From contig NZ_JAAWWS010000132.1 in assembly GCF_012272825.1 (NCBI RefSeq), positions 1-64,000 of the forward strand: a DNA stretch of 64,000 bases. Reading direction: 5' to 3'. This document shows positions 1 through 64,000 of the stretch, one piece after another. This DNA comes from Wenzhouxiangella sp. XN79A (GTDB lineage: Bacteria > Pseudomonadota > Gammaproteobacteria > Xanthomonadales > Wenzhouxiangellaceae). Made by a program: the position numbers and the translations under genes. The notes beneath the pieces are model-generated. The model saw only the letters and a program-made list of their open reading frames with translations, had not been told where the DNA came from and did no database searches. Numbering within the stretch: position 1 is the first letter of the stretch; each line of letters opens with the position of its first letter.

Positions 1-335
1 GCCAGCTCGTTGCGGTTCGGCACGCGCCAGTCGTCGAAGCCGGCCTGTTCGTGCGCCTCGGCCGCGGCCAGCGCCGCCGACCAGCTCAGCCGGGTCGCGG
101 TCCCGGTGCAGGTCGTCCCGTCCCAACTCTGGCCCAGGGCGCAGCGCTGCCAGACGCGCCGGCTCGGGGTGTGGAGGACCGTGCCGTCGGCCTGTTCGCG
201 GAAGTCCTCGCTCGGCGTGCTGGCCGGCACGAAGCCGTTCTCGTTGCCGCCGGCGCACTGGGCGAGGGCCGTCGGAGTCAGCGCCGCTGCAGCGAGCAGC
301 AGTCCGAACTGCAGGGTCTTGTGGATGGTCATCAT
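1..335 (-). CDS. DUF1566 (Lcl C-terminal) secreted protein, 3' part cut by window edge
   Basis: Only the N-terminal about 111 residues lie in the window. The start ATG overlaps the stop of the upstream gene as ATGA (332-335), so the two are probably translationally coupled. A signal peptide is clear: MMTIHKTLQF, a Leu/Ala-rich core, then cleavage after TALA before QCAGG. The mature part reads VWQRCALGQSWDG and ends in WRVPNRNEL at the edge, the typical opening of a DUF1566/Lcl C-terminal domain, a family of exported beta-rich proteins of unknown function. It is the last visible member of an RHS-DUF1566-DUF1566 set. A second ATG at 332 is an equally good start. Confidence 0.75.
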   Translation of the reverse strand, partial: MMTIHKTLQFGLLLAAAALTPTALAQCAGGNENGFVPASTPSEDFREQADGTVLHTPSRRVWQRCALGQSWDGTTCTGTATRLSWSAALAAAEAHEQAGFDDWRVPNRNEL

Positions 336-1789
336 GGAATCTCCCGCACCAGCCGGACCTTCTGCCCGGTCGATTTCAGTTCCACCACCGCCGCGCCGTC
401 GACGAAGTCCACCACCCAGGCCGAATCGGGCTGCGCGGCCATCGGCGTGTCGGTCCAGTAGGTCCCGTCGGTGAACGGGAAGTGGCCGATCGCGATCGCC
501 GGATCGCGCTGGCCGGCGTGGACCAGGCCGGCCAGTTCCTCGCGGGTCGGCATCCGCCAGTTGCCCGAACCGCACAGGGCCGCGTCGTTGATCGCCTGCA
601 CCTTGCCTTCCGTATCGCAAGGCGCGCCGGCGCAGGTCCCGCCGTCGGCCGTACCGGCCAGGCCGCCGTCGGTCTGGCCGTCGGTCTCCAGCCAGCTCCA
701 GCTGTGGCCGAAGTGGCGCGGATCGGACGGGTCGTCGACGTGGACTTCCCACATCAGGCCGCTGTGGTTATCGGCGACGCAGGTCCATTCCGTCGCCGAG
801 GCCGGCAGGATCTCGCCGTCCGGGCCGATCCTGGTGAAGTCGAAGCCGGCGGGGCCGGAATCCAGCTTCTCGAGGATGCCGGCGCTGGCCTCGGCATCGC
901 GGCCGGACTCGGCGTCCTGGCCCGGCAGGCCGGCGACCTCGCAGGCCCCGTCGACGCTGCCGGCACAGGCCGTGATGCCCGTGTCGCCCACCTGGCCCAG
1001 CGCGCAGCGCGGGATCGTACCCACGCCCCGGCGCGCTTCGAAGCCGCCGCGGAACAACTCGCAGGCGTCGGCGTTCAGCGGCCCGGGCGGATCGGGCGGC
1101 GGCTGCTTTTGCTCGACTTCCAGCACCACGTCGTCGATCGCAACCAAGGTCGTGGTATCGCTGGAGGCACCGACCAGCGCGGCGCTCAGGGTCAGCGCCT
1201 CGCCGGCGCCGATGCCGTCCAGCGGGATGCGCAGCGTAGCGCCGTTCAAGGTCACCCCCGGACCAAGGTTGAAGCCGCCCGGCACGGCGCTGGCGTTGGC
1301 CGCCGCCGAGGCGTCGGCCCGGAACGTGGCCGCGCGGCTTACGCCGGCGGCGCCCAGGACGTGAATATCGAAGCTTTCCGGGATGAAGCCGCCGTCGGAG
1401 GCGAACTGCGGCAGCTCGGCGAGCCGGAGCCGGAGCGCGACCACGCCGGCCGGCGCGTCGAAGGTCTGCGACAGACCGGCATGGAACGCCCCGCCCTTGA
1501 CGATCCGCGCCGCGCCGCCGACCACCTCGACCGTGCCGGGCGGCGTGGCCGGATCGGGCGAGACTTCGACGGTCCACTCGGCCAGGCCGTTGGCGAAATC
1601 GCCGTTGGGCAGCGGTTGGTCGACGATGACGACGGTATCGGCGAGCGCCGGTGTCGCGCTCAGTGCCCAGAGCAGAGCAGCGATGGCTCGGGTCGACGCC
1701 GCAGCGCCGATGGCGTGATCGTTTCCGGACCGCCGGGTTCGATGGAACCTGCCGGACCGCGGCGCATTGAATCGTTCGATCGAGATCAT
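332..1789 (-). CDS. Secreted protein with C-terminal DUF1566 domain
   Basis: 485 residues. An extended n-region and hydrophobic stretch (about residues 33-50) end in ALA-DT, a likely signal peptidase I site. Next comes a beta-rich module (LPNGDFANGLAEW, about 55-230) of the kind seen in choice-of-anchor secreted proteins. A central tract carries LFRGGFEARRG, which resembles the C-terminal GFE motif of two other proteins in this window. The C-terminal about 160 residues are DUF1566: SGLMWEV, NWRMPTREELAGLV, YWTDTP and a terminal VRLVREIP. Its ATG overlaps the stop of the RHS gene (ATGA at 1786-1789), and its own stop overlaps the next start. Function unknown; export and coupling to the RHS gene are inferred. 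Confidence 0.75.
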   Translation of the reverse strand: MISIERFNAPRSGRFHRTRRSGNDHAIGAAASTRAIAALLWALSATPALADTVVIVDQPLPNGDFANGLAEWTVEVSPDPATPPGTVEVVGGAARIVKGGAFHAGLSQTFDAPAGVVALRLRLAELPQFASDGGFIPESFDIHVLGAAGVSRAATFRADASAAANASAVPGGFNLGPGVTLNGATLRIPLDGIGAGEALTLSAALVGASSDTTTLVAIDDVVLEVEQKQPPPDPPGPLNADACELFRGGFEARRGVGTIPRCALGQVGDTGITACAGSVDGACEVAGLPGQDAESGRDAEASAGILEKLDSGPAGFDFTRIGPDGEILPASATEWTCVADNHSGLMWEVHVDDPSDPRHFGHSWSWLETDGQTDGGLAGTADGGTCAGAPCDTEGKVQAINDAALCGSGNWRMPTREELAGLVHAGQRDPAIAIGHFPFTDGTYWTDTPMAAQPDSAWVVDFVDGAAVVELKSTGQKVRLVREIP

Positions 1790-4700
1790 TGTGCAAGCCC
1801 CGGTGCATTTCCCACTCCGCAGGGGAGCAACAACTTCGCGGCTATTTCTCCGCCCGCTTCCCTATCCTTGTTCGAGTTGCTCGTCGGCGCCGGCAGCAGC
1901 GAGAACGGATCGGCCGGCGCAACCTGCGCCCCTTGCAGCGCCTCCGCGACGTCTTCCAGCACCTCCTCGATGTTCTGACCCAGCGGATAAAAACTGATGA
2001 CCTGACCGATGGCGCCACAGACCACGGAAACGTATTCGACCAGCGCCGACTCCCCGCGCGGATCGACGAACTGCAGCGGGTTGTTTTCCGCGTAGCGGTA
2101 ATGGAACGGCCGCAGCGGATCTTCGGAGGTGAATCGACCGATGGCGGCGTCGTAGACGCGGGCACGATAGTCCCCGAGCCCGCCGGGCAGATCGAAATCG
2201 CGGCCGGTGAAGCGGATCGGATCATCGAGCGTCGGCGCTGGACCCCGGACCTGGCGTCCGAAGGGATCGTAGCCGTACTCGGCGAGCGGCTGGCCCTGCG
2301 CGTCGGTTTCCATCCACACGGTACCGACGTGATCGGTCAGTAGCCAGCGAAGCTGGCCGGCCCGCTCGACGGCGAACGGTCGATCGAGGACGCGACCGTG
2401 CAATCTGCGCCAGACCGGGTTGCCGACGTCATCGATCGCCACGACCGGATTCTCCGAGTCGTGCAGGTAGTTGCGAACGACACCGTCGTGCTCGGCACGC
2501 ACGCGCCAGCCGGTCAGCGCGTACACATAGCTGGCGTTGGAAATCGGCTGACCCATGGCGTCCTCGGCGGTGATCGACTGCAATCGATCCAGGGGCGAGT
2601 AGGTGAATTCGAGCCGTTCGCCGGTGCCGAGATGCTCGCGCGATTCCAGCTGACCCGACGGCGTGTAGCTGTAGACGTGCGTTCCATCGGCCAGCAAGCG
2701 ATGTCCCGCACCGCCTTCCCGGTAGGCGAGCGCCGCCGGTCCCGGGTCGTTCGGACGCGACAGCCAGTTGCCGACGCCGTCGTAGATCGTCTCGCCGCTC
2801 GGCAGACCGCTGGCCACCGGGTGCTGTTCGTCGATCAGCCGTCCCGCACCGTCCCACGCATAGCTGTGCAACCCGTCCGGCCCGTTCATGCCGGTGACCT
2901 GGCCCAGCGCGTTGCGGGTGAAGTCCAGTCGCAGGAGGATCGAATCGTCCGGGCGCCGGTGCGTGACTGCGCTCGGTCCCGAAGGACAGCTGGCGCAGTC
3001 GTACTCGTAGGTCGTCACCGGGCCCGGCTGCGTGCCGGCGAGGTCGGCGTAGCGGCGAACGACGAGCGGGTCGCCGGAACCCGTCGCCTCGATGTCGACC
3101 CGCTTATCCAGCACGCCGACCCCGCTCTGGCGGATCGAGACGAGCCGGTCGATGCCGTCGTACTCGTATTCGGTGATTCCGCCGGCCGAGTCCTCGACCC
3201 GGACCACGTTGCCGTTGCCGTCGTAGTCGTAGCCCAGCCACCAGGTCGGCGTGCCCGGCGCGCTGTGTTCGACGCGTGCGATCCGCCCGGCGAGGTCGTA
3301 CTCGAAGTTCAGCTGGCTGTCGAGCGATGCGACCGACGTCACCCGGTTCAGGTCGTCGTAGGTCCACGTCGCGACCGTGCCCTGCCCGGGCCGCCGCTCC
3401 TCCACGAGCCGGTTGTCGGCGTCATAGATCAGTTCGCGAACCGTCCCGTTGCGGTCGGTGGCGCGCGTGACCTGGCCGAAAGCGTTGTACTCGAACAGCG
3501 TCGCGTTGCCCGTGGAATCGACTTCCTCGGCGATCAGGCCGTAGCTGTTGTAGACGAAGGACCGTTCCTGCAGCTCGGCATCGACGATGCGGGTCAGGAG
3601 CCCGTCGGCATCGTATTCGAAGCGGCGCACCTGGCCCAGCGGGTCGGTTTCGCTCAGCACGCGGCAGCTCGCGTCGTACTCCCGGGTGAAGCAATTGCCG
3701 AGCGGATCGCATTGTTCGATCCAGTCGCTGTCACAGTCGCCGTAGGCCCAGGTCCATTCGGAGCCGTCGGGCAGCACGCGACGGACCTCGTTTCCGTTCT
3801 CGTCGCGCTCGCGCGTGGTGATCCCGCCGTCGCGGTCCCGGTACTCGACTTCGTCACCGCGCTCGTCGTAGGTCCAGCGTTGTTCGAGAAAGTTCACCGC
3901 ATCGAGGTAGTCGTGTTGCACGACCAGCCGGCCGGCGTCGTCGAAGAACCGGTCGGTGCGGAAGCCCCGCGCATCGAACAGCGATTCGACGCCGGATTGG
4001 GCGAAGTCGAACAGCACGCAGCCGTCCAGCGTGGCCGGATCGCCCGTCGGCGGACAGTGCGCGACCATCCGACCCCGGTCGTCGTAGATCATCTGCGCCA
4101 TCGGGTCGCCGTTGGCGTCGCGGGAGGCGGTCACGTGGTGGGGGAAGTCGGGGTCGTCGTAGGCGTAACTCGACGAGCCGCCGGCGGCGTCGACGACCCC
4201 GGTCAGGTTGCCCAGCGCGTCGTAGCTGTAGCTCACCCGGGCCAGTTCGGTGCTGCCGTCCTCGTCGATCAGGACGATGTCGGTGATTCGGCCGTCGACG
4301 TCGCGCAGGTAGTCGACGCGTGCGCCCCAGCTGCTCTGCCAGCCGTCGGCGTCCACGCCGAGCACTCCGCCCTGCGGATCGCGCACTTCGAGCAGACCTT
4401 CGGCCTCGCTGATGCGGTAGACCATACCCTCCTCGGTCTCCAGCTCGTAGATCGTCGGGTTGTACGGGATCAGGTAGTTGGCGTAGCCCCCGCCGAGGGA
4501 GAACACCACGTCCGGCCAGTCGATCGCCCGCAGCGTATCGGTCACGCCCGAATCGGGTTCGTAGCTCACGTCGAACTGGAACGCCGCCGGAAAGCCCTTC
4601 GATTCCGCGGTGAAGGTGAATCCGACGCGCTCGCCGTTCGGCTTGGTCACGACCACGCGCGTCTCGTCGTTGAAGGCCTCGCCACCGAGGAAGGGACCGC

Positions 4701-7700
4701 CGAACGAATCCGCGGCGCTGTCCTCGACCGCCGCCGACAGCGCCAGTCGCCAGCCGGGACCGAAGTTGCCGTCGCTGCGGCCCAGCGGACCGGCATCGAG
4801 GCTGTCGTAGGATCGACCGATGACCAGCGGGAAGGCGCCCAGCTGCCAGACCAGGTCGCGCATCGTGAACGCGACCTGCCCGGGCTTGGCGCCCGTGCCG
4901 GCCGCCAGCGGAATGCGCAGGCCGCCGGTCTGCGCGCCGTCGCTGGCGACCACGTCGATCTCGTAGTCGCCGGCCTGCAGGACCGTCGGATCGAAGACCG
5001 CGACCTCGCCGGCGGTGACCGGACCGCTGCCGCTGTTCAGCACGACCGCGTCCTCGCCGTCCTTGCGGCGCAGCGTCACGTCCCAGGTCAGCACCGCCGG
5101 GGTGTTGTCGTCGATGTCGACGACGATCGGCACCGGCGCGTCGTGGACCGAGCCCACTGCCGGCGAGATCAGGGTCACCACCGGCGCCTGCTCGTCGTTG
5201 CAGTCGGCGACGACCAGCGTCTCGTTGGCCTGCGCGGTCTGGCCGCTGGGGTCGGTGGCCACGGCCACGGCGGCGAACTGGCCGGCGTCTTCGGGCGTCC
5301 ACAGGTGGCAGCGCGACGAGTCCAGCGCGCGCGGCTGGCCGGCGATGTCCAGGGTGACGCTGCTCAGACCGACATCGTCGGCGGCGTCGACGCAGACCGT
5401 GACCGGCTCGGCCCGGCAGGCCGGGTCGCGCAGCATCCGGACACCCACCTCGGGCGGCTGGACGTCGTCCAGCAGATCGATCGTGAAGTTCAGCTCGTCG
5501 CGGCCGCCCCAGCCGTCGGTGACTTCGAGCGACACCGGGTAGCTGCCGGGCACGGCATCGGTGGTGGTCCAGTGCAGCCAGCCGAGACCGGCGTGCAGCG
5601 TCATGCCGGCCGGGCCGTCGAGCAGCCGCCAGGTCGGCGCGTCGCCGTCGGCGTCGGTGGCCAGCATGCGCACGCTGTAGAAGGCACCGAAGGTGACCGA
5701 GGTCGGCGGCACCGTGTCGATGACCGGATCGGAATTGGCGACACGGACCCGCACGACGAAGGCCTGGCTGGCAATGGCACCTTCCGGGTCGGCGGCCTGG
5801 ACGACCACGTCGGCGTCGCCGGCCTGGCCCGCGCCCGGCGTCCAGGCGACCTGACCGGTGTCCGGATCGATGGTCATGCCGGCCGGCGCCGTGGGCAAGG
5901 ACCAGGTCAACGGTTCGAACTCGGGATCGACGGCTTCGGCGGCGTAGGTGTACGGCGAGCCGATCCGGGCCGCGGAATCCGGCGCACTGATCATGTACGG
6001 CGGTTGATTGGGCAGCTGTGGCAGCACTTCGAGATCGAAGCGCTGCAGCGCGACCTGGCCGCCGGCATCGATCGCCTGCAGCTCGATCACGTGGCTGCCG
6101 AGGTCGCCGCCGCCGGGCACCCAGGTCAGGGTCCGGCCGGCCGGATCCAGCGTCATGCCGGCCGGTGCCTGCTGCAGGCTGACCGTCGGTGTGGATTGAT
6201 CGAAGGTGGTCACGCGCCACGGATAGCGGTACTGGACACCCACCGCTGCGAAGGTCTGCGGCACGCTGGAAAAGGCCGGGCCCGGCACGGTCGTCGCCGG
6301 CTCGCCGACGAACAGCGTCCAGGCCTGGGTGGCCCGGCCGCCGCGGCCGTCGTCGGCCACCAGCACCAGGCTGTGCTGGCCCGGTGCCGTCGACGCCCAT
6401 TCGACGAGACCGCTGGCCGGGTCGACGGTCACGCCGGCCGGCGCGGCCTGCAGGCTGAAGCTCAGCGCGTCGCCGTCGAGGTCGTCGGCCTCGGCCGCGT
6501 AGACGTAGGCCGCGCCGATCGGCCGCTGGGTTTCCGGAGACGACAGGAACACGGGCGGGCGGTTGAAGGCCGCGTCCTCGACCCTGACCACGAAACCCTG
6601 GCGGGCGGTCGCGCCGCGGCCGTCATCGGCTTCGATCACCACGTCGAAGCTGCCGGTCGATGCCGGCGTCCACTCGAGCCGCGTGCCGTTCAGCGCCATG
6701 CCGGCCGGTCCGGCGGCAAGGGTCAGCGAAACCGGGTCGCCGTTGCCGTCGGCGGTGGCGATTTCGTAGACCCACGACTGGCCCTGGGTGGCGCGCCCGT
6801 CCGGGATGCTGGTGAAGTACGGCGGCTGGTTGATCGGCGCCAGCAAGCGCGGCGTGAAGTCGATCGGCCGACGATTCGGGTTGCTGAAGGCCAGCGGGCG
6901 GACCGCGGACAACGCCCCGGCCTCGAGCACCTCGCCGCCGGGCACCATCACCACGTAGGGCTCGCCGGCCGGAGTGAAGCCGTCACCGGCCAGCAGGCCG
7001 ACCGCCGGATCGACGTCGTTGCCGACGGTCATCAACACCGGCCCCGGCACGGACGGCCCGTCGTTGAAGACCTGCACGTCGACGAGCAGGCGCTCGCTGC
7101 TTCGGTCGTGCGTGGTGGCCGAGAAGCGCGCCTCGAGCAGCACGGAGGCATCGGCCAGGTCGGCCCAGGGGTCGGCCGCGTCGCCGCCGCCCTCGAGCAC
7201 CAGCGTCGTGACCGCCTCGGCGCAGCGATCGGCCGCGCGCAGCTCGAAGCTGTTCGAGCCGGACGCCAGTTCGACCGCGCTGAAGAACGAGCCCGAGGCA
7301 TCGAACAGGTCGACCGGTTCGCCGTCGAGGGTCACGGTGAGCAGCGGCTGACCGGCCGCTACCGGCAACACCCGGCCGCTGATCACCAGCGGCGCGTCGG
7401 CGGGCAGCACCGCGCGAGCAGCCGGCGACAGGTCGGCAAAGCCCGGCGGGACGGGGTTGCCGTCGAGGTCGAGCACGCAGTCCGGATCGCGGTTCGGGGT
7501 CTGGGTGCGGTAGGTGTTGTGCAGTTCCCAGGAGTTTTCCTCCGTGAACGGCACGCCCCAGTCGCCTTCGATGTTGTTGATGTGGTAGTTGTGCTGGTTC
7601 CAGACCGGACGCGCATCGACCCAGCGGCCCGTGTGGCCGAACACGAACAGGCCGTTGCGCCCGGCGACCACGACCTCGGCCTGGCCGTCACCGTCGACAT

Positions 7701-10700
7701 CGCCCAGCGTCGGATAGTCGAGCACCGTGCCGGAACCGGTGAAGGGCTCGTTGTAGAGCCGCTCCCCGTCCGGCCCGTTGAACAGCAGCAGACCATCGAC
7801 GGCGCCGTTCCAGAGAATCTCCCAGGCGCCGTTGCCGGTCAGGTCCTGGGCCGCGACACCGGAGGCCGAGGCGCTGCTGTCGGCGACGTTCTGTTCCCAG
7901 ACCAGGCTGCCGGCGCGGTCCAGGACCATCAGCAGGTGGTTGCTGACGACCAACCCGGACAGGATCGCCGAGGCCGTGACCAGGTTCGGCTCGCCGTCGC
8001 CGGTGACATCGGCCACGGTGACGGGACTCGGCCGATACAGGTCCGTGCGGTTCGTCGGATAGCGCCACAGCAGCGTGCCGTCGTCGGTCAGCGCTTCGAT
8101 CACATGGCCCCAGTTGATGATGACCTCGGCCCGGCCGTCCTCGTCGAGGTCGGCCACCGCCGGCGCGCCGAAGGCCCGGGTGCCGCCGAGGATCGCAATC
8201 GGATCGGGAAGTTCGCGCGTCCAGGCCACGGTGCCGCCGGCCTGCAGGTCGATCACCTTCAGGATCAGGCCCTGGGCCACGATCAGGTCGAGCACGCCGT
8301 CGCCGGTCAGGTCGGCCAGCACCGGGACTGTCGGCGTCGGCCCCGGCAGCGGATCGCTCCAGGTCACGTCGCCCAGGTGATCGAGCACGTAGAGGGCATC
8401 GTCCTGGGCCGCGATCACGATTTCCGGCTCGGGATCCTGGTCCAGATTGGCGACCGTCGGCCCGCCCCACCCCAGGTCCTCGCCGGCGTTGTAGGACACG
8501 ATCGCGGGGTTGCTCCAGAACAGCTGGCCGTCGTGGTGGAAGGCAAAGGTGCCGTCGCGTCCGACCACGACGATCTCGGCGTCACCGTCCCCGTCGAGGT
8601 CGGCGAGCGCCGGTTCCGCGGCAGGCCCGACCAGGTCGCTGGTCCAGAGGATCGGCGAACCGCCGCCGGCGTCCTGGCCGTCGCCGCGATAGACGTAGAG
8701 GCGACCGTTCAGACCGGGAGCGACCAGCTCCACCGTGCCGTCGCCGTCGAGGTCGCCGATGCCGACGGTCGAGACGAAGCCGCTACCGTTCGCACCCGGC
8801 AGCACTTCCTGCGCCGTGGTGTCGAACCACTCGACGTTCGGCGTATGGCCGAAGGTATCGGGCGGATCGACGTTGAAGGCGTCCAGCCAGGCCACATCGC
8901 CGCCGCTCGACGACAGGGCCACCTGCACGCTGTGTGCGCCTTCGGCCAGGCCGGTGAAATGCAGCGCGCGGGGCTGGCCGCGGAACGGCGCGATCGGTGC
9001 CAGGTCGAACAGGCCCTGCTCGACGCCGTCGATCACGACCCGGATCGTGGTGTTGTCGCGCTCGTAGGCCAGCACCGTCAGCGCGGTGCCGGTGAAGTTG
9101 AACCAGGCATTGGTCTCGACGTTGACGAAGGGCAACAGCACGTCGTCGTCGCGGGCGTACTCGTCGTCGAGTTCGCGCCACCAGCGCCGGTCGCTGAGGG
9201 TCAGCAGGCCGGGCGGCGCGGCATCGAGGTTCGCATCGACCCATCCGTCGGCCACCGGCGTGCCGCTCCAGACATCGATGAAGTCGGGCATCACCGCGCC
9301 GTCGACGACGACGGCCTCGGCCGTGTGCGCACCGGGGACGAGACCGTCGAAGACGAAGGTCTTCGATTCGTTGACCCCGCCGGAGGTATCGAACACGCCC
9401 TGCGATACGCCGTCGATGAAGATCTCGACCGTGCCGCTGGTGTCGGAACTGCGGAAGCCCAGGGCGACCCACCGCCCGTCGAAGTCGAGCTGCATCCGGT
9501 CGCCGGGCGTGCTGCTGCTGGCGTGGTACGTGCGGCTGGCCTGGTTGCGCGATCCCTCCGACCAGCTCTGCGGCATGGAGCGGTACGGCTGGTCGTTGTA
9601 GCGGATCGCCGGGTGGTTTTCCTCGAAGCGGACGATCGCAGGCGCCGGCGGCGGCGGATCGGACGGCCCGGTCGCAGGCGTTGTGACGGCATCGAAGGTG
9701 GACGTATCTCCGCGGACCTGGCTGATCTCCAGCACGTGCGGCCCCGGGCCGAGACCGTCGAAGGAGAATGCGCGCGGGCCCTCGTTCTGGGCGTAGAGAT
9801 CCGCGACCGCCACCGACGCGCCGTTGATCCGGATGTCGACGTCCTGGTAGGTGAAGCGGGTCCGGCCCTGCCAGGTCACCGAATCACCGGTGAACGCGAA
9901 CCACGCCGTGGTGCCGTTCGCGATCCCGGTCTGGAGGAACGCACCCCCGCTGGCGTCGGCCGCGCTCGCCCGGCTCCAGCCACGGCCGAGCGACACCCGG
10001 GCGTCGTCGTCCTCGAAGGTGCCCTCGGCCAGCGGAAGGCCGTCCCAGACCTCGAAGAAGTCCAGCGCCACCCGCGTCCCGCTCGATGCCGGCGATGCAC
10101 TGCCCAGCACGGTGATGGTGACGGTGTGCGGTCCTGGACCGAGGTCGCGGTAGTAGCGGCTCAGCGTGTCGGTGTAGCGGGTATAGAGATCCAGCGTGTC
10201 GACCATGACGCCGTCGATCGCGATCTCGGCCTGGCCGCCGAAGCGGTCGGTCAGAAAGCCCAGTCCCAGCCACTCGCCGTCGAAGTCGAACGCGATCTCG
10301 TCGCCCGCCGCGGCCGAGTAGACCACCTCGCCGGCGCTGGCGCGGCTCGAGGTGAGGTCGGCGGTCGTGACCCAGTCCTGGCTGGCCCGGATCAGCGGGC
10401 CGCCGTCGTAGCGAAGCGCCGGATGGTCGGCTTCGAAGCGCTGGATGCCGGTGATCGGAGCGTTCGGATCGATGAATGGCGCCGTCCCCGGCGTAGTGAT
10501 CCGATCGATGGTCGCTTCGTCCTGGTAGGCGGCGATCTCGAGCACGTGATGGCCCGGCCCGAACCCTTCGTAGGAAAAGACGCGCGGCTCGGAGTTGCTG
10601 GCGAACACCCCCGGCTCGAAGAGATCGATGATGTCCAGCGGTTCCCCATCGACGTACAGCTGAACACGTCCGCCATTGCTGTTGACCAGGGCGTGCAGGC

Positions 10701-11574
10701 TGAAGGAATCGCCGGAGAACGGGAACCAGGCCGTTCCGAAACTCGAACGCAGATAGCTGCCGCCGCTGGCGCCGGCGTAGTTGACCGACGTCCAGGCATC
10801 GCTGATCAACAGGCGCGGGTCGGTCTCCTCGAAGTCCCCGTCCGGCAGCAGCGAGCCGTCGCCGGAGTCCGCGTAATCCAGCTTGACGAAGGCACTGGCG
10901 GCGAACGGGTTCGCCGTGCCGGTCACGGTCAGCCCGATGCTGTGGACCCCGGCGGCCAGGCCGTCGAAGCGCAGCCGGACCGAGCGTTCCTGGCGCCGGT
11001 ACAGGTCGAACGTTCCCTGGCTGACGCCGTCGATCGTGATCTCCACCTCGCCGCCGAGCCGGTCGCCGATGAAGCCGAGGCTGACCCAGGTGCCGGTGAA
11101 GGTGAACTGGGCCGTCGCGCCGGCCGTGTTGCTCTGGGTGAAACTGCCGCCGCTGGCCCGGCTGAGCGATCCGGCCGACCAGCTGCCCGTGTAGGTCCAG
11201 TCGAGCGCGTCCTGCTCGGCGCGCGCGAAGGCCGGCGCAAGCCCGCCGCGCGGTCCGGACGTCCGGGACGGCACCGTCGTCCCGGTTTCCGCCGAATCCG
11301 GCCCGGGCTCGGACGGGACGACCGCTGCCCCGTCGTCGACGCCTCGCGTCGCTGCCCCCGCATCGGGGGCGTCCGCGGTCGGCAGCAAGGGCAGGCCGGA
11401 GTCCGGCGCAAGGCCGTGGGCCAGGGAAGCGCCCATCAACAGGAGAAGGCCGATCACGCGGCCCGCGACGGGACGGAACGAACTGGATTGCTGCGATCGA
11501 CGCGACATGCCGGAAATCTCTGCGGAGCCGGGGGTTCTCCTGGCTATACGCGGTCGATCGTCGCAACCCTTCAT
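1786..11574 (-). CDS. Giant RHS-repeat surface protein with FG-GAP and Ig-like domains
   Basis: 3,262 residues. The ATG at 11574 has an AGGA box about 6 bases upstream; ATG 11508 (MSRRSQQ) would give a more normal signal peptide (VIGLLLLMGASLAHG). Rough order: four related beta-sandwich modules at 118-898 (each with FTGxW-type and IDG segments); FG-GAP/VCBS repeats at 925-1325 with DLDGDG calcium-type loops; Ig/cadherin-like repeats at 1590-2025 (AGPAGM, GLVEWA); RHS entry (GRSYDSLDAG) near 2250; YD/RHS repeats at 2440-3030; and the RHS core GDYRARVYDAAIGRFTSEDP near 3135. The tail after DPRG is only about 90 residues and matches no toxin I recognise. RHS proteins form a cage around their own C-terminus; here the role is probably surface or adhesive. 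Two DUF1566 genes follow in overlap. Confidence 0.9.
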   Translation of the reverse strand: MKGCDDRPRIARRTPGSAEISGMSRRSQQSSSFRPVAGRVIGLLLLMGASLAHGLAPDSGLPLLPTADAPDAGAATRGVDDGAAVVPSEPGPDSAETGTTVPSRTSGPRGGLAPAFARAEQDALDWTYTGSWSAGSLSRASGGSFTQSNTAGATAQFTFTGTWVSLGFIGDRLGGEVEITIDGVSQGTFDLYRRQERSVRLRFDGLAAGVHSIGLTVTGTANPFAASAFVKLDYADSGDGSLLPDGDFEETDPRLLISDAWTSVNYAGASGGSYLRSSFGTAWFPFSGDSFSLHALVNSNGGRVQLYVDGEPLDIIDLFEPGVFASNSEPRVFSYEGFGPGHHVLEIAAYQDEATIDRITTPGTAPFIDPNAPITGIQRFEADHPALRYDGGPLIRASQDWVTTADLTSSRASAGEVVYSAAAGDEIAFDFDGEWLGLGFLTDRFGGQAEIAIDGVMVDTLDLYTRYTDTLSRYYRDLGPGPHTVTITVLGSASPASSGTRVALDFFEVWDGLPLAEGTFEDDDARVSLGRGWSRASAADASGGAFLQTGIANGTTAWFAFTGDSVTWQGRTRFTYQDVDIRINGASVAVADLYAQNEGPRAFSFDGLGPGPHVLEISQVRGDTSTFDAVTTPATGPSDPPPPAPAIVRFEENHPAIRYNDQPYRSMPQSWSEGSRNQASRTYHASSSTPGDRMQLDFDGRWVALGFRSSDTSGTVEIFIDGVSQGVFDTSGGVNESKTFVFDGLVPGAHTAEAVVVDGAVMPDFIDVWSGTPVADGWVDANLDAAPPGLLTLSDRRWWRELDDEYARDDDVLLPFVNVETNAWFNFTGTALTVLAYERDNTTIRVVIDGVEQGLFDLAPIAPFRGQPRALHFTGLAEGAHSVQVALSSSGGDVAWLDAFNVDPPDTFGHTPNVEWFDTTAQEVLPGANGSGFVSTVGIGDLDGDGTVELVAPGLNGRLYVYRGDGQDAGGGSPILWTSDLVGPAAEPALADLDGDGDAEIVVVGRDGTFAFHHDGQLFWSNPAIVSYNAGEDLGWGGPTVANLDQDPEPEIVIAAQDDALYVLDHLGDVTWSDPLPGPTPTVPVLADLTGDGVLDLIVAQGLILKVIDLQAGGTVAWTRELPDPIAILGGTRAFGAPAVADLDEDGRAEVIINWGHVIEALTDDGTLLWRYPTNRTDLYRPSPVTVADVTGDGEPNLVTASAILSGLVVSNHLLMVLDRAGSLVWEQNVADSSASASGVAAQDLTGNGAWEILWNGAVDGLLLFNGPDGERLYNEPFTGSGTVLDYPTLGDVDGDGQAEVVVAGRNGLFVFGHTGRWVDARPVWNQHNYHINNIEGDWGVPFTEENSWELHNTYRTQTPNRDPDCVLDLDGNPVPPGFADLSPAARAVLPADAPLVISGRVLPVAAGQPLLTVTLDGEPVDLFDASGSFFSAVELASGSNSFELRAADRCAEAVTTLVLEGGGDAADPWADLADASVLLEARFSATTHDRSSERLLVDVQVFNDGPSVPGPVLMTVGNDVDPAVGLLAGDGFTPAGEPYVVMVPGGEVLEAGALSAVRPLAFSNPNRRPIDFTPRLLAPINQPPYFTSIPDGRATQGQSWVYEIATADGNGDPVSLTLAAGPAGMALNGTRLEWTPASTGSFDVVIEADDGRGATARQGFVVRVEDAAFNRPPVFLSSPETQRPIGAAYVYAAEADDLDGDALSFSLQAAPAGVTVDPASGLVEWASTAPGQHSLVLVADDGRGGRATQAWTLFVGEPATTVPGPAFSSVPQTFAAVGVQYRYPWRVTTFDQSTPTVSLQQAPAGMTLDPAGRTLTWVPGGGDLGSHVIELQAIDAGGQVALQRFDLEVLPQLPNQPPYMISAPDSAARIGSPYTYAAEAVDPEFEPLTWSLPTAPAGMTIDPDTGQVAWTPGAGQAGDADVVVQAADPEGAIASQAFVVRVRVANSDPVIDTVPPTSVTFGAFYSVRMLATDADGDAPTWRLLDGPAGMTLHAGLGWLHWTTTDAVPGSYPVSLEVTDGWGGRDELNFTIDLLDDVQPPEVGVRMLRDPACRAEPVTVCVDAADDVGLSSVTLDIAGQPRALDSSRCHLWTPEDAGQFAAVAVATDPSGQTAQANETLVVADCNDEQAPVVTLISPAVGSVHDAPVPIVVDIDDNTPAVLTWDVTLRRKDGEDAVVLNSGSGPVTAGEVAVFDPTVLQAGDYEIDVVASDGAQTGGLRIPLAAGTGAKPGQVAFTMRDLVWQLGAFPLVIGRSYDSLDAGPLGRSDGNFGPGWRLALSAAVEDSAADSFGGPFLGGEAFNDETRVVVTKPNGERVGFTFTAESKGFPAAFQFDVSYEPDSGVTDTLRAIDWPDVVFSLGGGYANYLIPYNPTIYELETEEGMVYRISEAEGLLEVRDPQGGVLGVDADGWQSSWGARVDYLRDVDGRITDIVLIDEDGSTELARVSYSYDALGNLTGVVDAAGGSSSYAYDDPDFPHHVTASRDANGDPMAQMIYDDRGRMVAHCPPTGDPATLDGCVLFDFAQSGVESLFDARGFRTDRFFDDAGRLVVQHDYLDAVNFLEQRWTYDERGDEVEYRDRDGGITTRERDENGNEVRRVLPDGSEWTWAYGDCDSDWIEQCDPLGNCFTREYDASCRVLSETDPLGQVRRFEYDADGLLTRIVDAELQERSFVYNSYGLIAEEVDSTGNATLFEYNAFGQVTRATDRNGTVRELIYDADNRLVEERRPGQGTVATWTYDDLNRVTSVASLDSQLNFEYDLAGRIARVEHSAPGTPTWWLGYDYDGNGNVVRVEDSAGGITEYEYDGIDRLVSIRQSGVGVLDKRVDIEATGSGDPLVVRRYADLAGTQPGPVTTYEYDCASCPSGPSAVTHRRPDDSILLRLDFTRNALGQVTGMNGPDGLHSYAWDGAGRLIDEQHPVASGLPSGETIYDGVGNWLSRPNDPGPAALAYREGGAGHRLLADGTHVYSYTPSGQLESREHLGTGERLEFTYSPLDRLQSITAEDAMGQPISNASYVYALTGWRVRAEHDGVVRNYLHDSENPVVAIDDVGNPVWRRLHGRVLDRPFAVERAGQLRWLLTDHVGTVWMETDAQGQPLAEYGYDPFGRQVRGPAPTLDDPIRFTGRDFDLPGGLGDYRARVYDAAIGRFTSEDPLRPFHYRYAENNPLQFVDPRGESALVEYVSVVCGAIGQVISFYPLGQNIEEVLEDVAEALQGAQVAPADPFSLLPAPTSNSNKDREAGGEIAAKLLLPCGVGNAPGLAQ

Positions 11575-11597
11575 TCTTTTTCCTGACTACGTAGCAG

Positions 11598-11815
11598 ACT
11601 CAGCCAGCGATCGGCAGGAACCTTCGGGCGGCCTGATACCCTCCTTCTGAACCGCAATCAGGCCAGGGCAGCTGATCCGGTCGAACTTGAATACAGAAGC
11701 GAGCGCATCCGGGCCGATCGGACTGCCCGATTCGCCTCTCGGACATGTGCATTCATTTGCGGCTTCAGTCAGGAGCAAGGATTCGAAAGAAAAGCGCTCC
11801 GTAGCTGGGCTTCTA
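11598..11815 (+). repeat. Long direct repeat, copy 1
   Basis: About 218 bp, matching 12472-12692 in the same orientation with visible substitutions. Shared landmarks are actcagcca, ctccttctgaacc, gcgcatccgggccgatc, tgcccgattcgc, tcatttgcggcttca and the gctcc-tagctg end. No convincing ORF. It lies directly upstream of the RHS gene, so it may also carry part of that promoter region. Confidence 0.8.
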
Positions 11816-11819
11816 CAGC

Positions 11820-12010
11820 AAAGTCAAAGGCGTTTCGCCGCTGGCTGCGCCAGCTGATGCGAGGTACTTTTGTCGCCACAAAAGTACCCAAAAAGGCTGC
11901 GCGAACATCGCCGCCCGGGCTGCGCCCGGGTCCCCTCCGGTGCTCACGGCTGGCGGGAATCGCCGAACTCGCTGCAGTCGCTGCGCTCCCTCCGCTCAGA
12001 CATGCGGCGC
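11820..12010 (+). repeat. Long inverted repeat, left arm, with internal palindrome
   Basis: About 190 bp whose reverse complement recurs at 12263-12453. It contains the perfect hairpin GGTACTTTTGT-cgcc-ACAAAAGTACC at about 11873-11898. Shared blocks include the cgtttcgccgc start, ctgatgcgag, cccgg/ccggg-rich clusters, ctgcagtcgctgcgctcc and ccgctcagacatgc. ORFs here are spurious: the two strands of one repeat. Palindromes of the form TACTTTTGT-ACAAAAGTA recur in intergenic repeats of high-GC gammaproteobacteria; function unknown. Confidence 0.8.
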
Positions 12011-12262
12011 TTCTTCTTCCGCCATCCGCTCCGCGCCTCCGGCGGCGCTGACGGCGGGGCAAGTCAAAGGCCAACCTCAGCCACCCAAAGGACATTGCTC
12101 CACTCCAACACTTACGACTCGATCCGAGTTGTTGCTTTCGATCGAAATCAAGATCCATCCGCGCCACCGAACTAAGCAATGGCCGAGTGGCTTCGGCTGT
12201 GGGTTCGGTTTTGACTTTGAAGACCTCAAGGGCGCCGAGAAGCGCAGGGGCGAGTGGAGAAG

Positions 12263-12453
12263 GGCCGCTGCATGTCTGAGCGGAAGGAGCGCAGCGACTG
12301 CAGGGAGTTCAGCGGACCCCACTCGCACCGAGCATCGCAGGGAACCCGGCCGCAGGCCGGGCGCCATTGCGGGAAAGGAGTTTTTGGTTACTTTTGTCGA
12401 CACAAAAGTAACTCGCATCAGCCTGCGAAGCAGGCGGCGAAACGCTTTTGACT
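12263..12453 (-). repeat. Long inverted repeat, right arm, with internal palindrome
   Basis: Inverted copy of 11820-12010. Its hairpin GTTACTTTTGT-cgac-ACAAAAGTAAC (about 12389-12414) carries compensating changes relative to the left arm (GGTAC/GTACC there, GTTAC/GTAAC here), so the stem is conserved although its sequence differs. This hints at selection on structure or on protein binding. The roughly 250 bp between the arms hold no gene I can support. Confidence 0.8.
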
Positions 12454-12471
12454 CTCCTGAACCCTAAGCTC

Positions 12472-12692
12472 ACTCAGCCAACGATCAGAAGGGCCTGCGG
12501 GGCGGCCCGAAACTCTCCTTCTGAACCACAAAAGAAGTCAGCGCCGCTGATTCGATCAAGTGGAAGCCCCGATCGTGCGCATCCGGGCCGATCAGACTGC
12601 CCGATTCGCATCTCGGACACTTACGTTCATTTGCGGCTTCAATCAGGAACTGATTTTTCGGAAGAAAGGCGCTCCATAGCTGAGTTTCCAGC
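12472..12692 (+). repeat. Long direct repeat, copy 2
   Basis: Direct copy of 11598-11815, outside the inverted pair. The whole block is therefore direct repeat, inverted arm, spacer, inverted arm, direct repeat over about 1.1 kb. It ends about 110 bp upstream of the oxidoreductase start at 12801. Confidence 0.8.
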
Positions 12693-12800
12693 GTAACCAG
12701 GTTCTTTTTTCGACCGCCGGGACGGCCGGGGAGCGACTTGCAACTTGCCCGCATCTGCGGTTCACTCGGTTCGGTCCCGCTTGCTCCCAAGACTTCGCCG

Positions 12801-14081
12801 ATGCGACTCACCGAGCCCCTGACCCTGCCCTGCGGCCTGACCGCGCCGAACCGCATTGCCAAGGCGGCGATGACGGAGGGCCTGGCCGAGCCCGGCGGAG
12901 TGGCCGGAGAGCGCATCGCCCGCTGCTACCGGACCTGGGCCACCGGCGGCGCCGGACTGCTGATCACCGGCAACATCATGGTCGACGGCCGCTACCGCGA
13001 ACGGCCGGCCAATGTCGTCGTCGACGGCGAGCAGGACGAGCGGCAGCGCGCCGGTCTTTCGGCCTTCGCCGAGGCTGCGAAGTCGGCCGGCGGGCTGGCC
13101 ATCGCCCAGATCTCCCATGCCGGTCGCCAGTCGCCGAAATCGATCGCCCCCGAACCGGTCGGCCCTTCGGCGGTGAAGGTCAAGCTGCCCGGCGGACTGT
13201 TCGGCACGCCGCGCGCGTTGACCGACGACGAGATCCTCGACGTCATCGACCGCTTCGCGATCACGGCCTCCGAACTGTGCCGGGCCGGCTTCGACGGCGT
13301 GCAGGTGCATTCGGCCCACGGCTACCTGCTGTCGGAATTCCTGAATCCGCGCGTCAACCGTCGCGACGACCGCTGGGGCGGGTCGCTGGACAACCGCGCG
13401 CGGCTGCTGCTCGAGACCGTGCGCGCGGTGCGCGACGCGATCGGCCCCGACAAGGCGCTGTCGATCAAGCTGAACTCGTCGGATTTCCAGCAGGGCGGCT
13501 TCTCCTTCGACGATTGTCTTGCCGTCGTCGGTCGGCTGCACGGCGAGGGCGTCGACCTGCTCGAGATCTCCGGCGGCAACTACGAGCAGCCGCGGATGAT
13601 GGGCCTGGACGGGCTCGAACCGGTGTTCGACGAGGACGTGCGCGAGTCGACCCGGGCCCGCGAGGCCTACTTCATGGCCTACGCGGAACGAATCCTCGAA
13701 TCGGCCCGGATGCCGGTGATGGTGACCGGCGGCTTCCGCACCCGCGCCGCGATGAACGAGGCCCTCGAAGCGGGCGTGGCGATGATCGGCCTCGCCCGGC
13801 CGCTGTGCGTCGACCCCGATGCCCCCGGCCGCCTGCTTGCCGGATCGATCGAAGCGCTACCGGCCTACGAGAAAACGCTGCGCCTCGGCCCCGGCTGGCT
13901 CGGCCCGCACTCGCCGATCGACACGATCAAGGCCGCGAATGGTTTTGGCGCGATGGCCTTCTTCTACCGCAACATCATCGCGATCGGCGACGGCGAACCG
14001 ACCCGCGAGCGGATGAACCTGCTCGGCGCGCTGGTCCGCCACCAGCTGCAGGAGGCGGCGGACGCGAAGCGCTTCGGTTGA
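12801..14081 (+). CDS. NADH:flavin oxidoreductase, Old Yellow Enzyme family
   Basis: 426 residues from ATG 12801 (MRLTEPLTLPCGLTAPNR); the longer frame upstream has no family similarity. Family members are FMN-dependent (beta/alpha)8 barrels reducing activated alkenes such as enones. Seen here: N-terminal LTLPCGLTAPNRIAKAAMTE (flavin-side strand), LLITGNIMVD, AQISHAGRQ, and the signature HSAHGYLLSEFLNPRVNRRDD followed by RWGGS. C-terminal phosphate-binding segments are MVTGGFRTR and MIGLARPL. No C-terminal FeS/FAD extension is present, so it is the short OYE type, probably cytoplasmic. It converges on the dioxygenase gene with only 12 bp between stops. Physiological substrate unknown. Confidence 0.9.
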   Translation: MRLTEPLTLPCGLTAPNRIAKAAMTEGLAEPGGVAGERIARCYRTWATGGAGLLITGNIMVDGRYRERPANVVVDGEQDERQRAGLSAFAEAAKSAGGLAIAQISHAGRQSPKSIAPEPVGPSAVKVKLPGGLFGTPRALTDDEILDVIDRFAITASELCRAGFDGVQVHSAHGYLLSEFLNPRVNRRDDRWGGSLDNRARLLLETVRAVRDAIGPDKALSIKLNSSDFQQGGFSFDDCLAVVGRLHGEGVDLLEISGGNYEQPRMMGLDGLEPVFDEDVRESTRAREAYFMAYAERILESARMPVMVTGGFRTRAAMNEALEAGVAMIGLARPLCVDPDAPGRLLAGSIEALPAYEKTLRLGPGWLGPHSPIDTIKAANGFGAMAFFYRNIIAIGDGEPTRERMNLLGALVRHQLQEAADAKRFG

Positions 14082-14093
14082 GCCCGGATCGGG

Positions 14094-15107
14094 TCAGTTC
14101 TGCATCGGAATCGACTCGTCCCACCGGAAGCCCACGCCGCCGGCCTGCCAGACGCCGGAACCGAAGGGGCTGGGTCGGGAAATGTCGATGAACTGCGGCA
14201 GGCCGAAGCCGGGCGCCAGGTCGGCGACGCCGCGCACGGTGCTGCGGTGCATGATCCGCAGCCCCTGCTCCTCGACCGGCCGGTGGGCGTCCGGCGACGC
14301 GCGGTGGGCCACGGCGAGGTTGTCGATGAAGACGCAGTCGTTGGCCTCGTATTCGTAGGCGATCGCGTAGCCGTCGTCCAGCCCGGCGTCCAGCAGGTCG
14401 CGGTACTCGAGGCACAGGGCTTGCAGCTCGTCGGCGTCGAGCAGCCGGAAGCCGTCGTCCTCGGGTCGATGCTCGATGACGGCCCCGGTCATGCCGAGAT
14501 GCAGCCACAGACAGCGGCGCTTCGAGATCGGGTGGACGTGCACGGCCGGATGGACCACGCCGGAGGCGGAGTTGACCGACGACAGGCGGCACCAGAATTC
14601 CTGCCGCTCCGGCGGCAGCGCATCGAAGGCCGCGCCCTGGTGGGCAAAGTACGTGCCGCCGCCCTTTTCCGCCGGCCGGACGATGTGGTAGCCGGAGTGG
14701 GAGAAGGTGGCGGGAAGGAAGCTGCCGTCGTTGTGCCACTGCGGGCCCACGCCCGGAATGCCTCGTTGCGGATCGTTCGACAGCCGGAACAGGTGCGGAT
14801 TGCCGCCCGGCGTGGCCGGGTGGACCCCGTGCGTGCTGTGCAGCTCGCGCCCGCCCCACCAGCAGCTGGCGCGCAGGAAGGTGTCTGCGGGCAGCGGCTG
14901 CTCGCGCTTGAAGACCAGGAAGCCGCGTGCGGCCATTTCCTGCTCGAGCGCGGCAACGACCTCGACCGGCGGCGAATCGGCCGAAAGGTCGATCCCGCGG
15001 ACGGCCGCGCCGATCGGATCGAGCGCTTCGATCCTGGCGCCGGCGCGCTCGACCCGGGCTGCGCGTTCGGGGTCGATCGGCGCGACGGCTGCGGACAAGG
15101 GGCTCAT
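14094..15107 (-). CDS. TauD/TfdA-family Fe(II)/2-oxoglutarate-dependent dioxygenase
   Basis: 337 residues from ATG 15107, preceded by GAGGG about 7 bases upstream. The family hydroxylates or cleaves small substrates using Fe(II), 2-oxoglutarate and O2. Iron ligands fit the HxD...H triad: QWHNDGSF (about residues 130-137) and a distal His in NLAVAHRAS or LRIMHRST, with an Arg downstream for 2-oxoglutarate. Other landmarks are LEQEMAARGFLVFKRE and THGVHPATPGGNPHLFRLSND. It lies about 130 bp downstream of the FAD oxidoreductase and methyltransferase genes, same strand, so co-transcription is plausible. A decayed copy of its N-terminus lies upstream of that operon at about 18001-18123. Substrate unknown; a lipid or lipid-derived acid would fit the context. 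Confidence 0.85.
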   Translation of the reverse strand: MSPLSAAVAPIDPERAARVERAGARIEALDPIGAAVRGIDLSADSPPVEVVAALEQEMAARGFLVFKREQPLPADTFLRASCWWGGRELHSTHGVHPATPGGNPHLFRLSNDPQRGIPGVGPQWHNDGSFLPATFSHSGYHIVRPAEKGGGTYFAHQGAAFDALPPERQEFWCRLSSVNSASGVVHPAVHVHPISKRRCLWLHLGMTGAVIEHRPEDDGFRLLDADELQALCLEYRDLLDAGLDDGYAIAYEYEANDCVFIDNLAVAHRASPDAHRPVEEQGLRIMHRSTVRGVADLAPGFGLPQFIDISRPSPFGSGVWQAGGVGFRWDESIPMQN

Positions 15108-15236
15108 GGTCGACCCTCGGATGCACGCACGCCCCCGCTCGGAACCCTGCCGGGTTTTACTCGTTCTTTCATCGGCTTGAGCGTAACGCAGGCAGGGCAC
15201 GCGGACCGTTCACACCCCGCGCAGGCCGATCCCCGG

Positions 15237-16574
15237 CTACCCCTGCCGGACCGCCTTCTCGTACAGGCCGGGAAACCGGCCCTCGGGATCGCACTCGGCC
15301 TTCAGCCGGCGATAGGCCTGCCGATCGAAGATCGACCAGAAGGTCGCCTCGTCGTAGGTGCTGCGCGAATACAGGCTCTTCTTGCCGCCGTGCTTCGCGA
15401 CCAGCGCTTCGACCCGGGCGTTGTAGTGCCCGTCGGGCCGGGTCGAGCGCACCATGTCCCAGAAGCCGAAGTTGATGTACGCGGTGTCCGGGTCGAGCCG
15501 GAACAGCGACGTCGAATCGTTCGGCACGACGAACGGGCACAGCCAGACCGGGCGGATGCCGATCTCGGCCTCGAAGTCGGCCAGGAAGGCCGCGGCGTTG
15601 GCGACCGGGATGTCGACGTCCTGGATCACCGACTCGGTGCGCGGCCGGACGTGCTGCAGCAGCGACAGCGGAAAGCGGCGGCTGGCCCGCATGATCTTCT
15701 GGTAGGTCACGCTGTTCAGTCGCTTGCGCCCGAGCAGCAGGCGGACCGGCTTGAGCTGTGCGCCGACGTTCCTGCTGCACCAGAACCAGTCGGTGTCCCA
15801 GCGCCAGAGGAAGTCGTGGACGGTCAGCAGGTCCTCGTCGCGCTCGCGCAGGCTCTTCCAGTAGATCTTCATCCAGGTGTAGTCGCTGGGCGAGGTGCGG
15901 CTCGGCAGGTGTTCGAGGTAATGCGCACGACTGAGCACGAAGTCGCCGGGGCCGAAGCAGACACCCTCGAGGTAGTCGCAGGTCGGCCGGGCGCACTCGG
16001 CGGCCATCGCCTCGAAGATCGGCTCGGCGCTCGAATACCGGCGGTACTCGAGTCGCACCCAGGGCTGCACCGGGACCAGGTCCAGCGTCACCCGGGTCGC
16101 GTACCCGAGGCTGCCGTAGGAGTTCGGAAACCCGTGGAACAACGCCGCTCGCTGCTCGCGCGAGCAGGTCAGCACGCGGCCGTCGGCGACCAGCACATCG
16201 AGCTCGCGGACCGTGTCGTGGACCAGGCCGTAGCGGAATCCGCTGGACTCGATGGCCACGCCGCTGACCGCACCGCCGACGGTGATGCTCCTGAGTTCCG
16301 GCACGATCGCCGGGGCCAGGCCGAGCGGCAGCGTTGCATCGACCAGGTCGGCATAGGGAACCATGCCCTCGACCTCCGCGGACCGGTTCTCCGCGTCGAT
16401 CGCCAGCACGTGGTCGAGGCCGGCGACGTCGAGCTCGGTCCGGTCGCCGTCCTCGCGCGGGCGGAACAGGTTGCTGGTGCGCTTGCGCAGCCGGACCGGG
16501 CCGGACGACGCCGCCAGCGCGGCGGCCAGCCCGGCCACCCGTCGATCGTGCGCGGTCCGCGCGTCGTCGCTCAC
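15237..16574 (-). CDS. FAD-binding oxidoreductase (FAD_binding_4 / TmsA- or UfaD-like)
   Basis: 445 residues from GTG 16574, which overlaps the TGA of the methyltransferase gene (GTGA, 16571-16574); the longer frame starting inside that gene is an artefact. An N-terminal PCMH-type FAD domain spans about residues 20-200, with VPELRSITVGGAVSGVAIES as the flavin loop and YGSLGYATRVTLDLVP closing it. The C-terminal half is like DHCR24-type reductases (VWLCPFVVP, AYINFGFWD). In actinobacteria and some proteobacteria such enzymes sit beside CFA-synthase-like methyltransferases: TmsA reduces the methylene intermediate to a 10-methyl fatty acid, and UfaD acts in furan fatty acid synthesis. The same pairing here supports a lipid role; which branch applies cannot be told by eye. 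Confidence 0.8.
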   Translation of the reverse strand: MSDDARTAHDRRVAGLAAALAASSGPVRLRKRTSNLFRPREDGDRTELDVAGLDHVLAIDAENRSAEVEGMVPYADLVDATLPLGLAPAIVPELRSITVGGAVSGVAIESSGFRYGLVHDTVRELDVLVADGRVLTCSREQRAALFHGFPNSYGSLGYATRVTLDLVPVQPWVRLEYRRYSSAEPIFEAMAAECARPTCDYLEGVCFGPGDFVLSRAHYLEHLPSRTSPSDYTWMKIYWKSLRERDEDLLTVHDFLWRWDTDWFWCSRNVGAQLKPVRLLLGRKRLNSVTYQKIMRASRRFPLSLLQHVRPRTESVIQDVDIPVANAAAFLADFEAEIGIRPVWLCPFVVPNDSTSLFRLDPDTAYINFGFWDMVRSTRPDGHYNARVEALVAKHGGKKSLYSRSTYDEATFWSIFDRQAYRRLKAECDPEGRFPGLYEKAVRQG

Positions 16575-17749
16575 CGGACCGGCACGTAGCGCGCGATGTC
16601 GCCGTGGCTGAACACCATCTGCCAGAGCTGCAGCCCCCGGGCCCGGAACGCCCCGGCGCAGCTGTAGAGGTAGTACCGCCACATCCGATCGAAGCGTTCG
16701 TCCAGGTCTTCGGCGTCCTTCAGCGCCGGCCACGCCGCCGTGTAGTTCGCCGCCCAGGCCATCAGCGTGCGGTCGTAGTCGGGGCCGAAGTTGTGCCAGT
16801 CCTCCAGCACCAGCCGGCCTTCCTTGGCCGCGGTCAACTGCGCTTCCGAGGGAATCACGCCGCCGGGGAAGATGTACGTCCGGATCCAGCGGTCGGCCGA
16901 GCTGCGGCTGGTATTGCCGCCGATGGTGTGGACCAGCGCCAGGCCCTCGGACGCCAGGCAGGCGCGAACCAACTCGAAGAAGCCGCGGTAGTTCTTCGGC
17001 CCGACGTGCTCCATCAGCCCGACGCTGACGACCCGGTCGTAGGTCGCTCCGTCCTCGGCGGCGTCACGGTAGTCCTGCTGCCGGATCTCCACCGGCAGGC
17101 CCGAGCAGAGATTGCGTCCGTACTCGACCTGGCGTCGGCTGATGTTGTAGCTCACCACCTCGCAGCCGCGATCGGCGGCCAGGAAGCGCGCCAGCTCGCC
17201 GAATCCACCGCCCAGTTCGAGCACCCGCATGCCGGGCTCGAGGTGCAGCTTGTCGGCGACCAGCGCCAGCTTGGCCCGCTGCGCATCGTCGAGGGAGGAC
17301 TTCGCACCGTCGATCCCGTAGTAGGCGCAGGTGTACTGCATGGTCGGGCCGAGCATCGCCTCGTAGAGACGGTTCGACAGGTCGTAGTGCTGCTCGGCGA
17401 CGCGCCGGGAGCGCCGCCGATTCTGCGGATTGGCGAACCGGGCGAGCACGAACTGTGCCCAGAGCGACGGGGTGCGAAGCGCGCGATCGGCGCGGATGCG
17501 CAACAGACGGTCGAAGAACTCGTCGAGCCGCTCGACCTCCCACCATCCGTCCATGTAGGCCTCGCCGGCGCCCAGCGAGCCGTCGGCCATCACCCGGCCG
17601 AACAACCGCTCGTCGTGGAGCCGCAGGTCCCACGGGCGATCGCCGCCGATCCGGATGTCGGCGTCGCCCAGCAACGCTTCGATGGTCCGTCGAGCGGACA
17701 CGGCAATCCTCAAGCTCCCGATGTCGCGGGCCCGACGGTGCCCCGTCAC
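16571..17749 (-). CDS. Cyclopropane-fatty-acid-synthase-like SAM methyltransferase (TmsB/UfaM-like)
   Basis: 392 residues. Mycolic-acid/cyclopropane synthase family: transfers a methyl or methylene from SAM to the double bond of a phospholipid acyl chain at the membrane. Visible motifs: GAGEAYMDGWWEVERLDEFF in the N-terminal domain; EQHYDLSNRLYEAML; MQYTCAYY, where Cys aligns with the catalytic Cys of CFA synthases; VLELGGGFGELARF, the SAM-binding glycine loop (about residue 176); SVGLMEHVGPKNY with the conserved Glu; and WHNFGPDYDRTLMAW near the C-terminus. It overlaps the FAD oxidoreductase start by 4 bp, so the two are very likely made together. Likely product: a methyl-branched, cyclopropane or furan-precursor acyl chain. 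Confidence 0.88.
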   Translation of the reverse strand: MTGHRRARDIGSLRIAVSARRTIEALLGDADIRIGGDRPWDLRLHDERLFGRVMADGSLGAGEAYMDGWWEVERLDEFFDRLLRIRADRALRTPSLWAQFVLARFANPQNRRRSRRVAEQHYDLSNRLYEAMLGPTMQYTCAYYGIDGAKSSLDDAQRAKLALVADKLHLEPGMRVLELGGGFGELARFLAADRGCEVVSYNISRRQVEYGRNLCSGLPVEIRQQDYRDAAEDGATYDRVVSVGLMEHVGPKNYRGFFELVRACLASEGLALVHTIGGNTSRSSADRWIRTYIFPGGVIPSEAQLTAAKEGRLVLEDWHNFGPDYDRTLMAWAANYTAAWPALKDAEDLDERFDRMWRYYLYSCAGAFRARGLQLWQMVFSHGDIARYVPVR

Positions 17750-18000
17750 CGCCGCAGGCCCTTGGCTACAGACCCTAAACGCAGCCCTCGCCGGCCGTCA
17801 AGACAGCCCCGTTGGGCCGGCCGGGCGGTCCGGGCGGATTCGAACAGCCACCACAGCGACCCGAACGGCGACCCGACACCCATTCGTCACCAGCAGCGAG
17901 GGTGTCCGGAACCGGAGAAACAACGGGAGAAACCGCAGCGAGAAACCGGACACCCACTCCAGCGCCTGGTTCGCCTGGGTGACCGGTTTGCTCGGTTTGC

Positions 18001-18123
18001 TTGTTCGAAGGCACCAACGCCACGCCCGGCCATTTCCTGCTCCAGCGCCGCGACGACCTCTGCCGCCGGCGCGGCGGTGGCCAGCTCAGCGCCCGGGACC
18101 GAAGCCCCGGTCGGATCGAGCGC
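18001..18123 (-). pseudogene. Relic of the N-terminus of a TauD-like dioxygenase
   Basis: Read on the minus strand, this gives QALDPTGASVPGAELATAAP then EVVAALEQEMAGRGVGAFEQ. It aligns without gaps to residues of the intact dioxygenase at 14094-15107 (EALDPIGAAVRG..., EVVAALEQEMAARGFLVFKREQ). Neither start nor catalytic core remains and no ORF extends usefully. The rest of 17750-18233 holds no gene I can support. The relic sits directly upstream of the methyltransferase operon whose last gene is the intact paralogue. Confidence 0.7.
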
Positions 18124-18233
18124 CTGGTAGGCCACGCGGAACGTTCGCGGCAGGCACACCGGCGCCCATCAGGTGACCGCGATCGATCCGCAGGTCGGAA
18201 TGGCGCACGCTCCAGGACGCGAGGGGCGTGTCG

Positions 18234-18937
18234 CTACCCTGCCGCGCGGGTCGCGCGCCGACGGACCACAACGGCCGCAACCAGCCCCAGCCCCAACACC
18301 AGCAGGACGAGGGAAACGGGCGACAGCGTCGGCACCGGCACGGACCGCATGCCCTGGCTGACCACCAGATCGTCCGCACTCATCAGTCCGCCGATGAAAA
18401 ACACGACTTCATAGCTGCCCGGAGCGAAGTCGATCGTCGTGGTGTAGGACTGCTGCGCCCAGGTCAGCGCGTCGGGATCGAAACCGTCACGAAACTCCGA
18501 CCAGGCGAGAAAATTGCCGTCGAGGTCGTTGAACTGGACCGCTGTCTGATAGACATTCGTGCCCGGCCGCGGATCCGTGAGTTCGTTGTTCGCCCACCAG
18601 CTCACTTCGAGCGGACCGGACCCGGTCGTGGTGATGATCTGGCTGAGCAAGATATTGCCCCCCCGCCGACGATGATTTCGCCGTCGATCGCCGCGTTTCC
18701 GGGCACCGTTGGATGGCTTTCGTGGACCAGGTAGGTGTTCCCCCCGAGCAGGTCGACCCAGTCATCGGGCACACCGGACGAAAAGCCGCTCGTCGGGGGC
18801 GGCGGGCTGGTCCGGTTCTCGAACGAACCGTTGACGACGAGATTGGCGGATGCCTGGGCGACGGCATGGCCGGCCAGCATGAGGATGAACAGCGCCAGCC
18901 CTGATCGGGCGACGAGGGATGATGCGTGGTGAAGCAT
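18234..18937 (-). pseudogene. Frameshifted secreted protein with IPTL-CTERM-like tail
   Basis: Two frames make one protein. The first starts at ATG 18937 with a signal peptide (SGLALFILMLAGHAVAQA) and continues NLVVNGSFEN, DDWVDLLGGNTYLVHESHP and AIDGEIIVGGG. The second continues NILLSQIITTTG, WWANNELTDP, YQTAVQFNDLDGNFLAW and ends VPVPTLSPVSLVLLVLGLG plus RRR, an IPTL/PEP-CTERM-type sorting tail (short motif, one membrane helix, basic end). The break falls at a run of seven C on the plus strand (18658-18664); one extra base restores a reading frame of about 234 residues. IPTL-CTERM proteins are thought to be handled by a membrane sortase-like system, as PEP-CTERM proteins are by exosortases. 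Either a true mutation, a phase-variable tract or an assembly error. Confidence 0.75.
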
Positions 18938-19087
18938 TGGAGAGCCCCTTGCGTCGAAAATCCCATTGTGGTTCTTGAACTGCATCGCAAATCTAACCGA
19001 ACCGTCGAGATCGGAAACCCGTCGGCCGGTCCGGTCGCCCGATTCGACGTCGATCCGGGCGACCGATCGGGGCCGGGCCTGCCAGAC

Positions 19088-19116
19088 GCCCCGCTGCGCC
19101 GGCGGCGCAGCGGGGC
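19088..19116 (-). terminator. Stem-loop after the TonB-dependent receptor gene
   Basis: Perfect 13-bp GC-rich stem (gccccgctgcgcc with ggcgcagcggggc) and a 3-base loop, 25 bp past the receptor stop. It lacks a good U tract on the minus strand, so it could be a processing or Rho-assisted end rather than a classic intrinsic terminator. Confidence 0.45.
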
Positions 19117-19140
19117 GGTCGATTTCCCGTTCCGGCGCGA

Positions 19141-21936
19141 TCAGAACCGCAGGCGCAGGCCGAACTCCCAGGTCCGGCCGAATTCGTCGAACTGCCGGGC
19201 GAAGCGCTCGTCGCCATAGAACGCGTAGTACGGCTCGTCGGTGATGTTCTGGACGCTCAGCAGGGCCGCGATGTTTTCGGTGATCTGGTACTCGGAGGTG
19301 AAGTCCAGTCGGGTTTCTTCCCGCACGATCTCGTCCTGGCTCGGATCTTCGGGATCGTTGATCGAGTCGAGATACTCGCCGCGATGGTTCAGGGCCAGGC
19401 GCATCGACAGGCCGGCCTTGTCGTAGCCCAGCGCGACATTGGCAATGTGGTCGGACTGGAACGGCAACCGGATCGAGGAATCGCGGCCGGGCAGGTCGGC
19501 CTCGGAGTCGACGTAGGTGTAGTTGGCGATCAGCAGCAGGCCGTCCCACGGCCCGGGCAGGAAACTGAACTCCTGCACGTAGCTCAACTCGATCCCGAAC
19601 AGCTCGGCGTCGCCGCCGTTGATGACCGACTCGACTTCGTCGAAGTCCGCGAAGATGCCCTCGCCCGCCACGTCCGTTCGCACGAAGAAGTCGGTGATGT
19701 CCTTGTAGAACACGCCGATCGACGCCGCGCCGAGGACTTCGCCGGCGTAGTAGCTGAGCTCGAGGTCGAAGTTGTTCGAATAGAACGGGTCGAGGTCCGG
19801 GTTGCCGACTTCGGCGACCCGCTCGCCGCCCTCGATCTCGACGACCTGGCGGGCGCCGGCGTCTTCGAAGCCGGGGCGGGTCATCGTACGGGTGAACGAG
19901 CCGCGCAGCTGCAGGTTGTCGGAGAGGTTGAAGCGCGCCTGCAGGTTCGGGAACAAGTCGGTGTAGTCGTTCTCGCCGGAGAACGGTTCGATGACCGGAT
20001 CACCATCATTGAAGTCCTCGTCGACCACCGCACGGAAGCCGTCCTGCTCGATATCGGTGGTCTCGACGCGCAGGCCGCCGAGCAGGTCCAGCCGGCCCAG
20101 GGTCGCTTCGGCCATGACGTAGGCGGCGTAGATGTCTTCTTCCAGGCTGTAGTCCTCGCCCTCGCTGTCGAGCAGGAAGTCGGCCGGGTCGATACCGAAG
20201 TTCGATCCGTTGGCGGCGAAGAACTCGCGCAGGCGGCGGGTGTCGATCCACGGCCCGAACCGACCCAGCGAGTAATCGCGCTGGCCGGTGCCGGCCAGGT
20301 CGGCCAGCGTGTAGTCGGCGTCGAAGTCGACGAAGTTGCTGTTGTTGGCGTCGTTGGACTTTTCCCGGAAGCGCGCCTTGGCGCCGAACTGGATGCGCCC
20401 CGGGTTGTTGCCCCAGAACAGGTCGCGACCGAGATCGAGCCGCAGCGAGATCTCGTCTTCTTCGACCCGGTCGCTTTCCAGCTCCACCAGGTCCAGCTCG
20501 TAGGCGCTCGGGTCGTCGAGCGCGGCCAGGTCGGTGCCGAACAGGTTCGGGGCCCGGCGGCCTTCGCTGCCGGTGAAGTCGTAGCCGATGTCCAGGCCTT
20601 CGGCGATCAGCGCCGTGCCCAGCGAGAACGGTTCCGAGGTGCTGGCTTCGGCGTAGCCGGCCTGGTACTCCAGCTCCCAGGCATCGAAGATGTTGCTGCC
20701 GCCCGCGCTGATCGCCAGGATCTCGCGGGTGGCGGTGGTTTCCTTGCCGCGTCGCTCGACCTCACCGTCGCTGAACAAGCCCCCGTTCTCGGTAATCTCG
20801 ATCGGCGTGGCGTCTTCGAAGATGTACTCGTGCTCCAGTTCGATTTCGTTGTCGGCGAACTCGCTGTAGAGCGTGCGCAGGTAGTACTCGGAAAACGCCG
20901 TCGGGCGGTAGTCGAAGTTCAGCACCGCACCGGTGCGCTCCCGACTCAGGCGATAGTCGCGCTGCTCGGCGGCCTCGGGCACGCGCAGGATCTGTCCCGA
21001 CGGCGCCTCGAACTCCGGCCAGTCACCGGCCTCGACGTTGTCGACCTCGAAGCGGCGATCGAAATAGGTCAACGAGCCCGACACGGCCAGGTTGTCGACG
21101 CCGTCGCCGACGCTGAACAGACGGGTGCCGGTCACGCCGAGACGCGGGCCGACTTCATCGGCCTTGCCGTTGTAGCTGCCTTCGACATTGAAGCGGATGG
21201 AGTTGCCGAGATCGAAGGCGCTGAGCGTACTGATTTCGATGTTGCCGCCCACGGCGTCGGCATCCTGGTCGGGCGTCAGGGATTTCGAGACCTCGACGCT
21301 TTCGACCAGGTCGGCCGACAGCACGTCGAGGTTGACCGCCCGGCTGTCGTCTTCCGGGCCGGGAATCCGCAGGCCGTTGATCGTGGTGGTATTGAAGTTG
21401 GCATTGGCGCCGCGGATGGTGATGAAGCGCCCTTCGCCCTGGTCGCGCTGCAGCGACAATCCCGACACGCGCTGCAGCGCTTCGGCCACGTTGTTGTCCG
21501 GAAACTGGCCGATCGCATCGGCGGTGATCACGTTGATGTTGTTGACGGCCGAACGCTCGCGCGACAGCGACGCGCTCTGGATTGCCCGCTGCCCGATGAC
21601 CATGACCGGGTCGAGCTCGACGGCCAGCAGCACCGCGACATCGGTGGTTTCTCCCGCCTCGACGGCGACCCGCATCGTCTCGGCCGCGGCGCCGACGTAT
21701 TCGACGCGGAGTTCATAGTCGCCCGCCGGGAGCAACGAGAACCGGAATCGGCCATCGCGGTTGGTCGAGGTCCGCCGGTCGGTGCCGACGATCTCGACCG
21801 TGGCACCCTCGAAGCGGACGCTTTGGTCGGAATTGACCACCGTTCCGGTGAGTGTGCCGGTAGCCGGTTGTGCCTGTACGGCCAGAGGAATCAGGAGCGC
21901 TGCCGTCAGGGCAACAAGTACACGGATCGAATGCAT
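19141..21936 (-). CDS. TonB-dependent outer-membrane receptor, probably phosphate-regulated
   Basis: 931 residues from ATG 21936 (MHSIRVLVALTAALLIPLAVQAQ), giving a clean signal peptide; an ATG 33 bases upstream adds an implausible extension. An N-terminal carboxypeptidase-regulatory-like fold (GTLTGTVVNSD...GRFRFSLLPAGDYELRVEYVG, about residues 27-100) is followed by a TonB-box-like PVMVIGQRA. The plug is about 120-230 (NVITADAIGQFPDNNVAEAL, ITIRGANANFN, GGNIEIST). A 22-strand barrel with many Asp/Glu-rich loops ends in LRLRF with terminal Phe. This layout is the Caulobacter/Xanthomonas TonB receptor class that imports organic nutrients using TonB-ExbBD energy. It diverges from a PhoX phosphatase gene, and a Pho-box-like repeat lies about 60 bp upstream, so import of a phosphorus compound is a reasonable inference. 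Confidence 0.9.
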   Translation of the reverse strand: MHSIRVLVALTAALLIPLAVQAQPATGTLTGTVVNSDQSVRFEGATVEIVGTDRRTSTNRDGRFRFSLLPAGDYELRVEYVGAAAETMRVAVEAGETTDVAVLLAVELDPVMVIGQRAIQSASLSRERSAVNNINVITADAIGQFPDNNVAEALQRVSGLSLQRDQGEGRFITIRGANANFNTTTINGLRIPGPEDDSRAVNLDVLSADLVESVEVSKSLTPDQDADAVGGNIEISTLSAFDLGNSIRFNVEGSYNGKADEVGPRLGVTGTRLFSVGDGVDNLAVSGSLTYFDRRFEVDNVEAGDWPEFEAPSGQILRVPEAAEQRDYRLSRERTGAVLNFDYRPTAFSEYYLRTLYSEFADNEIELEHEYIFEDATPIEITENGGLFSDGEVERRGKETTATREILAISAGGSNIFDAWELEYQAGYAEASTSEPFSLGTALIAEGLDIGYDFTGSEGRRAPNLFGTDLAALDDPSAYELDLVELESDRVEEDEISLRLDLGRDLFWGNNPGRIQFGAKARFREKSNDANNSNFVDFDADYTLADLAGTGQRDYSLGRFGPWIDTRRLREFFAANGSNFGIDPADFLLDSEGEDYSLEEDIYAAYVMAEATLGRLDLLGGLRVETTDIEQDGFRAVVDEDFNDGDPVIEPFSGENDYTDLFPNLQARFNLSDNLQLRGSFTRTMTRPGFEDAGARQVVEIEGGERVAEVGNPDLDPFYSNNFDLELSYYAGEVLGAASIGVFYKDITDFFVRTDVAGEGIFADFDEVESVINGGDAELFGIELSYVQEFSFLPGPWDGLLLIANYTYVDSEADLPGRDSSIRLPFQSDHIANVALGYDKAGLSMRLALNHRGEYLDSINDPEDPSQDEIVREETRLDFTSEYQITENIAALLSVQNITDEPYYAFYGDERFARQFDEFGRTWEFGLRLRF

Positions 21937-21994
21937 GGGTCTGCCTGCAGGAGTCGGGATCGGCTCCACGCTAGGGCGCGCGTGTTTCCTGTCG

Positions 21995-22012
21995 GTGACC
22001 TGACCGTGACGG
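21995..22012 (-). promoter_or_regulatory. Candidate Pho box for the TonB-dependent receptor
   Basis: On the minus strand, GTCAC recurs with an 11-base period (GTCACGGTCAGGTCAC). That is the spacing of the two 7-mers in PhoB sites (consensus CTGTCAT, repeated every 11 bases). It lies 59-76 bp upstream of the receptor start. Conservation to the consensus is only partial. Confidence 0.5.
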
Positions 22013-22039
22013 AAACATTGCAGCGGCCATTCCTGCAGT

Positions 22040-22057
22040 TCGTCATCCGGGTGTCAT
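22040..22057 (+). promoter_or_regulatory. Candidate Pho box for the PhoX/lipoprotein operon
   Basis: On the plus strand, GTCAT recurs with an 11-base period (tcGTCATccgggtGTCAT), matching the PhoB direct-repeat geometry, with a weaker ttcat 10 bases further. It lies about 150 bp upstream of the PhoX start and points the other way from the receptor box. Confidence 0.5.
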
Positions 22058-22204
22058 CCCTTCATCGCACCCTGATCGTGCAATGATTGCCTGCACCGCC
22101 CGATCGCTCTTCGCCGCCCATCGACGTCTGCCGACTCGCGCATCGATGGCGCAGGATCACGGGGATCGAGCCGCCGACACCCTTCATCACCGCATCGAAC
22201 CGTC

Positions 22205-23515
22205 ATGAAACGATTCCGTACCGCGCTCCCCGCCGATCCGCACCGCCGCCGCCTGCTTCGCGACGGCCTGTTCGCCGCCGGCGTGCTCGCCGTCGGCCCC
22301 GGCCTGTGGGGCACCACGACGCAGGGCTCGCCGCGAGCCGCGGTTCCACTGGGCATGAGACCTCGGGTCAGCAACATTCCGAACCTGGCCGGAACACTTC
22401 ACGAAGTGCCGGTCGCGAACGATCCGCAGACCCGGATGCTGGTTCCGCGCGGGTTCACGGTGCGCCAGGTCGCGCGCACCGGCGAACGACCGGTACCGAC
22501 CTCGGACTATGTCTGGCACGCCGACCCGGACGGCGGCGCGACCTTCGCGATGGACGACGGCGGTTGGGTGTACGTGTCCAACGCCGAGGTCAGCGGCTGG
22601 CGCCAGGGCGGCGTGGGCGCGCTTCGGTTCGACGCCGACGGTGAGGTGGTCGACGCCTACCCCATCTGCACCGGCACCACCAACAACTGCGCCGGCGGGC
22701 CGACGCCCTGGGGCACCTGGCTGACCTGCGAAGAGATCGACGAGGGGCTGGTCTACGAATGCGATCCGAGCGGCCAGCAGCTGGCCGTGCCCGCGCCGGC
22801 GCTCGGCGTGTTCAAGCACGAGGCCGCGGCGGTCGACCCGGTCCACCGCCACATCTACCTCACCGAAGACGTTCCCGACGGAAATTTCTACCGCTTCGTG
22901 CCCGATCGCTATCCGGCCGGCGGGCGCGCGGACCTTCGCTCCGGCCGACTGGAAGTGGCGGTGGTGACCGGCGACGATCCGCAGGCCACCCGTCCGGTCG
23001 AGTGGCGCGAAGTTCCGAACCCCACGCCCCGGCTGCATGCCGGCAACGGCATGGGCGTCGATGTGCCGACGCGCCACCAGGTGCCCGAGGCCGAGGCCTT
23101 CGACGGCGGCGAGGGCTGCTGGTGGCATGACGGCATGGTCTACTTCACGACCAAGGGCGACAACCGCGTATGGGCGCTGGACACCCGGCGCAACACGCTC
23201 GACCTGGTCTACGACAAGCACAGCGACCGGGCCTTCAACCCGGGCATCGACGATGTCGACAACCTGACCGTCTCGGCCGGCGGCGACATTCTGGTGGCCG
23301 AGGACGGCAGCGAGATGCGGCTGGTCGTGGTCGGCCCGGATGTCCGGCCGTTCGAGCTGGTCAACGTGATCGGCCAGCGGGAGTCCGAGATCTGCGGACC
23401 GGCCTTCAGCCCCGACGGCGAACGGCTCTACTTCAGCTCGCAGAACGGCTGGGCGGGCGACCACAGCGACGGCCGCATCTACGAGCTCCGCGGCCCGTTC
23501 TTCATCGAGGCCTGA
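22205..23515 (+). CDS. PhoX/DUF839-family phosphatase, Tat-exported
   Basis: 436 residues. The N-terminus HRRRLLRDGLFAAGVLAVG is a twin-arginine-type leader, as expected for PhoX enzymes, which fold in the cytoplasm with iron and calcium. The beta-propeller body carries family landmarks NNCAGGPTPWGTWLTCEE (metal-ligand Cys/Glu region), GVFKHEAAAVDP, TEDVPDGNFYRF, EGCWWHDGMVYFTTKGDNR and EICGPAFSPDGERLYFSSQ. PhoX releases phosphate from phosphomonoesters in the periplasm. The gene diverges from a TonB receptor and is followed 4 bp later by a lipoprotein gene. Substrate range cannot be read from sequence; some DUF839 proteins are unassigned. Confidence 0.85.
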   Translation: MKRFRTALPADPHRRRLLRDGLFAAGVLAVGPGLWGTTTQGSPRAAVPLGMRPRVSNIPNLAGTLHEVPVANDPQTRMLVPRGFTVRQVARTGERPVPTSDYVWHADPDGGATFAMDDGGWVYVSNAEVSGWRQGGVGALRFDADGEVVDAYPICTGTTNNCAGGPTPWGTWLTCEEIDEGLVYECDPSGQQLAVPAPALGVFKHEAAAVDPVHRHIYLTEDVPDGNFYRFVPDRYPAGGRADLRSGRLEVAVVTGDDPQATRPVEWREVPNPTPRLHAGNGMGVDVPTRHQVPEAEAFDGGEGCWWHDGMVYFTTKGDNRVWALDTRRNTLDLVYDKHSDRAFNPGIDDVDNLTVSAGGDILVAEDGSEMRLVVVGPDVRPFELVNVIGQRESEICGPAFSPDGERLYFSSQNGWAGDHSDGRIYELRGPFFIEA

Positions 23516-23519
23516 CTCC

Positions 23520-25811
23520 ATGCCGGCGTTCGCTTCACAGCGCAGGACCCCGCGGCGTGCCGGTGTCGCGCTGACCGGACTGATCGCGCTTTCGCTGTCG
23601 GGCTGCGCCGAGCAGCAAGCGGATCCGCCGCCTGCCGAAGCCCCGGCGGCCGTCGACAGCGACCGGCAGACCGCCTTTCGCGTCCGCGCGGACGCAACGG
23701 CCGGGCTGAACAAGGATGGCGGCTGGGCCGCAGGCCTCGATCAGGTGGCCGAAGTGACCGTCGACCGTCCGTTCCGGCTGCGGTTCGAGGTCGCGGCCGG
23801 CGACGATGCCGGGACGCGCCGGTACCGCCTGGAATCGCGCCGCAACGGCGGACCATGGCAGGCGGTGACGGCCGAGGATTTCCCCTATCCGTACAAGTTC
23901 GAGGAACTGACCGCAGACCCGGCCCGGGAATCCTTGCGCATCGAGCGCGGTTCGGCCGAGGCGATTTCGATCACGACCGATGAGGCGGCCGCGTACTGGC
24001 GCATCGACGCCGGCCCCGAGGGGGTTCTGGCCTGGGCGCAGTACGACATCCACTGGACGCCGACCGAGATCGCCGCTGAATTCCGACTTCCCGACGCCGA
24101 AATGGCCGGCGCTGCGGTGGTCTTCGATCGCGACGTCGAAGGTGGCTCCACGCGCGTCGAACTGCTGACGCCCGACCGACTGCGCGTGGTGCGGCGCCAG
24201 GCCGGCGAGGACATCGTGCTGACCGAGCGCGCTGCGGTACTGGATCCGGGGTCCTGGCAGGAGCTCAAGCTCCTCATCGACGGCCGCGATCTGGTCGTCG
24301 AACTCGATGACGCAGAGGTGCTGCAGCACGCGCTGGAGCGGCCGACGAGGCCGCGTCTCGGCGTGTACGTGCCGGCCGGGCGGGCTGCCGAGCTCGGACC
24401 GCTGACGCTGGAAACCGACGCCGCATCGCCGCGCACCAGCATCCTTCGCGCCGACGGGTTTCGCCACGGTGACTCGACGAACGATCTGCTGCCCGGCTCC
24501 GGCCAGCCGTTCACCGGCGGCGCCGGGATCAGCTTCGCCGAGCGCACGCCGGCCTGGGACGCCGATGGCGGACACGGCGAGTGGTCGTTCCCGCTGGTGA
24601 TCCGGCGCTTTGCCGACGAAGCCGCGCTGAACGAGCATGGAGATCGGTTCGACTACCGGCTGGTCGACGAACAGGGCGAGCCGGTTCCGGCCGAGGTCAC
24701 CGCTTCGGTGCGCGTGCGGGTACCGGACGGCCATCTGGGGGGCACCTTCGTGGAAACCCCGATGCGGCTCGGCCCCTGGCAGGCCGGCAACGGCGAGCTG
24801 TATTTCGTGCTGGAACCCTCGGAAACCTGGAACCGGATGATGGTCGTGAAATCGAGCGACCACGGCCGAAGCTGGCGCGAGGTCGACGGCCCGAACCGGC
24901 CGCAGACCGGCGACCTGGAAGGCTTCGCCTCGGTCCGGGTGGGCAGCCGGATCCACATGCTGCACCAGACCTCCGAGGCGGTCCTCTACCACGCGTTCGA
25001 CACCGCCGATCACCCCGAGCAGCCGGATCGCTGGGCCGTCCGCGACGAACGGGTCGACGCCCCGCCGGAACCGCCGACCCAGGTGGCCGATCTCGCCGTG
25101 CGGCCCGACGGGCGGATTCTCGCCGTCTACGGCGCTGGCGAGGAACTCCGCGTGGCCGTCCGCCGGCCCGACGGGGCGTGGTCCGAACCGCACACGATCG
25201 CTGAACCGTCCGGCGCGACTCTCTCCGGGCCCAGTCTGCTTCTCGGCGCCAACGGCATCGCCCACCTGGCCTACACCGCCAGCGACGGCAGCGCCCGGTA
25301 TCGCCGGATCGGGGCCGACGACGCGATCGGCAAGCCGGTCCGGTTCGCCGCCGACCTGGCCACCGGCGAGCAGGACGTCGGTGCGATCCTGCCGCTCGTT
25401 GCTCTGCCCGAGCCGGAGGCACTCAGCCTGATCTGGCGCAGCGCCGACGGCCGGCTGCGCGAACGTCGCGTCGATGCCGGTGGCCGGTGGAGCGATCCGG
25501 TGAACGTGTCCGACCGGATCGTCGTCCAGAGCGCGGTCGACTCCGACCAGGTCGGCGCGGATGCCGTTGCCGACGGCGATACCGTCCATCTGCTGTTCAT
25601 CGAAGACGGGACCGGCCGCCTGTTCCACAGTGCCCGCTCGAGCGGCGACTGGACCGAGCCGCGTGTCGTGGTCACCGATGCCGACGTCCAGTGGGTTCGC
25701 GGCTCGATCATCGAAGCGGCCGACGGCGAGCGGGTCTACGGCTTCGTCTACGACGCCGGTTCCAACGGCGGTTCGGGCCGGAACCGCTTCGCGACCCTTT
25801 CGCTGCGCTGA
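23520..25811 (+). CDS. Large lipoprotein with BNR/Asp-box repeats
   Basis: 763 residues, starting 4 bp after the PhoX stop, so probably one operon. The lipobox is LSLSGC at about residues 25-30, predicting a lipid-anchored mature protein. Two regions are visible: an N-terminal beta-sandwich (about 50-300, with WRIDAGPEGVLAWAQYDIHW) and a C-terminal beta-propeller-like part (about 300-763). The latter has an Asp-box, SSDHGRSWREV, and weaker repeats (RRPDGAWSEP, DAGGRWSDPV). This resembles sialidase-fold BNR proteins, but no sialidase catalytic set is evident, so a binding or scaffold role is as likely as an enzyme. Pho regulation is inferred from the operon. Confidence 0.75.
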   Translation: MPAFASQRRTPRRAGVALTGLIALSLSGCAEQQADPPPAEAPAAVDSDRQTAFRVRADATAGLNKDGGWAAGLDQVAEVTVDRPFRLRFEVAAGDDAGTRRYRLESRRNGGPWQAVTAEDFPYPYKFEELTADPARESLRIERGSAEAISITTDEAAAYWRIDAGPEGVLAWAQYDIHWTPTEIAAEFRLPDAEMAGAAVVFDRDVEGGSTRVELLTPDRLRVVRRQAGEDIVLTERAAVLDPGSWQELKLLIDGRDLVVELDDAEVLQHALERPTRPRLGVYVPAGRAAELGPLTLETDAASPRTSILRADGFRHGDSTNDLLPGSGQPFTGGAGISFAERTPAWDADGGHGEWSFPLVIRRFADEAALNEHGDRFDYRLVDEQGEPVPAEVTASVRVRVPDGHLGGTFVETPMRLGPWQAGNGELYFVLEPSETWNRMMVVKSSDHGRSWREVDGPNRPQTGDLEGFASVRVGSRIHMLHQTSEAVLYHAFDTADHPEQPDRWAVRDERVDAPPEPPTQVADLAVRPDGRILAVYGAGEELRVAVRRPDGAWSEPHTIAEPSGATLSGPSLLLGANGIAHLAYTASDGSARYRRIGADDAIGKPVRFAADLATGEQDVGAILPLVALPEPEALSLIWRSADGRLRERRVDAGGRWSDPVNVSDRIVVQSAVDSDQVGADAVADGDTVHLLFIEDGTGRLFHSARSSGDWTEPRVVVTDADVQWVRGSIIEAADGERVYGFVYDAGSNGGSGRNRFATLSLR

Positions 25812-25875
25812 ACCCGCGCGGCGGCCTCGTCGCCTCGATTCAGATCTCGATCCGGCCGCGCGCGGATCCGACCGT

Positions 25876-28800
25876 TCAGTCCTCGAACCCGTCGGCGAAC
25901 AGCACGCCGCTGGTGCCGCGCAGGGCCACCGACTTCGTGCCCTCGGGGTCGTTCGACGGCAGCTGCAGCCGGGCGGTCTTGATGCCGGCGATGTCGGGCG
26001 CGAAACGCAGGTCGAGCGTACAGCTGCCGGTCGGCGCGATGGCCTGGCCGCTGCAGCTGTCGCCGGTGATCTCGAAATCCGCTGCGGCCGATCCCGAAAC
26101 CGCGATGGCGCCGATGGTCAGCACGATCTCGCCGGTGTTGGTCACCACGATGGCCTGGGGGCTCGACGTGTTGCCGGGCTCCACGTCGCCGAAGCTCAGC
26201 GCGGCAGCCGACAGCGACAGCGCCGGCGGCGCCAGCTCGGGCACGAACTCGAGCGCACCGATGTCGCAGTCGGCAAAGCCGTCGTTGTCGCCGTCGACCG
26301 GGCGCCCGGTGCCGATCGCGTCCGTCGGCGGACAGTTCGGCCCGAGCATGGCGTCGATCGCCGGACTGTCCTCGCGCGGCGCGATGAACGGCAGTGCGGC
26401 ACCGGCGAAGCGGATCGGCTGCAGATCGGCATCACGATCGGCGATCACGAGGTCGGCCGCCGTCGGAGTCGATCCGCAGCCGGTCGGGTCGCCGAACAGG
26501 TTGTCGCCACCGGAGATGAGCTGCCCCGGCGCTTCGACGGCACAGTTGATCGGCACGGCCAGCGCGCCCGGTGGACGGTAGTTGCCGGCCAGCACCGAGC
26601 CGGTGATCGTGACCTGCGCTCCGTTCCGGACCGTCAGCGCACCGCCGGTGACGCCGCTGGCCGAGCCGGTATCGCCGGAGTTGCCGGTGATCGTGACGTG
26701 GTTCAGCGTGTAGTCGGATCCCCCGAGATACAGCCCGCCGCCCTGGTTGCCGGTAATGGTCACGTTCTCGAAGATGCCGGAACTCGAGCCCTGCGCCCAG
26801 ACCGCCCCGCCGCTGACCGCGCGATTGTTGTCGAACACCGTGTCGCGGATATCGATCCCGTTGTTGGCGATGATCGCGCCGCCGACGAAGCCGTCGGCCA
26901 CACCGCCGGTGAACCGGGACCGGCGCACGACCAGGTCGCCCGGCCACGCCCTCACGCGGCCGCGCGACACGGTCAGGTTTTCGATGCGCAGGGTCACGTC
27001 GACGTCGCCAACGCTCAACGCGGTCCCACCGTCGCTGCCGTCGATGATGCTGTTGGCCGCCCCGGTGCCGACCAGCACCAGGTCGTCCGTGACCTCGATC
27101 GAGGTCCCTGCGTCCAGCGTATAGACCCCGGTACCGATCGACACCACCCGCAAGCCGGGCTGGGCGTTGGCTTCCTCGATCGCCGCGCGCAGCGTGCACA
27201 CGCCGTCCTCGCTCCGGCAGAGGCCGTCGCCGGGATCGGTGTCGGACTTGTCGAGGAAGGCATCGGCGAGCGCGTCGACGTAGAGGTCGGCCGGCGGCAC
27301 AACGCTGATCACGTGCGAGACCTCGTTGTCGGGATGGACGTCGGTCTCGTTGGCCGAGGCGCGCGCGGTGAACGGCAACAGCGTGCCCGGTACGGCCGAG
27401 CCGTCGATCCGGGCGGTGATCTCGACACTGCCGGGGAAGCCCGGATTCAGCGTGCCGACGTCGCAGGTCACCTGCAGACCGTCCAGCACGCAGCCCGCGC
27501 CGGAGACCGTGATCGATCCGGGTGCCAGGCCTTCGGGCAGGTCGACGAGCAGTTCGACGCCGGTCGCGGTGGTCGGCGGTCCGGCGGCCGGGGGCTCGTT
27601 CAGTGCGCGGAACAGGATGCTGACGAGCTGGTTCGGCAGCGCCCGCTCGGTCGACGGCAGCGCCGACATGACCAGGTCCAGGCCGTCGATCGCGGTGACC
27701 GGGAAGCTGCCGCAGCCGGTCAGCGAGTCGGAGGTGGTGGTTTCGCTGCCGTCGTCGCCGGTCACCCGGTCGTCGAGGCAGAGTTCAACGGTGTAGGTGC
27801 CCGGCGCCGAGTAGATGTGCTCACCCGTGATGGTGCCGACGCCGCTACCGGACTGGCCGACTTCCGGGCCACCGCCGTCGGTCGCGGTCTCGGATTCGAC
27901 CGTGCCATCGCCCCAGTCGACGGTCAGCCGGTGCTGCTCATCGGGATCGGGATCGACGAATTCCCCATTCAGTCGGTAGACGAAGCCGACGCCGACCGTG
28001 GCTGGATCCGGTACCCGGACCTCGGCCGCGTCGTTGACTTCGGCCACGGTCACCGAGATGGCTTCGGCGCTGGACGCGAACACGCCGTCATCGGCGACGA
28101 AAGTGAACTCATCTTCGCCGAAGAAGTCCGGATCCGGGTTATAGGTGGCCTGGTTGCCCGAAATCTGCACGGACCCGTGTCGGGGCAGCGTGGCGACCGA
28201 GAAGCTCAGCGTATCGAGCGGATCCGGATCGCTGCCGTCCAGCGTGATCGCCGCCGGCGTATCCTCCTCGAGCACCACGGCAATCCCCGGTGTGGCGAAC
28301 GGCGGACGGAAGTTGCGCACCACGCCGATCTCGACCGCGGCCGGCGCCGAGCGGATCGGTCGTCCGGTGGCAGGATCGCGCACGCCGTCGCTGACCTTGA
28401 ACGAGAAACCGTCGATGCAGTCGTCGGGGTTGTCGCAGGCAAAGTCGTTGTCGGACTGGTACTCGAGATCGGCATAGTCCGGCCCGACCTCGATGAACGG
28501 CGTCACCAGCGAGATGTGCAGCAGGTTGGTATCCCGGTCCAGCACGTAGAACCGGCTGGAGTTGACCGTCACGTTGTTCGGCGTACCGAAGTCGCCGAGC
28601 ACGAAACAACTGCCGTCGCAGGTCGAGCGCGCCTCGCCGGCGAAGAATCCGTCGGGCGAGAAACGCTGGATCCGGCTGTTGCCCACGTCGGCAACGTAGA
28701 TCGTGCCGCGCTTATCGATGTCGAGCGCGGGGGAGCCACGGAGCTGGCCCGGACGGCAGCCCCAGCTCGGCCAACCGTTGATGCTTACCGCGCCGCAGAT

Positions 28801-31800
28801 CGCCTGCTCGCCCGCCTGAAAAGCTTCGTCCACGGCGCAGGTGTCGTCCGTGCACGAGAAACCCAGGCTCCGATGGTTGCCGACGTCGCAGACCGCCTGG
28901 TCGCCCGGAGCCAGGTCGATGTCACAGCGGCCCAACCAGCCCTCCAGCATTCCTGGATAGGCCAGTCCGTCGTCGGCGATATAGGACGGGGAATAGCGGT
29001 ACAAGCGGCTGTAGCGACCGGCGACGACGCGGCCGTCCGGATCGATCTGCAGCGCCGAGGCCGAACTTCCGGAGCCGAGACCGTCGTCGTTCAGGGCGCC
29101 GAGGTAGGCAGGGGTGGTCGTGCAGTTGACCGAGCAATCGAACTCCGGCGGCAGCGTGCCGTCCAGCACGTGGATCACCGCGTAATCGCTCATCACGTAG
29201 AGCAGGTTGTTGGCATCGATCGCGCCGCTGTCGGCCCAATTGAGGGTCGAGCCGCCACCGGGCTGCTGCAGCGTGACGGGGACCCCGTTCCGGTCGCGCA
29301 GGTTGGCAAGGCGATAGCTGACGAGAAGATTCAGATCGAGGTCACGGACCTGCATCAATGACTGGCCGCCGCTGCCGTGCGAGGTCAGGAACAGGCGCTG
29401 CTGATTGGGGTCGAGGACCACGTCTTCGAGGTCGTCGCGCGCGTCGACCGCTGCCAGCAGGTCGCCCGCGTTGTCGAAGATCGCGAGCCGCGCGTCCCGC
29501 TGGAAGGTGGCCGGCGCTCCGCCGCTGCAGTCGATGTAGCCGCGATCGACCACGTAGGTCCGGCCGTCGTCGAGGCTGTCGAGGTAACGCGGCTGGGACG
29601 GGAAATCGAGGTGAAAGTTGCGATCGTCGCCATCACCATTGGTACAGATGGCCAGGACCTCGTCATCGGTCAGGCTCTGCTCGACGCGGAAGTCCTCGAC
29701 GAAGTACGGATACAGCGGAGCGATGAAGAAGCCATCGGTCGGCGCTTCGTCGATATGGAACCGGAGCGGATCACCGTCCGGGTCGCTGGCCTGCAGCCGG
29801 ATCGGGGTCGGCTCGAACGAGACGGCCTCGACGCGGTTGGCCCCGGTCTGTGCGATCGGGCTCGGCGCCAGGTTCGAGGCCTTGACGTTGACGATCTGCG
29901 TTGCGCTGTCGCTGTTGCCCGAGGCGTCGGTGACGGTCCAGTTCACGAAGCTCAGACCGAAGCCGATCGGCAGCACCGCGTCGTTGACCACGGTCGGGTT
30001 CAAATCGACGAAATCGAACACCAGCGGCTGGCCCAGCGCGCTGACCGAACCGGTATCGACTTCGACGATATCGTCCGGCGGCACGATCACCGGCGGCCGG
30101 GTATCGACCACCTCGACCCGCATCGTGGTCGTGACTTCATTTCGCTGCAGCGCCAGGTTCGGGCCCGGATCGCGAGCCGTCCACGTAATGTCGAACGCGT
30201 TCGACTGCGCCGTCGTGCTGACCGGCCAGAAACTCCGCAAGGCCTCGTCCGGATAGCTGGCCGAGAACGACACGCGCCGGCCGCAGGCATCGGCCAGCGC
30301 GTACATCGAGCGCAGCAGCGGCTCGTAACGCAGCCGCGACACGCCGCCGGCCTCGTCGGCCTCGATCGTCACCTCGATGGTCTGGTTCGGCGGCGCACCG
30401 ACCAGCACGGCGGTGACCCGCGCGTCGGAGAACGGCTGCGGCGTGACCGTCGGCGGGATCTCGTCGTAGACACGGATCAGCTGGAACACGTCGCGATGGT
30501 TGTCGATCCGCCAGCCGGAGAAGAACACCGTGTCGTTGGCGATCAGGATCGATTCCCGGATCACGTTGATCAGCAGACCCTTCCACGGCTGCCCCTTGGC
30601 GCCCGGCGGTATGCCCGGGATCAGCGGCGCGAACAGGTCCAGCGCCGACATCCGCGCATTGACCCGCCAGCGCAGCAGTCGCTCACCGATCGGGAACGAC
30701 AGCTCGCGGCCTTCCGCGTACGGACACTCGTACATCGGCCCGGTACCGTCGAGCTGGCTGAACCGCACCGATCCGTCGTCGCGGCAGTCCTCGTAGATCC
30801 GGTCAGTGGCTTCGAACGACCCGGTCTCGGCCCAGAAGCCCAGGTCCAGGCTGGGCGAGACCGCGGGGGTCGAGGTGTTGTACAGCAGGGCGACATCGAC
30901 CTCGGTGTTGTGGTGAAACGCCGTCGGCGAGCCCAGCTCGCCCCAGTTGCTGTTGTAGCCGAGGCTGACCCCGAGCACGTTCTCGTAGGTCGAGGCCATG
31001 TGCGGCTGCTCGAACGTGGCCTCGCAGACGCCGGCCGGAACCCGGATGACCCGGTCGGGCGGCGGCTCGATGAACGTCAGGCACCACTTCAGCGCCAGGT
31101 TGGTGGCATAGGCCGTGCCCTGGGCCAGCACGCCGGCACCGGGGACCAGCGACGCGCCGAAGGCCGCGTTGTGCGCGATCCCCAGCGGCGTCTGGCAGAG
31201 AATCGCGAAGTCGTTTCCGGTGCCGCCCCGAGTGGCCTTGGCCGATGCCGGTTCCGCCCAGGCCGCGTCCAGCGTGAACCCGGACCTGCCCTGGGGTGCA
31301 TGCGCCAGGCGCAGCTCGACCCGGTCGAAGGGTTCACGGGCGCGCAGTCCGATCACGCCGTCGACCGCGCGCACCCGACCCGAGCGCGTGGCATCGTCCA
31401 GCGAGAACAGCGCCGAGCCCAGCGCGTGTTCGCCGCGGTAGGCGGTCATGGAGACGACGGCATCGATCCGCTCGGCGTCGACGCGCAGCACGACCGATGC
31501 GCTGGGGCCGGCCATTTCGAGAACGACAGGATCCGAGCCGATCCGGAGCCGACCGTTGCGGGTCGGCAGGGCCTCGACCGAATCGGCCCGGAAGATCGCC
31601 TCGCCCTCGGCCGACCGACCGCTCTTCGCGCCCTCGCCCATCAGGTCGACGAAGACGGCCTGGTTCGGCACCTCGACCAGCGGCTCGACGATGGGTTCAT
31701 GGATGGGCCCAACGATCGGCCCAACGATCGGCCCAACGGTCGGTCCAGCGGTCGGTCCGGGCCGGACCTCGCTGCGGCCGAGCGCCGGACCGGCGAGGAC

Positions 31801-31884
31801 GCCGAGCGCCAGGACCGACAACACAAGGAACCGCAGGAGCGAGCGTCGGTTCACGACGAGGTTCAGGGCGTGGCTCGGGCGCAT
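25876..31884 (-). CDS. 2,002-residue mosaic secreted protein ending in GFE motif
   Basis: GGAG about 8 bases before ATG 31884. Signal peptide SLLRFLVLSVLALGVLAGPALG, then a GPIVGPIVGPI repeat. Rough order: unknown beta-rich N-terminal half; HYR-like domain about 590-670 (NWTVTDASGNSD); NHL-type propeller about 830-1130 (GTIYVADVGNSRIQRFSPDG); cadherin/VCBS-like repeats about 1185-1330 (VADDGVFASSAEAISVTVAE); PKD-like about 1295-1395; DUF11 about 1400-1525; CSLREA domain about 1531-1578 (DGVCTLRAAIEEAN); beta-helix about 1595-1860 with VTITGN turns; and an ASPM/Hydin-type domain about 1888-1995. It ends LFADGFED. Such proteins are exported and probably surface-linked; no enzyme motif was seen. 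It faces the lipoprotein gene across 64 bp. Confidence 0.88.
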   Translation of the reverse strand: MRPSHALNLVVNRRSLLRFLVLSVLALGVLAGPALGRSEVRPGPTAGPTVGPIVGPIVGPIHEPIVEPLVEVPNQAVFVDLMGEGAKSGRSAEGEAIFRADSVEALPTRNGRLRIGSDPVVLEMAGPSASVVLRVDAERIDAVVSMTAYRGEHALGSALFSLDDATRSGRVRAVDGVIGLRAREPFDRVELRLAHAPQGRSGFTLDAAWAEPASAKATRGGTGNDFAILCQTPLGIAHNAAFGASLVPGAGVLAQGTAYATNLALKWCLTFIEPPPDRVIRVPAGVCEATFEQPHMASTYENVLGVSLGYNSNWGELGSPTAFHHNTEVDVALLYNTSTPAVSPSLDLGFWAETGSFEATDRIYEDCRDDGSVRFSQLDGTGPMYECPYAEGRELSFPIGERLLRWRVNARMSALDLFAPLIPGIPPGAKGQPWKGLLINVIRESILIANDTVFFSGWRIDNHRDVFQLIRVYDEIPPTVTPQPFSDARVTAVLVGAPPNQTIEVTIEADEAGGVSRLRYEPLLRSMYALADACGRRVSFSASYPDEALRSFWPVSTTAQSNAFDITWTARDPGPNLALQRNEVTTTMRVEVVDTRPPVIVPPDDIVEVDTGSVSALGQPLVFDFVDLNPTVVNDAVLPIGFGLSFVNWTVTDASGNSDSATQIVNVKASNLAPSPIAQTGANRVEAVSFEPTPIRLQASDPDGDPLRFHIDEAPTDGFFIAPLYPYFVEDFRVEQSLTDDEVLAICTNGDGDDRNFHLDFPSQPRYLDSLDDGRTYVVDRGYIDCSGGAPATFQRDARLAIFDNAGDLLAAVDARDDLEDVVLDPNQQRLFLTSHGSGGQSLMQVRDLDLNLLVSYRLANLRDRNGVPVTLQQPGGGSTLNWADSGAIDANNLLYVMSDYAVIHVLDGTLPPEFDCSVNCTTTPAYLGALNDDGLGSGSSASALQIDPDGRVVAGRYSRLYRYSPSYIADDGLAYPGMLEGWLGRCDIDLAPGDQAVCDVGNHRSLGFSCTDDTCAVDEAFQAGEQAICGAVSINGWPSWGCRPGQLRGSPALDIDKRGTIYVADVGNSRIQRFSPDGFFAGEARSTCDGSCFVLGDFGTPNNVTVNSSRFYVLDRDTNLLHISLVTPFIEVGPDYADLEYQSDNDFACDNPDDCIDGFSFKVSDGVRDPATGRPIRSAPAAVEIGVVRNFRPPFATPGIAVVLEEDTPAAITLDGSDPDPLDTLSFSVATLPRHGSVQISGNQATYNPDPDFFGEDEFTFVADDGVFASSAEAISVTVAEVNDAAEVRVPDPATVGVGFVYRLNGEFVDPDPDEQHRLTVDWGDGTVESETATDGGGPEVGQSGSGVGTITGEHIYSAPGTYTVELCLDDRVTGDDGSETTTSDSLTGCGSFPVTAIDGLDLVMSALPSTERALPNQLVSILFRALNEPPAAGPPTTATGVELLVDLPEGLAPGSITVSGAGCVLDGLQVTCDVGTLNPGFPGSVEITARIDGSAVPGTLLPFTARASANETDVHPDNEVSHVISVVPPADLYVDALADAFLDKSDTDPGDGLCRSEDGVCTLRAAIEEANAQPGLRVVSIGTGVYTLDAGTSIEVTDDLVLVGTGAANSIIDGSDGGTALSVGDVDVTLRIENLTVSRGRVRAWPGDLVVRRSRFTGGVADGFVGGAIIANNGIDIRDTVFDNNRAVSGGAVWAQGSSSGIFENVTITGNQGGGLYLGGSDYTLNHVTITGNSGDTGSASGVTGGALTVRNGAQVTITGSVLAGNYRPPGALAVPINCAVEAPGQLISGGDNLFGDPTGCGSTPTAADLVIADRDADLQPIRFAGAALPFIAPREDSPAIDAMLGPNCPPTDAIGTGRPVDGDNDGFADCDIGALEFVPELAPPALSLSAAALSFGDVEPGNTSSPQAIVVTNTGEIVLTIGAIAVSGSAAADFEITGDSCSGQAIAPTGSCTLDLRFAPDIAGIKTARLQLPSNDPEGTKSVALRGTSGVLFADGFED
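31708..31757 (-). repeat. Short tandem repeat coding GPIVGPIV
   Basis: Imperfect 12-base units around ggcccaacgatc/ggtccagcggtc repeat four to five times inside the 5' end of the mosaic gene, encoding P-T/I-V-G-P steps just after the signal peptide. The unit is a multiple of three, so length changes would keep the frame. Confidence 0.7.
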
Positions 31885-32026
31885 GGCCGGGCTCCGGGAC
31901 GATCGATGCCGTCATCGTCGCGGGCAGGCCCTCGCAGCGGAATGGCCGGCGGTTGCAGATTCATGCCCGTTGGTTGCGGATGCCCGAAACCAGTGGTCCA
32001 ACCGGGACCTGCCGCGCCGGTAGAAC

Positions 32027-32053
32027 GAAAATCGCCCGGCCGGGGCCGGGCGA
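32027..32053 (-). terminator. Rho-independent terminator after the 32087 ORF
   Basis: A 9-bp perfect GC stem (cgcccggcc with ggccgggcg, 32033-32052) is followed on the minus strand by ATTTTCGTTC. It lies about 35 bp past the stop of the ORF ending at 32087 and well upstream of the start at 31884, so it should insulate the two units. Confidence 0.65.
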
Positions 32054-32086
32054 AGAACGGAGAGATCGTGGCTGGAGATCGACGGC

Positions 32087-32758
32087 TCAGCGCGGCTCGA
32101 TGATCACCGAGTTGTGGTTTCGGCCGCGCTTGCTGTTGAAATTGATCACGGTGCTCTTCGGGCCCGCCGGCTGATCGGAAAACTGCAGCACCAGGGCGCC
32201 GACGCCGTCGTCGTAGAACAACTGGCCGATCTGCTCGTGCGCTTCTTCCAGCGGCGGCTGCGGGAAGTGGCCCGCCTCGCCGATGAACTGGACCATCACC
32301 GGCCGGATTCCGGCTGTGCTTTCGAACGGCGGAATCCGGATGTCGTTCGTCCCGGGATGGTCCGGGTCGGGCTTCATGATGTCCGCCAGCTGCGCTGCAG
32401 TCAGTGCGGTTCCGGCAGTCTGGTAGTCGGCATGTCCGAACGGACCGACGTTGCCGTTGGCGTCGGTGGGTCCGATCCAGCCCTGCACCTGGCCGTCCTC
32501 GCCGTGCGGAATCCGGATGACCACGTAGGACTCGGCATAGGCGGCGTTCAGCAGATCGATGTTCTGCAGGAACATCGGCAGCAGCGTTTCGTTGAAGGCC
32601 GTGTTGTGGTCGTTCGAAATCGAAGCCGCGCTTCCGGAGATCTGGACCTGGTCCGGCCGCTGCCAGGACCCGCTGATGACCCCGACCGCGCCGAGCAGGT
32701 CGTCGGCGCCGGTCTCCACTTCACGCTCGGCGAGCATCTGGAAGGCCACGCCGCTCAA
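32087..32758 (-). CDS. Unknown protein, possibly the 3' half of a stop-split gene
   Basis: 223 residues if a TTG at 32758 is used; the first ATG is 32737 (MLAEREVETG). No signal peptide and no family I recognise. Features: NDHNTAFNETLLPMFLQNID, YVVIRIPHGEDGQVQGWIG, GHADYQTAGTALTAAQL, and a basic C-terminus (NSKRGRNHNSVIIEPR). It is in the same frame as, and directly abuts, the ORF at 32759-33274, separated only by a TAG, so it may be the second half of one gene of about 395 codons. Confidence 0.55.
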   Translation of the reverse strand: MSGVAFQMLAEREVETGADDLLGAVGVISGSWQRPDQVQISGSAASISNDHNTAFNETLLPMFLQNIDLLNAAYAESYVVIRIPHGEDGQVQGWIGPTDANGNVGPFGHADYQTAGTALTAAQLADIMKPDPDHPGTNDIRIPPFESTAGIRPVMVQFIGEAGHFPQPPLEEAHEQIGQLFYDDGVGALVLQFSDQPAGPKSTVINFNSKRGRNHNSVIIEPR

Positions 32759-33274
32759 CTACCCATGACCGATGAAGGTCTTCCCGTCGATCGTCAGGTT
32801 TCCGGCGATCACGCCGTCCGACCCCACCAGGACGTCCAACATCGCTTTGCCGTCCAGGCTGGAGAACTGCCACGCCGTCCCCGGTGGACCGCCGGACGGC
32901 GGGGTGGTTGCCGGCGGCGATTCGGCCGTGACCGACTGGGTCAGGTTCGCCGTGTGCTGGCCCAGTGTTGCGCTGGAACCGGAAGCAACGCTGACCACCA
33001 GGTCGATCCCCGTCATGCTGGGCGCGGTGCCGGCGATATGTCCGGAAACCGCAATGAAATCGGCCGGCCCCGGCTCGCCGGGGGTGCGGCCGGCGAGATG
33101 CAGCGCCGAGACCTTCCTGGCGCTGATGTTGCCGCCGTTCTCGGCTTCCCACAGGCCATGGACCGAGTAGGTGATGCCGCCGGTCTCAACCGTTCCCCAG
33201 ACCTTGCCGGTGCTGCTGTCCTCGGCGAGGTTGACGGTCACGGAACTGGTTTCGTCGGTGAAACTCCAGTGCAT
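32759..33274 (-). CDS. Unknown protein, possibly the 5' half of a stop-split gene
   Basis: 171 residues from ATG 33274, which has AGGGAG about 8 bases upstream; the longer upstream frame is unlikely. Beta-rich and Gly/Ser/Thr-rich: MHWSFTDETSSVTVNLAEDS, GKVWGTVETGGITYSVHGLW, then DLVVSVASGSSATLGQHTANL, and ending LTIDGKTFIGHG before TAG. No signal peptide and no domain I can name. The reading frame continues past the TAG into the 32087-32758 ORF. Confidence 0.6.
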   Translation of the reverse strand: MHWSFTDETSSVTVNLAEDSSTGKVWGTVETGGITYSVHGLWEAENGGNISARKVSALHLAGRTPGEPGPADFIAVSGHIAGTAPSMTGIDLVVSVASGSSATLGQHTANLTQSVTAESPPATTPPSGGPPGTAWQFSSLDGKAMLDVLVGSDGVIAGNLTIDGKTFIGHG

Positions 33275-33732
33275 ATCGGTACTCCCTGTCAGGTGTTCGT
33301 TTCGGGGACTGCGCCGGTCGAGCGACCTCTGCACAGTTCGATGTCGATCCACTCGATCACCCTGCGCGCGCCTGCGCGTTCGAGCTTCGAGTCGTTCCAG
33401 CACCCGCCGTCAGGTGCGCTTGCTCCCTCGAGCGAGGAGCCCGGGGTAGACAATCCGAACGTGCCGTCACGGCACGGAACCGAGGCCAGGGAATCCGCAG
33501 TCGTCCGGCCCGAGCCCCCTTGAGCCGACCGACCTCACGTTTCCGAACGCCAACCGTGAAGTGAGTATAGGCATCGACGACGCCGGAATACAACGAGCGC
33601 CGGTCGGTCTCTCGCCCGGACCATCGACTCCGGCCGCCCATGCCGTCCAGCGCCCGGTGGACGAACAGGCCTGTCGGGGCATGCGGAAGGCCGACCGGGA
33701 CAGGTTCCCTGCAGGGCCTGGCCAGAGGTCCC
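33275..33732. other. Gene-free stretch between an unknown ORF and a lipoprotein gene
   Basis: No coding frame here has family character. Two short palindromes stand out: ctccctcgagcgaggag near 33424 and gtgccgtcacggcac at 33461-33475. They could be operator or RNA hairpins for the 33274 gene, whose promoter must lie here. Confidence 0.4.
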
Positions 33733-34314
33733 TCAGGGCAGCGTCGTCAGCGGGATGGTGATGATCGGCAGGCCCAGCGAGTCGGTCCGGATGCGGGCCT
33801 GCAGCGGTTCTTCGAGGCGCTCCTCGCCGAGGTAGTAGTACAGCTCGGCGATGCCGTGGAACTGCTCCAGCGTCAGCAGATCGATCTCCGCCGACTCGTC
33901 CACGCCCGGCACGAAGCCCAGCGGGAGATAGAACCCGCGACGGTCGCGGTCGGTGCCGAGCGAGGTGTAGAACACGGTGAGTACCCGCTCGGCCGAGGCA
34001 TCCCCGACCACCCGGGCATCGAAGCGCGTGGCCAGCTCCATCGCCAGCCGCTCGTCGGCGTAGTTCCGAAGCGCCTCGTCGCCGACGAAGTGCGAATCGA
34101 TCCGGACCCGCTGCCCGGCGAGATCGGCGAAGCCCTCCTCCGGCAAGGCCTGGGCCAGCTCATCGATGGCGTAGCTGACCAGCCGCTGGGCGGTCGAGCC
34201 GGCCAGCGAATCCTGGACCTGGCGCGAGCCGCAGGCCGTCAGCAGCGTGAGCATCAGCAGCGACGCGATCGCATGCCGGAACGGTGCACGAGATTCGGAG
34301 AAGACGGTAACCAT
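33733..34314 (-). CDS. Small lipoprotein, FlgO/CsgG-like region possible
   Basis: 193 residues from ATG 34314; an ATG 21 bases upstream is the alternative. Signal peptide with lipobox LLTAC-G, so lipid-anchored. The mature part starts RQVQDSLAGSTAQRLVSYAI and includes RIDSHFVGDEALRNYADERL, LATRFDARVVGD and LTVFYTSLGTDRDRRGFYLP. The two-part pattern of a helix, then a strand with GD, faintly recalls FlgO/CsgG-type outer-membrane lipoproteins, but I cannot support a function. It ends SLGLPIITIPLTTLP. Confidence 0.65.
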   Translation of the reverse strand: MVTVFSESRAPFRHAIASLLMLTLLTACGSRQVQDSLAGSTAQRLVSYAIDELAQALPEEGFADLAGQRVRIDSHFVGDEALRNYADERLAMELATRFDARVVGDASAERVLTVFYTSLGTDRDRRGFYLPLGFVPGVDESAEIDLLTLEQFHGIAELYYYLGEERLEEPLQARIRTDSLGLPIITIPLTTLP

Positions 34315-34451
34315 GACTGGAACCCATCGGTTCAAGAGAACCCATCAGGCTAACGAATCTTCGTGAGTGCGGTCCGGGTTTCGCAGCCCGGCCGCAGCGA
34401 CCCGGCCCGGTTCCGCGGCGCGCGCTCGCGCGCAGATCGCCCTCCGGACCT

Positions 34452-34799
34452 TCACATCCCGAGACAGTCGATCCCGTCCAGCGCCATGTGGATCAGCAGC
34501 CCGAGCCCGACCAGGTGAACGATGCGAGCGTTGGGTCGAAGCGCCCGTCGGTCCGGCTCACGCCCGAACATCAACGGGAGCAGGAACAGGCCCGCATACA
34601 CGACGATCGCCGGCAGCGTGTGCAGCGGATGAAAGCCGATCGAGCAGCGCTCGGGATCGTAGATCGGGGTGGCCAGCAGGTGATCGCCGTCCACGACCAT
34701 GGTGGCGACCAGGATCAACCAGGCACTGCGCCAGCGCGGGCGCTGGAACGCCAGCGCCGCCAGCAGCGGAACGACGAAATGGAGCGCGATATGCAGCAC
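34452..34799 (-). CDS. DUF6122-family small membrane protein
   Basis: 115 residues from GTG 34799 (VLHIALHFVVPLL); the longer frame into the SDR gene lacks similarity. Three to four membrane helices are evident (LHFVVPLLAALAF, WLILVATMVVD, LPAIVVYAGLFLLPLMF, VHLVGLGLLIHMALDGID). Conserved polar points DGDHLLATPIYDPERCSIGFHPLH and IHMALDGIDC carry His, Asp and Cys residues facing the membrane, as in DUF6122 proteins and YdjM-like membrane proteins. Function unknown; the His/Asp set could bind a metal. It lies 53 bp after the SDR stop and may be co-transcribed. Confidence 0.75.
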   Translation of the reverse strand: MLHIALHFVVPLLAALAFQRPRWRSAWLILVATMVVDGDHLLATPIYDPERCSIGFHPLHTLPAIVVYAGLFLLPLMFGREPDRRALRPNARIVHLVGLGLLIHMALDGIDCLGM

Positions 34800-34852
34800 C
34801 GAAGACCCTTGGCCGGAACCGGACGGCGAATCCGATTCGCGACCCCTCCCGC

Positions 34853-35812
34853 TCAGCCGTCGCCTTCGGCCATGGCCTGTCGGAGCATCGCGGCCAGCTC
34901 GTCGGCGCTGTAGCTGTACGGACCCCATTGATTGAGCTGGACCAGCTGCTCGATCTTGGTCCGGATGGTCATGGCCTGCTCGTCGGCGCTCGGCACCACC
35001 ATGTAGCGACGCAGCGGTTCATCGTCGAACAGCGCGTGCATGAAGGCCGCCGTGACCTCGTCGGGAAGCTTGTAGGAGAGCTCCCGCGCTTCGGTCCGTT
35101 CGTACTCTTCGCGCATTTCCGGCGTGATGACGCCGCCTTCGGCAACAACGCGGGCCTGCCGACGCTGGACGCTGTTGCGGCGGATGCGGGTCTGGTAGTT
35201 GCCCGGCTGGATCACGCTGACCGACACTCCGTGCGGCGCCATTTCGCCGGCCAGCGCGTCGGTGAAGGCCTCGATCCAGTGCTTGCTGCCGCTGTAGGCG
35301 CTGCCGCCCGGCCATGACAGCGTGCCGGCAATCGAACCGGTGGTCGCGATCCGTCCGTTCGACGCCATCACCAGTGGGGCGAACGCCCGGGTGACCCGGT
35401 AGACCCCTTCGACGTTGACGTCGTAGACCAGCGTCTGGACCTCGACCGGCGTGTCGACGACCGGGCCACCGTCGCCGATGCCGGCGTTGTTGACCAGCGC
35501 ATACAGACCGGTCCCCCGTTCCTCGATCAACGCCACCACCGCGTCGATCTCGTCGGGCTTCGTCACGTCCAGCCGCACCGCGGTGATGTTCTCGATCGCG
35601 TTGAGCGCATCGAGATCCTCCTGCTTGCGCGCGCCGGCATAGACGTGGTGGCCGGCCTCGGCCAGCGCTTCGGCCAGGTGGCGACCGATGCCCGTACTGG
35701 CCCCCGTGACCAGCACCGACTTCTGCCCGCGGTCGTCGGCCAGGCCTGAAGACGGAAACCAGGGCAGCGCGAGGACGGCCAGGACGACCAGCGGCATGAA
35801 CAAGCGATTCAT
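34853..35812 (-). CDS. Short-chain dehydrogenase/reductase with N-terminal signal peptide
   Basis: 319 residues. Classical SDR landmarks are intact: TGASTGIGRHLAEAL (NAD(P)-binding loop), ARKQED after the second strand (Arg suits NADP), LDVTKPDEID, NNAGIGDGG, a Ser in TTGSIAGTLS, and YSGSK with catalytic Tyr and Lys. Unusually, it begins MNRLFMPLVVLAVLALPWFPSSGLADDRGQ, a clear signal peptide or anchor, whereas nucleotide-dependent SDRs are normally cytoplasmic. Either it is anchored facing inwards or the start is wrong; no in-frame start nearer the SDR core is obvious. Substrate unknown. Confidence 0.85.
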   Translation of the reverse strand: MNRLFMPLVVLAVLALPWFPSSGLADDRGQKSVLVTGASTGIGRHLAEALAEAGHHVYAGARKQEDLDALNAIENITAVRLDVTKPDEIDAVVALIEERGTGLYALVNNAGIGDGGPVVDTPVEVQTLVYDVNVEGVYRVTRAFAPLVMASNGRIATTGSIAGTLSWPGGSAYSGSKHWIEAFTDALAGEMAPHGVSVSVIQPGNYQTRIRRNSVQRRQARVVAEGGVITPEMREEYERTEARELSYKLPDEVTAAFMHALFDDEPLRRYMVVPSADEQAMTIRTKIEQLVQLNQWGPYSYSADELAAMLRQAMAEGDG

Positions 35813-35972
35813 CGGAGCGGTTCCTTGTTGGGAGACAACGGTCCGACACTGTACTACCGGACGTTCGCATTGTCGTCGTCAAGCGGAATCATTCCGCGTT
35901 CCGGCAGTCCAAGCTGCGCAAGCGTGGGCAATGCCGCTCTCCCCGAGCCGTGTGCGCCGCGCGGAGACGACC

Positions 35973-36128
35973 ATGAGCAAGGGCAGAGACACCCAGAGTC
36001 GCGAAGGCAAGAAGAAACCCGCAAGGACACTGAAGGAAAAGCGCGCCGACAAGGCCGCCAAACGAGACGGCACGTCCAGTTCGGACAGCATCCACAAGGC
36101 GCTGGGGGACAAACCGAAGTCACACTAG
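35973..36128 (+). CDS. 51-residue highly basic small protein
   Basis: ATG 35973 has GGAG 7 bases upstream. The product (MSKGRDTQSREGKKKPART, then LKEKRADKAAKRDG and a C-terminal HKALGDKPKSH) is lysine-rich and probably helical. Small proteins with a KTLKEKRA-KKAK core are widespread in bacteria and have no known role; nucleic-acid binding is a guess. Its TAG stop lies inside the CTAG that flanks the MITE-like element on the right, so an insertion may have fixed its C-terminus. Confidence 0.7.
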   Translation: MSKGRDTQSREGKKKPARTLKEKRADKAAKRDGTSSSDSIHKALGDKPKSH

Positions 36129-36384
36129 CGTACCCCGCCACTCATTGTGTAACGCATAGCGAGTCGGAGAGCGTTTGGCTGCAAGGCCTGTCGCAGGGAA
36201 TGGCAGCGTCCTTTCCAGGCGACAGAACGCCGCAGAGGAATGTTCCCCGGCTGGCCCTTCTAAGGAGCGCGCCTGAACCGACATTGCGGCCTTGCGTCCC
36301 TAGTGGGCCATTCACTGCGGACCGCGCCTTGCACTGTCGATTCAGGCGCACGCCATACGTCACACAATGAGTGGCGGGGGTTCA
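36129..36384 (+). mobile_element. MITE-like element A, copy 1 (256 bp)
   Basis: Perfect 18-bp inverted ends (ccccgccactcattgtgt at 36133-36150, acacaatgagtggcgggg at 36362-36379) extend imperfectly outward to CTAG on both sides (36125-36128 and 36385-36388), which looks like a 4-bp target duplication. No transposase frame, so it would have to be mobilised in trans. A diverged, enlarged, inverted copy lies at 46581-47018. Confidence 0.8.
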
Positions 36385-36388
36385 CTAG

Positions 36389-36705
36389 AGCGCCACGATT
36401 CTCGCGACGAACTGGCCGTCCGGTCGATCGCGGCCGACCACGACGCGGAAGACCGTTCGATCATGGCCGTGATCGCGACCGACGCCCGGATCGGGTCGCG
36501 CAACCGCGAGCGCATGGCCAGGCCCTGCACGGCTGGGTATCGCCCGCACCGTCGGCTACATGAGCAACGGCTCCGGCGACTTCGTCGTCGCGTTTTCGGT
36601 CGCCGGCCGGATTCGATACGCCGACCCCGAGCCGGTGCGCCAGCGTCCTCGGACGTCCAGCGATCACACCGGCGCGGCGATTCCAGTGCGGACGAAAAGC
36701 AGGGA
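36389..36705 (+). pseudogene. Relic of a P1 (S58, DmpA-type) peptidase
   Basis: Two plus-strand frames join: first SIMAVIATDARIGSRNRERMA, then, after a shift near 36530, LGIARTVGYMSNGSGDFVVAFSVAG. In DmpA/BapA-type self-processing aminopeptidases this is the conserved C-terminal part (GSI-VVIATDAPL ... RA-LG-ARTG--SNGSGD--IAFS). The catalytic N-terminal two thirds are missing. The fragment begins immediately after element A and ends before the convergent regulator gene. Non-functional. Confidence 0.7.
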
Positions 36706-36736
36706 CGTTGTTCGGGCACCCGGGCGGTGCCGCCGC

Positions 36737-38683
36737 TCAATCGCGGATCGGGAAAGCCTCTGGAGGGAACTCGGCTGCATCGACCGCGATCAGATGCCCC
36801 GGCCAGTCCGGACGATTCTTGAGCGGCACCAGCAGGTGCCGACCCTCGACCCAGTTCTGAAGAAAAGCGGTCGACATCGGCGTAGCCTTGGCGTGCCACT
36901 GCTCGGCAGCCGCGGTGACTTCCCGCACCGCGGCATCATGATCGCCCCGGACGGCGAGCACTTCCGCCAGCTTCAGGCGCGCCGGAACGTCATCGGCGTT
37001 TCGCAGGATATCCATCGCTCCAGACGCGTCGCCACCCAGCGCGGACAAGGCCAGGGCCTCGCAATGGGCTCGAATCAGCGGATCCTCGATTACTCCGCTT
37101 TCGGCCAGGGCCTCCTCCGGGCGGTTCTGCGCGAGGCGGATCAGCGCCCGGATCTCGCGTATCCGGTCGACTCTCGGGTCCCCGGCCATCATGGGCAGAA
37201 TCCGCTCGGTTTCGGACCACGCCCGCTCCGGTTGGCCGGCGCGCAGAAGGTACAGGGCGAGATTGCTTCGCCAGACCGTGGCCAGCGGGTCGAGCTGCAG
37301 CGCCTCATCCAGCAGGCGGATGGCGTCGTCGAGCCTCTCCCGACGCGCGAGCTTGCCAGCCTCCATTGCCAGCAGCGTCGGGTTCGAGGGGTCGTTTGCG
37401 CGCGCCCGATCGAAAAGCTCGACGGCGAGTTCCGGGTGCCCGAGCCGGCGCATGGCCGAAGCGAGGCGCAGCAAAGCTTCGGCGTTCCGGGGATCCAGCG
37501 AAATGGCCGTTTCCGCGGTCCGGCGAACGCCCTCCAGACCGGCCCGTAGCGACTCTTCGGACGGGTTTCTGTCGGCCATTGCACCCTCCATGGTCGACAG
37601 CCAGCGAGCCGACGCCAGTGCCGCCCATCCATCGACGAAACCGGGTTGGGCCTCCAGCACGCGCTCGAGCATGGAGACGGCCGTTTCGAGATCGCCCGAA
37701 AGTCTGCGGTGGATCAAGAGGCGGGCATACAGGTAGTCGACGAAGGCTTCTGCCGATTCCGGCCGTACCGGTGCTTCGCCATCCCGCAGCACTCCGGTCT
37801 CGAGGCCGAGCTCCTGCGCGACGGCTTCGGCCAGACTGCGCTCGATAACGGCCAGATCCGAGATCTCGATGTCCCAGCGACGCGACCACAACGCGCTTGC
37901 CGATTCGGCCTCGACCAATCGGGCGCTGACGATGATGCGTGGGCCGTCCTGGCGCACGCTCCCTTCGACGAAGTGGGTCACGCCGAGACGGGACGCGATC
38001 TGCTCGGCATCCAGCGCCAGCGCACCGACAGCGAACGAACTCGAACGCGCGATGACCTGGATCGGAAGCGTGTAGGCGAGCTTCGAGATCATCGCGTCGG
38101 CGACGCCTTCGGCGATGTGCCGCTGGGAGCCGTCAGCGCTCAGGTCGGCGAACGGAAGCACCGCAATCGCGGGTTGTATCGCGTCCACCGCCGGCGCCCC
38201 GCGCTGCGAAAGCGGGCCGTGCCACCACAACAGCGCGATGGCGGCCAGAAACGCCGCCATCAGAAGCGGCCGCCACAGGTGGTGGCTTGGGCCCTGTTCG
38301 GCCCCGGGCGAGATGCCGATCTCGACGATCGGGACGGCTTCCAACTCCAGCCGGTATCCCCGGCGGGGAAGGGTCTTGATCGCATCCCGGTAGCCCGGTT
38401 CGCCCGATGCGCCTTCCAGGTGGCCGCGCAGGCAGTAGACGCAGCGCGAAATCACGTCATCGCCGACGAAGTCCGATTTCCAGACGCGCTCGAGCAGACT
38501 GTCGCGCGCCACGACCGAGCCGGCATCCGCAGCCAGTTCGACCATGACGGCCATGACCTTGGGATCGACCTGCTCGGTTCCGGCCGGCCCCTCGATTCGG
38601 CCTTCGACGGGGAATACCGAGACGACCCCCACCCGAAAGGGTGTGGTTCCGAAGTCGCCCGGCCCGCCTCTGTGCTGATTCAT
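36737..38683 (-). CDS. CadC-like transcriptional regulator with TolB-like and TPR domains
   Basis: 648 residues from ATG 38683 (MNQHRGGPGD). An OmpR/PhoB-type winged helix spans about residues 15-112 (VMAVMVELAADAGSVVARDSL, DDVISRCVYCLRGHL, IKTLPRRGYRL). One membrane helix is about 138-155 (LLMAAFLAAIALLWW). A periplasmic TolB-N/FlgO-like segment follows at about 171-300 (IAVLPFADLSADGSQRHIAEGVADAMISKL), then TPRs to the end. The plan is that of ToxR/CadC one-component regulators: DNA-binding domain inside, sensor outside. It diverges from the secreted-protein gene at 38918, a candidate target. Confidence 0.85.
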   Translation of the reverse strand: MNQHRGGPGDFGTTPFRVGVVSVFPVEGRIEGPAGTEQVDPKVMAVMVELAADAGSVVARDSLLERVWKSDFVGDDVISRCVYCLRGHLEGASGEPGYRDAIKTLPRRGYRLELEAVPIVEIGISPGAEQGPSHHLWRPLLMAAFLAAIALLWWHGPLSQRGAPAVDAIQPAIAVLPFADLSADGSQRHIAEGVADAMISKLAYTLPIQVIARSSSFAVGALALDAEQIASRLGVTHFVEGSVRQDGPRIIVSARLVEAESASALWSRRWDIEISDLAVIERSLAEAVAQELGLETGVLRDGEAPVRPESAEAFVDYLYARLLIHRRLSGDLETAVSMLERVLEAQPGFVDGWAALASARWLSTMEGAMADRNPSEESLRAGLEGVRRTAETAISLDPRNAEALLRLASAMRRLGHPELAVELFDRARANDPSNPTLLAMEAGKLARRERLDDAIRLLDEALQLDPLATVWRSNLALYLLRAGQPERAWSETERILPMMAGDPRVDRIREIRALIRLAQNRPEEALAESGVIEDPLIRAHCEALALSALGGDASGAMDILRNADDVPARLKLAEVLAVRGDHDAAVREVTAAAEQWHAKATPMSTAFLQNWVEGRHLLVPLKNRPDWPGHLIAVDAAEFPPEAFPIRD

Positions 38684-38917
38684 CTGCCGTCCGTATCGAT
38701 CGGGAATGCCTGACTGGGGCAAACCAAGCATATGCCAACCCGGAGCCGGGAGCGAGCGGGATCGGAAGACGAATATCAGATCGATATCAAGTGTTGATCA
38801 GGCAGGCAGCGGCCCCGGCAATGGACTCTTTTCGAGGGCAGATCACCCGTTTCGCCGCACGGCTTCTACCCGGCGAGTGTTCGAACGTTTCAACACCGAC
38901 AAAAGAGGAAGATACCG

Positions 38918-39637
38918 ATGAAACCCCCATCATTTCCATTTTCGTTACCGGCATTGCTGCTTGTAATCTTCACGGCCGGCTTCAGCTCCCAGGCCCTCGG
39001 CCAGAACCCATCCTGCGTCCTGTTCGGGATGCTGGGAATACCCTGTCCGAGCGACCCACCGGTCGTGGGCCCGCCCGGCGAGCCGCCCAACACCGCGGAC
39101 ATCGGCATGGTCAGCCATGCCCCGGTGGTCTGGCTGGTGCCGCCCGCCGACATCGAGCCGTTCGCACCGGTTCAGGGCGCGTCTTCGACCCTGCACCGCA
39201 ACAGCCACGGCGTCACCGGCAGCATGAACACCAGCGGCATGCTGCCGGAGAGCGCCTACACGTTCTGGTGGGTGGTCTTCAACAACCCCGAACACTGCGC
39301 CAGCGTCCCGTGCAGCCCGGACGACCTGTTCAATCCCGACGTCGCTGCAGGACTGTTCGGCGGCAGCGGCCAGGTGACCGATGCCTACGGCCGGGCGCAT
39401 TTCCAGGCTCACGTGTTCAAGGGCGAAGAGCCGGGACTGGATCGTCCCTTTGCCGATCTCGGGCTGGTGGCCGGCCTTATCGATCCGTTCAAGGCCGAGA
39501 TCCACCTGGTGACTCGTAATCATGGGCCGGCCTCGGCATTGCTTCCCGAGGAGCTGGAAGCGGCGCTGAACACGTATGTCGCCGGCTGCGACAGGTTCGA
39601 GTGCTTCGACGAACAGGCGGGCGTTCATTTCCCCTGA
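38918..39637 (+). CDS. Secreted protein of unknown function (AYTFWWVVFNNPE motif)
   Basis: 239 residues. Signal peptide (SLPALLLVIFTAGFSSQALGQ), then a Cys- and Pro-rich linker (CVLFGMLGIPCPSDPPVVGP). The core carries HRNSHGVTGSMNTSGML, AYTFWWVVFNNPEHC, NPDVAAGLFGGSGQV and AEIHLVTRNHGPA, a pattern I associate with uncharacterised exported proteins in many bacteria. Several Cys pairs suggest disulfides in the periplasm or outside. It ends with CDRFECFDEQAGVHFP. It is divergent from the CadC-like regulator across about 235 bp, which should hold both promoters. Confidence 0.75.
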   Translation: MKPPSFPFSLPALLLVIFTAGFSSQALGQNPSCVLFGMLGIPCPSDPPVVGPPGEPPNTADIGMVSHAPVVWLVPPADIEPFAPVQGASSTLHRNSHGVTGSMNTSGMLPESAYTFWWVVFNNPEHCASVPCSPDDLFNPDVAAGLFGGSGQVTDAYGRAHFQAHVFKGEEPGLDRPFADLGLVAGLIDPFKAEIHLVTRNHGPASALLPEELEAALNTYVAGCDRFECFDEQAGVHFP

Positions 39638-40015
39638 GTTCAGCTTTCCCTGAATTCAGAGTTCCGCGTGCCGGGCTCATCACCGGCGTGCACCGATCCG
39701 TCGATCTCGCTCAGCACGTCGAGCATGACCTCCCCGAAGGCGGCCCCTGTGCCGCCTTCGGGCGCACCTGTCCGCGGCGGTCGATGTCCAGGTCTCCGAC
39801 AACCTCCCCGAGTCGATTCCCCGAATGCGCCGGTCACTGGCTGGCCGGCTGACCGGACGCGAAGCCCCTCGACCGCTCTTCGTCGGATTTGCACGACTTC
39901 CAACGCGGATAGCGGACATCCCTGCCCGGAAACGATCGAGCCTCTGCCGTACCGTTCGTCCTTCTGCATTCGGCGTCGAACCGGTGGATGAGCGCCGGAT
40001 CATGTCTGCGGCACG
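39638..40015. other. Gene-poor stretch with a strong hairpin
   Basis: No ORF here is convincing. An 11-bp perfect stem (cccgaaggcgg at 39733-39743, ccgccttcggg at 39752-39762) with an 8-base loop lies about 95 bp past the secreted-protein gene, but without a U tract. The last 30 bp may be decayed SDR sequence leading into the relic at 40016. Confidence 0.4.
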
Positions 40016-40192
40016 CTCGACTGGACCATCGTCCGGCGCGTGGTACTGACGGGCGGCGCCTGCGGAAACGACACCATCCGAACCGATCCCGCAGCGTTCA
40101 GCATGGGGATGATCTCGAGAGCCTTTGTGGCCGATTCCCCGGTCTCCGAGATCGAGGATTCGAACCACCTCCATCAGGCGCCGGTGCCAGCA
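40016..40192 (+). pseudogene. Relic of the C-terminus of an NAD(P)-binding SDR
   Basis: Plus-strand translation LDWTIVRRVVLTGGACGNDT, then FSMGMISRAFVADSPVSEIE and DSNHLHQAPV. It matches the C-terminus of the intact gene at 58424-59059 (MKWTIARPVVLTGG, FRMGIISRASVADFLVSSIE, ESSYLHEAPVLN). The copy is cut at its final residues by MITE-like element B. Upstream, VDERRIMSAARS in another frame may continue the match. Confidence 0.75.
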
Positions 40193-40193
40193 C

Positions 40194-40348
40194 GCATTAT
40201 TCATGAATCGCCGCGATGATTGCGCCGGGAATTGTTCGCACAGGGGATTTTCCGACCGAGCGGACTACCATGCTCTATTTCCGAGCGAGGACGATTCGCT
40301 GTGCGGACAAGGACCAGGCAAGGGCACGAGCTCATTCATGAATAATGC
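40194..40348 (+). mobile_element. MITE-like element B, copy 1 (155 bp)
   Basis: Perfect 15-bp inverted ends gcattattcatgaat (40194-40208) and attcatgaataatgc (40334-40348). The interior nearly matches the reverse complement of the copy at 47499-47653. No coding capacity. It adjoins the SDR relic at its left end. The next 150 bp, to 40501, hold nothing I can support. Confidence 0.85.
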
Positions 40349-40501
40349 GGGCGAGACGGACGGGTCGGATCGACAAGCCCAGGCAAGCAGGACTCCGACC
40401 CTTGATTCGTTTCGCCCCCCTGGTTCGTGCCTGCTTGCGGTTCGCGTGATGGTCCCGTCCCGTTCGATCGATCGGCGCAACGCGCTCCGATCGTCCGCGA
40501 T

Positions 40502-41587
40502 TCAGGGGCGGTAGACGAGCACCATCACGATCGGCAGGTGGTCGGACACGCCTTCCCGGGCGTCCGGATCGAAGCGTTTCGGCGTGCCGTCGGCATGCAG
40601 CTGATCCGCGTAGCCGGTGACGACATCGATCGCGTCGACGTCCAGCGTCCAGCGGTGAGACGACGAGGGTGAGAACAGCACCATGTCGAGGAACGACCAG
40701 CTCTCGCCGCGCTGCCAGTAGTTCGTACCCCGGCACTTCGTGCAACCGACCTCGTGCGCGACGGTCCAGTAGGGCCGGACCATCTCGTCCATGATGGTGG
40801 TGTCGTCCATTTCTCGTTTCGGCGTATTGAAATCGCCGGCGGCGAAGACCGGCCGGTCCTCGGGCACGCGGGCGCGCAGCTGGTTGAGGTGCTCGTAGGC
40901 AATCCAGCGCATTTCCATCGGGTGGAACGGCGCCGGAAAATGCACCGAGTAGCCGGTCAGGACCGTTCCATCGGGCAATTCGAAATTCGCTTCGAGAATG
41001 CCGCGCGTGTCCGGCGCCCGATCGGGAAAGGCCGACATGTCGATGGGGTGCAGCACCGGCTCGCCGACCACCGGCAGCCGGGAGAGAAACGCCACGTCGA
41101 TGCCGCGGTCATCGAGCCCTTCGATCAGCACCGGCAGGCGATAGCCGGCCGGCTGCAGGTGCTCACGCCGCAGCCGGTCGAGCACAGCGATGTTCTCGAC
41201 TTCCTGCAGCGCGATGATGTCCGGCCCCCGGCCGTCGTTGTAGGCCAGGATGGTGGCGGCAAGCTGCTCGAGCTTGAAGGCAAGCGCATCTTCGCTCCAG
41301 TCCAGGTACAGGCAGTCTTCCCGCCAGCGATCGACTTCGATCAACTCGCAGGCCGCCACGTGCTCCGGGTCGGCTTTCACGCTCGCCGGCAGGTAGGTCG
41401 CATCGTTCTTGCCGGGATCATCCGCCGTATCGAACAGGTTCTCGACGTTGAACGCCATGATGCTCACGCTCGGCCACTCGTAGGCCTGCGATTCCGGCCG
41501 TGCGGCGTCGGCGGACGGGTCGACGCCCGGCCCGGAAGCGCAGGCGGCGAGCACGAGAAGCAGAGACAGGGCGTAGAGTCGTTTCAT
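40502..41587 (-). CDS. Endonuclease/exonuclease/phosphatase-family lipoprotein
   Basis: 361 residues from ATG 41587. Signal peptide with lipobox LVLAAC, so lipid-anchored outside the cytoplasm. The EEP fold is complete: MAFNVENLFD at the start, IIALQEVEN (metal-binding Glu), DRGIDVAFLSRLP, SVHFPAP, FAAGDFNTP (catalytic Asp/Asn) and GVSDHLPIVMVL (terminal Asp-His). The family cleaves phosphodiesters or phosphomonoesters in DNA, lipids or nucleotides. The Cys pair GCTKCRGTNYW and SWSFLDMVLFSP resemble secreted bacterial EEP nucleases. Substrate not determined by sequence. Confidence 0.88.
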   Translation of the reverse strand: MKRLYALSLLLVLAACASGPGVDPSADAARPESQAYEWPSVSIMAFNVENLFDTADDPGKNDATYLPASVKADPEHVAACELIEVDRWREDCLYLDWSEDALAFKLEQLAATILAYNDGRGPDIIALQEVENIAVLDRLRREHLQPAGYRLPVLIEGLDDRGIDVAFLSRLPVVGEPVLHPIDMSAFPDRAPDTRGILEANFELPDGTVLTGYSVHFPAPFHPMEMRWIAYEHLNQLRARVPEDRPVFAAGDFNTPKREMDDTTIMDEMVRPYWTVAHEVGCTKCRGTNYWQRGESWSFLDMVLFSPSSSHRWTLDVDAIDVVTGYADQLHADGTPKRFDPDAREGVSDHLPIVMVLVYRP

Positions 41588-41888
41588 GGGGGTTCCCGGG
41601 CCACGAGGATCGGAGGTCGAAAAACAGCGATCGATGGCCCTCGATTCTAAGCCCCGCGCAGCGACGGTGGGCCGACCTTCGCCATCGAGGCGCACTTCGC
41701 CAGGGCCGACATCCGGGCTCATTGCATCCTGGAGGTCGGAGCTCCGGCTTCGGCTGATTCGGCGGCTGCCAGGGCGACCCGGGGTCCACGCGATTGCCTC
41801 CAGCACAATGGCTCGTGGACAAGGAGTGCACGCAGCAGATGGGGCCTGCAGACCCTGATTCAGGACTGCGCAGGTGTCGGAACGCCGA

Positions 41889-42635
41889 TCATTCCGGCGC
41901 TGTCTGGAGCCATTGGCGCAAAGCGGTCGGTTCGGTCACGATGATCCTGCCGTAGCGGAAGCTGACAAAGCCCTCCGTTTCCAGCTCCTTCAGATACTGC
42001 GCCACCGTGCTGCGCGAACAGTTGCTCAGCAGGGCGAGGTTGCCATGCGTCAGGTCCAGTTCGACGACGTCCTGGTCCAGCACAGGACCGTCGCGGCAGC
42101 CGGCCACGCGCAGCAGGGCCGCGGCCACTCGTCGCTTGGGCGAGGCCCCGATCAGGTCGTTGATGGCAGTGAAGGCGAACACGGTGGCATTGGCCAGGGC
42201 GAGCGCGAAGAATTTCCACAAACGAGGATCACTGTGCAGGAGGTTGTCGAGGGCCTGTGCCGGAACCCACATGCACTGGCTCGGACGCGTTGCGTATACC
42301 GCTGCCAGTCTCGGTCGTTCCAGGACGTGCGCAAGCTCACCGAACCAGATGCCCGGGCGCAGCTGATGAATCAATTGAGGACCTTCCTCCTGGGGAGCGA
42401 CTTCGAATCCGAAGCAACCGCTGACGACACCATAGATGCCGTTGGGGCAGTCACCGATGTTGTACACGCGCTTGCCTCGATCGAACAGGGGCAGAAGGCG
42501 AGCGCTCGCCAGAAGGGATTCGCGCAAGTCGTCCGGGAACTCCCGTAGCCAGTAACTGGTGGCGAGAAACGCCCTGGCCTCGTTGGCCGAGACCTCGATC
42601 GGATCCGTCATCCTGCGAATGTCCGAATCAGACAT
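41889..42635 (-). CDS. Crp/Fnr-family transcriptional regulator
   Basis: 248 residues from ATG 42635; ATG 42611 is possible. A cyclic-nucleotide-binding-like beta-roll covers about residues 30-150 (LFDRGKRVYNIGDCPNGIYGVVSG, GPQLIHQLRPGIWFGELAHVL) but lacks an obvious cAMP-phosphate RxA motif, so the ligand is uncertain. A C-terminal winged helix (DLTHGNLALLSNCSRSTVAQYLKELETEGFV) provides the DNA recognition helix. No Fnr-type N-terminal Cys cluster. It is divergent from the transporter-like gene and amidohydrolase across 135 bp, so it probably controls them. Confidence 0.85.
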   Translation of the reverse strand: MSDSDIRRMTDPIEVSANEARAFLATSYWLREFPDDLRESLLASARLLPLFDRGKRVYNIGDCPNGIYGVVSGCFGFEVAPQEEGPQLIHQLRPGIWFGELAHVLERPRLAAVYATRPSQCMWVPAQALDNLLHSDPRLWKFFALALANATVFAFTAINDLIGASPKRRVAAALLRVAGCRDGPVLDQDVVELDLTHGNLALLSNCSRSTVAQYLKELETEGFVSFRYGRIIVTEPTALRQWLQTAPE

Positions 42636-42770
42636 TCCGAATCGAACGTCGGTGCTAGCATCGCTGAGCGTCTCGGGGCAGCACACTGCGGAAATGTTGC
42701 GTTGGCCTGCCGGTGAACCGAACGAAATCCACCAGCGCAACGCGCGCGATTCATCGGGAGTATCCAGAAA

Positions 42771-43570
42771 ATGGCTCGTTTTCCATTGATACTGGCAGGA
42801 GGGCTGATTTCGCTTTCCGGGGCGGTTCTCGCTCAGGATAGTGCCGAAGACCTGGCCAGGCAACTGGCCAATCCGGTCGCCGCCCTGATCAGCGTACCGT
42901 TCCAGCTCAACTACGACGGTGATATCGGGCCACTTGATGAGGTGAGCGATGGAGCCTGAATATCCAGCCGGTGATTCCCGTTTCGATCAACGACGATTGG
43001 AACATGATCTCGCGCACGATCGTGCCGCTGATCGATCAGAAGGACATCTTTCCGGACGCCGGCAGCCAGAGTGGGCTCGGGGACGTTCTGCAGATCGTCT
43101 TCTTCTCGCCGAAAGAGCCGACGGCGAACGGCTGGATCTGGGGTGTCGGCCCGGCTTTCCTGCTGCCCACGGCCACCGACGACCTGCTTGGGACCGAAAA
43201 GTGGTCTCTGGGGCCTTCCGTGGTCGCGCTGCGCCAGCGCGGCCCCTGGACGTACGGCGGTCTGGCCAACCACATCACATCGGTCGCCGGCGCCAGTGAT
43301 CGAGCCGATATCAACGCTTCGTTCATGCAGCCTTTCCTGTCCTACACCACCCCGGACGCCTGGACCTTCACGCTCCAGACCGAGGCGACCTACGACTGGG
43401 AGGGCGAGGAATGGTCGGTGCCGATCAGTGCGGTGGCGACCAAGGTGACGAACATCGGCTCGCAGCTCTTCAGCGCCGGTGTGGGCCTGAAGTACTGGGC
43501 CGATGCGCCGGACGGCGCGCCGGGCGGGCTGGGCGTGCGGTTCGTCTTCACGCTGCTGTTTCCGAAATGA
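42771..43570 (+). pseudogene. Frameshifted outer-membrane transporter-family beta-barrel protein
   Basis: The 5' frame gives a signal peptide (ILAGGLISLSGAVLAQ) and QLANPVAALISVPFQLNYDG. The 3' frame gives IPVSINDDWNMISRTIVPLI, DQKDIFPDAGSQSGLGD, WIWGVGPAFLLPTATDD and ends GVRFVFTLLFPK, with terminal aromatic/hydrophobic residues. Together they match a widely conserved outer-membrane family annotated as transporter. One missing G near 42939 (gatgagg-gtgag) would restore LDEGERWSLNIQPVIPV and a protein of about 266 residues. Probably recent damage or a sequencing error, because both halves are otherwise intact. It precedes the amidohydrolase by 20 bp. Confidence 0.8.
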
Positions 43571-43590
43571 ATCCACGGACGAGGAAGACC

Positions 43591-45462
43591 ATGAACGCGT
43601 TTCTTTCGAACTTGCTGATCTCCGCCCTTGTGCTGTCCTCGGCGACTGTTTCCGCGGCCGAAGTGGCCGATACGATCTATCACAACGGTCCCATTCTGAC
43701 CCTCGATGACGATCTGCCGCTGGCCGAGGCGGTGGCCGTCAAGGACGGACGCATTCTTGCCGTCGGTGCGGCCTCGGACGTTCTTCCTCTGTCCGGCGAC
43801 AACACCCGGCTGATGGACCTCGAAGGCAGAACGCTGGTGCCCGGCTTCGTGGAATCACACGGTCATACCTACATGATGGGTCTGCAGGCAGCCACCGCCA
43901 ATCTGCTGCCACCGCCGGACGGCAACGGCGCCGATGTTGCGGCCCTGCAGCGTTTGTTGAGCGACTGGACCGAGCAGAACGCAGGTGTCGTCGAGCGCGT
44001 CGGATGGATCATCGGTTTCGGCTATGACGATTCGCAGCTGACCGAACAGCGTCACCCGACCCGCCAGGAACTCGATGCGGTGTCGACCGACTACCCGGTG
44101 ATCATCATTCACCAGTCCGGCCATCTGGGAGTCGCCAATACCAGGGCACTGGAGCTGGCGGAGGTGACGGCCGAAACGCCCGATCCGCCGGGGGGCGTGT
44201 TCCGGCGCGAGGCGGACGGCAGTCAGCCCAACGGTGTGATGGAAGAGTATGCGTTCTTCTACCTGCTCTCGAAGCTGGCGGCCAACTTCGACCAGCAGAT
44301 CAATGAAACCCTGGTGGTCGAGGGTGCACGCCTGGCCGCTTCGTTCGGCTACACCACCCTGCAGGAAGGACGGTCGAACCTCGAGGCCGTGGACGCCATG
44401 CGCCAGGTTGCCGCCAACGGTGGGCTCGAGGTCGACCTGGTCACCTATCCCGACGTCCTGCTGGTCGAAGACGTTGCGCCTTCCTTGAACTACAGCGGAC
44501 GTTTCCGGGTCGGTGGTGTCAAGCTGACCATCGACGGCTCGCCGCAGGGCAAGACGGCGTTCCTGAGTGAGCCCTATTTCGTGGTCCCGGAGGGTCAGCC
44601 CGAGGACTATCGCGGCTATGCTGCGATCGACGCCGAGACGGTCACGAACGCCATCGACAAGGCCTATGCCAACGGCTGGCAGATCCTTACCCACGCCAAC
44701 GGCGATGCCGCCATCGATATGCTCATCGAAGCGGTCCGGAACGCCAGGCAAAAGTATCCGGATGCCGATGTCCGTCCGGTTCTGATTCACGGCCAGACCG
44801 TACGCAAGGACCAGGTCGCTGCACTCGACGAGCTCGGCATCTTCCCCTCGCTGTTTCCGATGCACACCTTCTACTGGGGCGACTGGCACCGGGAGTCGGT
44901 ACTGGGTCCCGAGCGCGCCGACAACATCTCGCCGACCGGCTGGGTGCTCGAGCGCGGCATGATGTTCGGCAGCCATACCGATGCACCGGTGGCGCTGCCG
45001 GATTCCATGCGCGTGCTGTCGTCGACGGTGACCCGGCGGTCGCGCACCGGCGACATCCTCGGCCCCATCCACCGAGTCACGGTAGAGGACGGTCTCAAGG
45101 CCCTGAGCCTGTGGCCGGCATGGCAGCATTTCGAAGAAGACCGCAAGGGCAGCATCACCGCCGGCAAGCTGGCTGATTTCGCCGTACTCTCGGACAATCC
45201 GATGACGGTCCCGGAAGACGACATTGCAGCCATCCGGGTCCTGCGTACGATCAAGGAAGATGAAGTGGTCTACAGCCGACCGGCCGAGCAGGTGGCCACG
45301 GTTTCATCGGCCCTTTTCGGGGTCGTGCCGGTTGCCCATTCCGCCGCGGCCATCCCCGGCGTTCAGGATGTCCACGGGGACGGTTGCTTCAATCGGGGTC
45401 TGAGCGTGCTGTACACGGCGCTGACCAGCAACAGCCGTAGAACCGCCGGCGCTGTGCGGTAA
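43591..45462 (+). CDS. YtcJ-like amidohydrolase, exported
   Basis: 623 residues from ATG 43591, with GAGGAAG about 6 bases upstream. Signal peptide LISALVLSSATVSAAE. Amidohydrolase-superfamily barrel with metal sites in VPGFVESHGHTYMMG (family HxH), QSGHLGVAN, LTHANGDAAID, VLIHGQTV and GSHTDAPV (Asp). Composite strands RILAVGAASDV and LADFAVLSDNP form the small beta domain typical of YtcJ/NfdA members, some of which deformylate or hydrolyse amides. The last about 60 residues (SRPAEQVATVSSALFGV onward) extend past the usual end. Probably periplasmic and under the divergent Crp-type regulator; substrate unknown. Confidence 0.88.
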   Translation: MNAFLSNLLISALVLSSATVSAAEVADTIYHNGPILTLDDDLPLAEAVAVKDGRILAVGAASDVLPLSGDNTRLMDLEGRTLVPGFVESHGHTYMMGLQAATANLLPPPDGNGADVAALQRLLSDWTEQNAGVVERVGWIIGFGYDDSQLTEQRHPTRQELDAVSTDYPVIIIHQSGHLGVANTRALELAEVTAETPDPPGGVFRREADGSQPNGVMEEYAFFYLLSKLAANFDQQINETLVVEGARLAASFGYTTLQEGRSNLEAVDAMRQVAANGGLEVDLVTYPDVLLVEDVAPSLNYSGRFRVGGVKLTIDGSPQGKTAFLSEPYFVVPEGQPEDYRGYAAIDAETVTNAIDKAYANGWQILTHANGDAAIDMLIEAVRNARQKYPDADVRPVLIHGQTVRKDQVAALDELGIFPSLFPMHTFYWGDWHRESVLGPERADNISPTGWVLERGMMFGSHTDAPVALPDSMRVLSSTVTRRSRTGDILGPIHRVTVEDGLKALSLWPAWQHFEEDRKGSITAGKLADFAVLSDNPMTVPEDDIAAIRVLRTIKEDEVVYSRPAEQVATVSSALFGVVPVAHSAAAIPGVQDVHGDGCFNRGLSVLYTALTSNSRRTAGAVR

Positions 45463-45945
45463 AGCCCTGAACAGGCGAAGGCGGGCCTGCCACCGGTCGT
45501 ATTCCTACGTCGGGCCGGCCCACCGAGAGAGACAGCCAGGCCCTGGTTGCCGACCCTTCCGCTGAGCGCGTCCGAGTGCATGGCGGCCCGGCCGGAAGCG
45601 CCGAAGCGCACGCAATGCTCGATGCAGGACCTGATTCCGGCGCTTCACGGACCACCGGTTCACGGGTCGCTTGCCTCGGGGCACTCCAGTCCGGAGAACG
45701 TGAACCGGCGCCCTGCAAGGCGCGACGGCAGCGCCTAGACGCCTCCAGAGTTCCCGTTACACGGGCTCCAGCAGCCGATGATCGAAGAGCGCGCCCTCGA
45801 GCCCGGGTGTCCGACAGCTCACGACACCTCGGGCCCTGCGGCTCTCGCCCAGATCGATCCAGAAACCTGTGCCAGTGGACCTGATGCCGGGACCGGGGCA
45901 CCGACCGGGCGGACTAGAATGATCGAAAACGATGCAACGCCGATC
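45463..45945. other. Stretch without a supportable gene
   Basis: Frames here overlap on both strands with skewed composition and no family resemblance. A minus-strand segment around 45760-45880 (FWIDLGESRRARGVV, ALFDHRLLEPV) looks faintly protein-like and could be an old relic, but I cannot identify it. Confidence 0.35.
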
Positions 45946-46467
45946 ATGCGAATCCTCCTTCTCCGACACGCCAAATCCTCCTGGGACACGCCCGGATTAC
46001 GGGACCACGATCGTCCGCTGGCACGACGTGGGGAGCGAGCGGCACCGGCGATGGGCGCCTACCTTGCTGGCACGGACCTGCGTGTGCGCCGGATCGTCAC
46101 CTCCACCGCAGCCCGGGCCGAGTCCACCGCGCGTCTGTTCCGGGAGGCCTTCGACCCTGGGATCCCGATGACGAGCCGTCGCGACCTCTACCACGCCGAC
46201 GTCGGGAATCTGCTGACCATTGCCCTGGAAGAGGCGGACGGGGACGACGATGCGCGGATTCTGCTGGTCGGCCACAACCCGGGCATGCACGAGCTCGCGC
46301 TCTTCCTCTGCGGTGAAGGCGATCCCGAGGAGATCGCCCGTCTGCAAACGAAGTTCCCGACCGGCGCGCTGGCCGAATTCGACCTACCCGGGCGGGCGAC
46401 GGGTGAAATCCAGCCCGACAGCGGACGACTGCTGCGCTTCGTACGACCCAAGGACCTGCCGGGATGA
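45946..46467 (+). CDS. sixA: SixA-type phosphohistidine phosphatase
   Basis: 173 residues from ATG 45946 (MRILLLRHAKSSWD); ATG 45919 adds nine residues. Histidine-phosphatase fold: the RHA motif with the nucleophile His, DHDRPLARRGERAAPAMGAYL, TSTAARAESTARLF, the Glu-bearing LYHADVGNLL, and VGHNPGMHELALFL with the second catalytic His. SixA removes phosphate from His in phosphorelay and nitrogen-PTS proteins in the cytoplasm. Length and motif order match the short SixA class. No operon partner: it is flanked by non-coding DNA and element A. Confidence 0.88.
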   Translation: MRILLLRHAKSSWDTPGLRDHDRPLARRGERAAPAMGAYLAGTDLRVRRIVTSTAARAESTARLFREAFDPGIPMTSRRDLYHADVGNLLTIALEEADGDDDARILLVGHNPGMHELALFLCGEGDPEEIARLQTKFPTGALAEFDLPGRATGEIQPDSGRLLRFVRPKDLPG

Positions 46468-46580
46468 GGGCATGCCGACGTCAGGGTACCGGCGCGACTT
46501 CGCTTGCCAGAAGCAGCGGTGAACACGAGTCCGGTCTGGAATCCGTGGTCATCTGCCGACGTTCCCGAGCACTGCCGGTG

Positions 46581-47018
46581 TACCCCGTCATTAATCCTGT
46601 GACATTCAGAGCATGACCGAGTCGACAGTGCAAGACGCAACCCGCAGCGAACGGCAAGCCCTTTACTCGGGTCGGAACGTCGGGTCGGAACGCCGCACTG
46701 TCGACTCGGACGCACTCCCGAAGGGCGAGTCCGCTTTTCATGACCGCTTTTCATGAGCGCTTTTCATGAGCGCTTTTCATGAGCGATCGTGATGACAAGC
46801 GTGGTGACAAGCGCGCTCATCTGGGGCGTCAGGGCGCTTGGAAAGGCTCTACGCAATGTCGGTTCAGGCGCGCTCCTTGAAGGGCGAGTCGGAGAGCATT
46901 CATCTGCGGCGTTCTGTCGCCTGGAAAGGACGCTGCCGTTCCCGGCGAGACAGGCCTTGCAGCCAAATGCTCTCCGACTCGCTATACGTTACACAATGAG
47001 CATGAGTGGCGGGGCACA
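46581..47018 (-). mobile_element. MITE-like element A, copy 2 (438 bp, expanded)
   Basis: Inverted relative to copy 1 at 36129-36384. Read on the minus strand it shares tatagcgagtcggagagc, tttggctgcaaggcctgtc, cctttccaggcgacagaacg, ggagcgcgcctgaaccgac and cttgcactgtcga. The right end meets CTAG at 47019-47022; the left end (taccccgtcatta) has drifted and lacks CTAG. The extra length includes a 13-bp tandem repeat. No transposase. Confidence 0.75.
46731..46782 (+). repeat. 13-bp tandem repeat, four copies
   Basis: Units starting at 46731, 46744, 46757 and 46770: (c/g)cgcttttcatga. The last two are identical, the first two differ only in the first base. It lies inside the expanded element A copy and explains part of its extra length. 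Confidence 0.9.
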
Positions 47019-47060
47019 CTAGACCGACCGCTCTTCGCTGCCGGCCGGACGGGAGCCTTC

Positions 47061-47495
47061 ATGCAGACCATCGACATCACCGAAACCATCGCGCTGCCGA
47101 TCGACCGGGCCTTCGAGCTACTGGCCGACCACGCCGACTACCATCGTTTTCCCGGAATCACTCGGTCCGAACTGCTGCAGGAAGGCACGCCGGCGCCCAA
47201 CGGACTCGGCGCGCTGCGACGTGTGGCGCTGGGCCGGGTCGTACTGGATGAGGAAATCACCGGCTTCGAGCCGCCGGACCGGCTGGCCTACCGGGTCATC
47301 GCCTCGAAACCCGTCGAGGTGGTGCACGAAGGCGGGGTAATCGAACTGACCGAAGTCCCCGAGGGCACCCGCATCCGCTGGCGCTCGACCTTCGAACTGA
47401 AGATTCCGCTGGTCGGCGGGCTCGTCACTCGGCGCGCGGCGCGGCAGTTCGAGCGGGGGTTCCGGAAGGTGCTGCGCGCGCTGCCCGAACTCTAG
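47061..47495 (+). CDS. SRPBCC/START-like ligand-binding protein
   Basis: 144 residues. The helix-grip pattern is clear: ITETIALPIDRAFELLADHADYHRF at the start, a central sheet (GLGALRRVALGRVVLDEEITGFEPPDRLAYRVI), GGVIELTEVPEGTRIRWRSTFELK, and a long C-terminal helix (RRAARQFERGFRKVLRALPEL). These proteins bind hydrophobic molecules in a deep cavity; many are annotated as polyketide cyclase/dehydrase-like. No catalytic residue can be assigned. It is isolated between element A copy 2 and element B copy 2. Confidence 0.82.
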   Translation: MQTIDITETIALPIDRAFELLADHADYHRFPGITRSELLQEGTPAPNGLGALRRVALGRVVLDEEITGFEPPDRLAYRVIASKPVEVVHEGGVIELTEVPEGTRIRWRSTFELKIPLVGGLVTRRAARQFERGFRKVLRALPEL

Positions 47496-47498
47496 CCC

Positions 47499-47653
47499 GC
47501 ATTATTCATGAATGAGCTCGCGCCCTTGCCTGGTCCTTGTCCGCACAGCGAATCGTCCTCGCTCGGAAATACAGCAGGGTATTCCGCTCGGTCGGAAAAT
47601 CCCCTGTGCGAACGATTCCCGGCGCAATCATCGCGGCGATTCATGAATAATGC
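47499..47653 (-). mobile_element. MITE-like element B, copy 2 (155 bp)
   Basis: Same length and ends as the copy at 40194-40348, in the opposite orientation: gcattattcatgaat at 47499-47513 and attcatgaataatgc at 47639-47653. The interior matches the other copy with few differences, suggesting recent spread. It starts 3 bp after the SRPBCC stop codon and ends about 40 bp past the stop of the convergent amidohydrolase. Confidence 0.85.
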
Positions 47654-47691
47654 GGGCGAGTGGGCCACAGACTTACAGCTCCGCCGAGCCC

Positions 47692-49437
47692 TCAGTCCGC
47701 TCGATAGCGGACCTCGCCTTCAACGAGCGTCATCTCCACCTGCAGCCCGGCCAGTTCATCCTCGCTGACGGTCAGCGGGTTGGCGTTCAGCACCGCGATG
47801 TCGGCGCGCTTGCCCGGCGTCAGGCTGCCCAGCTCGTCTTCGTCGAAGACCGCTTCGGCACAGCCCAGGGTGTAGGAGTACAGCGCCTCCATCCGGCCCA
47901 TGGATTGCTCCGGAAAGAACTGCTCGCCGTTGGCCATGCGCCGGGTCACCGACGAGGTGTAGGAGGCAATCGGGGAGATCGATTCCACGGGCACGTCGGT
48001 GCCGTTGCAGATCGTGGCCTCGGCATCCAGCAGCGCACGCCAGACGTAGGCGCGGCGCTGGGCGCGCGCTTCACCGAGGCGCTGGGGCACCCAGGGGCCG
48101 TCGGAGGTGGCGTGTACGCCCTGCATGGACGCGATCACCCCCAGCGCGGCAAAGCGCGGGACTTCATCGGGGTGCAGGGTCTGGGCGTGCTCGATGCGCC
48201 AGCGCAGGTCCTCATCGGCCCGCGCACCCAGCAGTTCTTCGTAGAGATCCAGGACCACCCGATTGGCGCGATCCCCGATCGCGTGGGTGTTGAGCTGGAA
48301 ACCGTTCTCGAGCGCGATCCCCGCCGTCTCGCGGAGATTTTCCAGCGAGGTCTGCGGCAGGCCGGAGGTCTCGGGCTTGTCGGTGTAGGGCTCCAGCAGC
48401 CAGGCGCCGTGGGTGCCCAGCGCGCCGTCGATGTTGCGCTTGAGCGCACGCACGGTCAGGAACCCGTTGCCATGTCCGATCATCCTGTAGTCCGCGACCC
48501 GCGCCCGCAGGTCCTCGTTGGTTTCGTGCCGGACGGCCACGTGCAGCCGAACGGGCAGCCGGCCGGCTTCGGCCAGCGCCTTGAGCCGGTCGATGTCGGC
48601 GAAGTTCGTGCCCATGTCGTGGAAGCTGGTCACGCCGTGTCGCAGCGCTTCCTCGCCGGCCAGTTCGACCTGGCGCTCGAACCGGGCCTGCCGTTCGGCA
48701 TCGCTAAGGCCCGCCTCGGCGGCCACCAGTCGGGCGCGCACCGGGTCCTGGGCGGCCTGCCGCAGAAAGCCGGTGGCCTCGCCGTTGTCGTCGCGAACGA
48801 TGGTCCCGCCGTCCGGATCGGGCGTGTCTTCGTCGATGCCGGCCAGTGCCAGGGCCGCTGCGTTGGCATAGGCGCCGTGGCCGCTGGCGTGGAACAGCAC
48901 CACCGGATTGTCGGGGCTCACTGCGCTCAGGCTGCGGTGATGCGGGATGCCGTCGAACAGCGGCAGGTCCGTGTCGCCCCAGCGTTCCTGGTGCCAGCCG
49001 CGGCCGACGATCCACTCGCCCGGCTCGGCCCCGGCGGCCGCCTCGGCCACCATGGCCACGATCTCCTCGAAGCTTCGCGTCGGCATCAGGTCCAGAATCA
49101 TCAGGGCCTGACCCAGGCCCAGGAAATGGCCGTGGCCTTCGATAAAGCCCGGAATCGCCACGCGCCCGGCCAGGTCGATGACCTCGGTCAGCTCACCGGC
49201 ATGTGCAGCGATTTCATCGGCGCTGCCCACGGCCAGAATGCGCCCGTCCTTGATCGCGATCGCCTCGGCTTCGGGCCGATCGCCATCGACCGTGATGACC
49301 GTTCCACCGGTCAGGATGCGGTCGGCGACTTCGGTCTCGGCCGGCGTTTCGGTCGCAGGACCCGAGTCCTCCGCCGGCTGGCAGGCCGCAAGCGTCAGGC
49401 AGAACAGACTGAGGAGAAACAAACGGATCGAGGTCAT
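47692..49437 (-). CDS. YtcJ-like amidohydrolase lipoprotein
   Basis: 581 residues from ATG 49437. Signal peptide with lipobox LTLAAC, so lipid-anchored. Metal and active-site segments: IPGFIEGHGHFLGLG, HASGHGAYAN, NTHAIGDRANRVVLD, RIEHAQTLHPDEV, GTDVPVESISP, and the C-terminal KRADIAVLNANPLTV. It is a paralogue of the amidohydrolase at 43591 (same order of motifs), differing mainly in having a lipid anchor. NfdA/YtcJ members hydrolyse formamides or amides; no substrate can be named. Isolated gene. Confidence 0.88.
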   Translation of the reverse strand: MTSIRLFLLSLFCLTLAACQPAEDSGPATETPAETEVADRILTGGTVITVDGDRPEAEAIAIKDGRILAVGSADEIAAHAGELTEVIDLAGRVAIPGFIEGHGHFLGLGQALMILDLMPTRSFEEIVAMVAEAAAGAEPGEWIVGRGWHQERWGDTDLPLFDGIPHHRSLSAVSPDNPVVLFHASGHGAYANAAALALAGIDEDTPDPDGGTIVRDDNGEATGFLRQAAQDPVRARLVAAEAGLSDAERQARFERQVELAGEEALRHGVTSFHDMGTNFADIDRLKALAEAGRLPVRLHVAVRHETNEDLRARVADYRMIGHGNGFLTVRALKRNIDGALGTHGAWLLEPYTDKPETSGLPQTSLENLRETAGIALENGFQLNTHAIGDRANRVVLDLYEELLGARADEDLRWRIEHAQTLHPDEVPRFAALGVIASMQGVHATSDGPWVPQRLGEARAQRRAYVWRALLDAEATICNGTDVPVESISPIASYTSSVTRRMANGEQFFPEQSMGRMEALYSYTLGCAEAVFDEDELGSLTPGKRADIAVLNANPLTVSEDELAGLQVEMTLVEGEVRYRAD

Positions 49438-50427
49438 AGGAGGGTCCGGAACAGGCGTCGAGCGTCGACGCGAAAGTAGCACATCTCTTGCCTGGGCAGT
49501 TCTCATCGCAAGAACCCCCCCCGGAGAAGGCCCGGGATTCCGCGCATGGGTGTCCGGACGCTCTCGATATCCCGTGCCGCATGCTTTCGGGCGTTTTCGA
49601 GACGCCCGGCTACCACCCAAGATCCGCGCTCTTCCTGACCGACGTCGCCGCCGACCGGCGGCTCGAGTTTCAGCAGGACTCGCGCGAACCGGGCCCGCTC
49701 ATGGTGCGCGTGCGTTCGGTCTGGACGCCGATCAGCGCCCAGCGATCGCCATCCATCCGGTAGGCCATGATCGAGTCCACTTCCGGCGTGTTGGCCCGTT
49801 CCGGGCCTTCATGAAGCAGCGAAGAGACCCCGAGTTCGAGCACTTCGCCGCGACGGACGGAACTACGAATCACCGTCGAGTCGAGCGGGCCGTACTCAAC
49901 CGACCCGGCGTCAGGCGCAGCAGCACCCCCGAAGAAAATACCGGCCGGTGAGGTCGGACACGATCTGCTGATTGTCCGGCACCGAACCCGGGGCAGCGTG
50001 GAGCTCGTGAAACGCTGCGCTCACTCTACCGACACCCAGTGCGCGATGCACGGCCCGACCCCTCTGTTCCTGACCCCTCTGGTCCTGGAGGGGCCGGAGA
50101 AAAGGGGCCGGAATCTGCCTTGGGCAATTGCCCAGGGAACGCGTTTCCAGTAGATTCCCTCTGGTCTCGGCCCGAAGAGATCGATGCCTGGGATACACTC
50201 GAATCAGCGGTGGCCCGCTGATTCGATGCAGACAACGCACTGGTGCCCCGGCGTGATTCCGGCGGGTGAATGCCGGATCCCCGGGCGCAATCGATCCCAG
50301 GGTTGCCCAGCACGAGATCGCAGGGGCGCCCGTTTCCCCGACGCTTCGATCCGCCAGAACCCGGTAGCCGCGAATCGGATTTCCGGCCGTCCAGCTGTTC
50401 GCTGTTGCCAGAGGAATAGTCGACAAG
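49438..50427. other. Long stretch without a supportable gene
   Basis: Nearly 1 kb. A minus-strand frame at 49670-49873 (LELGVSSLLHEG, SIMAYRMDGDRWALIGVQTE) looks protein-like but short and unidentifiable, probably a relic. Near 50055-50090 the words ctgttcctgacccctctggtcctg form an imperfect repeat, and tgggcaattgccca at 50120-50133 is a perfect 14-bp palindrome. The promoter of the membrane-protein gene at 50428 must lie in the last 200 bp. Confidence 0.4.
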
Positions 50428-51945
50428 ATGTTCAATTCCGAGAAGACTCCTGCCGTCGAGGCCGTCAAGAGCGCGGCTTCCACCGGCGCCCTGATCTTCT
50501 CCATCGTCATCATTGCGGGGTTGATCTTCACCGGGCAGACGAGTCTTGCCCAGGACATTCACCCTGTCTTCGTCGTCATCGTGCTGACGCTGGCGGTGGT
50601 CTGGCTGTCGATCGTCGAAGGAGGTCAGGCATCCCTGGTCGGCCTCGCACCGGTCAGCCACGATCTCTACGCCGAGTCCCACAGGATTGCGCACAAAAGC
50701 TGCGTCGACGCCCACAGCGGCGATTCACTCGACCGCTATCTCCTGGGCCGTCAGTTCATGGTCGTGTTCATCGTCTTTGCCATCAACATCGCCGGAGGAC
50801 CTGTCAGCGGCGCCGAGCTCTGGGGCTTCCCCCAGTGGCTACTCAGCATATTCCTCGGCGTCGGACTGGCCATGATTCTGTTCACCACCATGTGCGGTCA
50901 GCTGAATTCGCAGGTCAATGCCTCTCACTGCATGCTCGATTATCTGAACACCTGGCCGAACTATTTCACGTTCCGGGTGGCCAAGGCCATCGAGTTTTCC
51001 GGCATCGTTCATGCGTCGTACATCATCCAGATCATCGTCGCCAGCCTTGCCGGAAAGAAGACCGGACTCAGAGAGCGGCCGCGGTCCGATCTCCAGGATC
51101 TCTTCTTCTACTTCCGCTGCTTCATGTCGCTCGTCCTGTTGATCTTCGCCTTCGTCATCACGCTGGCCGCCCTGTTCGAAGGCAAGACGACGATGTGGGA
51201 GAGCGTCCCCAACGTTGCGGCCGTGGTTGTCTTCTTCCTTCTGATGTGCGTGGTCGGACTACTGGAGGGCATGCAGATTGCGTTTTTCGCAGTCTCCAAG
51301 CTGCCCGAAGATGAGCGTGGCGATAACGTCTGGGCGAAGAAGACCTGTCGATTGCTCTTCCGCGGAGACGCGCACAATCTCTCGGCCTTCATGATCGGCC
51401 GCCAGCTCTGTGTCGTGTCGTGCATGTTCTTCATTGCGCGGGTGACCTCCTTCGACATCGATCCCGGCGCCGGCGATGCCACGTTGTGGGGGATCCCCGC
51501 CTGGGCGCAGATATTCCTCAATACCGGCTTCCTCGGCGCTCTGATCACCACGATTCTTGCATCGATCGCATGGCAGCTCGTGGCTTCGGCATTCCCCATC
51601 GCCTTCCTCTCCAATCCCTTCACCTACGTGCTGCTTCGCCTCTGTCTTGCCCTGAAGGCCACCGGCATATGCAACGGAGCCTACGTCATCGCGTGGATTC
51701 ACCGGAAGATCGCCGGGTTCCAGCGCGACGAGGTGTACATCGGAACCGCCGAAGAACGTCGCGCCAGGGCCAAGGCCGACAACCTGGACAAGATCCGAAC
51801 CGGCACCGGGCACCTGCTGAAGCTGCCAGCATTCGTGGAGGACGCCCCCGAGTCCCTGAAAGAACTCGCCCGAAACGATACCGAAGTCCAGGAATACATC
51901 TCTTCGATTCACAAACAGGCCGATATCGAAAGCTCGAAGCCCTGA
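50428..51945 (+). CDS. Silicon-transporter-like (SIT-like) membrane protein, duplicated halves
   Basis: 505 residues, AGAGGA about 11 bases upstream. About ten membrane helices and an obvious internal duplication. Half 1 has IVEGGQASL (EGxQ at 64-67), YLLGRQFMV (GRQ at 107-109) and LWGFPQW (131-137). Half 2 has LLEGMQIAF (280-283), FMIGRQLCV (324-326) and LWGIPAW (353-359), an offset of 216-222 residues. Paired EGxQ and GRQ motifs, once per half, define the silicic-acid transporters (SITs) of diatoms and other eukaryotes, where they are thought to form the substrate site. No other transporter family I know has this pair. The C-terminal about 75 residues are cytoplasmic, with a possible coiled coil (AEERRARAKADNLDK). 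No linked gene. GC looks lower than neighbours. Function as a silicon channel is an inference. Confidence 0.75.
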   Translation: MFNSEKTPAVEAVKSAASTGALIFSIVIIAGLIFTGQTSLAQDIHPVFVVIVLTLAVVWLSIVEGGQASLVGLAPVSHDLYAESHRIAHKSCVDAHSGDSLDRYLLGRQFMVVFIVFAINIAGGPVSGAELWGFPQWLLSIFLGVGLAMILFTTMCGQLNSQVNASHCMLDYLNTWPNYFTFRVAKAIEFSGIVHASYIIQIIVASLAGKKTGLRERPRSDLQDLFFYFRCFMSLVLLIFAFVITLAALFEGKTTMWESVPNVAAVVVFFLLMCVVGLLEGMQIAFFAVSKLPEDERGDNVWAKKTCRLLFRGDAHNLSAFMIGRQLCVVSCMFFIARVTSFDIDPGAGDATLWGIPAWAQIFLNTGFLGALITTILASIAWQLVASAFPIAFLSNPFTYVLLRLCLALKATGICNGAYVIAWIHRKIAGFQRDEVYIGTAEERRARAKADNLDKIRTGTGHLLKLPAFVEDAPESLKELARNDTEVQEYISSIHKQADIESSKP

Positions 51946-52409
51946 CAACGATCCCGGATGCCTATACTTCTTTTCGGGCCAGGGTCCAGGGCATGGAGAA
52001 CGATTTCTACCAACGATCCGGCGCCAAGAATCCCCTGTCCAGCGTTCTGGCCACAAGGATCGTCCGCATCGGCGCCGCCGGCGACGAATCGCGCCCAGGG
52101 AACCTCTGAACAAATCTGCACGGGCGCGACGGAGCGCTTGTCATGACGATCGGCGGGATCACCCGGCCTGGCTTCGAGGCGCGTGGTTTTGTGATTCCAA
52201 ATGAGCGAGTCCGATTCTCAGACTGTGCCTGACCAATTGATTCGTGCAATTGATTCTGCTCGGGAAGCGGAAACAATTCTTCCAGGGACGCGCGATGCGC
52301 GTCGTGCAGGCCATCGATCCGCCGGATCGCGTTGGGCGAAGCGTAGCGGGTCTTCGACCGGTTCAGTGGCCGGACCGGGGCGAGACGGCTGGCCCGTTCA
52401 CCGTCGCGT
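51946..52409. other. Intergenic stretch with a short dispersed repeat
   Basis: No supportable gene. At 52221-52243 the word gactgtgcctgaccaattgattc matches 58372-58394 with one mismatch, the second occurrence being the edge of the TonB-receptor relic. The word caattgattc is followed by a second caattgattc five bases later. Looks like a dispersed REP-type end. Confidence 0.5.
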
Positions 52410-54749
52410 TCACCGAATCTCGGCCTCGAACCCGCTGAAGAACACCACGTCGCTGGTCCCGCGCAGCATCAGGCGGTCCGGGCTGGCGGCGGCGTTGGAG
52501 TCGACGATCAGCGTGGCCTCACGCAGCCCGGGCGCCGTCGGTGCGTAGCGGAGGTCGATCGCACAGCTCTCGCCGCCGTCGAGCGCCGCGCCGGTGCAGC
52601 CGTCGGCCAGCAGCGAGAAGTCGGCCGCGTGGGCGCCGCCCAGGGTCAGCGCGGCGATCTCCAGCGGGCCGATGCCGATATTCTCGACAAGCAGCGAGCG
52701 GATGGCCTGCTGGCCCGCTTCGACATCCCCGAAATCCAGCGGCGCATCGGAAAAACCGACCACCGGCGCCGGCAGGCCTTCACCGGCCAGAGAAATCGAG
52801 TCGGGGCTGGTCGTTGACGTGCCGATGAGCTGCAGCGGGCCGCCGATCGGACCCACGGCCTGCGGCGAGAAGCGCAGCGTCAGCGTGCAGGCGCCGTCGA
52901 CCGCGATCCGGATCGGCAGCGGGCCGCAGCTGCCGCCGACGACCGAGAACGAGGGGTCCGGCAGCGCGATGCTGTCGATCGACACCAGGCCGGTGCCCGG
53001 GTTGGAGAGCGTGACGGTCTGTGTGCCGCTGGTCGCGCCGACCTCCCAGGCGCCGAAGTCGATGGCCGCAGCGCTGAAGTCCAGCAGCGGCGTGCCGGTG
53101 ACGCGGCCGTAGACCAGGTAGGCCTGGCCGGCGTCGACCCGGCCGGACGGCGCGGCGTTCGGCGCGCCGCTCAGCAGGTCGGCCACGCCGTCGTCGTCGA
53201 CGTCGCCGGCCGACCAGACCGCCCATCCGTTGGCCTCGTTCTCGAATTCACCGATCAGGGCGAGGCCGTCGCTGCCGTCCAGGTCGGCCACGGCGATGCG
53301 CGCCGGGAACGCCGTGCGGCGCCCGAACACCACGTAGCTCCGACCCGTCTCGCCGGCCACCGGGCCGGTGCCGCGGATCGCGCCGGCCAGCAGATCGTCG
53401 ACGCCGTCGCCGTTGACGTCGCCGAGGCGGCCGACGCGCCGACCGAGGCGATCGTTGTCCGCCTCGCCGTCGATCGTGAAGCCGTTGCTGCCGTCGAGTC
53501 CGGCCAGGCTCATCGGCGAGGTAAACCCGCCCGCGCGCCCGAACACGACGTGAGCGGTGCCGGCCCGGAAGATGCCGCCCGGGTCTGCGACGAAAGCGCC
53601 GATGATCACGTCGTCGAAGCCGTCGTCGTTGACGTCGCCGGCCCCGCTGGCCGAAATGCCGGACCGGTCCTGAGCCACCGCGCCGTCGAAGCGCACGCCG
53701 TTCGACCCGTTCAGGCCCGACAGGTCGAAATCCAGCGGAAACGAGGAAGCCCCGAACACCAGGTAGGTCCGGCCCGCGTCGTCCAGCCCGCCGGCGGACG
53801 CCGAGCTGGCTCCGACCACGAAATCGTCGAAGCCGTCGCCGTTGACGTCGCCCGCGCCGGCGATGGCATCGCCGAGGTTGTCGCCGGCGGCTTCGCCGTC
53901 GAACCGGAAGCCGGAACCGGCATCGAGGGTCTGCAGGTCCAGCACCGCCGGAAACGACGGTCGACCGTAGATCACATAGCCCCGACCGGACCACGCCCCG
54001 TTGGCACCGCCGTCGACCGCGGCCAGGCCGACGTCGTCGAACCCATCGCCGTTGATGTCGCCGAGCAGAGCGACCTCGTCACCGAGAAAGTCCCGCGACT
54101 GCGCGCCATCGATCCGGACGCCGTTGCTCCCGTCCAGGTCGGCCAGCGAGAACCGCGCCGGCCACGCGCCCGCCCGGCCGAACACCACGTAGGCACTGCC
54201 GGCGGCGTCGCGACCGTCCGGGTCCGCGGTGTAGGCCCCGATGACCAGGTCGGCGAAGCCGTCACCGTTGACGTCACCGTCCAGCGCGACCGCGCTGCCC
54301 GCGCGATCGAATTCCGATACGCCGTCCAGCGCGAAGCCGTTGCTGCCGTCCAGGTCGGCGGGCGAGAACGAGCCGGGCAGGCCGCCGGCAGTGCCGAAGA
54401 CCAGATAGACGGTGCCGGCGGACGACTGGCCGTTCGGATCGGCCCGGTCGGCGCCGATCACGAAGTCGTCGATGCCGTCGCCGTTGAAGTCGCCTGCGCC
54501 GCCGACCGACCAGCCAAGCTTGTCCTCGGCCGCCACGCCCTCGACGATGACCCCGTCGCCGCCATCGAGCAGGCCCAGCTGGATTTCAGGCGGAAAGGCC
54601 TGGGCGAGAATCGCGGCGGGGACGGCCAACAGCACCATCGCCAGCAGCGCGGCGGCGAGCCGCGCCGGAGACACCCGCTCGGGCGCGACGAGAGGACGAT
54701 CGCCGACCCCGGCGGCAACGCTGGCGGCAAGCACGTGATCCGTGTTCAT
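52410..54749 (-). CDS. FG-GAP beta-propeller protein with ASPM/Hydin-like C-terminus and GFE motif
   Basis: 779 residues with an unusually long n-region before the signal helix (RLAAALLAMVLLAVPAAILAQ, about residues 30-50). Seven FG-GAP repeats at about 60-545, each with a calcium-type D-N-DG-DD loop (GDFNGDGIDDFVIG, GDVNGDGFDDFVVG) and VVFGRAG-type strands, make one integrin-like propeller. Two choice-of-anchor-D (ASPM/SPD-2/Hydin) modules follow (LDFSAAAIDFGAWEVGATSG; APLDFGDVEAGQQAIRSLLV). The end is GTSDVVFFSGFEAEIR, close to the end of the mosaic protein at 25876. Probably secreted. It begins 91 bp after the kinase stop on the same strand, so it may be an output of that regulatory pair. 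Confidence 0.87.
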   Translation of the reverse strand: MNTDHVLAASVAAGVGDRPLVAPERVSPARLAAALLAMVLLAVPAAILAQAFPPEIQLGLLDGGDGVIVEGVAAEDKLGWSVGGAGDFNGDGIDDFVIGADRADPNGQSSAGTVYLVFGTAGGLPGSFSPADLDGSNGFALDGVSEFDRAGSAVALDGDVNGDGFADLVIGAYTADPDGRDAAGSAYVVFGRAGAWPARFSLADLDGSNGVRIDGAQSRDFLGDEVALLGDINGDGFDDVGLAAVDGGANGAWSGRGYVIYGRPSFPAVLDLQTLDAGSGFRFDGEAAGDNLGDAIAGAGDVNGDGFDDFVVGASSASAGGLDDAGRTYLVFGASSFPLDFDLSGLNGSNGVRFDGAVAQDRSGISASGAGDVNDDGFDDVIIGAFVADPGGIFRAGTAHVVFGRAGGFTSPMSLAGLDGSNGFTIDGEADNDRLGRRVGRLGDVNGDGVDDLLAGAIRGTGPVAGETGRSYVVFGRRTAFPARIAVADLDGSDGLALIGEFENEANGWAVWSAGDVDDDGVADLLSGAPNAAPSGRVDAGQAYLVYGRVTGTPLLDFSAAAIDFGAWEVGATSGTQTVTLSNPGTGLVSIDSIALPDPSFSVVGGSCGPLPIRIAVDGACTLTLRFSPQAVGPIGGPLQLIGTSTTSPDSISLAGEGLPAPVVGFSDAPLDFGDVEAGQQAIRSLLVENIGIGPLEIAALTLGGAHAADFSLLADGCTGAALDGGESCAIDLRYAPTAPGLREATLIVDSNAAASPDRLMLRGTSDVVFFSGFEAEIR

Positions 54750-54840
54750 GGGTGCAGTCCATTCAGTAGGGCCTCACCCGGAGAAAACGCAAACCGGCGG
54801 CGCCGGCGACAATGAATTTCCCGCGACGACGGCCGGCCGG

Positions 54841-57525
54841 CTACGGGCAGTCCAGCGCCGGCCGGTCGACGAGACAGTCCAGCAGCGCGAGCGACGGTGC
54901 TTCGGGCGCCAGCGCGGCGCGCAGCCGCGGTCCGGCCTGCTCGATCCGGCGCTCGGCGGCCGTGCTGCGCCCTTCGATGAGATCGAGTCGCGCGACCTCC
55001 AGCGCCAGCATGGCCGCGCGTGGATGGTCGGCGCCCAGCGCGCGCCGGTAGTCTTCGGCGAGTTCGAGGTACTCGGAGCGCGCCGCGGCGTGGTCGCCGG
55101 TGCGGCGAAGCAGCTCGGCCCGCCGCGCGCGGGCGCGGAACGCGGCGGCACTGCGCGCCGGGGCCGTGTCCAGGACGGCCTGGATCAGCGCCTCCACCTC
55201 GCCGCGCCGGACGGAGTCGTCGGGCCGGCCGACCCAGCCGATCCAGGACCGGAGGAGGCGACTTCGCAGGGTATCGACGTGGTCGCCGCCGAGCACCCGG
55301 CCGCGCGCTTCGGCCGCGCGATCGGCCAGCGCCGACGCCTCGTCGAGCTGCCCGCGCTCGAGCAGCAGCGCGGCCAGGTTGTGGCGGGCCCGCAGGCTGG
55401 CCGGATGGTCGGGCCCGAAGCGCGCCTCGCGCAGACGCAGGGCTTCGCGCAGCGGCGGTTCGGCCTGGGCCAGTGCGCCCCGGTCCTGGTGGGCCGCGGC
55501 CAGGTTGTTGAGCAGCAGGTAGCGCTCGGGGCGGGTCTCGGTCTTCGCGTCCAGCTCCAGCGCGCGCGTGTACAGCTCGATCGCCCGTAGGAAGTCGCCG
55601 GCATCGTGGACGGCGTTGGCGCGTTCATTGAAGTCACGGGCCAGCACCGGGTTGTCTTCGCCGAACAACCGGATCCGTCGTGCCAGCAGTTCGTCGAGCA
55701 CCTCGCCGACGCGCGCGTACTCGCCGGCCGAACGGGCGAATACCGCGACGTTGTGCAGGCCCAGCAGCAGCGAGGGATGGTCCGACGACAGCCGGCCGCG
55801 CTTGCGCGCCAGCGATCGCTCGGCCAGGACCAGCGCAGCGGTCGCGTCGCCCCGCTCGTTCTCGACGATCGCGAGGTTCAACTCCGAGGCGGCCAGGTCG
55901 AGGGGGGTGCCCAGCCGTTCGCGGACATCGATGACGTCGAGCAGCACGCGGCGCGCCTCGTCGGCCCGGCCCGCCTCGGCCGCCCAGACGGCCCAGTCGT
56001 TGAGCAGCTCGGCGCGCAGCGCGGGATCGAGATCGGGACGATCCTCGGCCGCGGCGCGCACCAGCGCGGCGTCCCCGGCGAGTTCGTCGAGCGTACCGGC
56101 CCGTGCGCCGGCCACCAGCATCTTGCCGCGCGCCTGCAGCGCGGCGTCGGGATCGCCGGCCCGCTCGGCCGCGGCAACGGCGGTGGCGTAGAGCTCGACG
56201 GCCCGTGAATAACGATCCAGCGCCAGCCAGACGCTGGCCAGGGTGCTTGCGAAACTCGCCTGCAGCGCCGGCTCGGCCCGAGTGACGGCAAGCTGCGCTC
56301 CACCGCGCTCGAGCACCTCGATGACCGTCACCTCGTCGCCGCCGGTCGACTCCGGACGCGCCGACTCCAGCAGTTCGGTCAGAAAGGACAGGGTCTGTTC
56401 GGCCCGCGCGGCCTCGAGGCGGGCGCGTTCCGACTCGACGACGATCCACCAGAGCATGACCGCCGACAGCAGCAGGACCAGGCCGGTCACGGCGACGCCG
56501 GCGCGGTGATGCGTGACGAAGCGCCAGGCCCGGTAGATCGCCCGCCCGCGCAAGGCCTCGACCGGGCGCCCGTCGCGCCAGCGCTCCAGGTCGGCGGCCA
56601 GCGCGTCGGCACCGGCGTAGCGATCGGCCGGTCGTTCGGCGGTCGCGCGGTCGACGATCGCGGCGGGCTCGCGGGCCAGCGGCCGGTCGCCGGCGGTCAG
56701 TACGGTCTCGATCAAGCGGCCGAGACTGAAGACGTCGCTGCGCGTCGAGATCGCGCGGCCCTCGACCTGTTCGGGGCTCGAGTAGTCCGGCGTGTAGTAG
56801 CGCGTGCGCGTCTGCCCGTCGTCGGCCGCGCCGGGCTCGGTCAGCCGCGCGATACCGAAGTCGAGCAGCTTCGGCTCGCCGCTGCGGGTGACCAGCACGT
56901 TGGCGGGTTTGATATCGCGGTGGATGACCAGGTGTTCGTGGGCAAACTCCACCGCGCGGATCACGCGAAGGAGCAAGTCGATGCGCTGCATCTGCGACAG
57001 GCCGCGCTCGGCACACCAGGCGTCGATCGGCACGCCGTCGATGTGCTCCATGGCCAGCCACGGCTCGCCGTCGGCGGTCGTGCCGCCGTCGAGCAGCGTG
57101 CAGATGGCGGGGTGGCGAAGCTCGGCCAGGATCTGGCGTTCGGTCCGCAGTCGCTCGAGTCGGTCCGGGTCGGGAAAGCCGCGGATCAGCTTGACCGCGG
57201 CGCGCTGGCGGTACTCGTCGTCGGCGCGCTCGGCCAGGAACACCGTGCCCATGCCGCCGCTGCCGATTTCCTCGATCAGTCGCCAGGCGCCCAGCCGACG
57301 ACCGGCGCCCGCCCGTTCGCGCTCGAAGGCCGCGGCGCTTTCCCGTACGGCCCTGTGCAGCGGGTCGAGGTCGTCGGCGTCGGCCGCCAGCAGGCCACGG
57401 AGCCGCTCGAGCAGCTCGGCGTCGTCGGCGCAGGCCCGACGTATCCAGGCGTCCCGCTCGTCGGCAGGGACGTCCAGCGCCCCGTCGAACAGGCGCAGCA
57501 GCCGTTGCTCGCGCACCTCATCCAT
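54841..57525 (-). CDS. Membrane Ser/Thr protein kinase with TPR domain
   Basis: 894 residues. Kinase domain about 80-330: IGSGGMGTVFLAER (P-loop), AVKLI (Lys 112), HRDIKPANVLV (catalytic Asp 204), DFGIARL (222), YYTPDYSSPEQV (activation segment) and SDVFSLG. All catalytic residues are present. A single helix near 340-360 (TGLVLLLSAVMLWWIVV) is followed by about 450 residues of TPR-like helices, presumably outside the cytoplasm. The N-terminal 70 residues (LFDGALDVPADERDAWIRRA) are shared by kinases paired with sigma factors. It overlaps the ECF sigma gene by 8 bp, so stoichiometric co-expression is likely. In Vibrio, the kinase PknT phosphorylates the sigma factor EcfP; the same logic is plausible here. 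Confidence 0.92.
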   Translation of the reverse strand: MDEVREQRLLRLFDGALDVPADERDAWIRRACADDAELLERLRGLLAADADDLDPLHRAVRESAAAFERERAGAGRRLGAWRLIEEIGSGGMGTVFLAERADDEYRQRAAVKLIRGFPDPDRLERLRTERQILAELRHPAICTLLDGGTTADGEPWLAMEHIDGVPIDAWCAERGLSQMQRIDLLLRVIRAVEFAHEHLVIHRDIKPANVLVTRSGEPKLLDFGIARLTEPGAADDGQTRTRYYTPDYSSPEQVEGRAISTRSDVFSLGRLIETVLTAGDRPLAREPAAIVDRATAERPADRYAGADALAADLERWRDGRPVEALRGRAIYRAWRFVTHHRAGVAVTGLVLLLSAVMLWWIVVESERARLEAARAEQTLSFLTELLESARPESTGGDEVTVIEVLERGGAQLAVTRAEPALQASFASTLASVWLALDRYSRAVELYATAVAAAERAGDPDAALQARGKMLVAGARAGTLDELAGDAALVRAAAEDRPDLDPALRAELLNDWAVWAAEAGRADEARRVLLDVIDVRERLGTPLDLAASELNLAIVENERGDATAALVLAERSLARKRGRLSSDHPSLLLGLHNVAVFARSAGEYARVGEVLDELLARRIRLFGEDNPVLARDFNERANAVHDAGDFLRAIELYTRALELDAKTETRPERYLLLNNLAAAHQDRGALAQAEPPLREALRLREARFGPDHPASLRARHNLAALLLERGQLDEASALADRAAEARGRVLGGDHVDTLRSRLLRSWIGWVGRPDDSVRRGEVEALIQAVLDTAPARSAAAFRARARRAELLRRTGDHAAARSEYLELAEDYRRALGADHPRAAMLALEVARLDLIEGRSTAAERRIEQAGPRLRAALAPEAPSLALLDCLVDRPALDCP

Positions 57526-58105
57526 CGGCCAGGCGCTGCTTCAGCCAGGCCCGACCGACCCGGAGGTCGCGCTGCACCGTGCGCTCGGACACCTGCAGGT
57601 GCTCGGCGATTTCGCCGCTGTCGAGATCGCCGAAATAGTGCAGATCGACCGCTTCGGCGGCGCGCGGGTTCAGGCGGGCCAACGCCTCGAGCCCCTCGTC
57701 CAGCGCCAGCAGGTCGACCGGCTCAGCGCCGCCGGCCAGGTCGCGGGTGTGCAGCGTGACCTGCTGCCAGTCACCGCCGCGCTTGGCGGCCGCCCGGCGC
57801 CGCGCCTGGTCGACCAGGACCTGGCGCATGACCCGCGCCGACAGCGCGAAGAAATGCCGACGATGCGCCGCGTCGAGCGCACCGCGATCGAGCTTGAGCC
57901 AGGCTTCGGCGATCAGTTCCGTGGGCTGGAGACCGGTGGCGGCGGGCACCCCCGTGAGGCGTTTCGCCAGCCGGTGGAGTTGGTCGTAGACCAGCGGCAG
58001 CAGCGCATTCCCGGCCGCGCGATCGCCCCGGCCCCACTGCTCGAGCAAGCGCGTGATCTCCTGCCGGGACGCATCGACGTTGGACGGATCGGACGTTCGC
58101 GACAC
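57518..58105 (-). CDS. ECF RNA polymerase sigma factor (kinase-linked class)
   Basis: 195 residues from GTG 58105, with GGAAG a few bases upstream; the longer frame reaches into a relic. Sigma region 2 (GNALLPLVYDQLHRLAKRLT, then ELIAEAWLKLDR, FFALSARVMRQVLVDQARRR) and region 4 (LEALARLNPRAAEAVDLHYF, GEIAEHLQVSERTVQRDLRVGRAWL) match the TIGR02999 class of ECF sigma factors. No anti-sigma gene follows; instead a Ser/Thr kinase overlaps by 8 bp. Regulation by phosphorylation rather than sequestration is the known mechanism of similar pairs and is inferred here. Confidence 0.88.
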   Translation of the reverse strand: MSRTSDPSNVDASRQEITRLLEQWGRGDRAAGNALLPLVYDQLHRLAKRLTGVPAATGLQPTELIAEAWLKLDRGALDAAHRRHFFALSARVMRQVLVDQARRRAAAKRGGDWQQVTLHTRDLAGGAEPVDLLALDEGLEALARLNPRAAEAVDLHYFGDLDSGEIAEHLQVSERTVQRDLRVGRAWLKQRLADG

Positions 58106-58120
58106 GGTCTTCCGCGGTTC

Positions 58121-58362
58121 ATGGGTTCCGGGGACAGCATACCAATCCAACCCCGGTGGCCTTCCCTCGTCCTTCGTGGATGCGGTCGGGCGAACGCGTT
58201 GCTCCTGGCAGCTGCATGCTCCACCCTGCTGGCCGGCGCGCCAGGCGCATTCGCACAGAACGACGACACCGAACAAGGAAACACCTTCGCCTCGACCGCG
58301 AGCAGCGACAGCGCCGATCTCGACCTGGTCACGGTGACCGGCAACGTGCTGTACTCCGACCA
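58121..58362 (+). pseudogene. Truncated TonB-dependent receptor, N-terminus only
   Basis: ATG 58121 opens MGSGDSIPIQPRWPSLVLRG, then a signal peptide (NALLLAAACSTLLAGAPGAFAQ) and DLDLVTVTGNVLYSDQ, the TonB box and plug start seen in ferric-siderophore receptors. The similarity stops abruptly at about 58360, where a dispersed repeat (gactgtgcctgtccaattgattc, 58372-58394) begins. Neither plug nor barrel remains anywhere in the window. Divergent from the ECF sigma gene, so its promoter may still serve that gene. Confidence 0.7.
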
Positions 58363-58423
58363 GATTCCTTGGACTGTGCCTGTCCAATTGATTCCTGACG
58401 CGGAGTCATACTCGACCCCTTTG

Positions 58424-59059
58424 TCAGTTGAGCACTGGTGCCTCGTGGAGGTAGCTCGACTCCTCGATGCTCGAGACGAGGAAATCGGCCACGCTGGCTC
58501 TCGAGATGATGCCCATGCGGAAGTCTTCCGGTTCGGTTCGAACCGTGTAGTCGACCGAGGACCCGCCGGTCAACACCACGGGCCGCGCGATGGTCCACTT
58601 CATCGAGCTTGCCTTGATCATCGTCTCCTGCTTCGACTTGTCGGCGTAGATCCGCGCAAAGACCGCGTTGAAGCCCAGCCGGTTGATGGGGTTCATGGCC
58701 TTGCCGCTGTCGCCGGCACCGTATCCGGTAACCACCAGGAGGCGGTCGACGCCGCTGGCTTCCATCGCCGGCAGGAGAATATCCGTGGCTTTGGAGAACA
58801 GGTCCGTGCCGCCCAGCACCGTGCCGGGGCCGAGCTTGATGCCTAGCGCCACGACCACCGCATCGACGCCGTCGAGTGCGCGTTTCACGGACGAGGCATC
58901 GAGCGCATCCCCGTCGAATTTTTCGAGCTTCGAGTCGTCCAGCACGATGCCGGATGCCGAGCGGGCAAAGGCCCGTACCCGATGCCCCTTGTCCAGCGCG
59001 CGCTTGACCGTTTCCAGCCCGATCCCGCTGCTTCCACCGATCACCAGTACGTGTGCCAT
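58424..59059 (-). CDS. NAD(P)-binding SDR/NmrA-like oxidoreductase
   Basis: 211 residues from ATG 59059 (MAHVLVIGGSSGIGLETVKR). An atypical SDR with a GGSSGIG nucleotide loop, a GDALDASSVKRALDGVDAVV stretch after strand 4, VVTGYGAGDS, and a C-terminal lobe (MKWTIARPVVLTGG, FRMGIISRASVADFLVSSIE). No YxxxK catalytic pair is obvious, as in NmrA-like and NAD(P)-binding sensor proteins. Cytoplasmic. A decayed C-terminal copy exists at 40016-40192. Substrate or target unknown. Confidence 0.85.
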   Translation of the reverse strand: MAHVLVIGGSSGIGLETVKRALDKGHRVRAFARSASGIVLDDSKLEKFDGDALDASSVKRALDGVDAVVVALGIKLGPGTVLGGTDLFSKATDILLPAMEASGVDRLLVVTGYGAGDSGKAMNPINRLGFNAVFARIYADKSKQETMIKASSMKWTIARPVVLTGGSSVDYTVRTEPEDFRMGIISRASVADFLVSSIEESSYLHEAPVLN

Positions 59060-59403
59060 GGCTCGTTTCTCGTCAGGACCGGGCAATGGAAACATGAACA
59101 CCGTGATCTTCGCGGGAGCAGGAGCGCGTCGGGGGTGTTTTCCTGCCGGCGCCAGGGGCCGTTCGACTGGCGAACAAAGCGGACACCCATTCGCAGCACC
59201 AATTCGTAGCAGAGGCGGTTCATTGACCGCGTTCGGGGTGGTCGATCGTGGAGCGAAATCCGGATTCTGGGGCGCATCTCCTTCACGTCATTCCGGGGCG
59301 CCGCAGAGGCGAATCCGGAATCTCCGTACGTCTGCCCGAAGTCCCGAAGCCAACAGACAATGGTCAGCCCCCATTCAGAACCATCGGCTGGAAAGGCCGG
59401 TCG
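59060..59403. other. Intergenic stretch with a repeat-like word
   Basis: No supportable gene. Around 59258-59330 the words gaaatccggattctggggcgc and cattccggggcgccgcag resemble the common dispersed proteobacterial repeats built around cattccgg/gaatccgg, partly palindromic. Confidence 0.35.
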
Positions 59404-60207
59404 CTAAACGGCCCGTCTGACCGGCCCCCGTCGCTTCCATCCGGACCACGCATCGAGTTCGGAACGGAAGGTCGCGGGACCGGCGGGATCGTAGTCGCTG
59501 AGGTCGACGGGAAGCGTGCCGGCGAAGCGGAAGCCTTCCGGGCCCGGGTCGATCCGGACCGCGCGGAAGCGAACGCCGGCGTCGGCCGCCGCGCGGGCGG
59601 CATCGGCGAAATCCGGATCGTGGACCCGGCTGGGCCGCAGGGCCAAACCGTCGGTGCGCTGGAGCACGAACAGCACGGTCGCGCGCCGGCCGGCGTCGAC
59701 CTCCTGCACGAGCTCGTGCAGGTGCTTGGTCGCGCGGGCACTGACGGAATCGGGAAAATAGGCCCGTCGATCGGGATAGACCAGGTGGCAGTTCTTGACT
59801 TCGACCAGGTGGTCCGTCGCGCCACGGAGAAGAAGATCGATGCGCGAGTTCTCCCCGTAGCGCACTTCTCGCTCCAGCGACCGCCAGCGCTTCAGCCCCG
59901 GCACCAATCGCGCCCGGATCAGCGCCTCCGCGATGCGGTTGGGCGCCTGCGTATTGGCGCCGACGTAGCGGCCGTCCAGTTCGAGCAACTCGAGGGTCCA
60001 TCGCAACTTGCGCGTGCTGCCTTCCGGTGCCGCCGACACCCAGGCCCGCGCGCCGGGCCGGACCAGCCCCTCCATGCGTCCCGGGTTGACGCAGTGCGAT
60101 TTCTCGATGCGGCCGTCTTCGAATTCGACGTCGGCGACGAACCGGTCGTAGCGCGCAACGAGCCGGCACTCGTGCAGGGGTTCCGTGTGGGGGATCAGGG
60201 GGCTCAT
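59404..60207 (-). CDS. sfsA: SfsA-family DNA/RNA-binding nuclease
   Basis: 267 residues from ATG 60207 (MSPLIPHTEPLHECRLVARYDRFVADV). SfsA landmarks in order: SHCVNPGRMEGLVRPGARAWV, YVGANTQAPNRIAEALI, RYGENSRIDLLLRG, LVEVKNCHLVYPDRRAYFPD, then SVSARATKHLHELVQEV and VLFVLQRTDG. The PD-(D/E)xK-like core has Asp in SRIDLLL and Glu-Lys in VEVKN. The family was first seen as an activator of maltose genes in E. coli and is now considered a structure-binding nuclease. Single gene, cytoplasmic. Confidence 0.92.
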   Translation of the reverse strand: MSPLIPHTEPLHECRLVARYDRFVADVEFEDGRIEKSHCVNPGRMEGLVRPGARAWVSAAPEGSTRKLRWTLELLELDGRYVGANTQAPNRIAEALIRARLVPGLKRWRSLEREVRYGENSRIDLLLRGATDHLVEVKNCHLVYPDRRAYFPDSVSARATKHLHELVQEVDAGRRATVLFVLQRTDGLALRPSRVHDPDFADAARAAADAGVRFRAVRIDPGPEGFRFAGTLPVDLSDYDPAGPATFRSELDAWSGWKRRGPVRRAV

Positions 60208-60622
60208 CGGTGTTCCGTCCGGTCGCAGGTTCGAGGCATGAATCCATGATGCCGATCGCATCGGTTGGTTCTGTCGGTCGTGCCGAGGCCTACGGTACAG
60301 CCTTGCAGTCGTGACGTCCGGCAAGGTATCGGTCGGTCATGCCAGCCGAAACCACACGCCAATGTGCGCAAGCCGGAAGATCTCCAGCAGAATTGCCAAG
60401 AGCATCACGATTCGCTGCGTTTTCCCAACGATTTCCTGTGCTAACGTCTTCAGGACGGGTCGAGCGAAGCGATTCGAGCTTCGCCGGTCCCGCCGGGTTC
60501 TTCATTGTTCAGGGCGCTGATCCCTGCATGTCGGCCCGGCCGTCGAAGGCCATCGGGGGGTGGTCGACCGAGTTCCGCCAGGTCGCCGATCAAGGGGTCA
60601 ACCGTTGCCCAGGGTTCCTTCG
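60208..60622. other. Promoter region of the G8-domain giant gene
   Basis: About 415 bp without a gene. A-plus-T-richer words around 60400-60440 (attgccaag, gctgcgttttcccaacg) may hold a promoter, but no clear -35/-10 pair or operator could be picked out. No obvious Shine-Dalgarno precedes the ATG at 60623. Confidence 0.35.
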
Positions 60623-63600
60623 ATGCGTCCTGTTGGTCTACTCCCGCAGATCCTGCTGATCCTGTTCAGCGCTCCTTCTCTGGTCCACGCATTCCAGCAG
60701 GGCGACTCGGACCTGTATGTGAGTCAGTTCCAGGATCTGATCGCGAATTCCTACGCGGCAGTGGACGACCCGGCACTGGCGCCGGTCGGCCTGCTGTTTT
60801 CCTGTCAGGACACGGGCTACCAGAACTCGACCGGCACGATCCTGGTGACGGAGCCGACACCGACCGTCGTCAGTGCCGCCGAGGTCCAGCAGCGCTGTGG
60901 CGAAACCACGGACTGCGTCATCGGCGGCAACGTCACGCTGAACATGGACGGCGCGCTGAAGGTCCGCTCCCTGGTCGTCCGGGACGGCGGCACCGTCGAA
61001 TGGTCCGACCTGACGCAGACGGCCAGCGACGCCTGGCTGTGTGCGGGCTACGTGGTGGTCGAAGCTGGCGGCACCTGGGAGATGAACCTGCAGGATGCGT
61101 TCAAGCGCGCCTGGATCTACATCATGAACAACGGCGCCACGCACCATGGCCTGCGCACGCGGGCCTTCGGGAGCTTCGTCGAGCATGGCCACCGCACGGG
61201 GCATGGCACGCATCCGTATTTGCGCGTCGTCGGCCGCGAGCTGGACCGGACCTGGTCGTTGCTGGCCGAGCCCTTGCAGCCGAACTCCAGTTCGATCCGG
61301 CTGATCCATGACCCGATCGCGATGGGCTGGCAGGTCGGCGACCGCATCGCCGTGGCACCGACGGAAAGCGGCATGGACGACAACGCCCAGGCGTTCTTCA
61401 TTGCCGGCATGCAGCCGGATGGCACGGTCACGCTGGATCGCCCGAGCAACGGCACATCGACGCACCGGGCCGAGCGCAGCTGGCCCGCGGGAACGGAGGC
61501 GTCCCTCAGAGCCGCGGAAGTGATCAACCTCAGCCGGAATGTCATCGTTACCGGCGATGATTTCGAAGAGATCGCCTGCGACTCGACGCTGGAGGAAAGC
61601 TGGCCCGGCTTCGGGACATCGACGGAAGGCTGCATGTGCACCTCCGACCGAAGCTCCTGCACCATGGGGCTGCACGCCGCCTCGGCGCATGCGGGCTTTT
61701 CGGAAGTCGCCAACGCGCGCATCGAGAAGTGCGGCCAGCGCGGCGTCGAGGGCAAGTACTGCCTGCACTTCCATCACATGTCCGATTGTTCCAACGGCGC
61801 GCCGGGCACGGAGTCGCGGTGCATCTATCGCAACAACGCGATGGAGTTCTCCCAGCAGCGTGGATTGATCCTCCATTCGACCCACCATGCGCAGATCGAA
61901 GCCAACGTCTTCTACGACGTGCGCGGCGCCAACCTGTACATCGAAGACGGCAACGAGATGCTCAACACGGTGGCCTACAACGTGGGCATCTGCCCGCGCG
62001 GCGACAACGGCTGCACGCTGCCCGGGACGTCGAACGGCCAGGCCGATACCTCCCTGAACCAGACGGGCCTGTACATGGAAAGCCCGAACAACCTGCTGGT
62101 CGGAAACCGGATGGTCAACTTCTTCAACGGCATGTTCAACAATGCCGGCAACGGCCGGGCGGCCGTCGCGGGCCAGGTGTGCGGCGGCAATGTGCCGATC
62201 GGCTTCTGGGAGGGCAACACCTTCCACTCGAACGGCCGCTTCGGCACCTACCTGCTCAACGGCAACTTCCCGCTGCGCGACACGGGGCAGTCGGTGGCCA
62301 ACAATGGCACCACGAACGGCGACGACGACTGCGCGGCCTACGATGCCTTCGGCGAAGATGCCGGACTGCCGTCGGTGATCACCAACCACTTCGACTACGG
62401 CAACGCCTTCGTCGGCCAGTACGCCGCAGGCGACATCCAGTACCGGAACCACGTCACGATCGACAACCTGAATTCGATCTACTGGAAAGAGACCAAGACC
62501 TTCCAGGACGGCTGCTCCGCGCACATCAGCGACTCCCATTACGAGGGCGGCAGTGCCGATCTGCCCGACGCGATGGGCGCCTTCATCATCGAAGACACGA
62601 CCTTCGAGAACTACGGGCTGCGCGCGAACCACCACTGTGACGTCGGCGTCACCGGCTACCTGTGCATGCCCCAGTACGTCCTGCACGACGTGACCTGGAG
62701 CAATGGGCGCAGTACCTGGGTCGATTTCGACATCAACAATGGCGAGACCAACAACGGGGGCATCTTCACGCTTTCGCCGGAGAACATCGAAGCCAAGGCG
62801 AACGGCGCGGTCTTCGACATCTTCCCCCCCGAATTCAACGCCGTGGTCGGCGGCAATTTCAACTACCTGCTGGACCTTCCGGAGGAGAACTGCGCGGCCT
62901 CCGGTGCGATCGGCCTGGGCGGGCGCTACGACAACGGCATTCTCTGCGCCGCTCCCTTGACCGCGCTGAAGGTCTTCACGCGCAACCACGCGGGCGGCGA
63001 CTTGGTGATGACCGTGTTCGATCGGCAGACAGGCAATCAACTGGCTCAGCAGACCGTGCCGCACCTGGCGATCACGGATCGCAAGCAGGGCTATTCCGTG
63101 CCCGTCATTTCCGGCGATCGCTACCGCTACGTGCTGACCCTGGCGTCGGGCCAGGACTTCGCTCCGGACTGGGTCATCGATTTCGGTGACCTCACCGTCA
63201 GCAATCGCTGGGGCATCGAACGGCTACACCTCGACGTTCAGGGCCGAAGCTGCAGCGGGACGATCTACTCGAATCACGATCGGCGCTTCTACACCAGCGG
63301 TGATTTCTCCGACGCGATGTGGGGCGGCGGCGCCTGTACGGGCCAGCCCGCCATGCCGGCCTCGGACTGCAGCGTCCGGCCCGACCTGACGGTGAACCAG
63401 AATCCTGCCTACGCCCCCTGGCACGACCGCCTCGATGCGGCTTGCGCGACCGTGGACTGCGGCGACAACGGCGCCTGCTCGGCGCGCTACCTCGGTGCGT
63501 CCCTGCCCGTCCTGCCCACGTATCAGTGCGTCTGCCGGGAAGGCTGGTACGGAGAGACCTGCTCGACGCAGGATCCGGGCGGGCCGGGCAATCCCGGACC

Positions 63601-64000
63601 GATCGAAATCGACGGCCGCATCCTGCGGGTCGACAACGAACCCTATGAGATCCGCGGCGTGGCCTGGAACCCCGTGCCCCGGGGCGGCGTGCACCCCAGC
63701 GATCTCGACTTCTCGGGCTTTGCCGACATCGACATTCCGCTGATGGAGGAGCTGGGGATCAACACGGTTCGGACCTACGAGCCGATCGTCGACACGGTGG
63801 TGCTCGACAAGCTGCACGCCGCAGGCATCAAGGTCATCAATTCGGCCTACAACTGGGGCGGGGCGCCGGTGTCGAGCGTCGATTCCGTGGTCAATGCCGT
63901 TGGCGGGCATCCGGCCATCCTGATGTGGTCCGTCGGCAACGAATGGAACTACAACGGCCTGTACATCGGGCTCGATCTGGCGGCCTCCGCCGCGCGCGTC
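60623..64000 (+). CDS. Secreted G8/beta-helix/EGF/TIM-barrel protein, 3' part outside window
   Basis: 1,126 residues visible, open to the edge. Signal peptide MRPVGLLPQILLILFSAPSLVHA. A G8 domain with flanking strands (about residues 85-260): GGTVEW, GYVVVEAGGTWEM, VGRELDRTWSLLAEPLQ, WQVGDRIAVAPTESG, the layout of CEMIP/TMEM2 and PKHD1 proteins. Then a right-handed beta-helix (about 300-720; NLSRNVIVTGDDF, RCIYRNNAMEFSQQRG, NLYIEDGNEM). A single EGF-like module follows near 942-975 (CGDNGACS, YQCVCREGWYGETC). After a Gly/Pro linker a TIM-barrel glycosidase-like domain starts near 1000 (YEIRGVAWNPVPRGG, INTVRTYEPI, GHPAILMWSVGNEWN, with Glu of GNE as candidate acid/base). Likely an exported polysaccharide-acting enzyme; substrate unknown. 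Confidence 0.85.
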   Translation, partial: MRPVGLLPQILLILFSAPSLVHAFQQGDSDLYVSQFQDLIANSYAAVDDPALAPVGLLFSCQDTGYQNSTGTILVTEPTPTVVSAAEVQQRCGETTDCVIGGNVTLNMDGALKVRSLVVRDGGTVEWSDLTQTASDAWLCAGYVVVEAGGTWEMNLQDAFKRAWIYIMNNGATHHGLRTRAFGSFVEHGHRTGHGTHPYLRVVGRELDRTWSLLAEPLQPNSSSIRLIHDPIAMGWQVGDRIAVAPTESGMDDNAQAFFIAGMQPDGTVTLDRPSNGTSTHRAERSWPAGTEASLRAAEVINLSRNVIVTGDDFEEIACDSTLEESWPGFGTSTEGCMCTSDRSSCTMGLHAASAHAGFSEVANARIEKCGQRGVEGKYCLHFHHMSDCSNGAPGTESRCIYRNNAMEFSQQRGLILHSTHHAQIEANVFYDVRGANLYIEDGNEMLNTVAYNVGICPRGDNGCTLPGTSNGQADTSLNQTGLYMESPNNLLVGNRMVNFFNGMFNNAGNGRAAVAGQVCGGNVPIGFWEGNTFHSNGRFGTYLLNGNFPLRDTGQSVANNGTTNGDDDCAAYDAFGEDAGLPSVITNHFDYGNAFVGQYAAGDIQYRNHVTIDNLNSIYWKETKTFQDGCSAHISDSHYEGGSADLPDAMGAFIIEDTTFENYGLRANHHCDVGVTGYLCMPQYVLHDVTWSNGRSTWVDFDINNGETNNGGIFTLSPENIEAKANGAVFDIFPPEFNAVVGGNFNYLLDLPEENCAASGAIGLGGRYDNGILCAAPLTALKVFTRNHAGGDLVMTVFDRQTGNQLAQQTVPHLAITDRKQGYSVPVISGDRYRYVLTLASGQDFAPDWVIDFGDLTVSNRWGIERLHLDVQGRSCSGTIYSNHDRRFYTSGDFSDAMWGGGACTGQPAMPASDCSVRPDLTVNQNPAYAPWHDRLDAACATVDCGDNGACSARYLGASLPVLPTYQCVCREGWYGETCSTQDPGGPGNPGPIEIDGRILRVDNEPYEIRGVAWNPVPRGGVHPSDLDFSGFADIDIPLMEELGINTVRTYEPIVDTVVLDKLHAAGIKVINSAYNWGGAPVSSVDSVVNAVGGHPAILMWSVGNEWNYNGLYIGLDLAASAARV

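Follow-up and report, generated by a model that had tools for sequence, protein, structure and literature searches.

The window, i.e. the whole 64,000-nucleotide stretch of DNA analysed here, from Wenzhouxiangella sp. XN79A, carries a gene (sit) that, judged by its sequence, encodes a genuine full-length silicon transporter (SIT), and this gene is part of the bacterial chromosome: its neighbours are bacterial, its codons are adapted to the host, it is under strong purifying selection, and a second bacterial genome has an orthologue of it. With this protein, a known family gains a member in an unexpected domain of life: full-length SITs have so far been reported from eukaryotes only, bacteria being known for half-size SIT-Ls (PMC5100055; PMC12016540), and a search of open-access literature turned up no bacterial SIT of full length. 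A search of GTDB release 207 with PF03842 had given eight SIT-Ls, all of them in the bacterial SIT-L branch (PMC12016540). The Bacillus 'SITs' (PMC13403384) are not counted here, since that work relates them to sequences from streptophytes, with 35-42% identity along part of the length.

The account as a whole, i.e. a genuine full-length SIT that was captured from the diatom lineage, spread sporadically, became domesticated and would take up silicic acid coupled to Na+, is given a probability of about 75%. A natural bacterial SIT would show that the diatom silicon pump, used by diatoms for building glass shells, can be domesticated by a bacterium, and it would prompt the question whether heterotrophic bacteria use silicon. 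It would also be a possible system for studying silicon uptake, and may express well in E. coli for structural work.

Gene, protein and family membership

The open reading frame (50428-51945, plus strand) starts with ATG and codes for 505 amino acids; a possible ribosome-binding site, AGAGGAA, was seen on inspection of the sequence 11 nt 5' of the ATG (50410-50416, plus strand). Its product is matched by the Pfam profile PF03842 (Silic_transp) with E = 1.6e-193 and 644 bits, residues 9-493 aligning to positions 4-488 of the 513 of the model, where the cut-off is 26.8 bits, and no second Pfam family was matched on the protein by the Pfam profile search. This search had been proposed by the sequence-only reading, which had taken the protein for a SIT with both halves fused; the end-to-end match, the homology of the halves and the shared residues all bear that call out, and an unrelated Pfam family was not found. 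The NCBI subfamily model TIGR00811 ('sit') also matches the protein, at 573.9 bits, which is below its curated cut-off of 1047.6 bits. That cut-off appears strict, because a diatom-type SIT (contig L003, see below) likewise misses it with 935 bits. Among the PDB sequences, no chain matches the protein by sequence.

Hydropathy peaks and the homology between the halves indicate ten transmembrane helices, arranged as two five-helix halves. Each half has one EGxQ-GRQ pair, all the motifs being encoded on the plus strand: the first EGxQ, present as EGGQ (residues 64-67, 50617-50628), with Q67 corresponding to Q62 of PtSIT1 (PMC4912633); the first GRQ (residues 107-109, 50746-50754), with Q109 corresponding to Q104; the second EGxQ, present as EGMQ (residues 280-283, 51265-51276), with E280 and Q283 corresponding to E275 and Q278; and the second GRQ (residues 324-326, 51397-51405), with Q326 corresponding to Q321. 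Three proteins were compared, the window SIT, its bacterial orthologue (contig L002) and the diatom-type SIT, and in each of their six halves the E, G and Q of EGxQ and the G, R and Q of GRQ are the same. Between helices 4 and 5 lies the CMLD motif (residues 168-171, 50929-50940), typical of diatom SITs, with D171 corresponding to D166 of PtSIT1 (PMC10700740, PMC6114903, PMC4912633). Diatom SITs have been defined by a single CML(I)D motif and four GXQ motifs, X being Q, G, R or M (PMC10700740), and the window SIT contains exactly one CML(I)D and four GXQ (GGQ, GRQ, GMQ and GRQ).

The EGxQ, GRQ and LWG motifs were all found exactly where the sequence-only reading had placed them, the last one as LWGFPQW at residues 131-137 and LWGIPAW at residues 353-359. 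LWGxPxW was considered as a signature of the SIT family and rejected, being absent from both the orthologue and the diatom-type SIT; the pair thus looks like a coincidence of the window SIT alone.

Compared with the diatom SITs (PtSIT1 and C. fusiformis SIT1, for example), the window SIT shares the ten-helix 5+5 architecture, the two EGxQ-GRQ pairs, the CMLD position, a QxxxQ in helix 4 and an FQxDxVYI near the C-terminal end. It differs from them in its bacterial host, host codon usage and short C-terminal tail, as well as in being only 53% identical to the one diatom-type SIT compared and below the TIGR00811 cut-off. With the bacterial SIT-Ls (Synechococcus, Rhodococcus opacus, Methylomarinum, Arenicella, Sinobacterium and others) it has in common the family, a bacterial host and the EGxQ-GRQ motifs (PMC5100055, PMC12016540); these are, however, half-size proteins of five helices with one motif pair that form a clade of their own, whereas the window SIT, with its two pairs in 505 residues, is full-length and diatom-type. 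The fused ten-helix Group 1 architecture is also that of the SITs from haptophytes and choanoflagellates (PnSIT1, SdSIT).

Two halves and the age of their fusion

The N- and C-terminal halves of the window SIT align over 195 columns with 29.7% identity (76 bits; E about 1e-21), the best of 1,000 shuffles used as a control reaching 25 bits, so that the two homologous halves described from the sequence alone hold. In the comparison with the diatom-type SIT, the identity is 50% between the N halves, 62% between the C halves and 23-28% between N and C halves. The tree of the halves, with this one diatom-type SIT as comparator, separates an N clade and a C clade at 100% ultrafast bootstrap. Since N groups with N and C with C, the fusion is older than the split of the window SIT from diatom-type/eukaryotic SITs, and this grouping rules out an independent bacterial fusion of the halves. 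A single shared fusion with such grouping is the mark of Group 1 SITs, and the window SIT shows it.

Bacterial residence and distribution

The host genome (3.75 Mb) is 99.97% complete and 0.21% contaminated, and sit lies inside a 65.9-kb contig. On one side, an amidohydrolase lipoprotein gene ends at or before 49620; its counterpart in a closed genome from the same family is 80% identical, and it is a gene of that bacterial family. On the other side, the adjoining gene codes for an FG-GAP protein (52410-54749); further neighbours encode a TPR-containing Ser/Thr kinase and an ECF sigma factor. Both nearest genes are on the strand opposite to sit, which is monocistronic by position, in agreement with the earlier remark that it stands alone with no linked gene; likewise, no silica-handling partner gene linked to sit was found at the locus. 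The GC3 of sit is 0.80 (0.77-0.90 for the neighbours), and its codon usage correlates at 0.85 with the genes of the window vs 0.35 with the diatom-type gene.

Two relatives came out of a pattern scan that covered 84,980 species genomes. One of them, L002, is a contig of a Wenzhouxiangellaceae metagenome-assembled genome (MAG) and encodes an orthologue 78% identical to the window SIT; the residues differ at 22%, with dN of about 0.15 and saturated dS, so the bacterial pair appears, from the two sequences, to be old and under strong purifying selection. The other, L003 (JACUUV010000112.1), is a contig of 3.4 kb from a Clostridia MAG, its SIT being 53-56% identical to the bacterial SITs (52.6% over 500 columns with the window SIT). 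This contig is probably a misbinned eukaryotic, diatom-type contig in a public genome, because its SIT scores high with the profiles (877 bits with PF03842, 935 bits with TIGR00811), its long flanks of sit are AT-richer and hold no clear gene, and no other SIT match was found among 399 sampled genomes of the phylum to which that MAG belongs. Profile searches detected sit in 2 of 43 genomes of the family and in 2 of about 1,137 sampled genomes of the phylum, in both cases in the window host and the L002 host; a same-genus genome, 99% complete, is without it. No SIT relatives were found among viral contigs (three queries), phages or plasmids (two queries).

Insertion sites and spread within the family

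In the second host, sit (GC3 0.53; neighbour 0.55) is located between an intact tRNA-Leu(taa) gene (2063-2149 of L002) and a 51-nt repeat of the 3' end of that tRNA (4533-4583), the two being identical at 45 of 51 positions (best of 200 shuffles, 28). A relative without SIT has the same order of antiporter, tRNA-Gly, tRNA-Cys and tRNA-Leu genes as L002, followed directly by a DUF423 gene. Judged by this anatomy, sit of L002 would have inserted at a tRNA gene as a single gene; the one-gene island (2063-4583) no longer has an integrase.

The neighbours of the window sit differ from those of the L002 sit. There are no tRNA-type repeats around the former, and a clean empty site for it was not found in five relatives, in which the local gene order is not conserved. 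The SecY proteins of the two sit hosts are 83% identical, a value compatible with inheritance from a common ancestor followed by many losses as well as with an early transfer between genera. Sporadic transfer within the family is favoured, since the neighbours differ and a nearly complete same-genus genome lacks sit.

Predicted function

Mutations in PtSIT1 identified eight residues (R98, D166, E184, E275, Q62, Q104, Q278 and Q321) whose change crippled the transporter (PMC4912633), and all eight are kept in the window SIT at a constant offset of +5. Altogether, 13 of the 15 PtSIT1 positions named in that study match at +5, the next best offset matching 2. S20, N115, H190, Y193 and S229 are kept at the same offset too; the two positions without a match are Q324, apparently a variant of Q321 in that paper, and S372, located past a difference in length. 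PtSIT1 carries Na+ and Si(OH)4 at 1:1 with a KM of about 20 uM (PMC4912633), and the five-helix SITLs of coccolithophores also carry silicic acid with Na+ (PMC10098502). Because the key residues of PtSIT1 are kept at one constant offset, we infer for the window SIT an uptake of silicic acid driven by Na+ through alternating access; it would be, like PtSIT1, a sodium-coupled symporter of undissociated silicic acid. Cultured relatives of the host are saline or soda-lake bacteria (PMC7691419), and the sodium gradient of a saline habitat would drive silicic acid into the cell.

In plants and some algae, silicon is also transported by effluxers of the Lsi2/ArsB type, a family unrelated to SIT. The host genome has CitMHS (PF03600) proteins, of a kind common to most bacteria and unlinked to sit.

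Origin and alternative explanations

The SITs of haptophytes are 24.9-29.3% identical to those of diatoms (PMC4742977), and the window SIT, at 53-56%, is about twice as close to the diatom-type SIT. Parmales, the sister group of diatoms, have SITs that belong to the basal clade B of the diatom SITs (PMC10328945). It should be noted that donor and direction are read from identity benchmarks, from a single diatom-type sequence (L003, in turn only probably eukaryotic) and from the distribution; on these, a capture from a diatom-lineage eukaryote (diatoms or Parmales) fits best and is most likely, because of the closeness to L003, the CMLD motif, the patchy bacterial distribution and the tRNA-flanked insertion in the second host. 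The gene would have been captured from the diatom (ochrophyte) lineage after the SIT fusion, would then have spread sporadically as a single-gene insertion in one halophilic gammaproteobacterial family, and would have been domesticated there.

The same observations speak against the view of the sequence-only reading that the gene, as a bacterial relative, tells something about how silicon transport arose in eukaryotes, i.e. that bacteria held the fused SIT early and that a bacterial lineage was ancestral to, or donor of, the eukaryotic (at least the diatom) SITs. The halves are slightly less diverged in the bacterial SIT (28.5%) than in the diatom-type SIT (22.2%), and a bacterial SIT-L clade exists whose root position has been left unresolved (PMC5100055), both of which would suit such an ancestry. 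The rarity of sit in the phylum and a closeness to the diatom-type SIT about twofold above the published haptophyte-diatom values nevertheless make it improbable. A recent bacterial donor would, moreover, leave unexplained why Group 1 SITs occur across diatoms, haptophytes and choanoflagellates and are connected with eukaryotic Group 1 SIT-Ls (PMC5100055). The version in which the fused diatom-type SIT was bacterial first and then passed to ochrophytes, the window sit being a survivor of the donor line, is held to be equally improbable. Still less credit is given to an assembly artefact, in which a eukaryotic SIT contig was misjoined into, or binned with, bacterial genomes: the Clostridia MAG with its diatom-type contig is a precedent, and the L002 contig is short and of low coverage (2.4x), but the window sit is internal to its long contig, is flanked on either side by bacterial genes and uses codons as its host does, and the independent second assembly presents a 78% orthologue with the base composition of its own, different host and the family's own upstream genes.

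A true SIT might have a different small uncharged hydroxide or metalloid as its substrate (boric, germanic or arsenous acid), or might export silicic acid; bacteria have no established need for silicon and no silica gene was found linked to sit at the locus, which speaks for this. It is, however, regarded as unlikely in view of the identical spacing at which all eight PtSIT1-critical residues are kept, the purifying selection that holds on sit, and the Na+-coupled carriage of silicic acid even by five-helix SITLs (PMC10098502).

Structure models and repeats around the locus

A LeuT-like inverted-repeat fold has been suggested for SITs (PMC4742977). The AlphaFold model of the full-length window SIT, made with three sequences only, has a pLDDT of 38 and is unusable, and that of the C half, made with six half sequences, has a pLDDT of 68 and no significant PDB match by Foldseek. 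Among the non-significant Foldseek matches of the C-half model, CNNM/CorC Mg2+ transporters account for five of the top nine (E 0.24-1.7), which may be taken as a lead on the ancestry of the SIT fold only.

About 150 bp after the stop codon of sit lies the truncated end of an interspersed repeat with the terminus GGGAACCTCTGAACAA (52093-52213, plus strand), complete copies of which, of about 276 bp and with the inverted ends GGGAACCTCTGAACAA/TTGTTCAGAGGTTCCC, are present in same-genus genomes (L073, L075 and L076). This genus-wide element is MITE-like. Other short interspersed repeats of the window occupy positions 47484-47668, 46852-47031, 46578-46745 and also 40190-40356; they include an element of roughly 170 nt, with more than 20 copies among those listed, at 94-98% identity elsewhere in the genome, and two further short-repeat families at 70-91% identity, and are partly common to same-genus genomes. 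The window also encodes (1786-11574, minus strand) a protein of 3,262 amino acids with Ig-like, FG-GAP and RHS repeats, a giant surface protein of the RHS type.

Follow-up and report, generated by a model that had tools for sequence, protein, structure and literature searches.

A bacterial exported protein that joins a cysteine-rich, EGF-bearing G8/CEMIP-type unit to a candidate clan GH-A glycosidase barrel

A gene at the end of the analysed window, the 64,000-nucleotide stretch from Wenzhouxiangella sp. XN79A, encodes an exported multi-domain protein that is distantly related to human TMEM2 (CEMIP2) and CEMIP. It raises the question of what such a protein does in a bacterium, and whether its CEMIP-type beta-helix is an enzyme in its own right. 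For the human proteins, it is disputed whether they are enzymes and where the active site lies. Niu et al. found the TMEM2 ectodomain to be without hyaluronidase activity and without a chondroitinase-B-like Ca site, while intrinsic TMEM2 activity was reported by Narita et al. (PMC10474455), whose accessible text names no catalytic residue. The reported TMEM2 loss-of-function positions, R265, D273 and D286, all lie in lectin-like domain 1, and a 2026 review (PMC13113925) describes the CEMIP mechanism as incompletely defined.

Gene anatomy and the two joined units

The complete gene (contig C15, 60623-64630) runs past the window edge at 64000 and encodes 1335 residues ending in ...AIFNDGFE, with no internal stop, and the multi-domain anatomy that the preliminary description had read from the raw sequence holds for the full-length product (Table 1). 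Residues ~548-935 gave no Pfam match, and comparing residues 548-790 with the C-terminal regions of other CEMIP proteins from bacteria detected no homology (probability 0.2). Downstream of the gene, at the contig end, lies an ORF that by eye resembles a REP-associated transposase (contig 65399-65906, L001 7400-7907).

Table 1. Features of the gene and its product; positions refer to the window up to 64000 and to the contig beyond it
Feature	Position	Strand	Basis or remark
Whole gene	60623..64000 in window, on to contig 64630	+	ATG 60623, stop codon 64628-64630; equals L001 2624-6631
Sec-type signal peptide, residues 1-23	60623..60691	+	Judged by eye
Diverged G8 segment and small beta-sandwich region, residues ~90-230	60890..61312	+	Profile homology
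CEMIP-type right-handed beta-helix, residues 358-541	61694..62245	+	PF24606
His/Glu ladder Y379, H382, H384, H418, E441, E445	61757..61957	+	Proposed active or metal site; 32/32 proteins and TMEM2
Residues ~548-935 (~390 residues)	62264..63427	+	Conserved in five-member family
EGF-like module, residues 941-980	63443..63562	+	Six cysteines
Clan GH-A TIM barrel, residues 994 to ~1310	63602..64000, on to contig ~64552	+	Pfam, profiles, AlphaFold model
Predicted barrel acid/base Glu1107, codon	63941-63943	+	GNE motif
Predicted barrel nucleophile Glu1193, codon	contig 64199-64201, beyond window	+	GEYG motif
FxDGFE tail	contig 64610-64627	+	C-terminal end of window protein

In the genome collection, residues 1-985 matched as a single piece and residues 994-1310 matched separately. 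Relatives of the former unit are encoded by Lysobacter sp. CAU 1642 (77% identity), Teredinibacter sp. ISS155 (58%), Gammaproteobacterium UBA6940 (57%) and a Myxococcales bin (68% over its partial length), and those of the latter by Myxococcota and Spirochaetes (52-62%), with more distant ones elsewhere. Among the 27 loci matched, which do not include the window's own record, 4 carried the unit, 23 the barrel and none both. The cysteine-rich unit was found in five genomes only, the window's included, and searches by taxon returned no new full-length relative of residues 1-985: it was present in 1 of 250 genomes of the window's order (the window's own), in 2 of 244 genomes of the order of Teredinibacter (both already known) and in 1 of 195 Myxococcota genomes (already known). 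No relative was among 80 pattern matches in viral contigs, and plasmids yielded four distant partial matches.

What follows the constant unit is exchanged from one protein to another. The Lysobacter protein (L002) ends directly after the EGF module with ...FDDGFE and has no added domain, and L005 also ends after this module; L003 continues with a poly-Ser linker, a CBM6 domain and more, L004 has an F5/8C domain added at the C-terminus, and the window protein has the GH barrel as its C-terminal addition. Outside the gene, the window and L002 have no neighbours in common, and inspection by eye of the ORFs surrounding L002-L004 revealed no polysaccharide-utilisation cluster.

The EGF module, in which the preliminary description saw a hint of possible domain transfer, belongs to the whole five-member unit. 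The EGF signature consists of six cysteines in EGF spacing with a C-x-C-x2-G-[FYW] end, and the window protein displays it in the form C941-x4-C-x5-C-x16-C-x-C-x8-C980, with C941, C946, C952, C969, C971 and C980 invariant in all five members. The six-cysteine EGF module of the preliminary description is thereby borne out, with a sub-threshold match to EGF_Teneurin (residues 944-981, E 1.4e-4, 22.3 bits versus a curated cut-off of 24.3). These six are part of a set of 26 cysteines invariant in 5/5 members. Unit members have 26-31 cysteines per protein versus 1-8 in the 14 sequences of alignment A5, which are ordinary bacterial G8 proteins, but 12-19 occur in 7 of 10 other relatives, drawn from Myxococcota and from Teredinibacter's order, so that the contrast is one of degree. 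Judged by a search of CC-licensed PMC papers, the unit represents an apparently unreported branch of the bacterial G8/CEMIP proteins, one that is rich in cysteine, contains an EGF module and varies in the carbohydrate-active modules attached to it.

The G8 segment, the beta-helix and its conserved ladder

The Pfam G8 model (PF10162, curated cut-off 22.9) did not match the window protein, which is not classed as having a Pfam G8 domain; the best value among the five family members was E 0.15, in one member. In profile comparison, however, the slice of residues 60-235 aligned with the G8 slice of 14 bacterial proteins at an hhalign probability of 78.8, whereas 50 column shuffles reached 3.7 at most and four other slices stayed below 1, and the family profile aligned to A5 over residues 93-547 (E 1.7e-29). 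This profile homology identifies the segment as a G8 homologue that has diverged beyond the reach of the Pfam model. The G8-type segments first noted by eye thus stand as homologues of true bacterial G8 domains, though not as Pfam-scored ones, and the accompanying CEMIP-like VGDRI strand is present at residues 238-242.

Alignment A5 comprises 14 distant CEMIP-type loci picked by an HxH-type motif, without duplicates and broken frames. All 23 ordinary bacterial relatives scanned passed both PF10162 and CEMIP_beta-hel (14/14 in A5, a count that holds for that choice of loci, and 9/9 more), and, apart from the genome already known, 24 of 195 from Myxococcota carry a distant relative. The earlier statement that G8 proteins are mainly animal was therefore too strong.

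The long beta-helix anticipated from the raw sequence is recovered by PF24606 (CEMIP_beta-hel), which matched residues 358-541 at E 5.7e-23 with 82.2 bits against a curated cut-off of 27.3, and which matched 5/5 family members. Searched against the PDB, the family profile had TMEM2 as its sole match (E 1e-10), in two colinear pieces that pair residues 90-162 with chain positions 47-119 and residues 231-540 with 344-649; TMEM2 numbering is the chain number plus 82, as given in the construct description. The first piece, corresponding to the TMEM2 G8 region, is weak alone (i-Evalue 0.41). Between them, 224 TMEM2 residues (chain 120-343), including lectin-like domain 1, fall in a gap opposite 68 residues of the window protein. 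The window protein lacks lectin-like domain 1, and with it R265, D273 and D286, and is not classed as a CEMIP/TMEM2 hyaluronidase. As all reported activity-killing positions lie in this domain, the hyaluronan substrate suggested earlier is not supported. An ILEI/lectin match was found in none of the 28 CEMIP-type proteins scanned, the window protein included.

The window protein thus shares with the human TMEM2/CEMIP ectodomain (PDB 8C6I) a G8 segment continuous and colinear with a right-handed beta-helix, but differs by the missing lectin-like domain and by the added EGF module and GH barrel, and is very distant from it. In the tree, human TMEM2 is no closer to the unit than bacterial G8 proteins are, on very long branches where the grouping with L030 and with others may be spurious. 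The ordinary bacterial G8 plus CEMIP_beta-hel proteins (e.g., L041, L096, L104) have the same N-terminal order, whereas they pass the Pfam G8 model, have no EGF match and mostly contain fewer cysteines. An AlphaFold model of residues 1-990, built from five sequences, reached a pLDDT of 38.5, and no fold claim rests on it.

Within the helix, Y379, H382, H384, H418, E441, E445, N448 and N453 are invariant in 32/32 unique bacterial proteins at ~20% identity, with R413 kept in 30/32 and H535 in 28/32. These proteins (27 unique and 5 family members) are ORFs chosen by profile score alone, which 38/38 loci provided; L047 among them is a broken frame without the last positions. At the aligned places, TMEM2 has Y547, H550, H552, H585, E608, E612, N615 and N620, so that the His/Glu ladder is common to the unit, the ordinary bacterial G8 proteins and the human protein. 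Followed by eye along the repeat register, H382, H418 and E441 look as if they share the register of three successive helix turns. We propose the ladder Y379/H382/H384/H418/E441/E445 as a candidate active or metal site, although its invariant residues could be structural.

The domains that accompany CEMIP-type helices include CBM6 after a poly-Ser linker (L003) and F5/8C (L004) in the unit family, as well as CBM5/12 with CBM10 (L096) and malectin (L097) in ordinary relatives. In these proteins the helix sits where the catalytic domain of a CAZyme would be, which points to a catalytic module. CBMs of these kinds are usual on enzymes acting on plant or fungal walls, and by analogy their presence on relatives suggests plant, fungal or algal glucans as the substrate.

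The glycoside hydrolase barrel and its likely substrate

A GH-like barrel containing a GNE motif had been described from the sequence. Glyco_hydro_2_C matched residues 1077-1201 above its cut-off (E 9.8e-9), NCBIfam gave weak GH2-type matches only, and the full-length protein has both predicted catalytic glutamates, E1107 in GNE and E1193 in GEYG. The preliminary description had named the lack of a G8 score together with a non-catalytic barrel as what would speak against it; the Pfam G8 score is indeed lacking, while the barrel retains both glutamates. The barrel alignment (A4) has 16 rows, the window and 15 of the 23 barrel loci, with multi-stretch or partial sequences left out (L014, L015, L018, L020, L022, L024, L026, L028). 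E1193 and N1106 are invariant in 16/16 rows and E1107 is kept in 14/16, being Asp in L023 and L027.

Against the PDB, the best matches of the 16-row profile were GH158 (E 1.6e-27, 99.8 bits) and GH157 (E 1.9e-27, 99.6 bits), with a beta-glucuronidase at 88.3 bits. In the LaGH157 E224A structure, the position replaced by Ala is the one aligned with E1193, and the motif ADxWWK is common to the barrel and GH157. The AlphaFold model of the barrel (pLDDT 84.2, pTM 0.88) had GH158 as first Foldseek match, and in VIA-align GH2 beta-glucuronidases (Z 28.6, rmsd 2.6, 274 aligned) and GH157 (Z 28.2, rmsd 3.0, 292 aligned) were tied. From its sequence and predicted structure, the domain is a clan GH-A TIM barrel with a putative acid/base Glu after Asn and a putative nucleophile Glu. 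It has these features in common with the GH157 (LaGH157) and GH158 endo-beta-1,3-glucanases, but its identity to GH157 is only ~18-20% in structural alignments.

In the Spirochaete locus L013, a GH16 laminarinase-like domain, two CBM56 and one CBM6 precede the barrel. This context, together with the GH157/GH158 matches and the E1193 alignment, favours beta-1,3-glucan, and of the two substrates initially considered for the protein, beta-glucan is the better supported for the barrel. The glucan substrate is not certain, since in structural comparison GH2-type beta-glucuronidases do as well as GH157.

CEMIP and FAM3 have a lectin-like fold known as ILEI. A 2576-residue protein of the Omnitrophica locus L014 (2-7729) contains two barrel stretches and three ILEI domains, a second, independent link between the barrel and a CEMIP-related lectin-like fold.

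Proposed function, alternative explanations and the C-terminal tail

We consider it reasonably probable that the window protein is a secreted two-headed polysaccharide-degrading enzyme combining the GH barrel with the helix module. In the barrel, Glu1107 would serve as acid/base and Glu1193 as nucleophile of a retaining glycosidase of clan GH-A, for which beta-1,3-glucan, in the form of laminarin, callose or the glucan of fungal walls, is the most likely substrate. The G8/CEMIP-type helix would most likely also be catalytic or, if not, serve in binding, its site being the ladder on three successive turns, and the EGF module may serve as a disulphide-stapled cap or spacer before the exchangeable C-terminal modules.

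It is possible, though somewhat unlikely, that the helix unit is instead a non-catalytic binding or adhesion scaffold in which His and Glu hold a structural metal or the turns, leaving the GH barrel as the sole enzyme. The TMEM2 observations of Niu et al. agree with such a role, and the occurrence of the unit alone in 1/5 members (L002) fits a scaffold as well as an enzyme; against it stand the intrinsic activity reported by Narita et al., the CBMs on relatives that already supply binding, and the retention of six polar residues (three His, two Glu, one Tyr) in every ladder protein despite the low identity, seemingly beyond what a scaffold needs. Degradation of hyaluronan or another glycosaminoglycan, with the helix cutting and a GH2-like beta-glucuronidase barrel trimming the products, appears quite improbable. 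No solved relative is closer to the helix than TMEM2, and GH2 beta-glucuronidases are on a par with GH157 in VIA-align, but the window protein has no lectin-like domain 1, the CEMIP-type proteins scanned have no ILEI/lectin match, GH158/GH157 rank above glucuronidases in sequence profiles, and sister proteins carry CBMs of the kinds usual on plant- or fungal-wall enzymes.

A broader possibility, which we hold short of probable, is that throughout the CEMIP/TMEM2/bacterial G8 superfamily the true catalytic or metal centre is the ladder. The bacterial members would then form an unrecognised polysaccharide-cleaving family, and animals would have acquired the lectin-like domain afterwards to bind hyaluronan. 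Such a later addition would account for mutations in that domain that alter activity although its residues are not catalytic. A lectin-free bacterial relative, if it can be expressed, and residues conserved to human TMEM2 make the question testable by point mutation.

A chimeric contig joining two unrelated genes would account for the exact fusion being seen in no other genome of the collection. Such an assembly error is highly improbable, as the gene is one uninterrupted frame of 1335 codons in a genome that is 99.97% complete with 0.21% contamination, and as FxDGFE, an order-specific tail, stands behind the barrel here and immediately behind the EGF module in the Lysobacter homologue, the arrangement that a genuine insertion ahead of the tail would produce.

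FxDGFE followed by a stop is common to unrelated exported proteins (the window gene, L002 8965-8985, L065-L074, L076-L091), and a crude script flagged a signal peptide in 12 of 16 carriers examined in genome G045. The corresponding DNA pattern occurs in 30 of 61 relatives, with 17 matches each in G045 and G056 and 3 in all for the backwards control; in 182 other genomes of the class it occurs in 6, with one match each, the backwards control giving 8. The tail had no Pfam or NCBIfam match in the window protein, and no paper on such a tag was found. By its distribution it looks like an order-specific sorting tag, with a probable role in exporting the protein or retaining it at the surface. In three distant G8 proteins of the window's order (L053, L056, L058), a variant of the tag, IFxDSFE or IFxNGFE, stands just after the signal peptide and not at the C-terminus.
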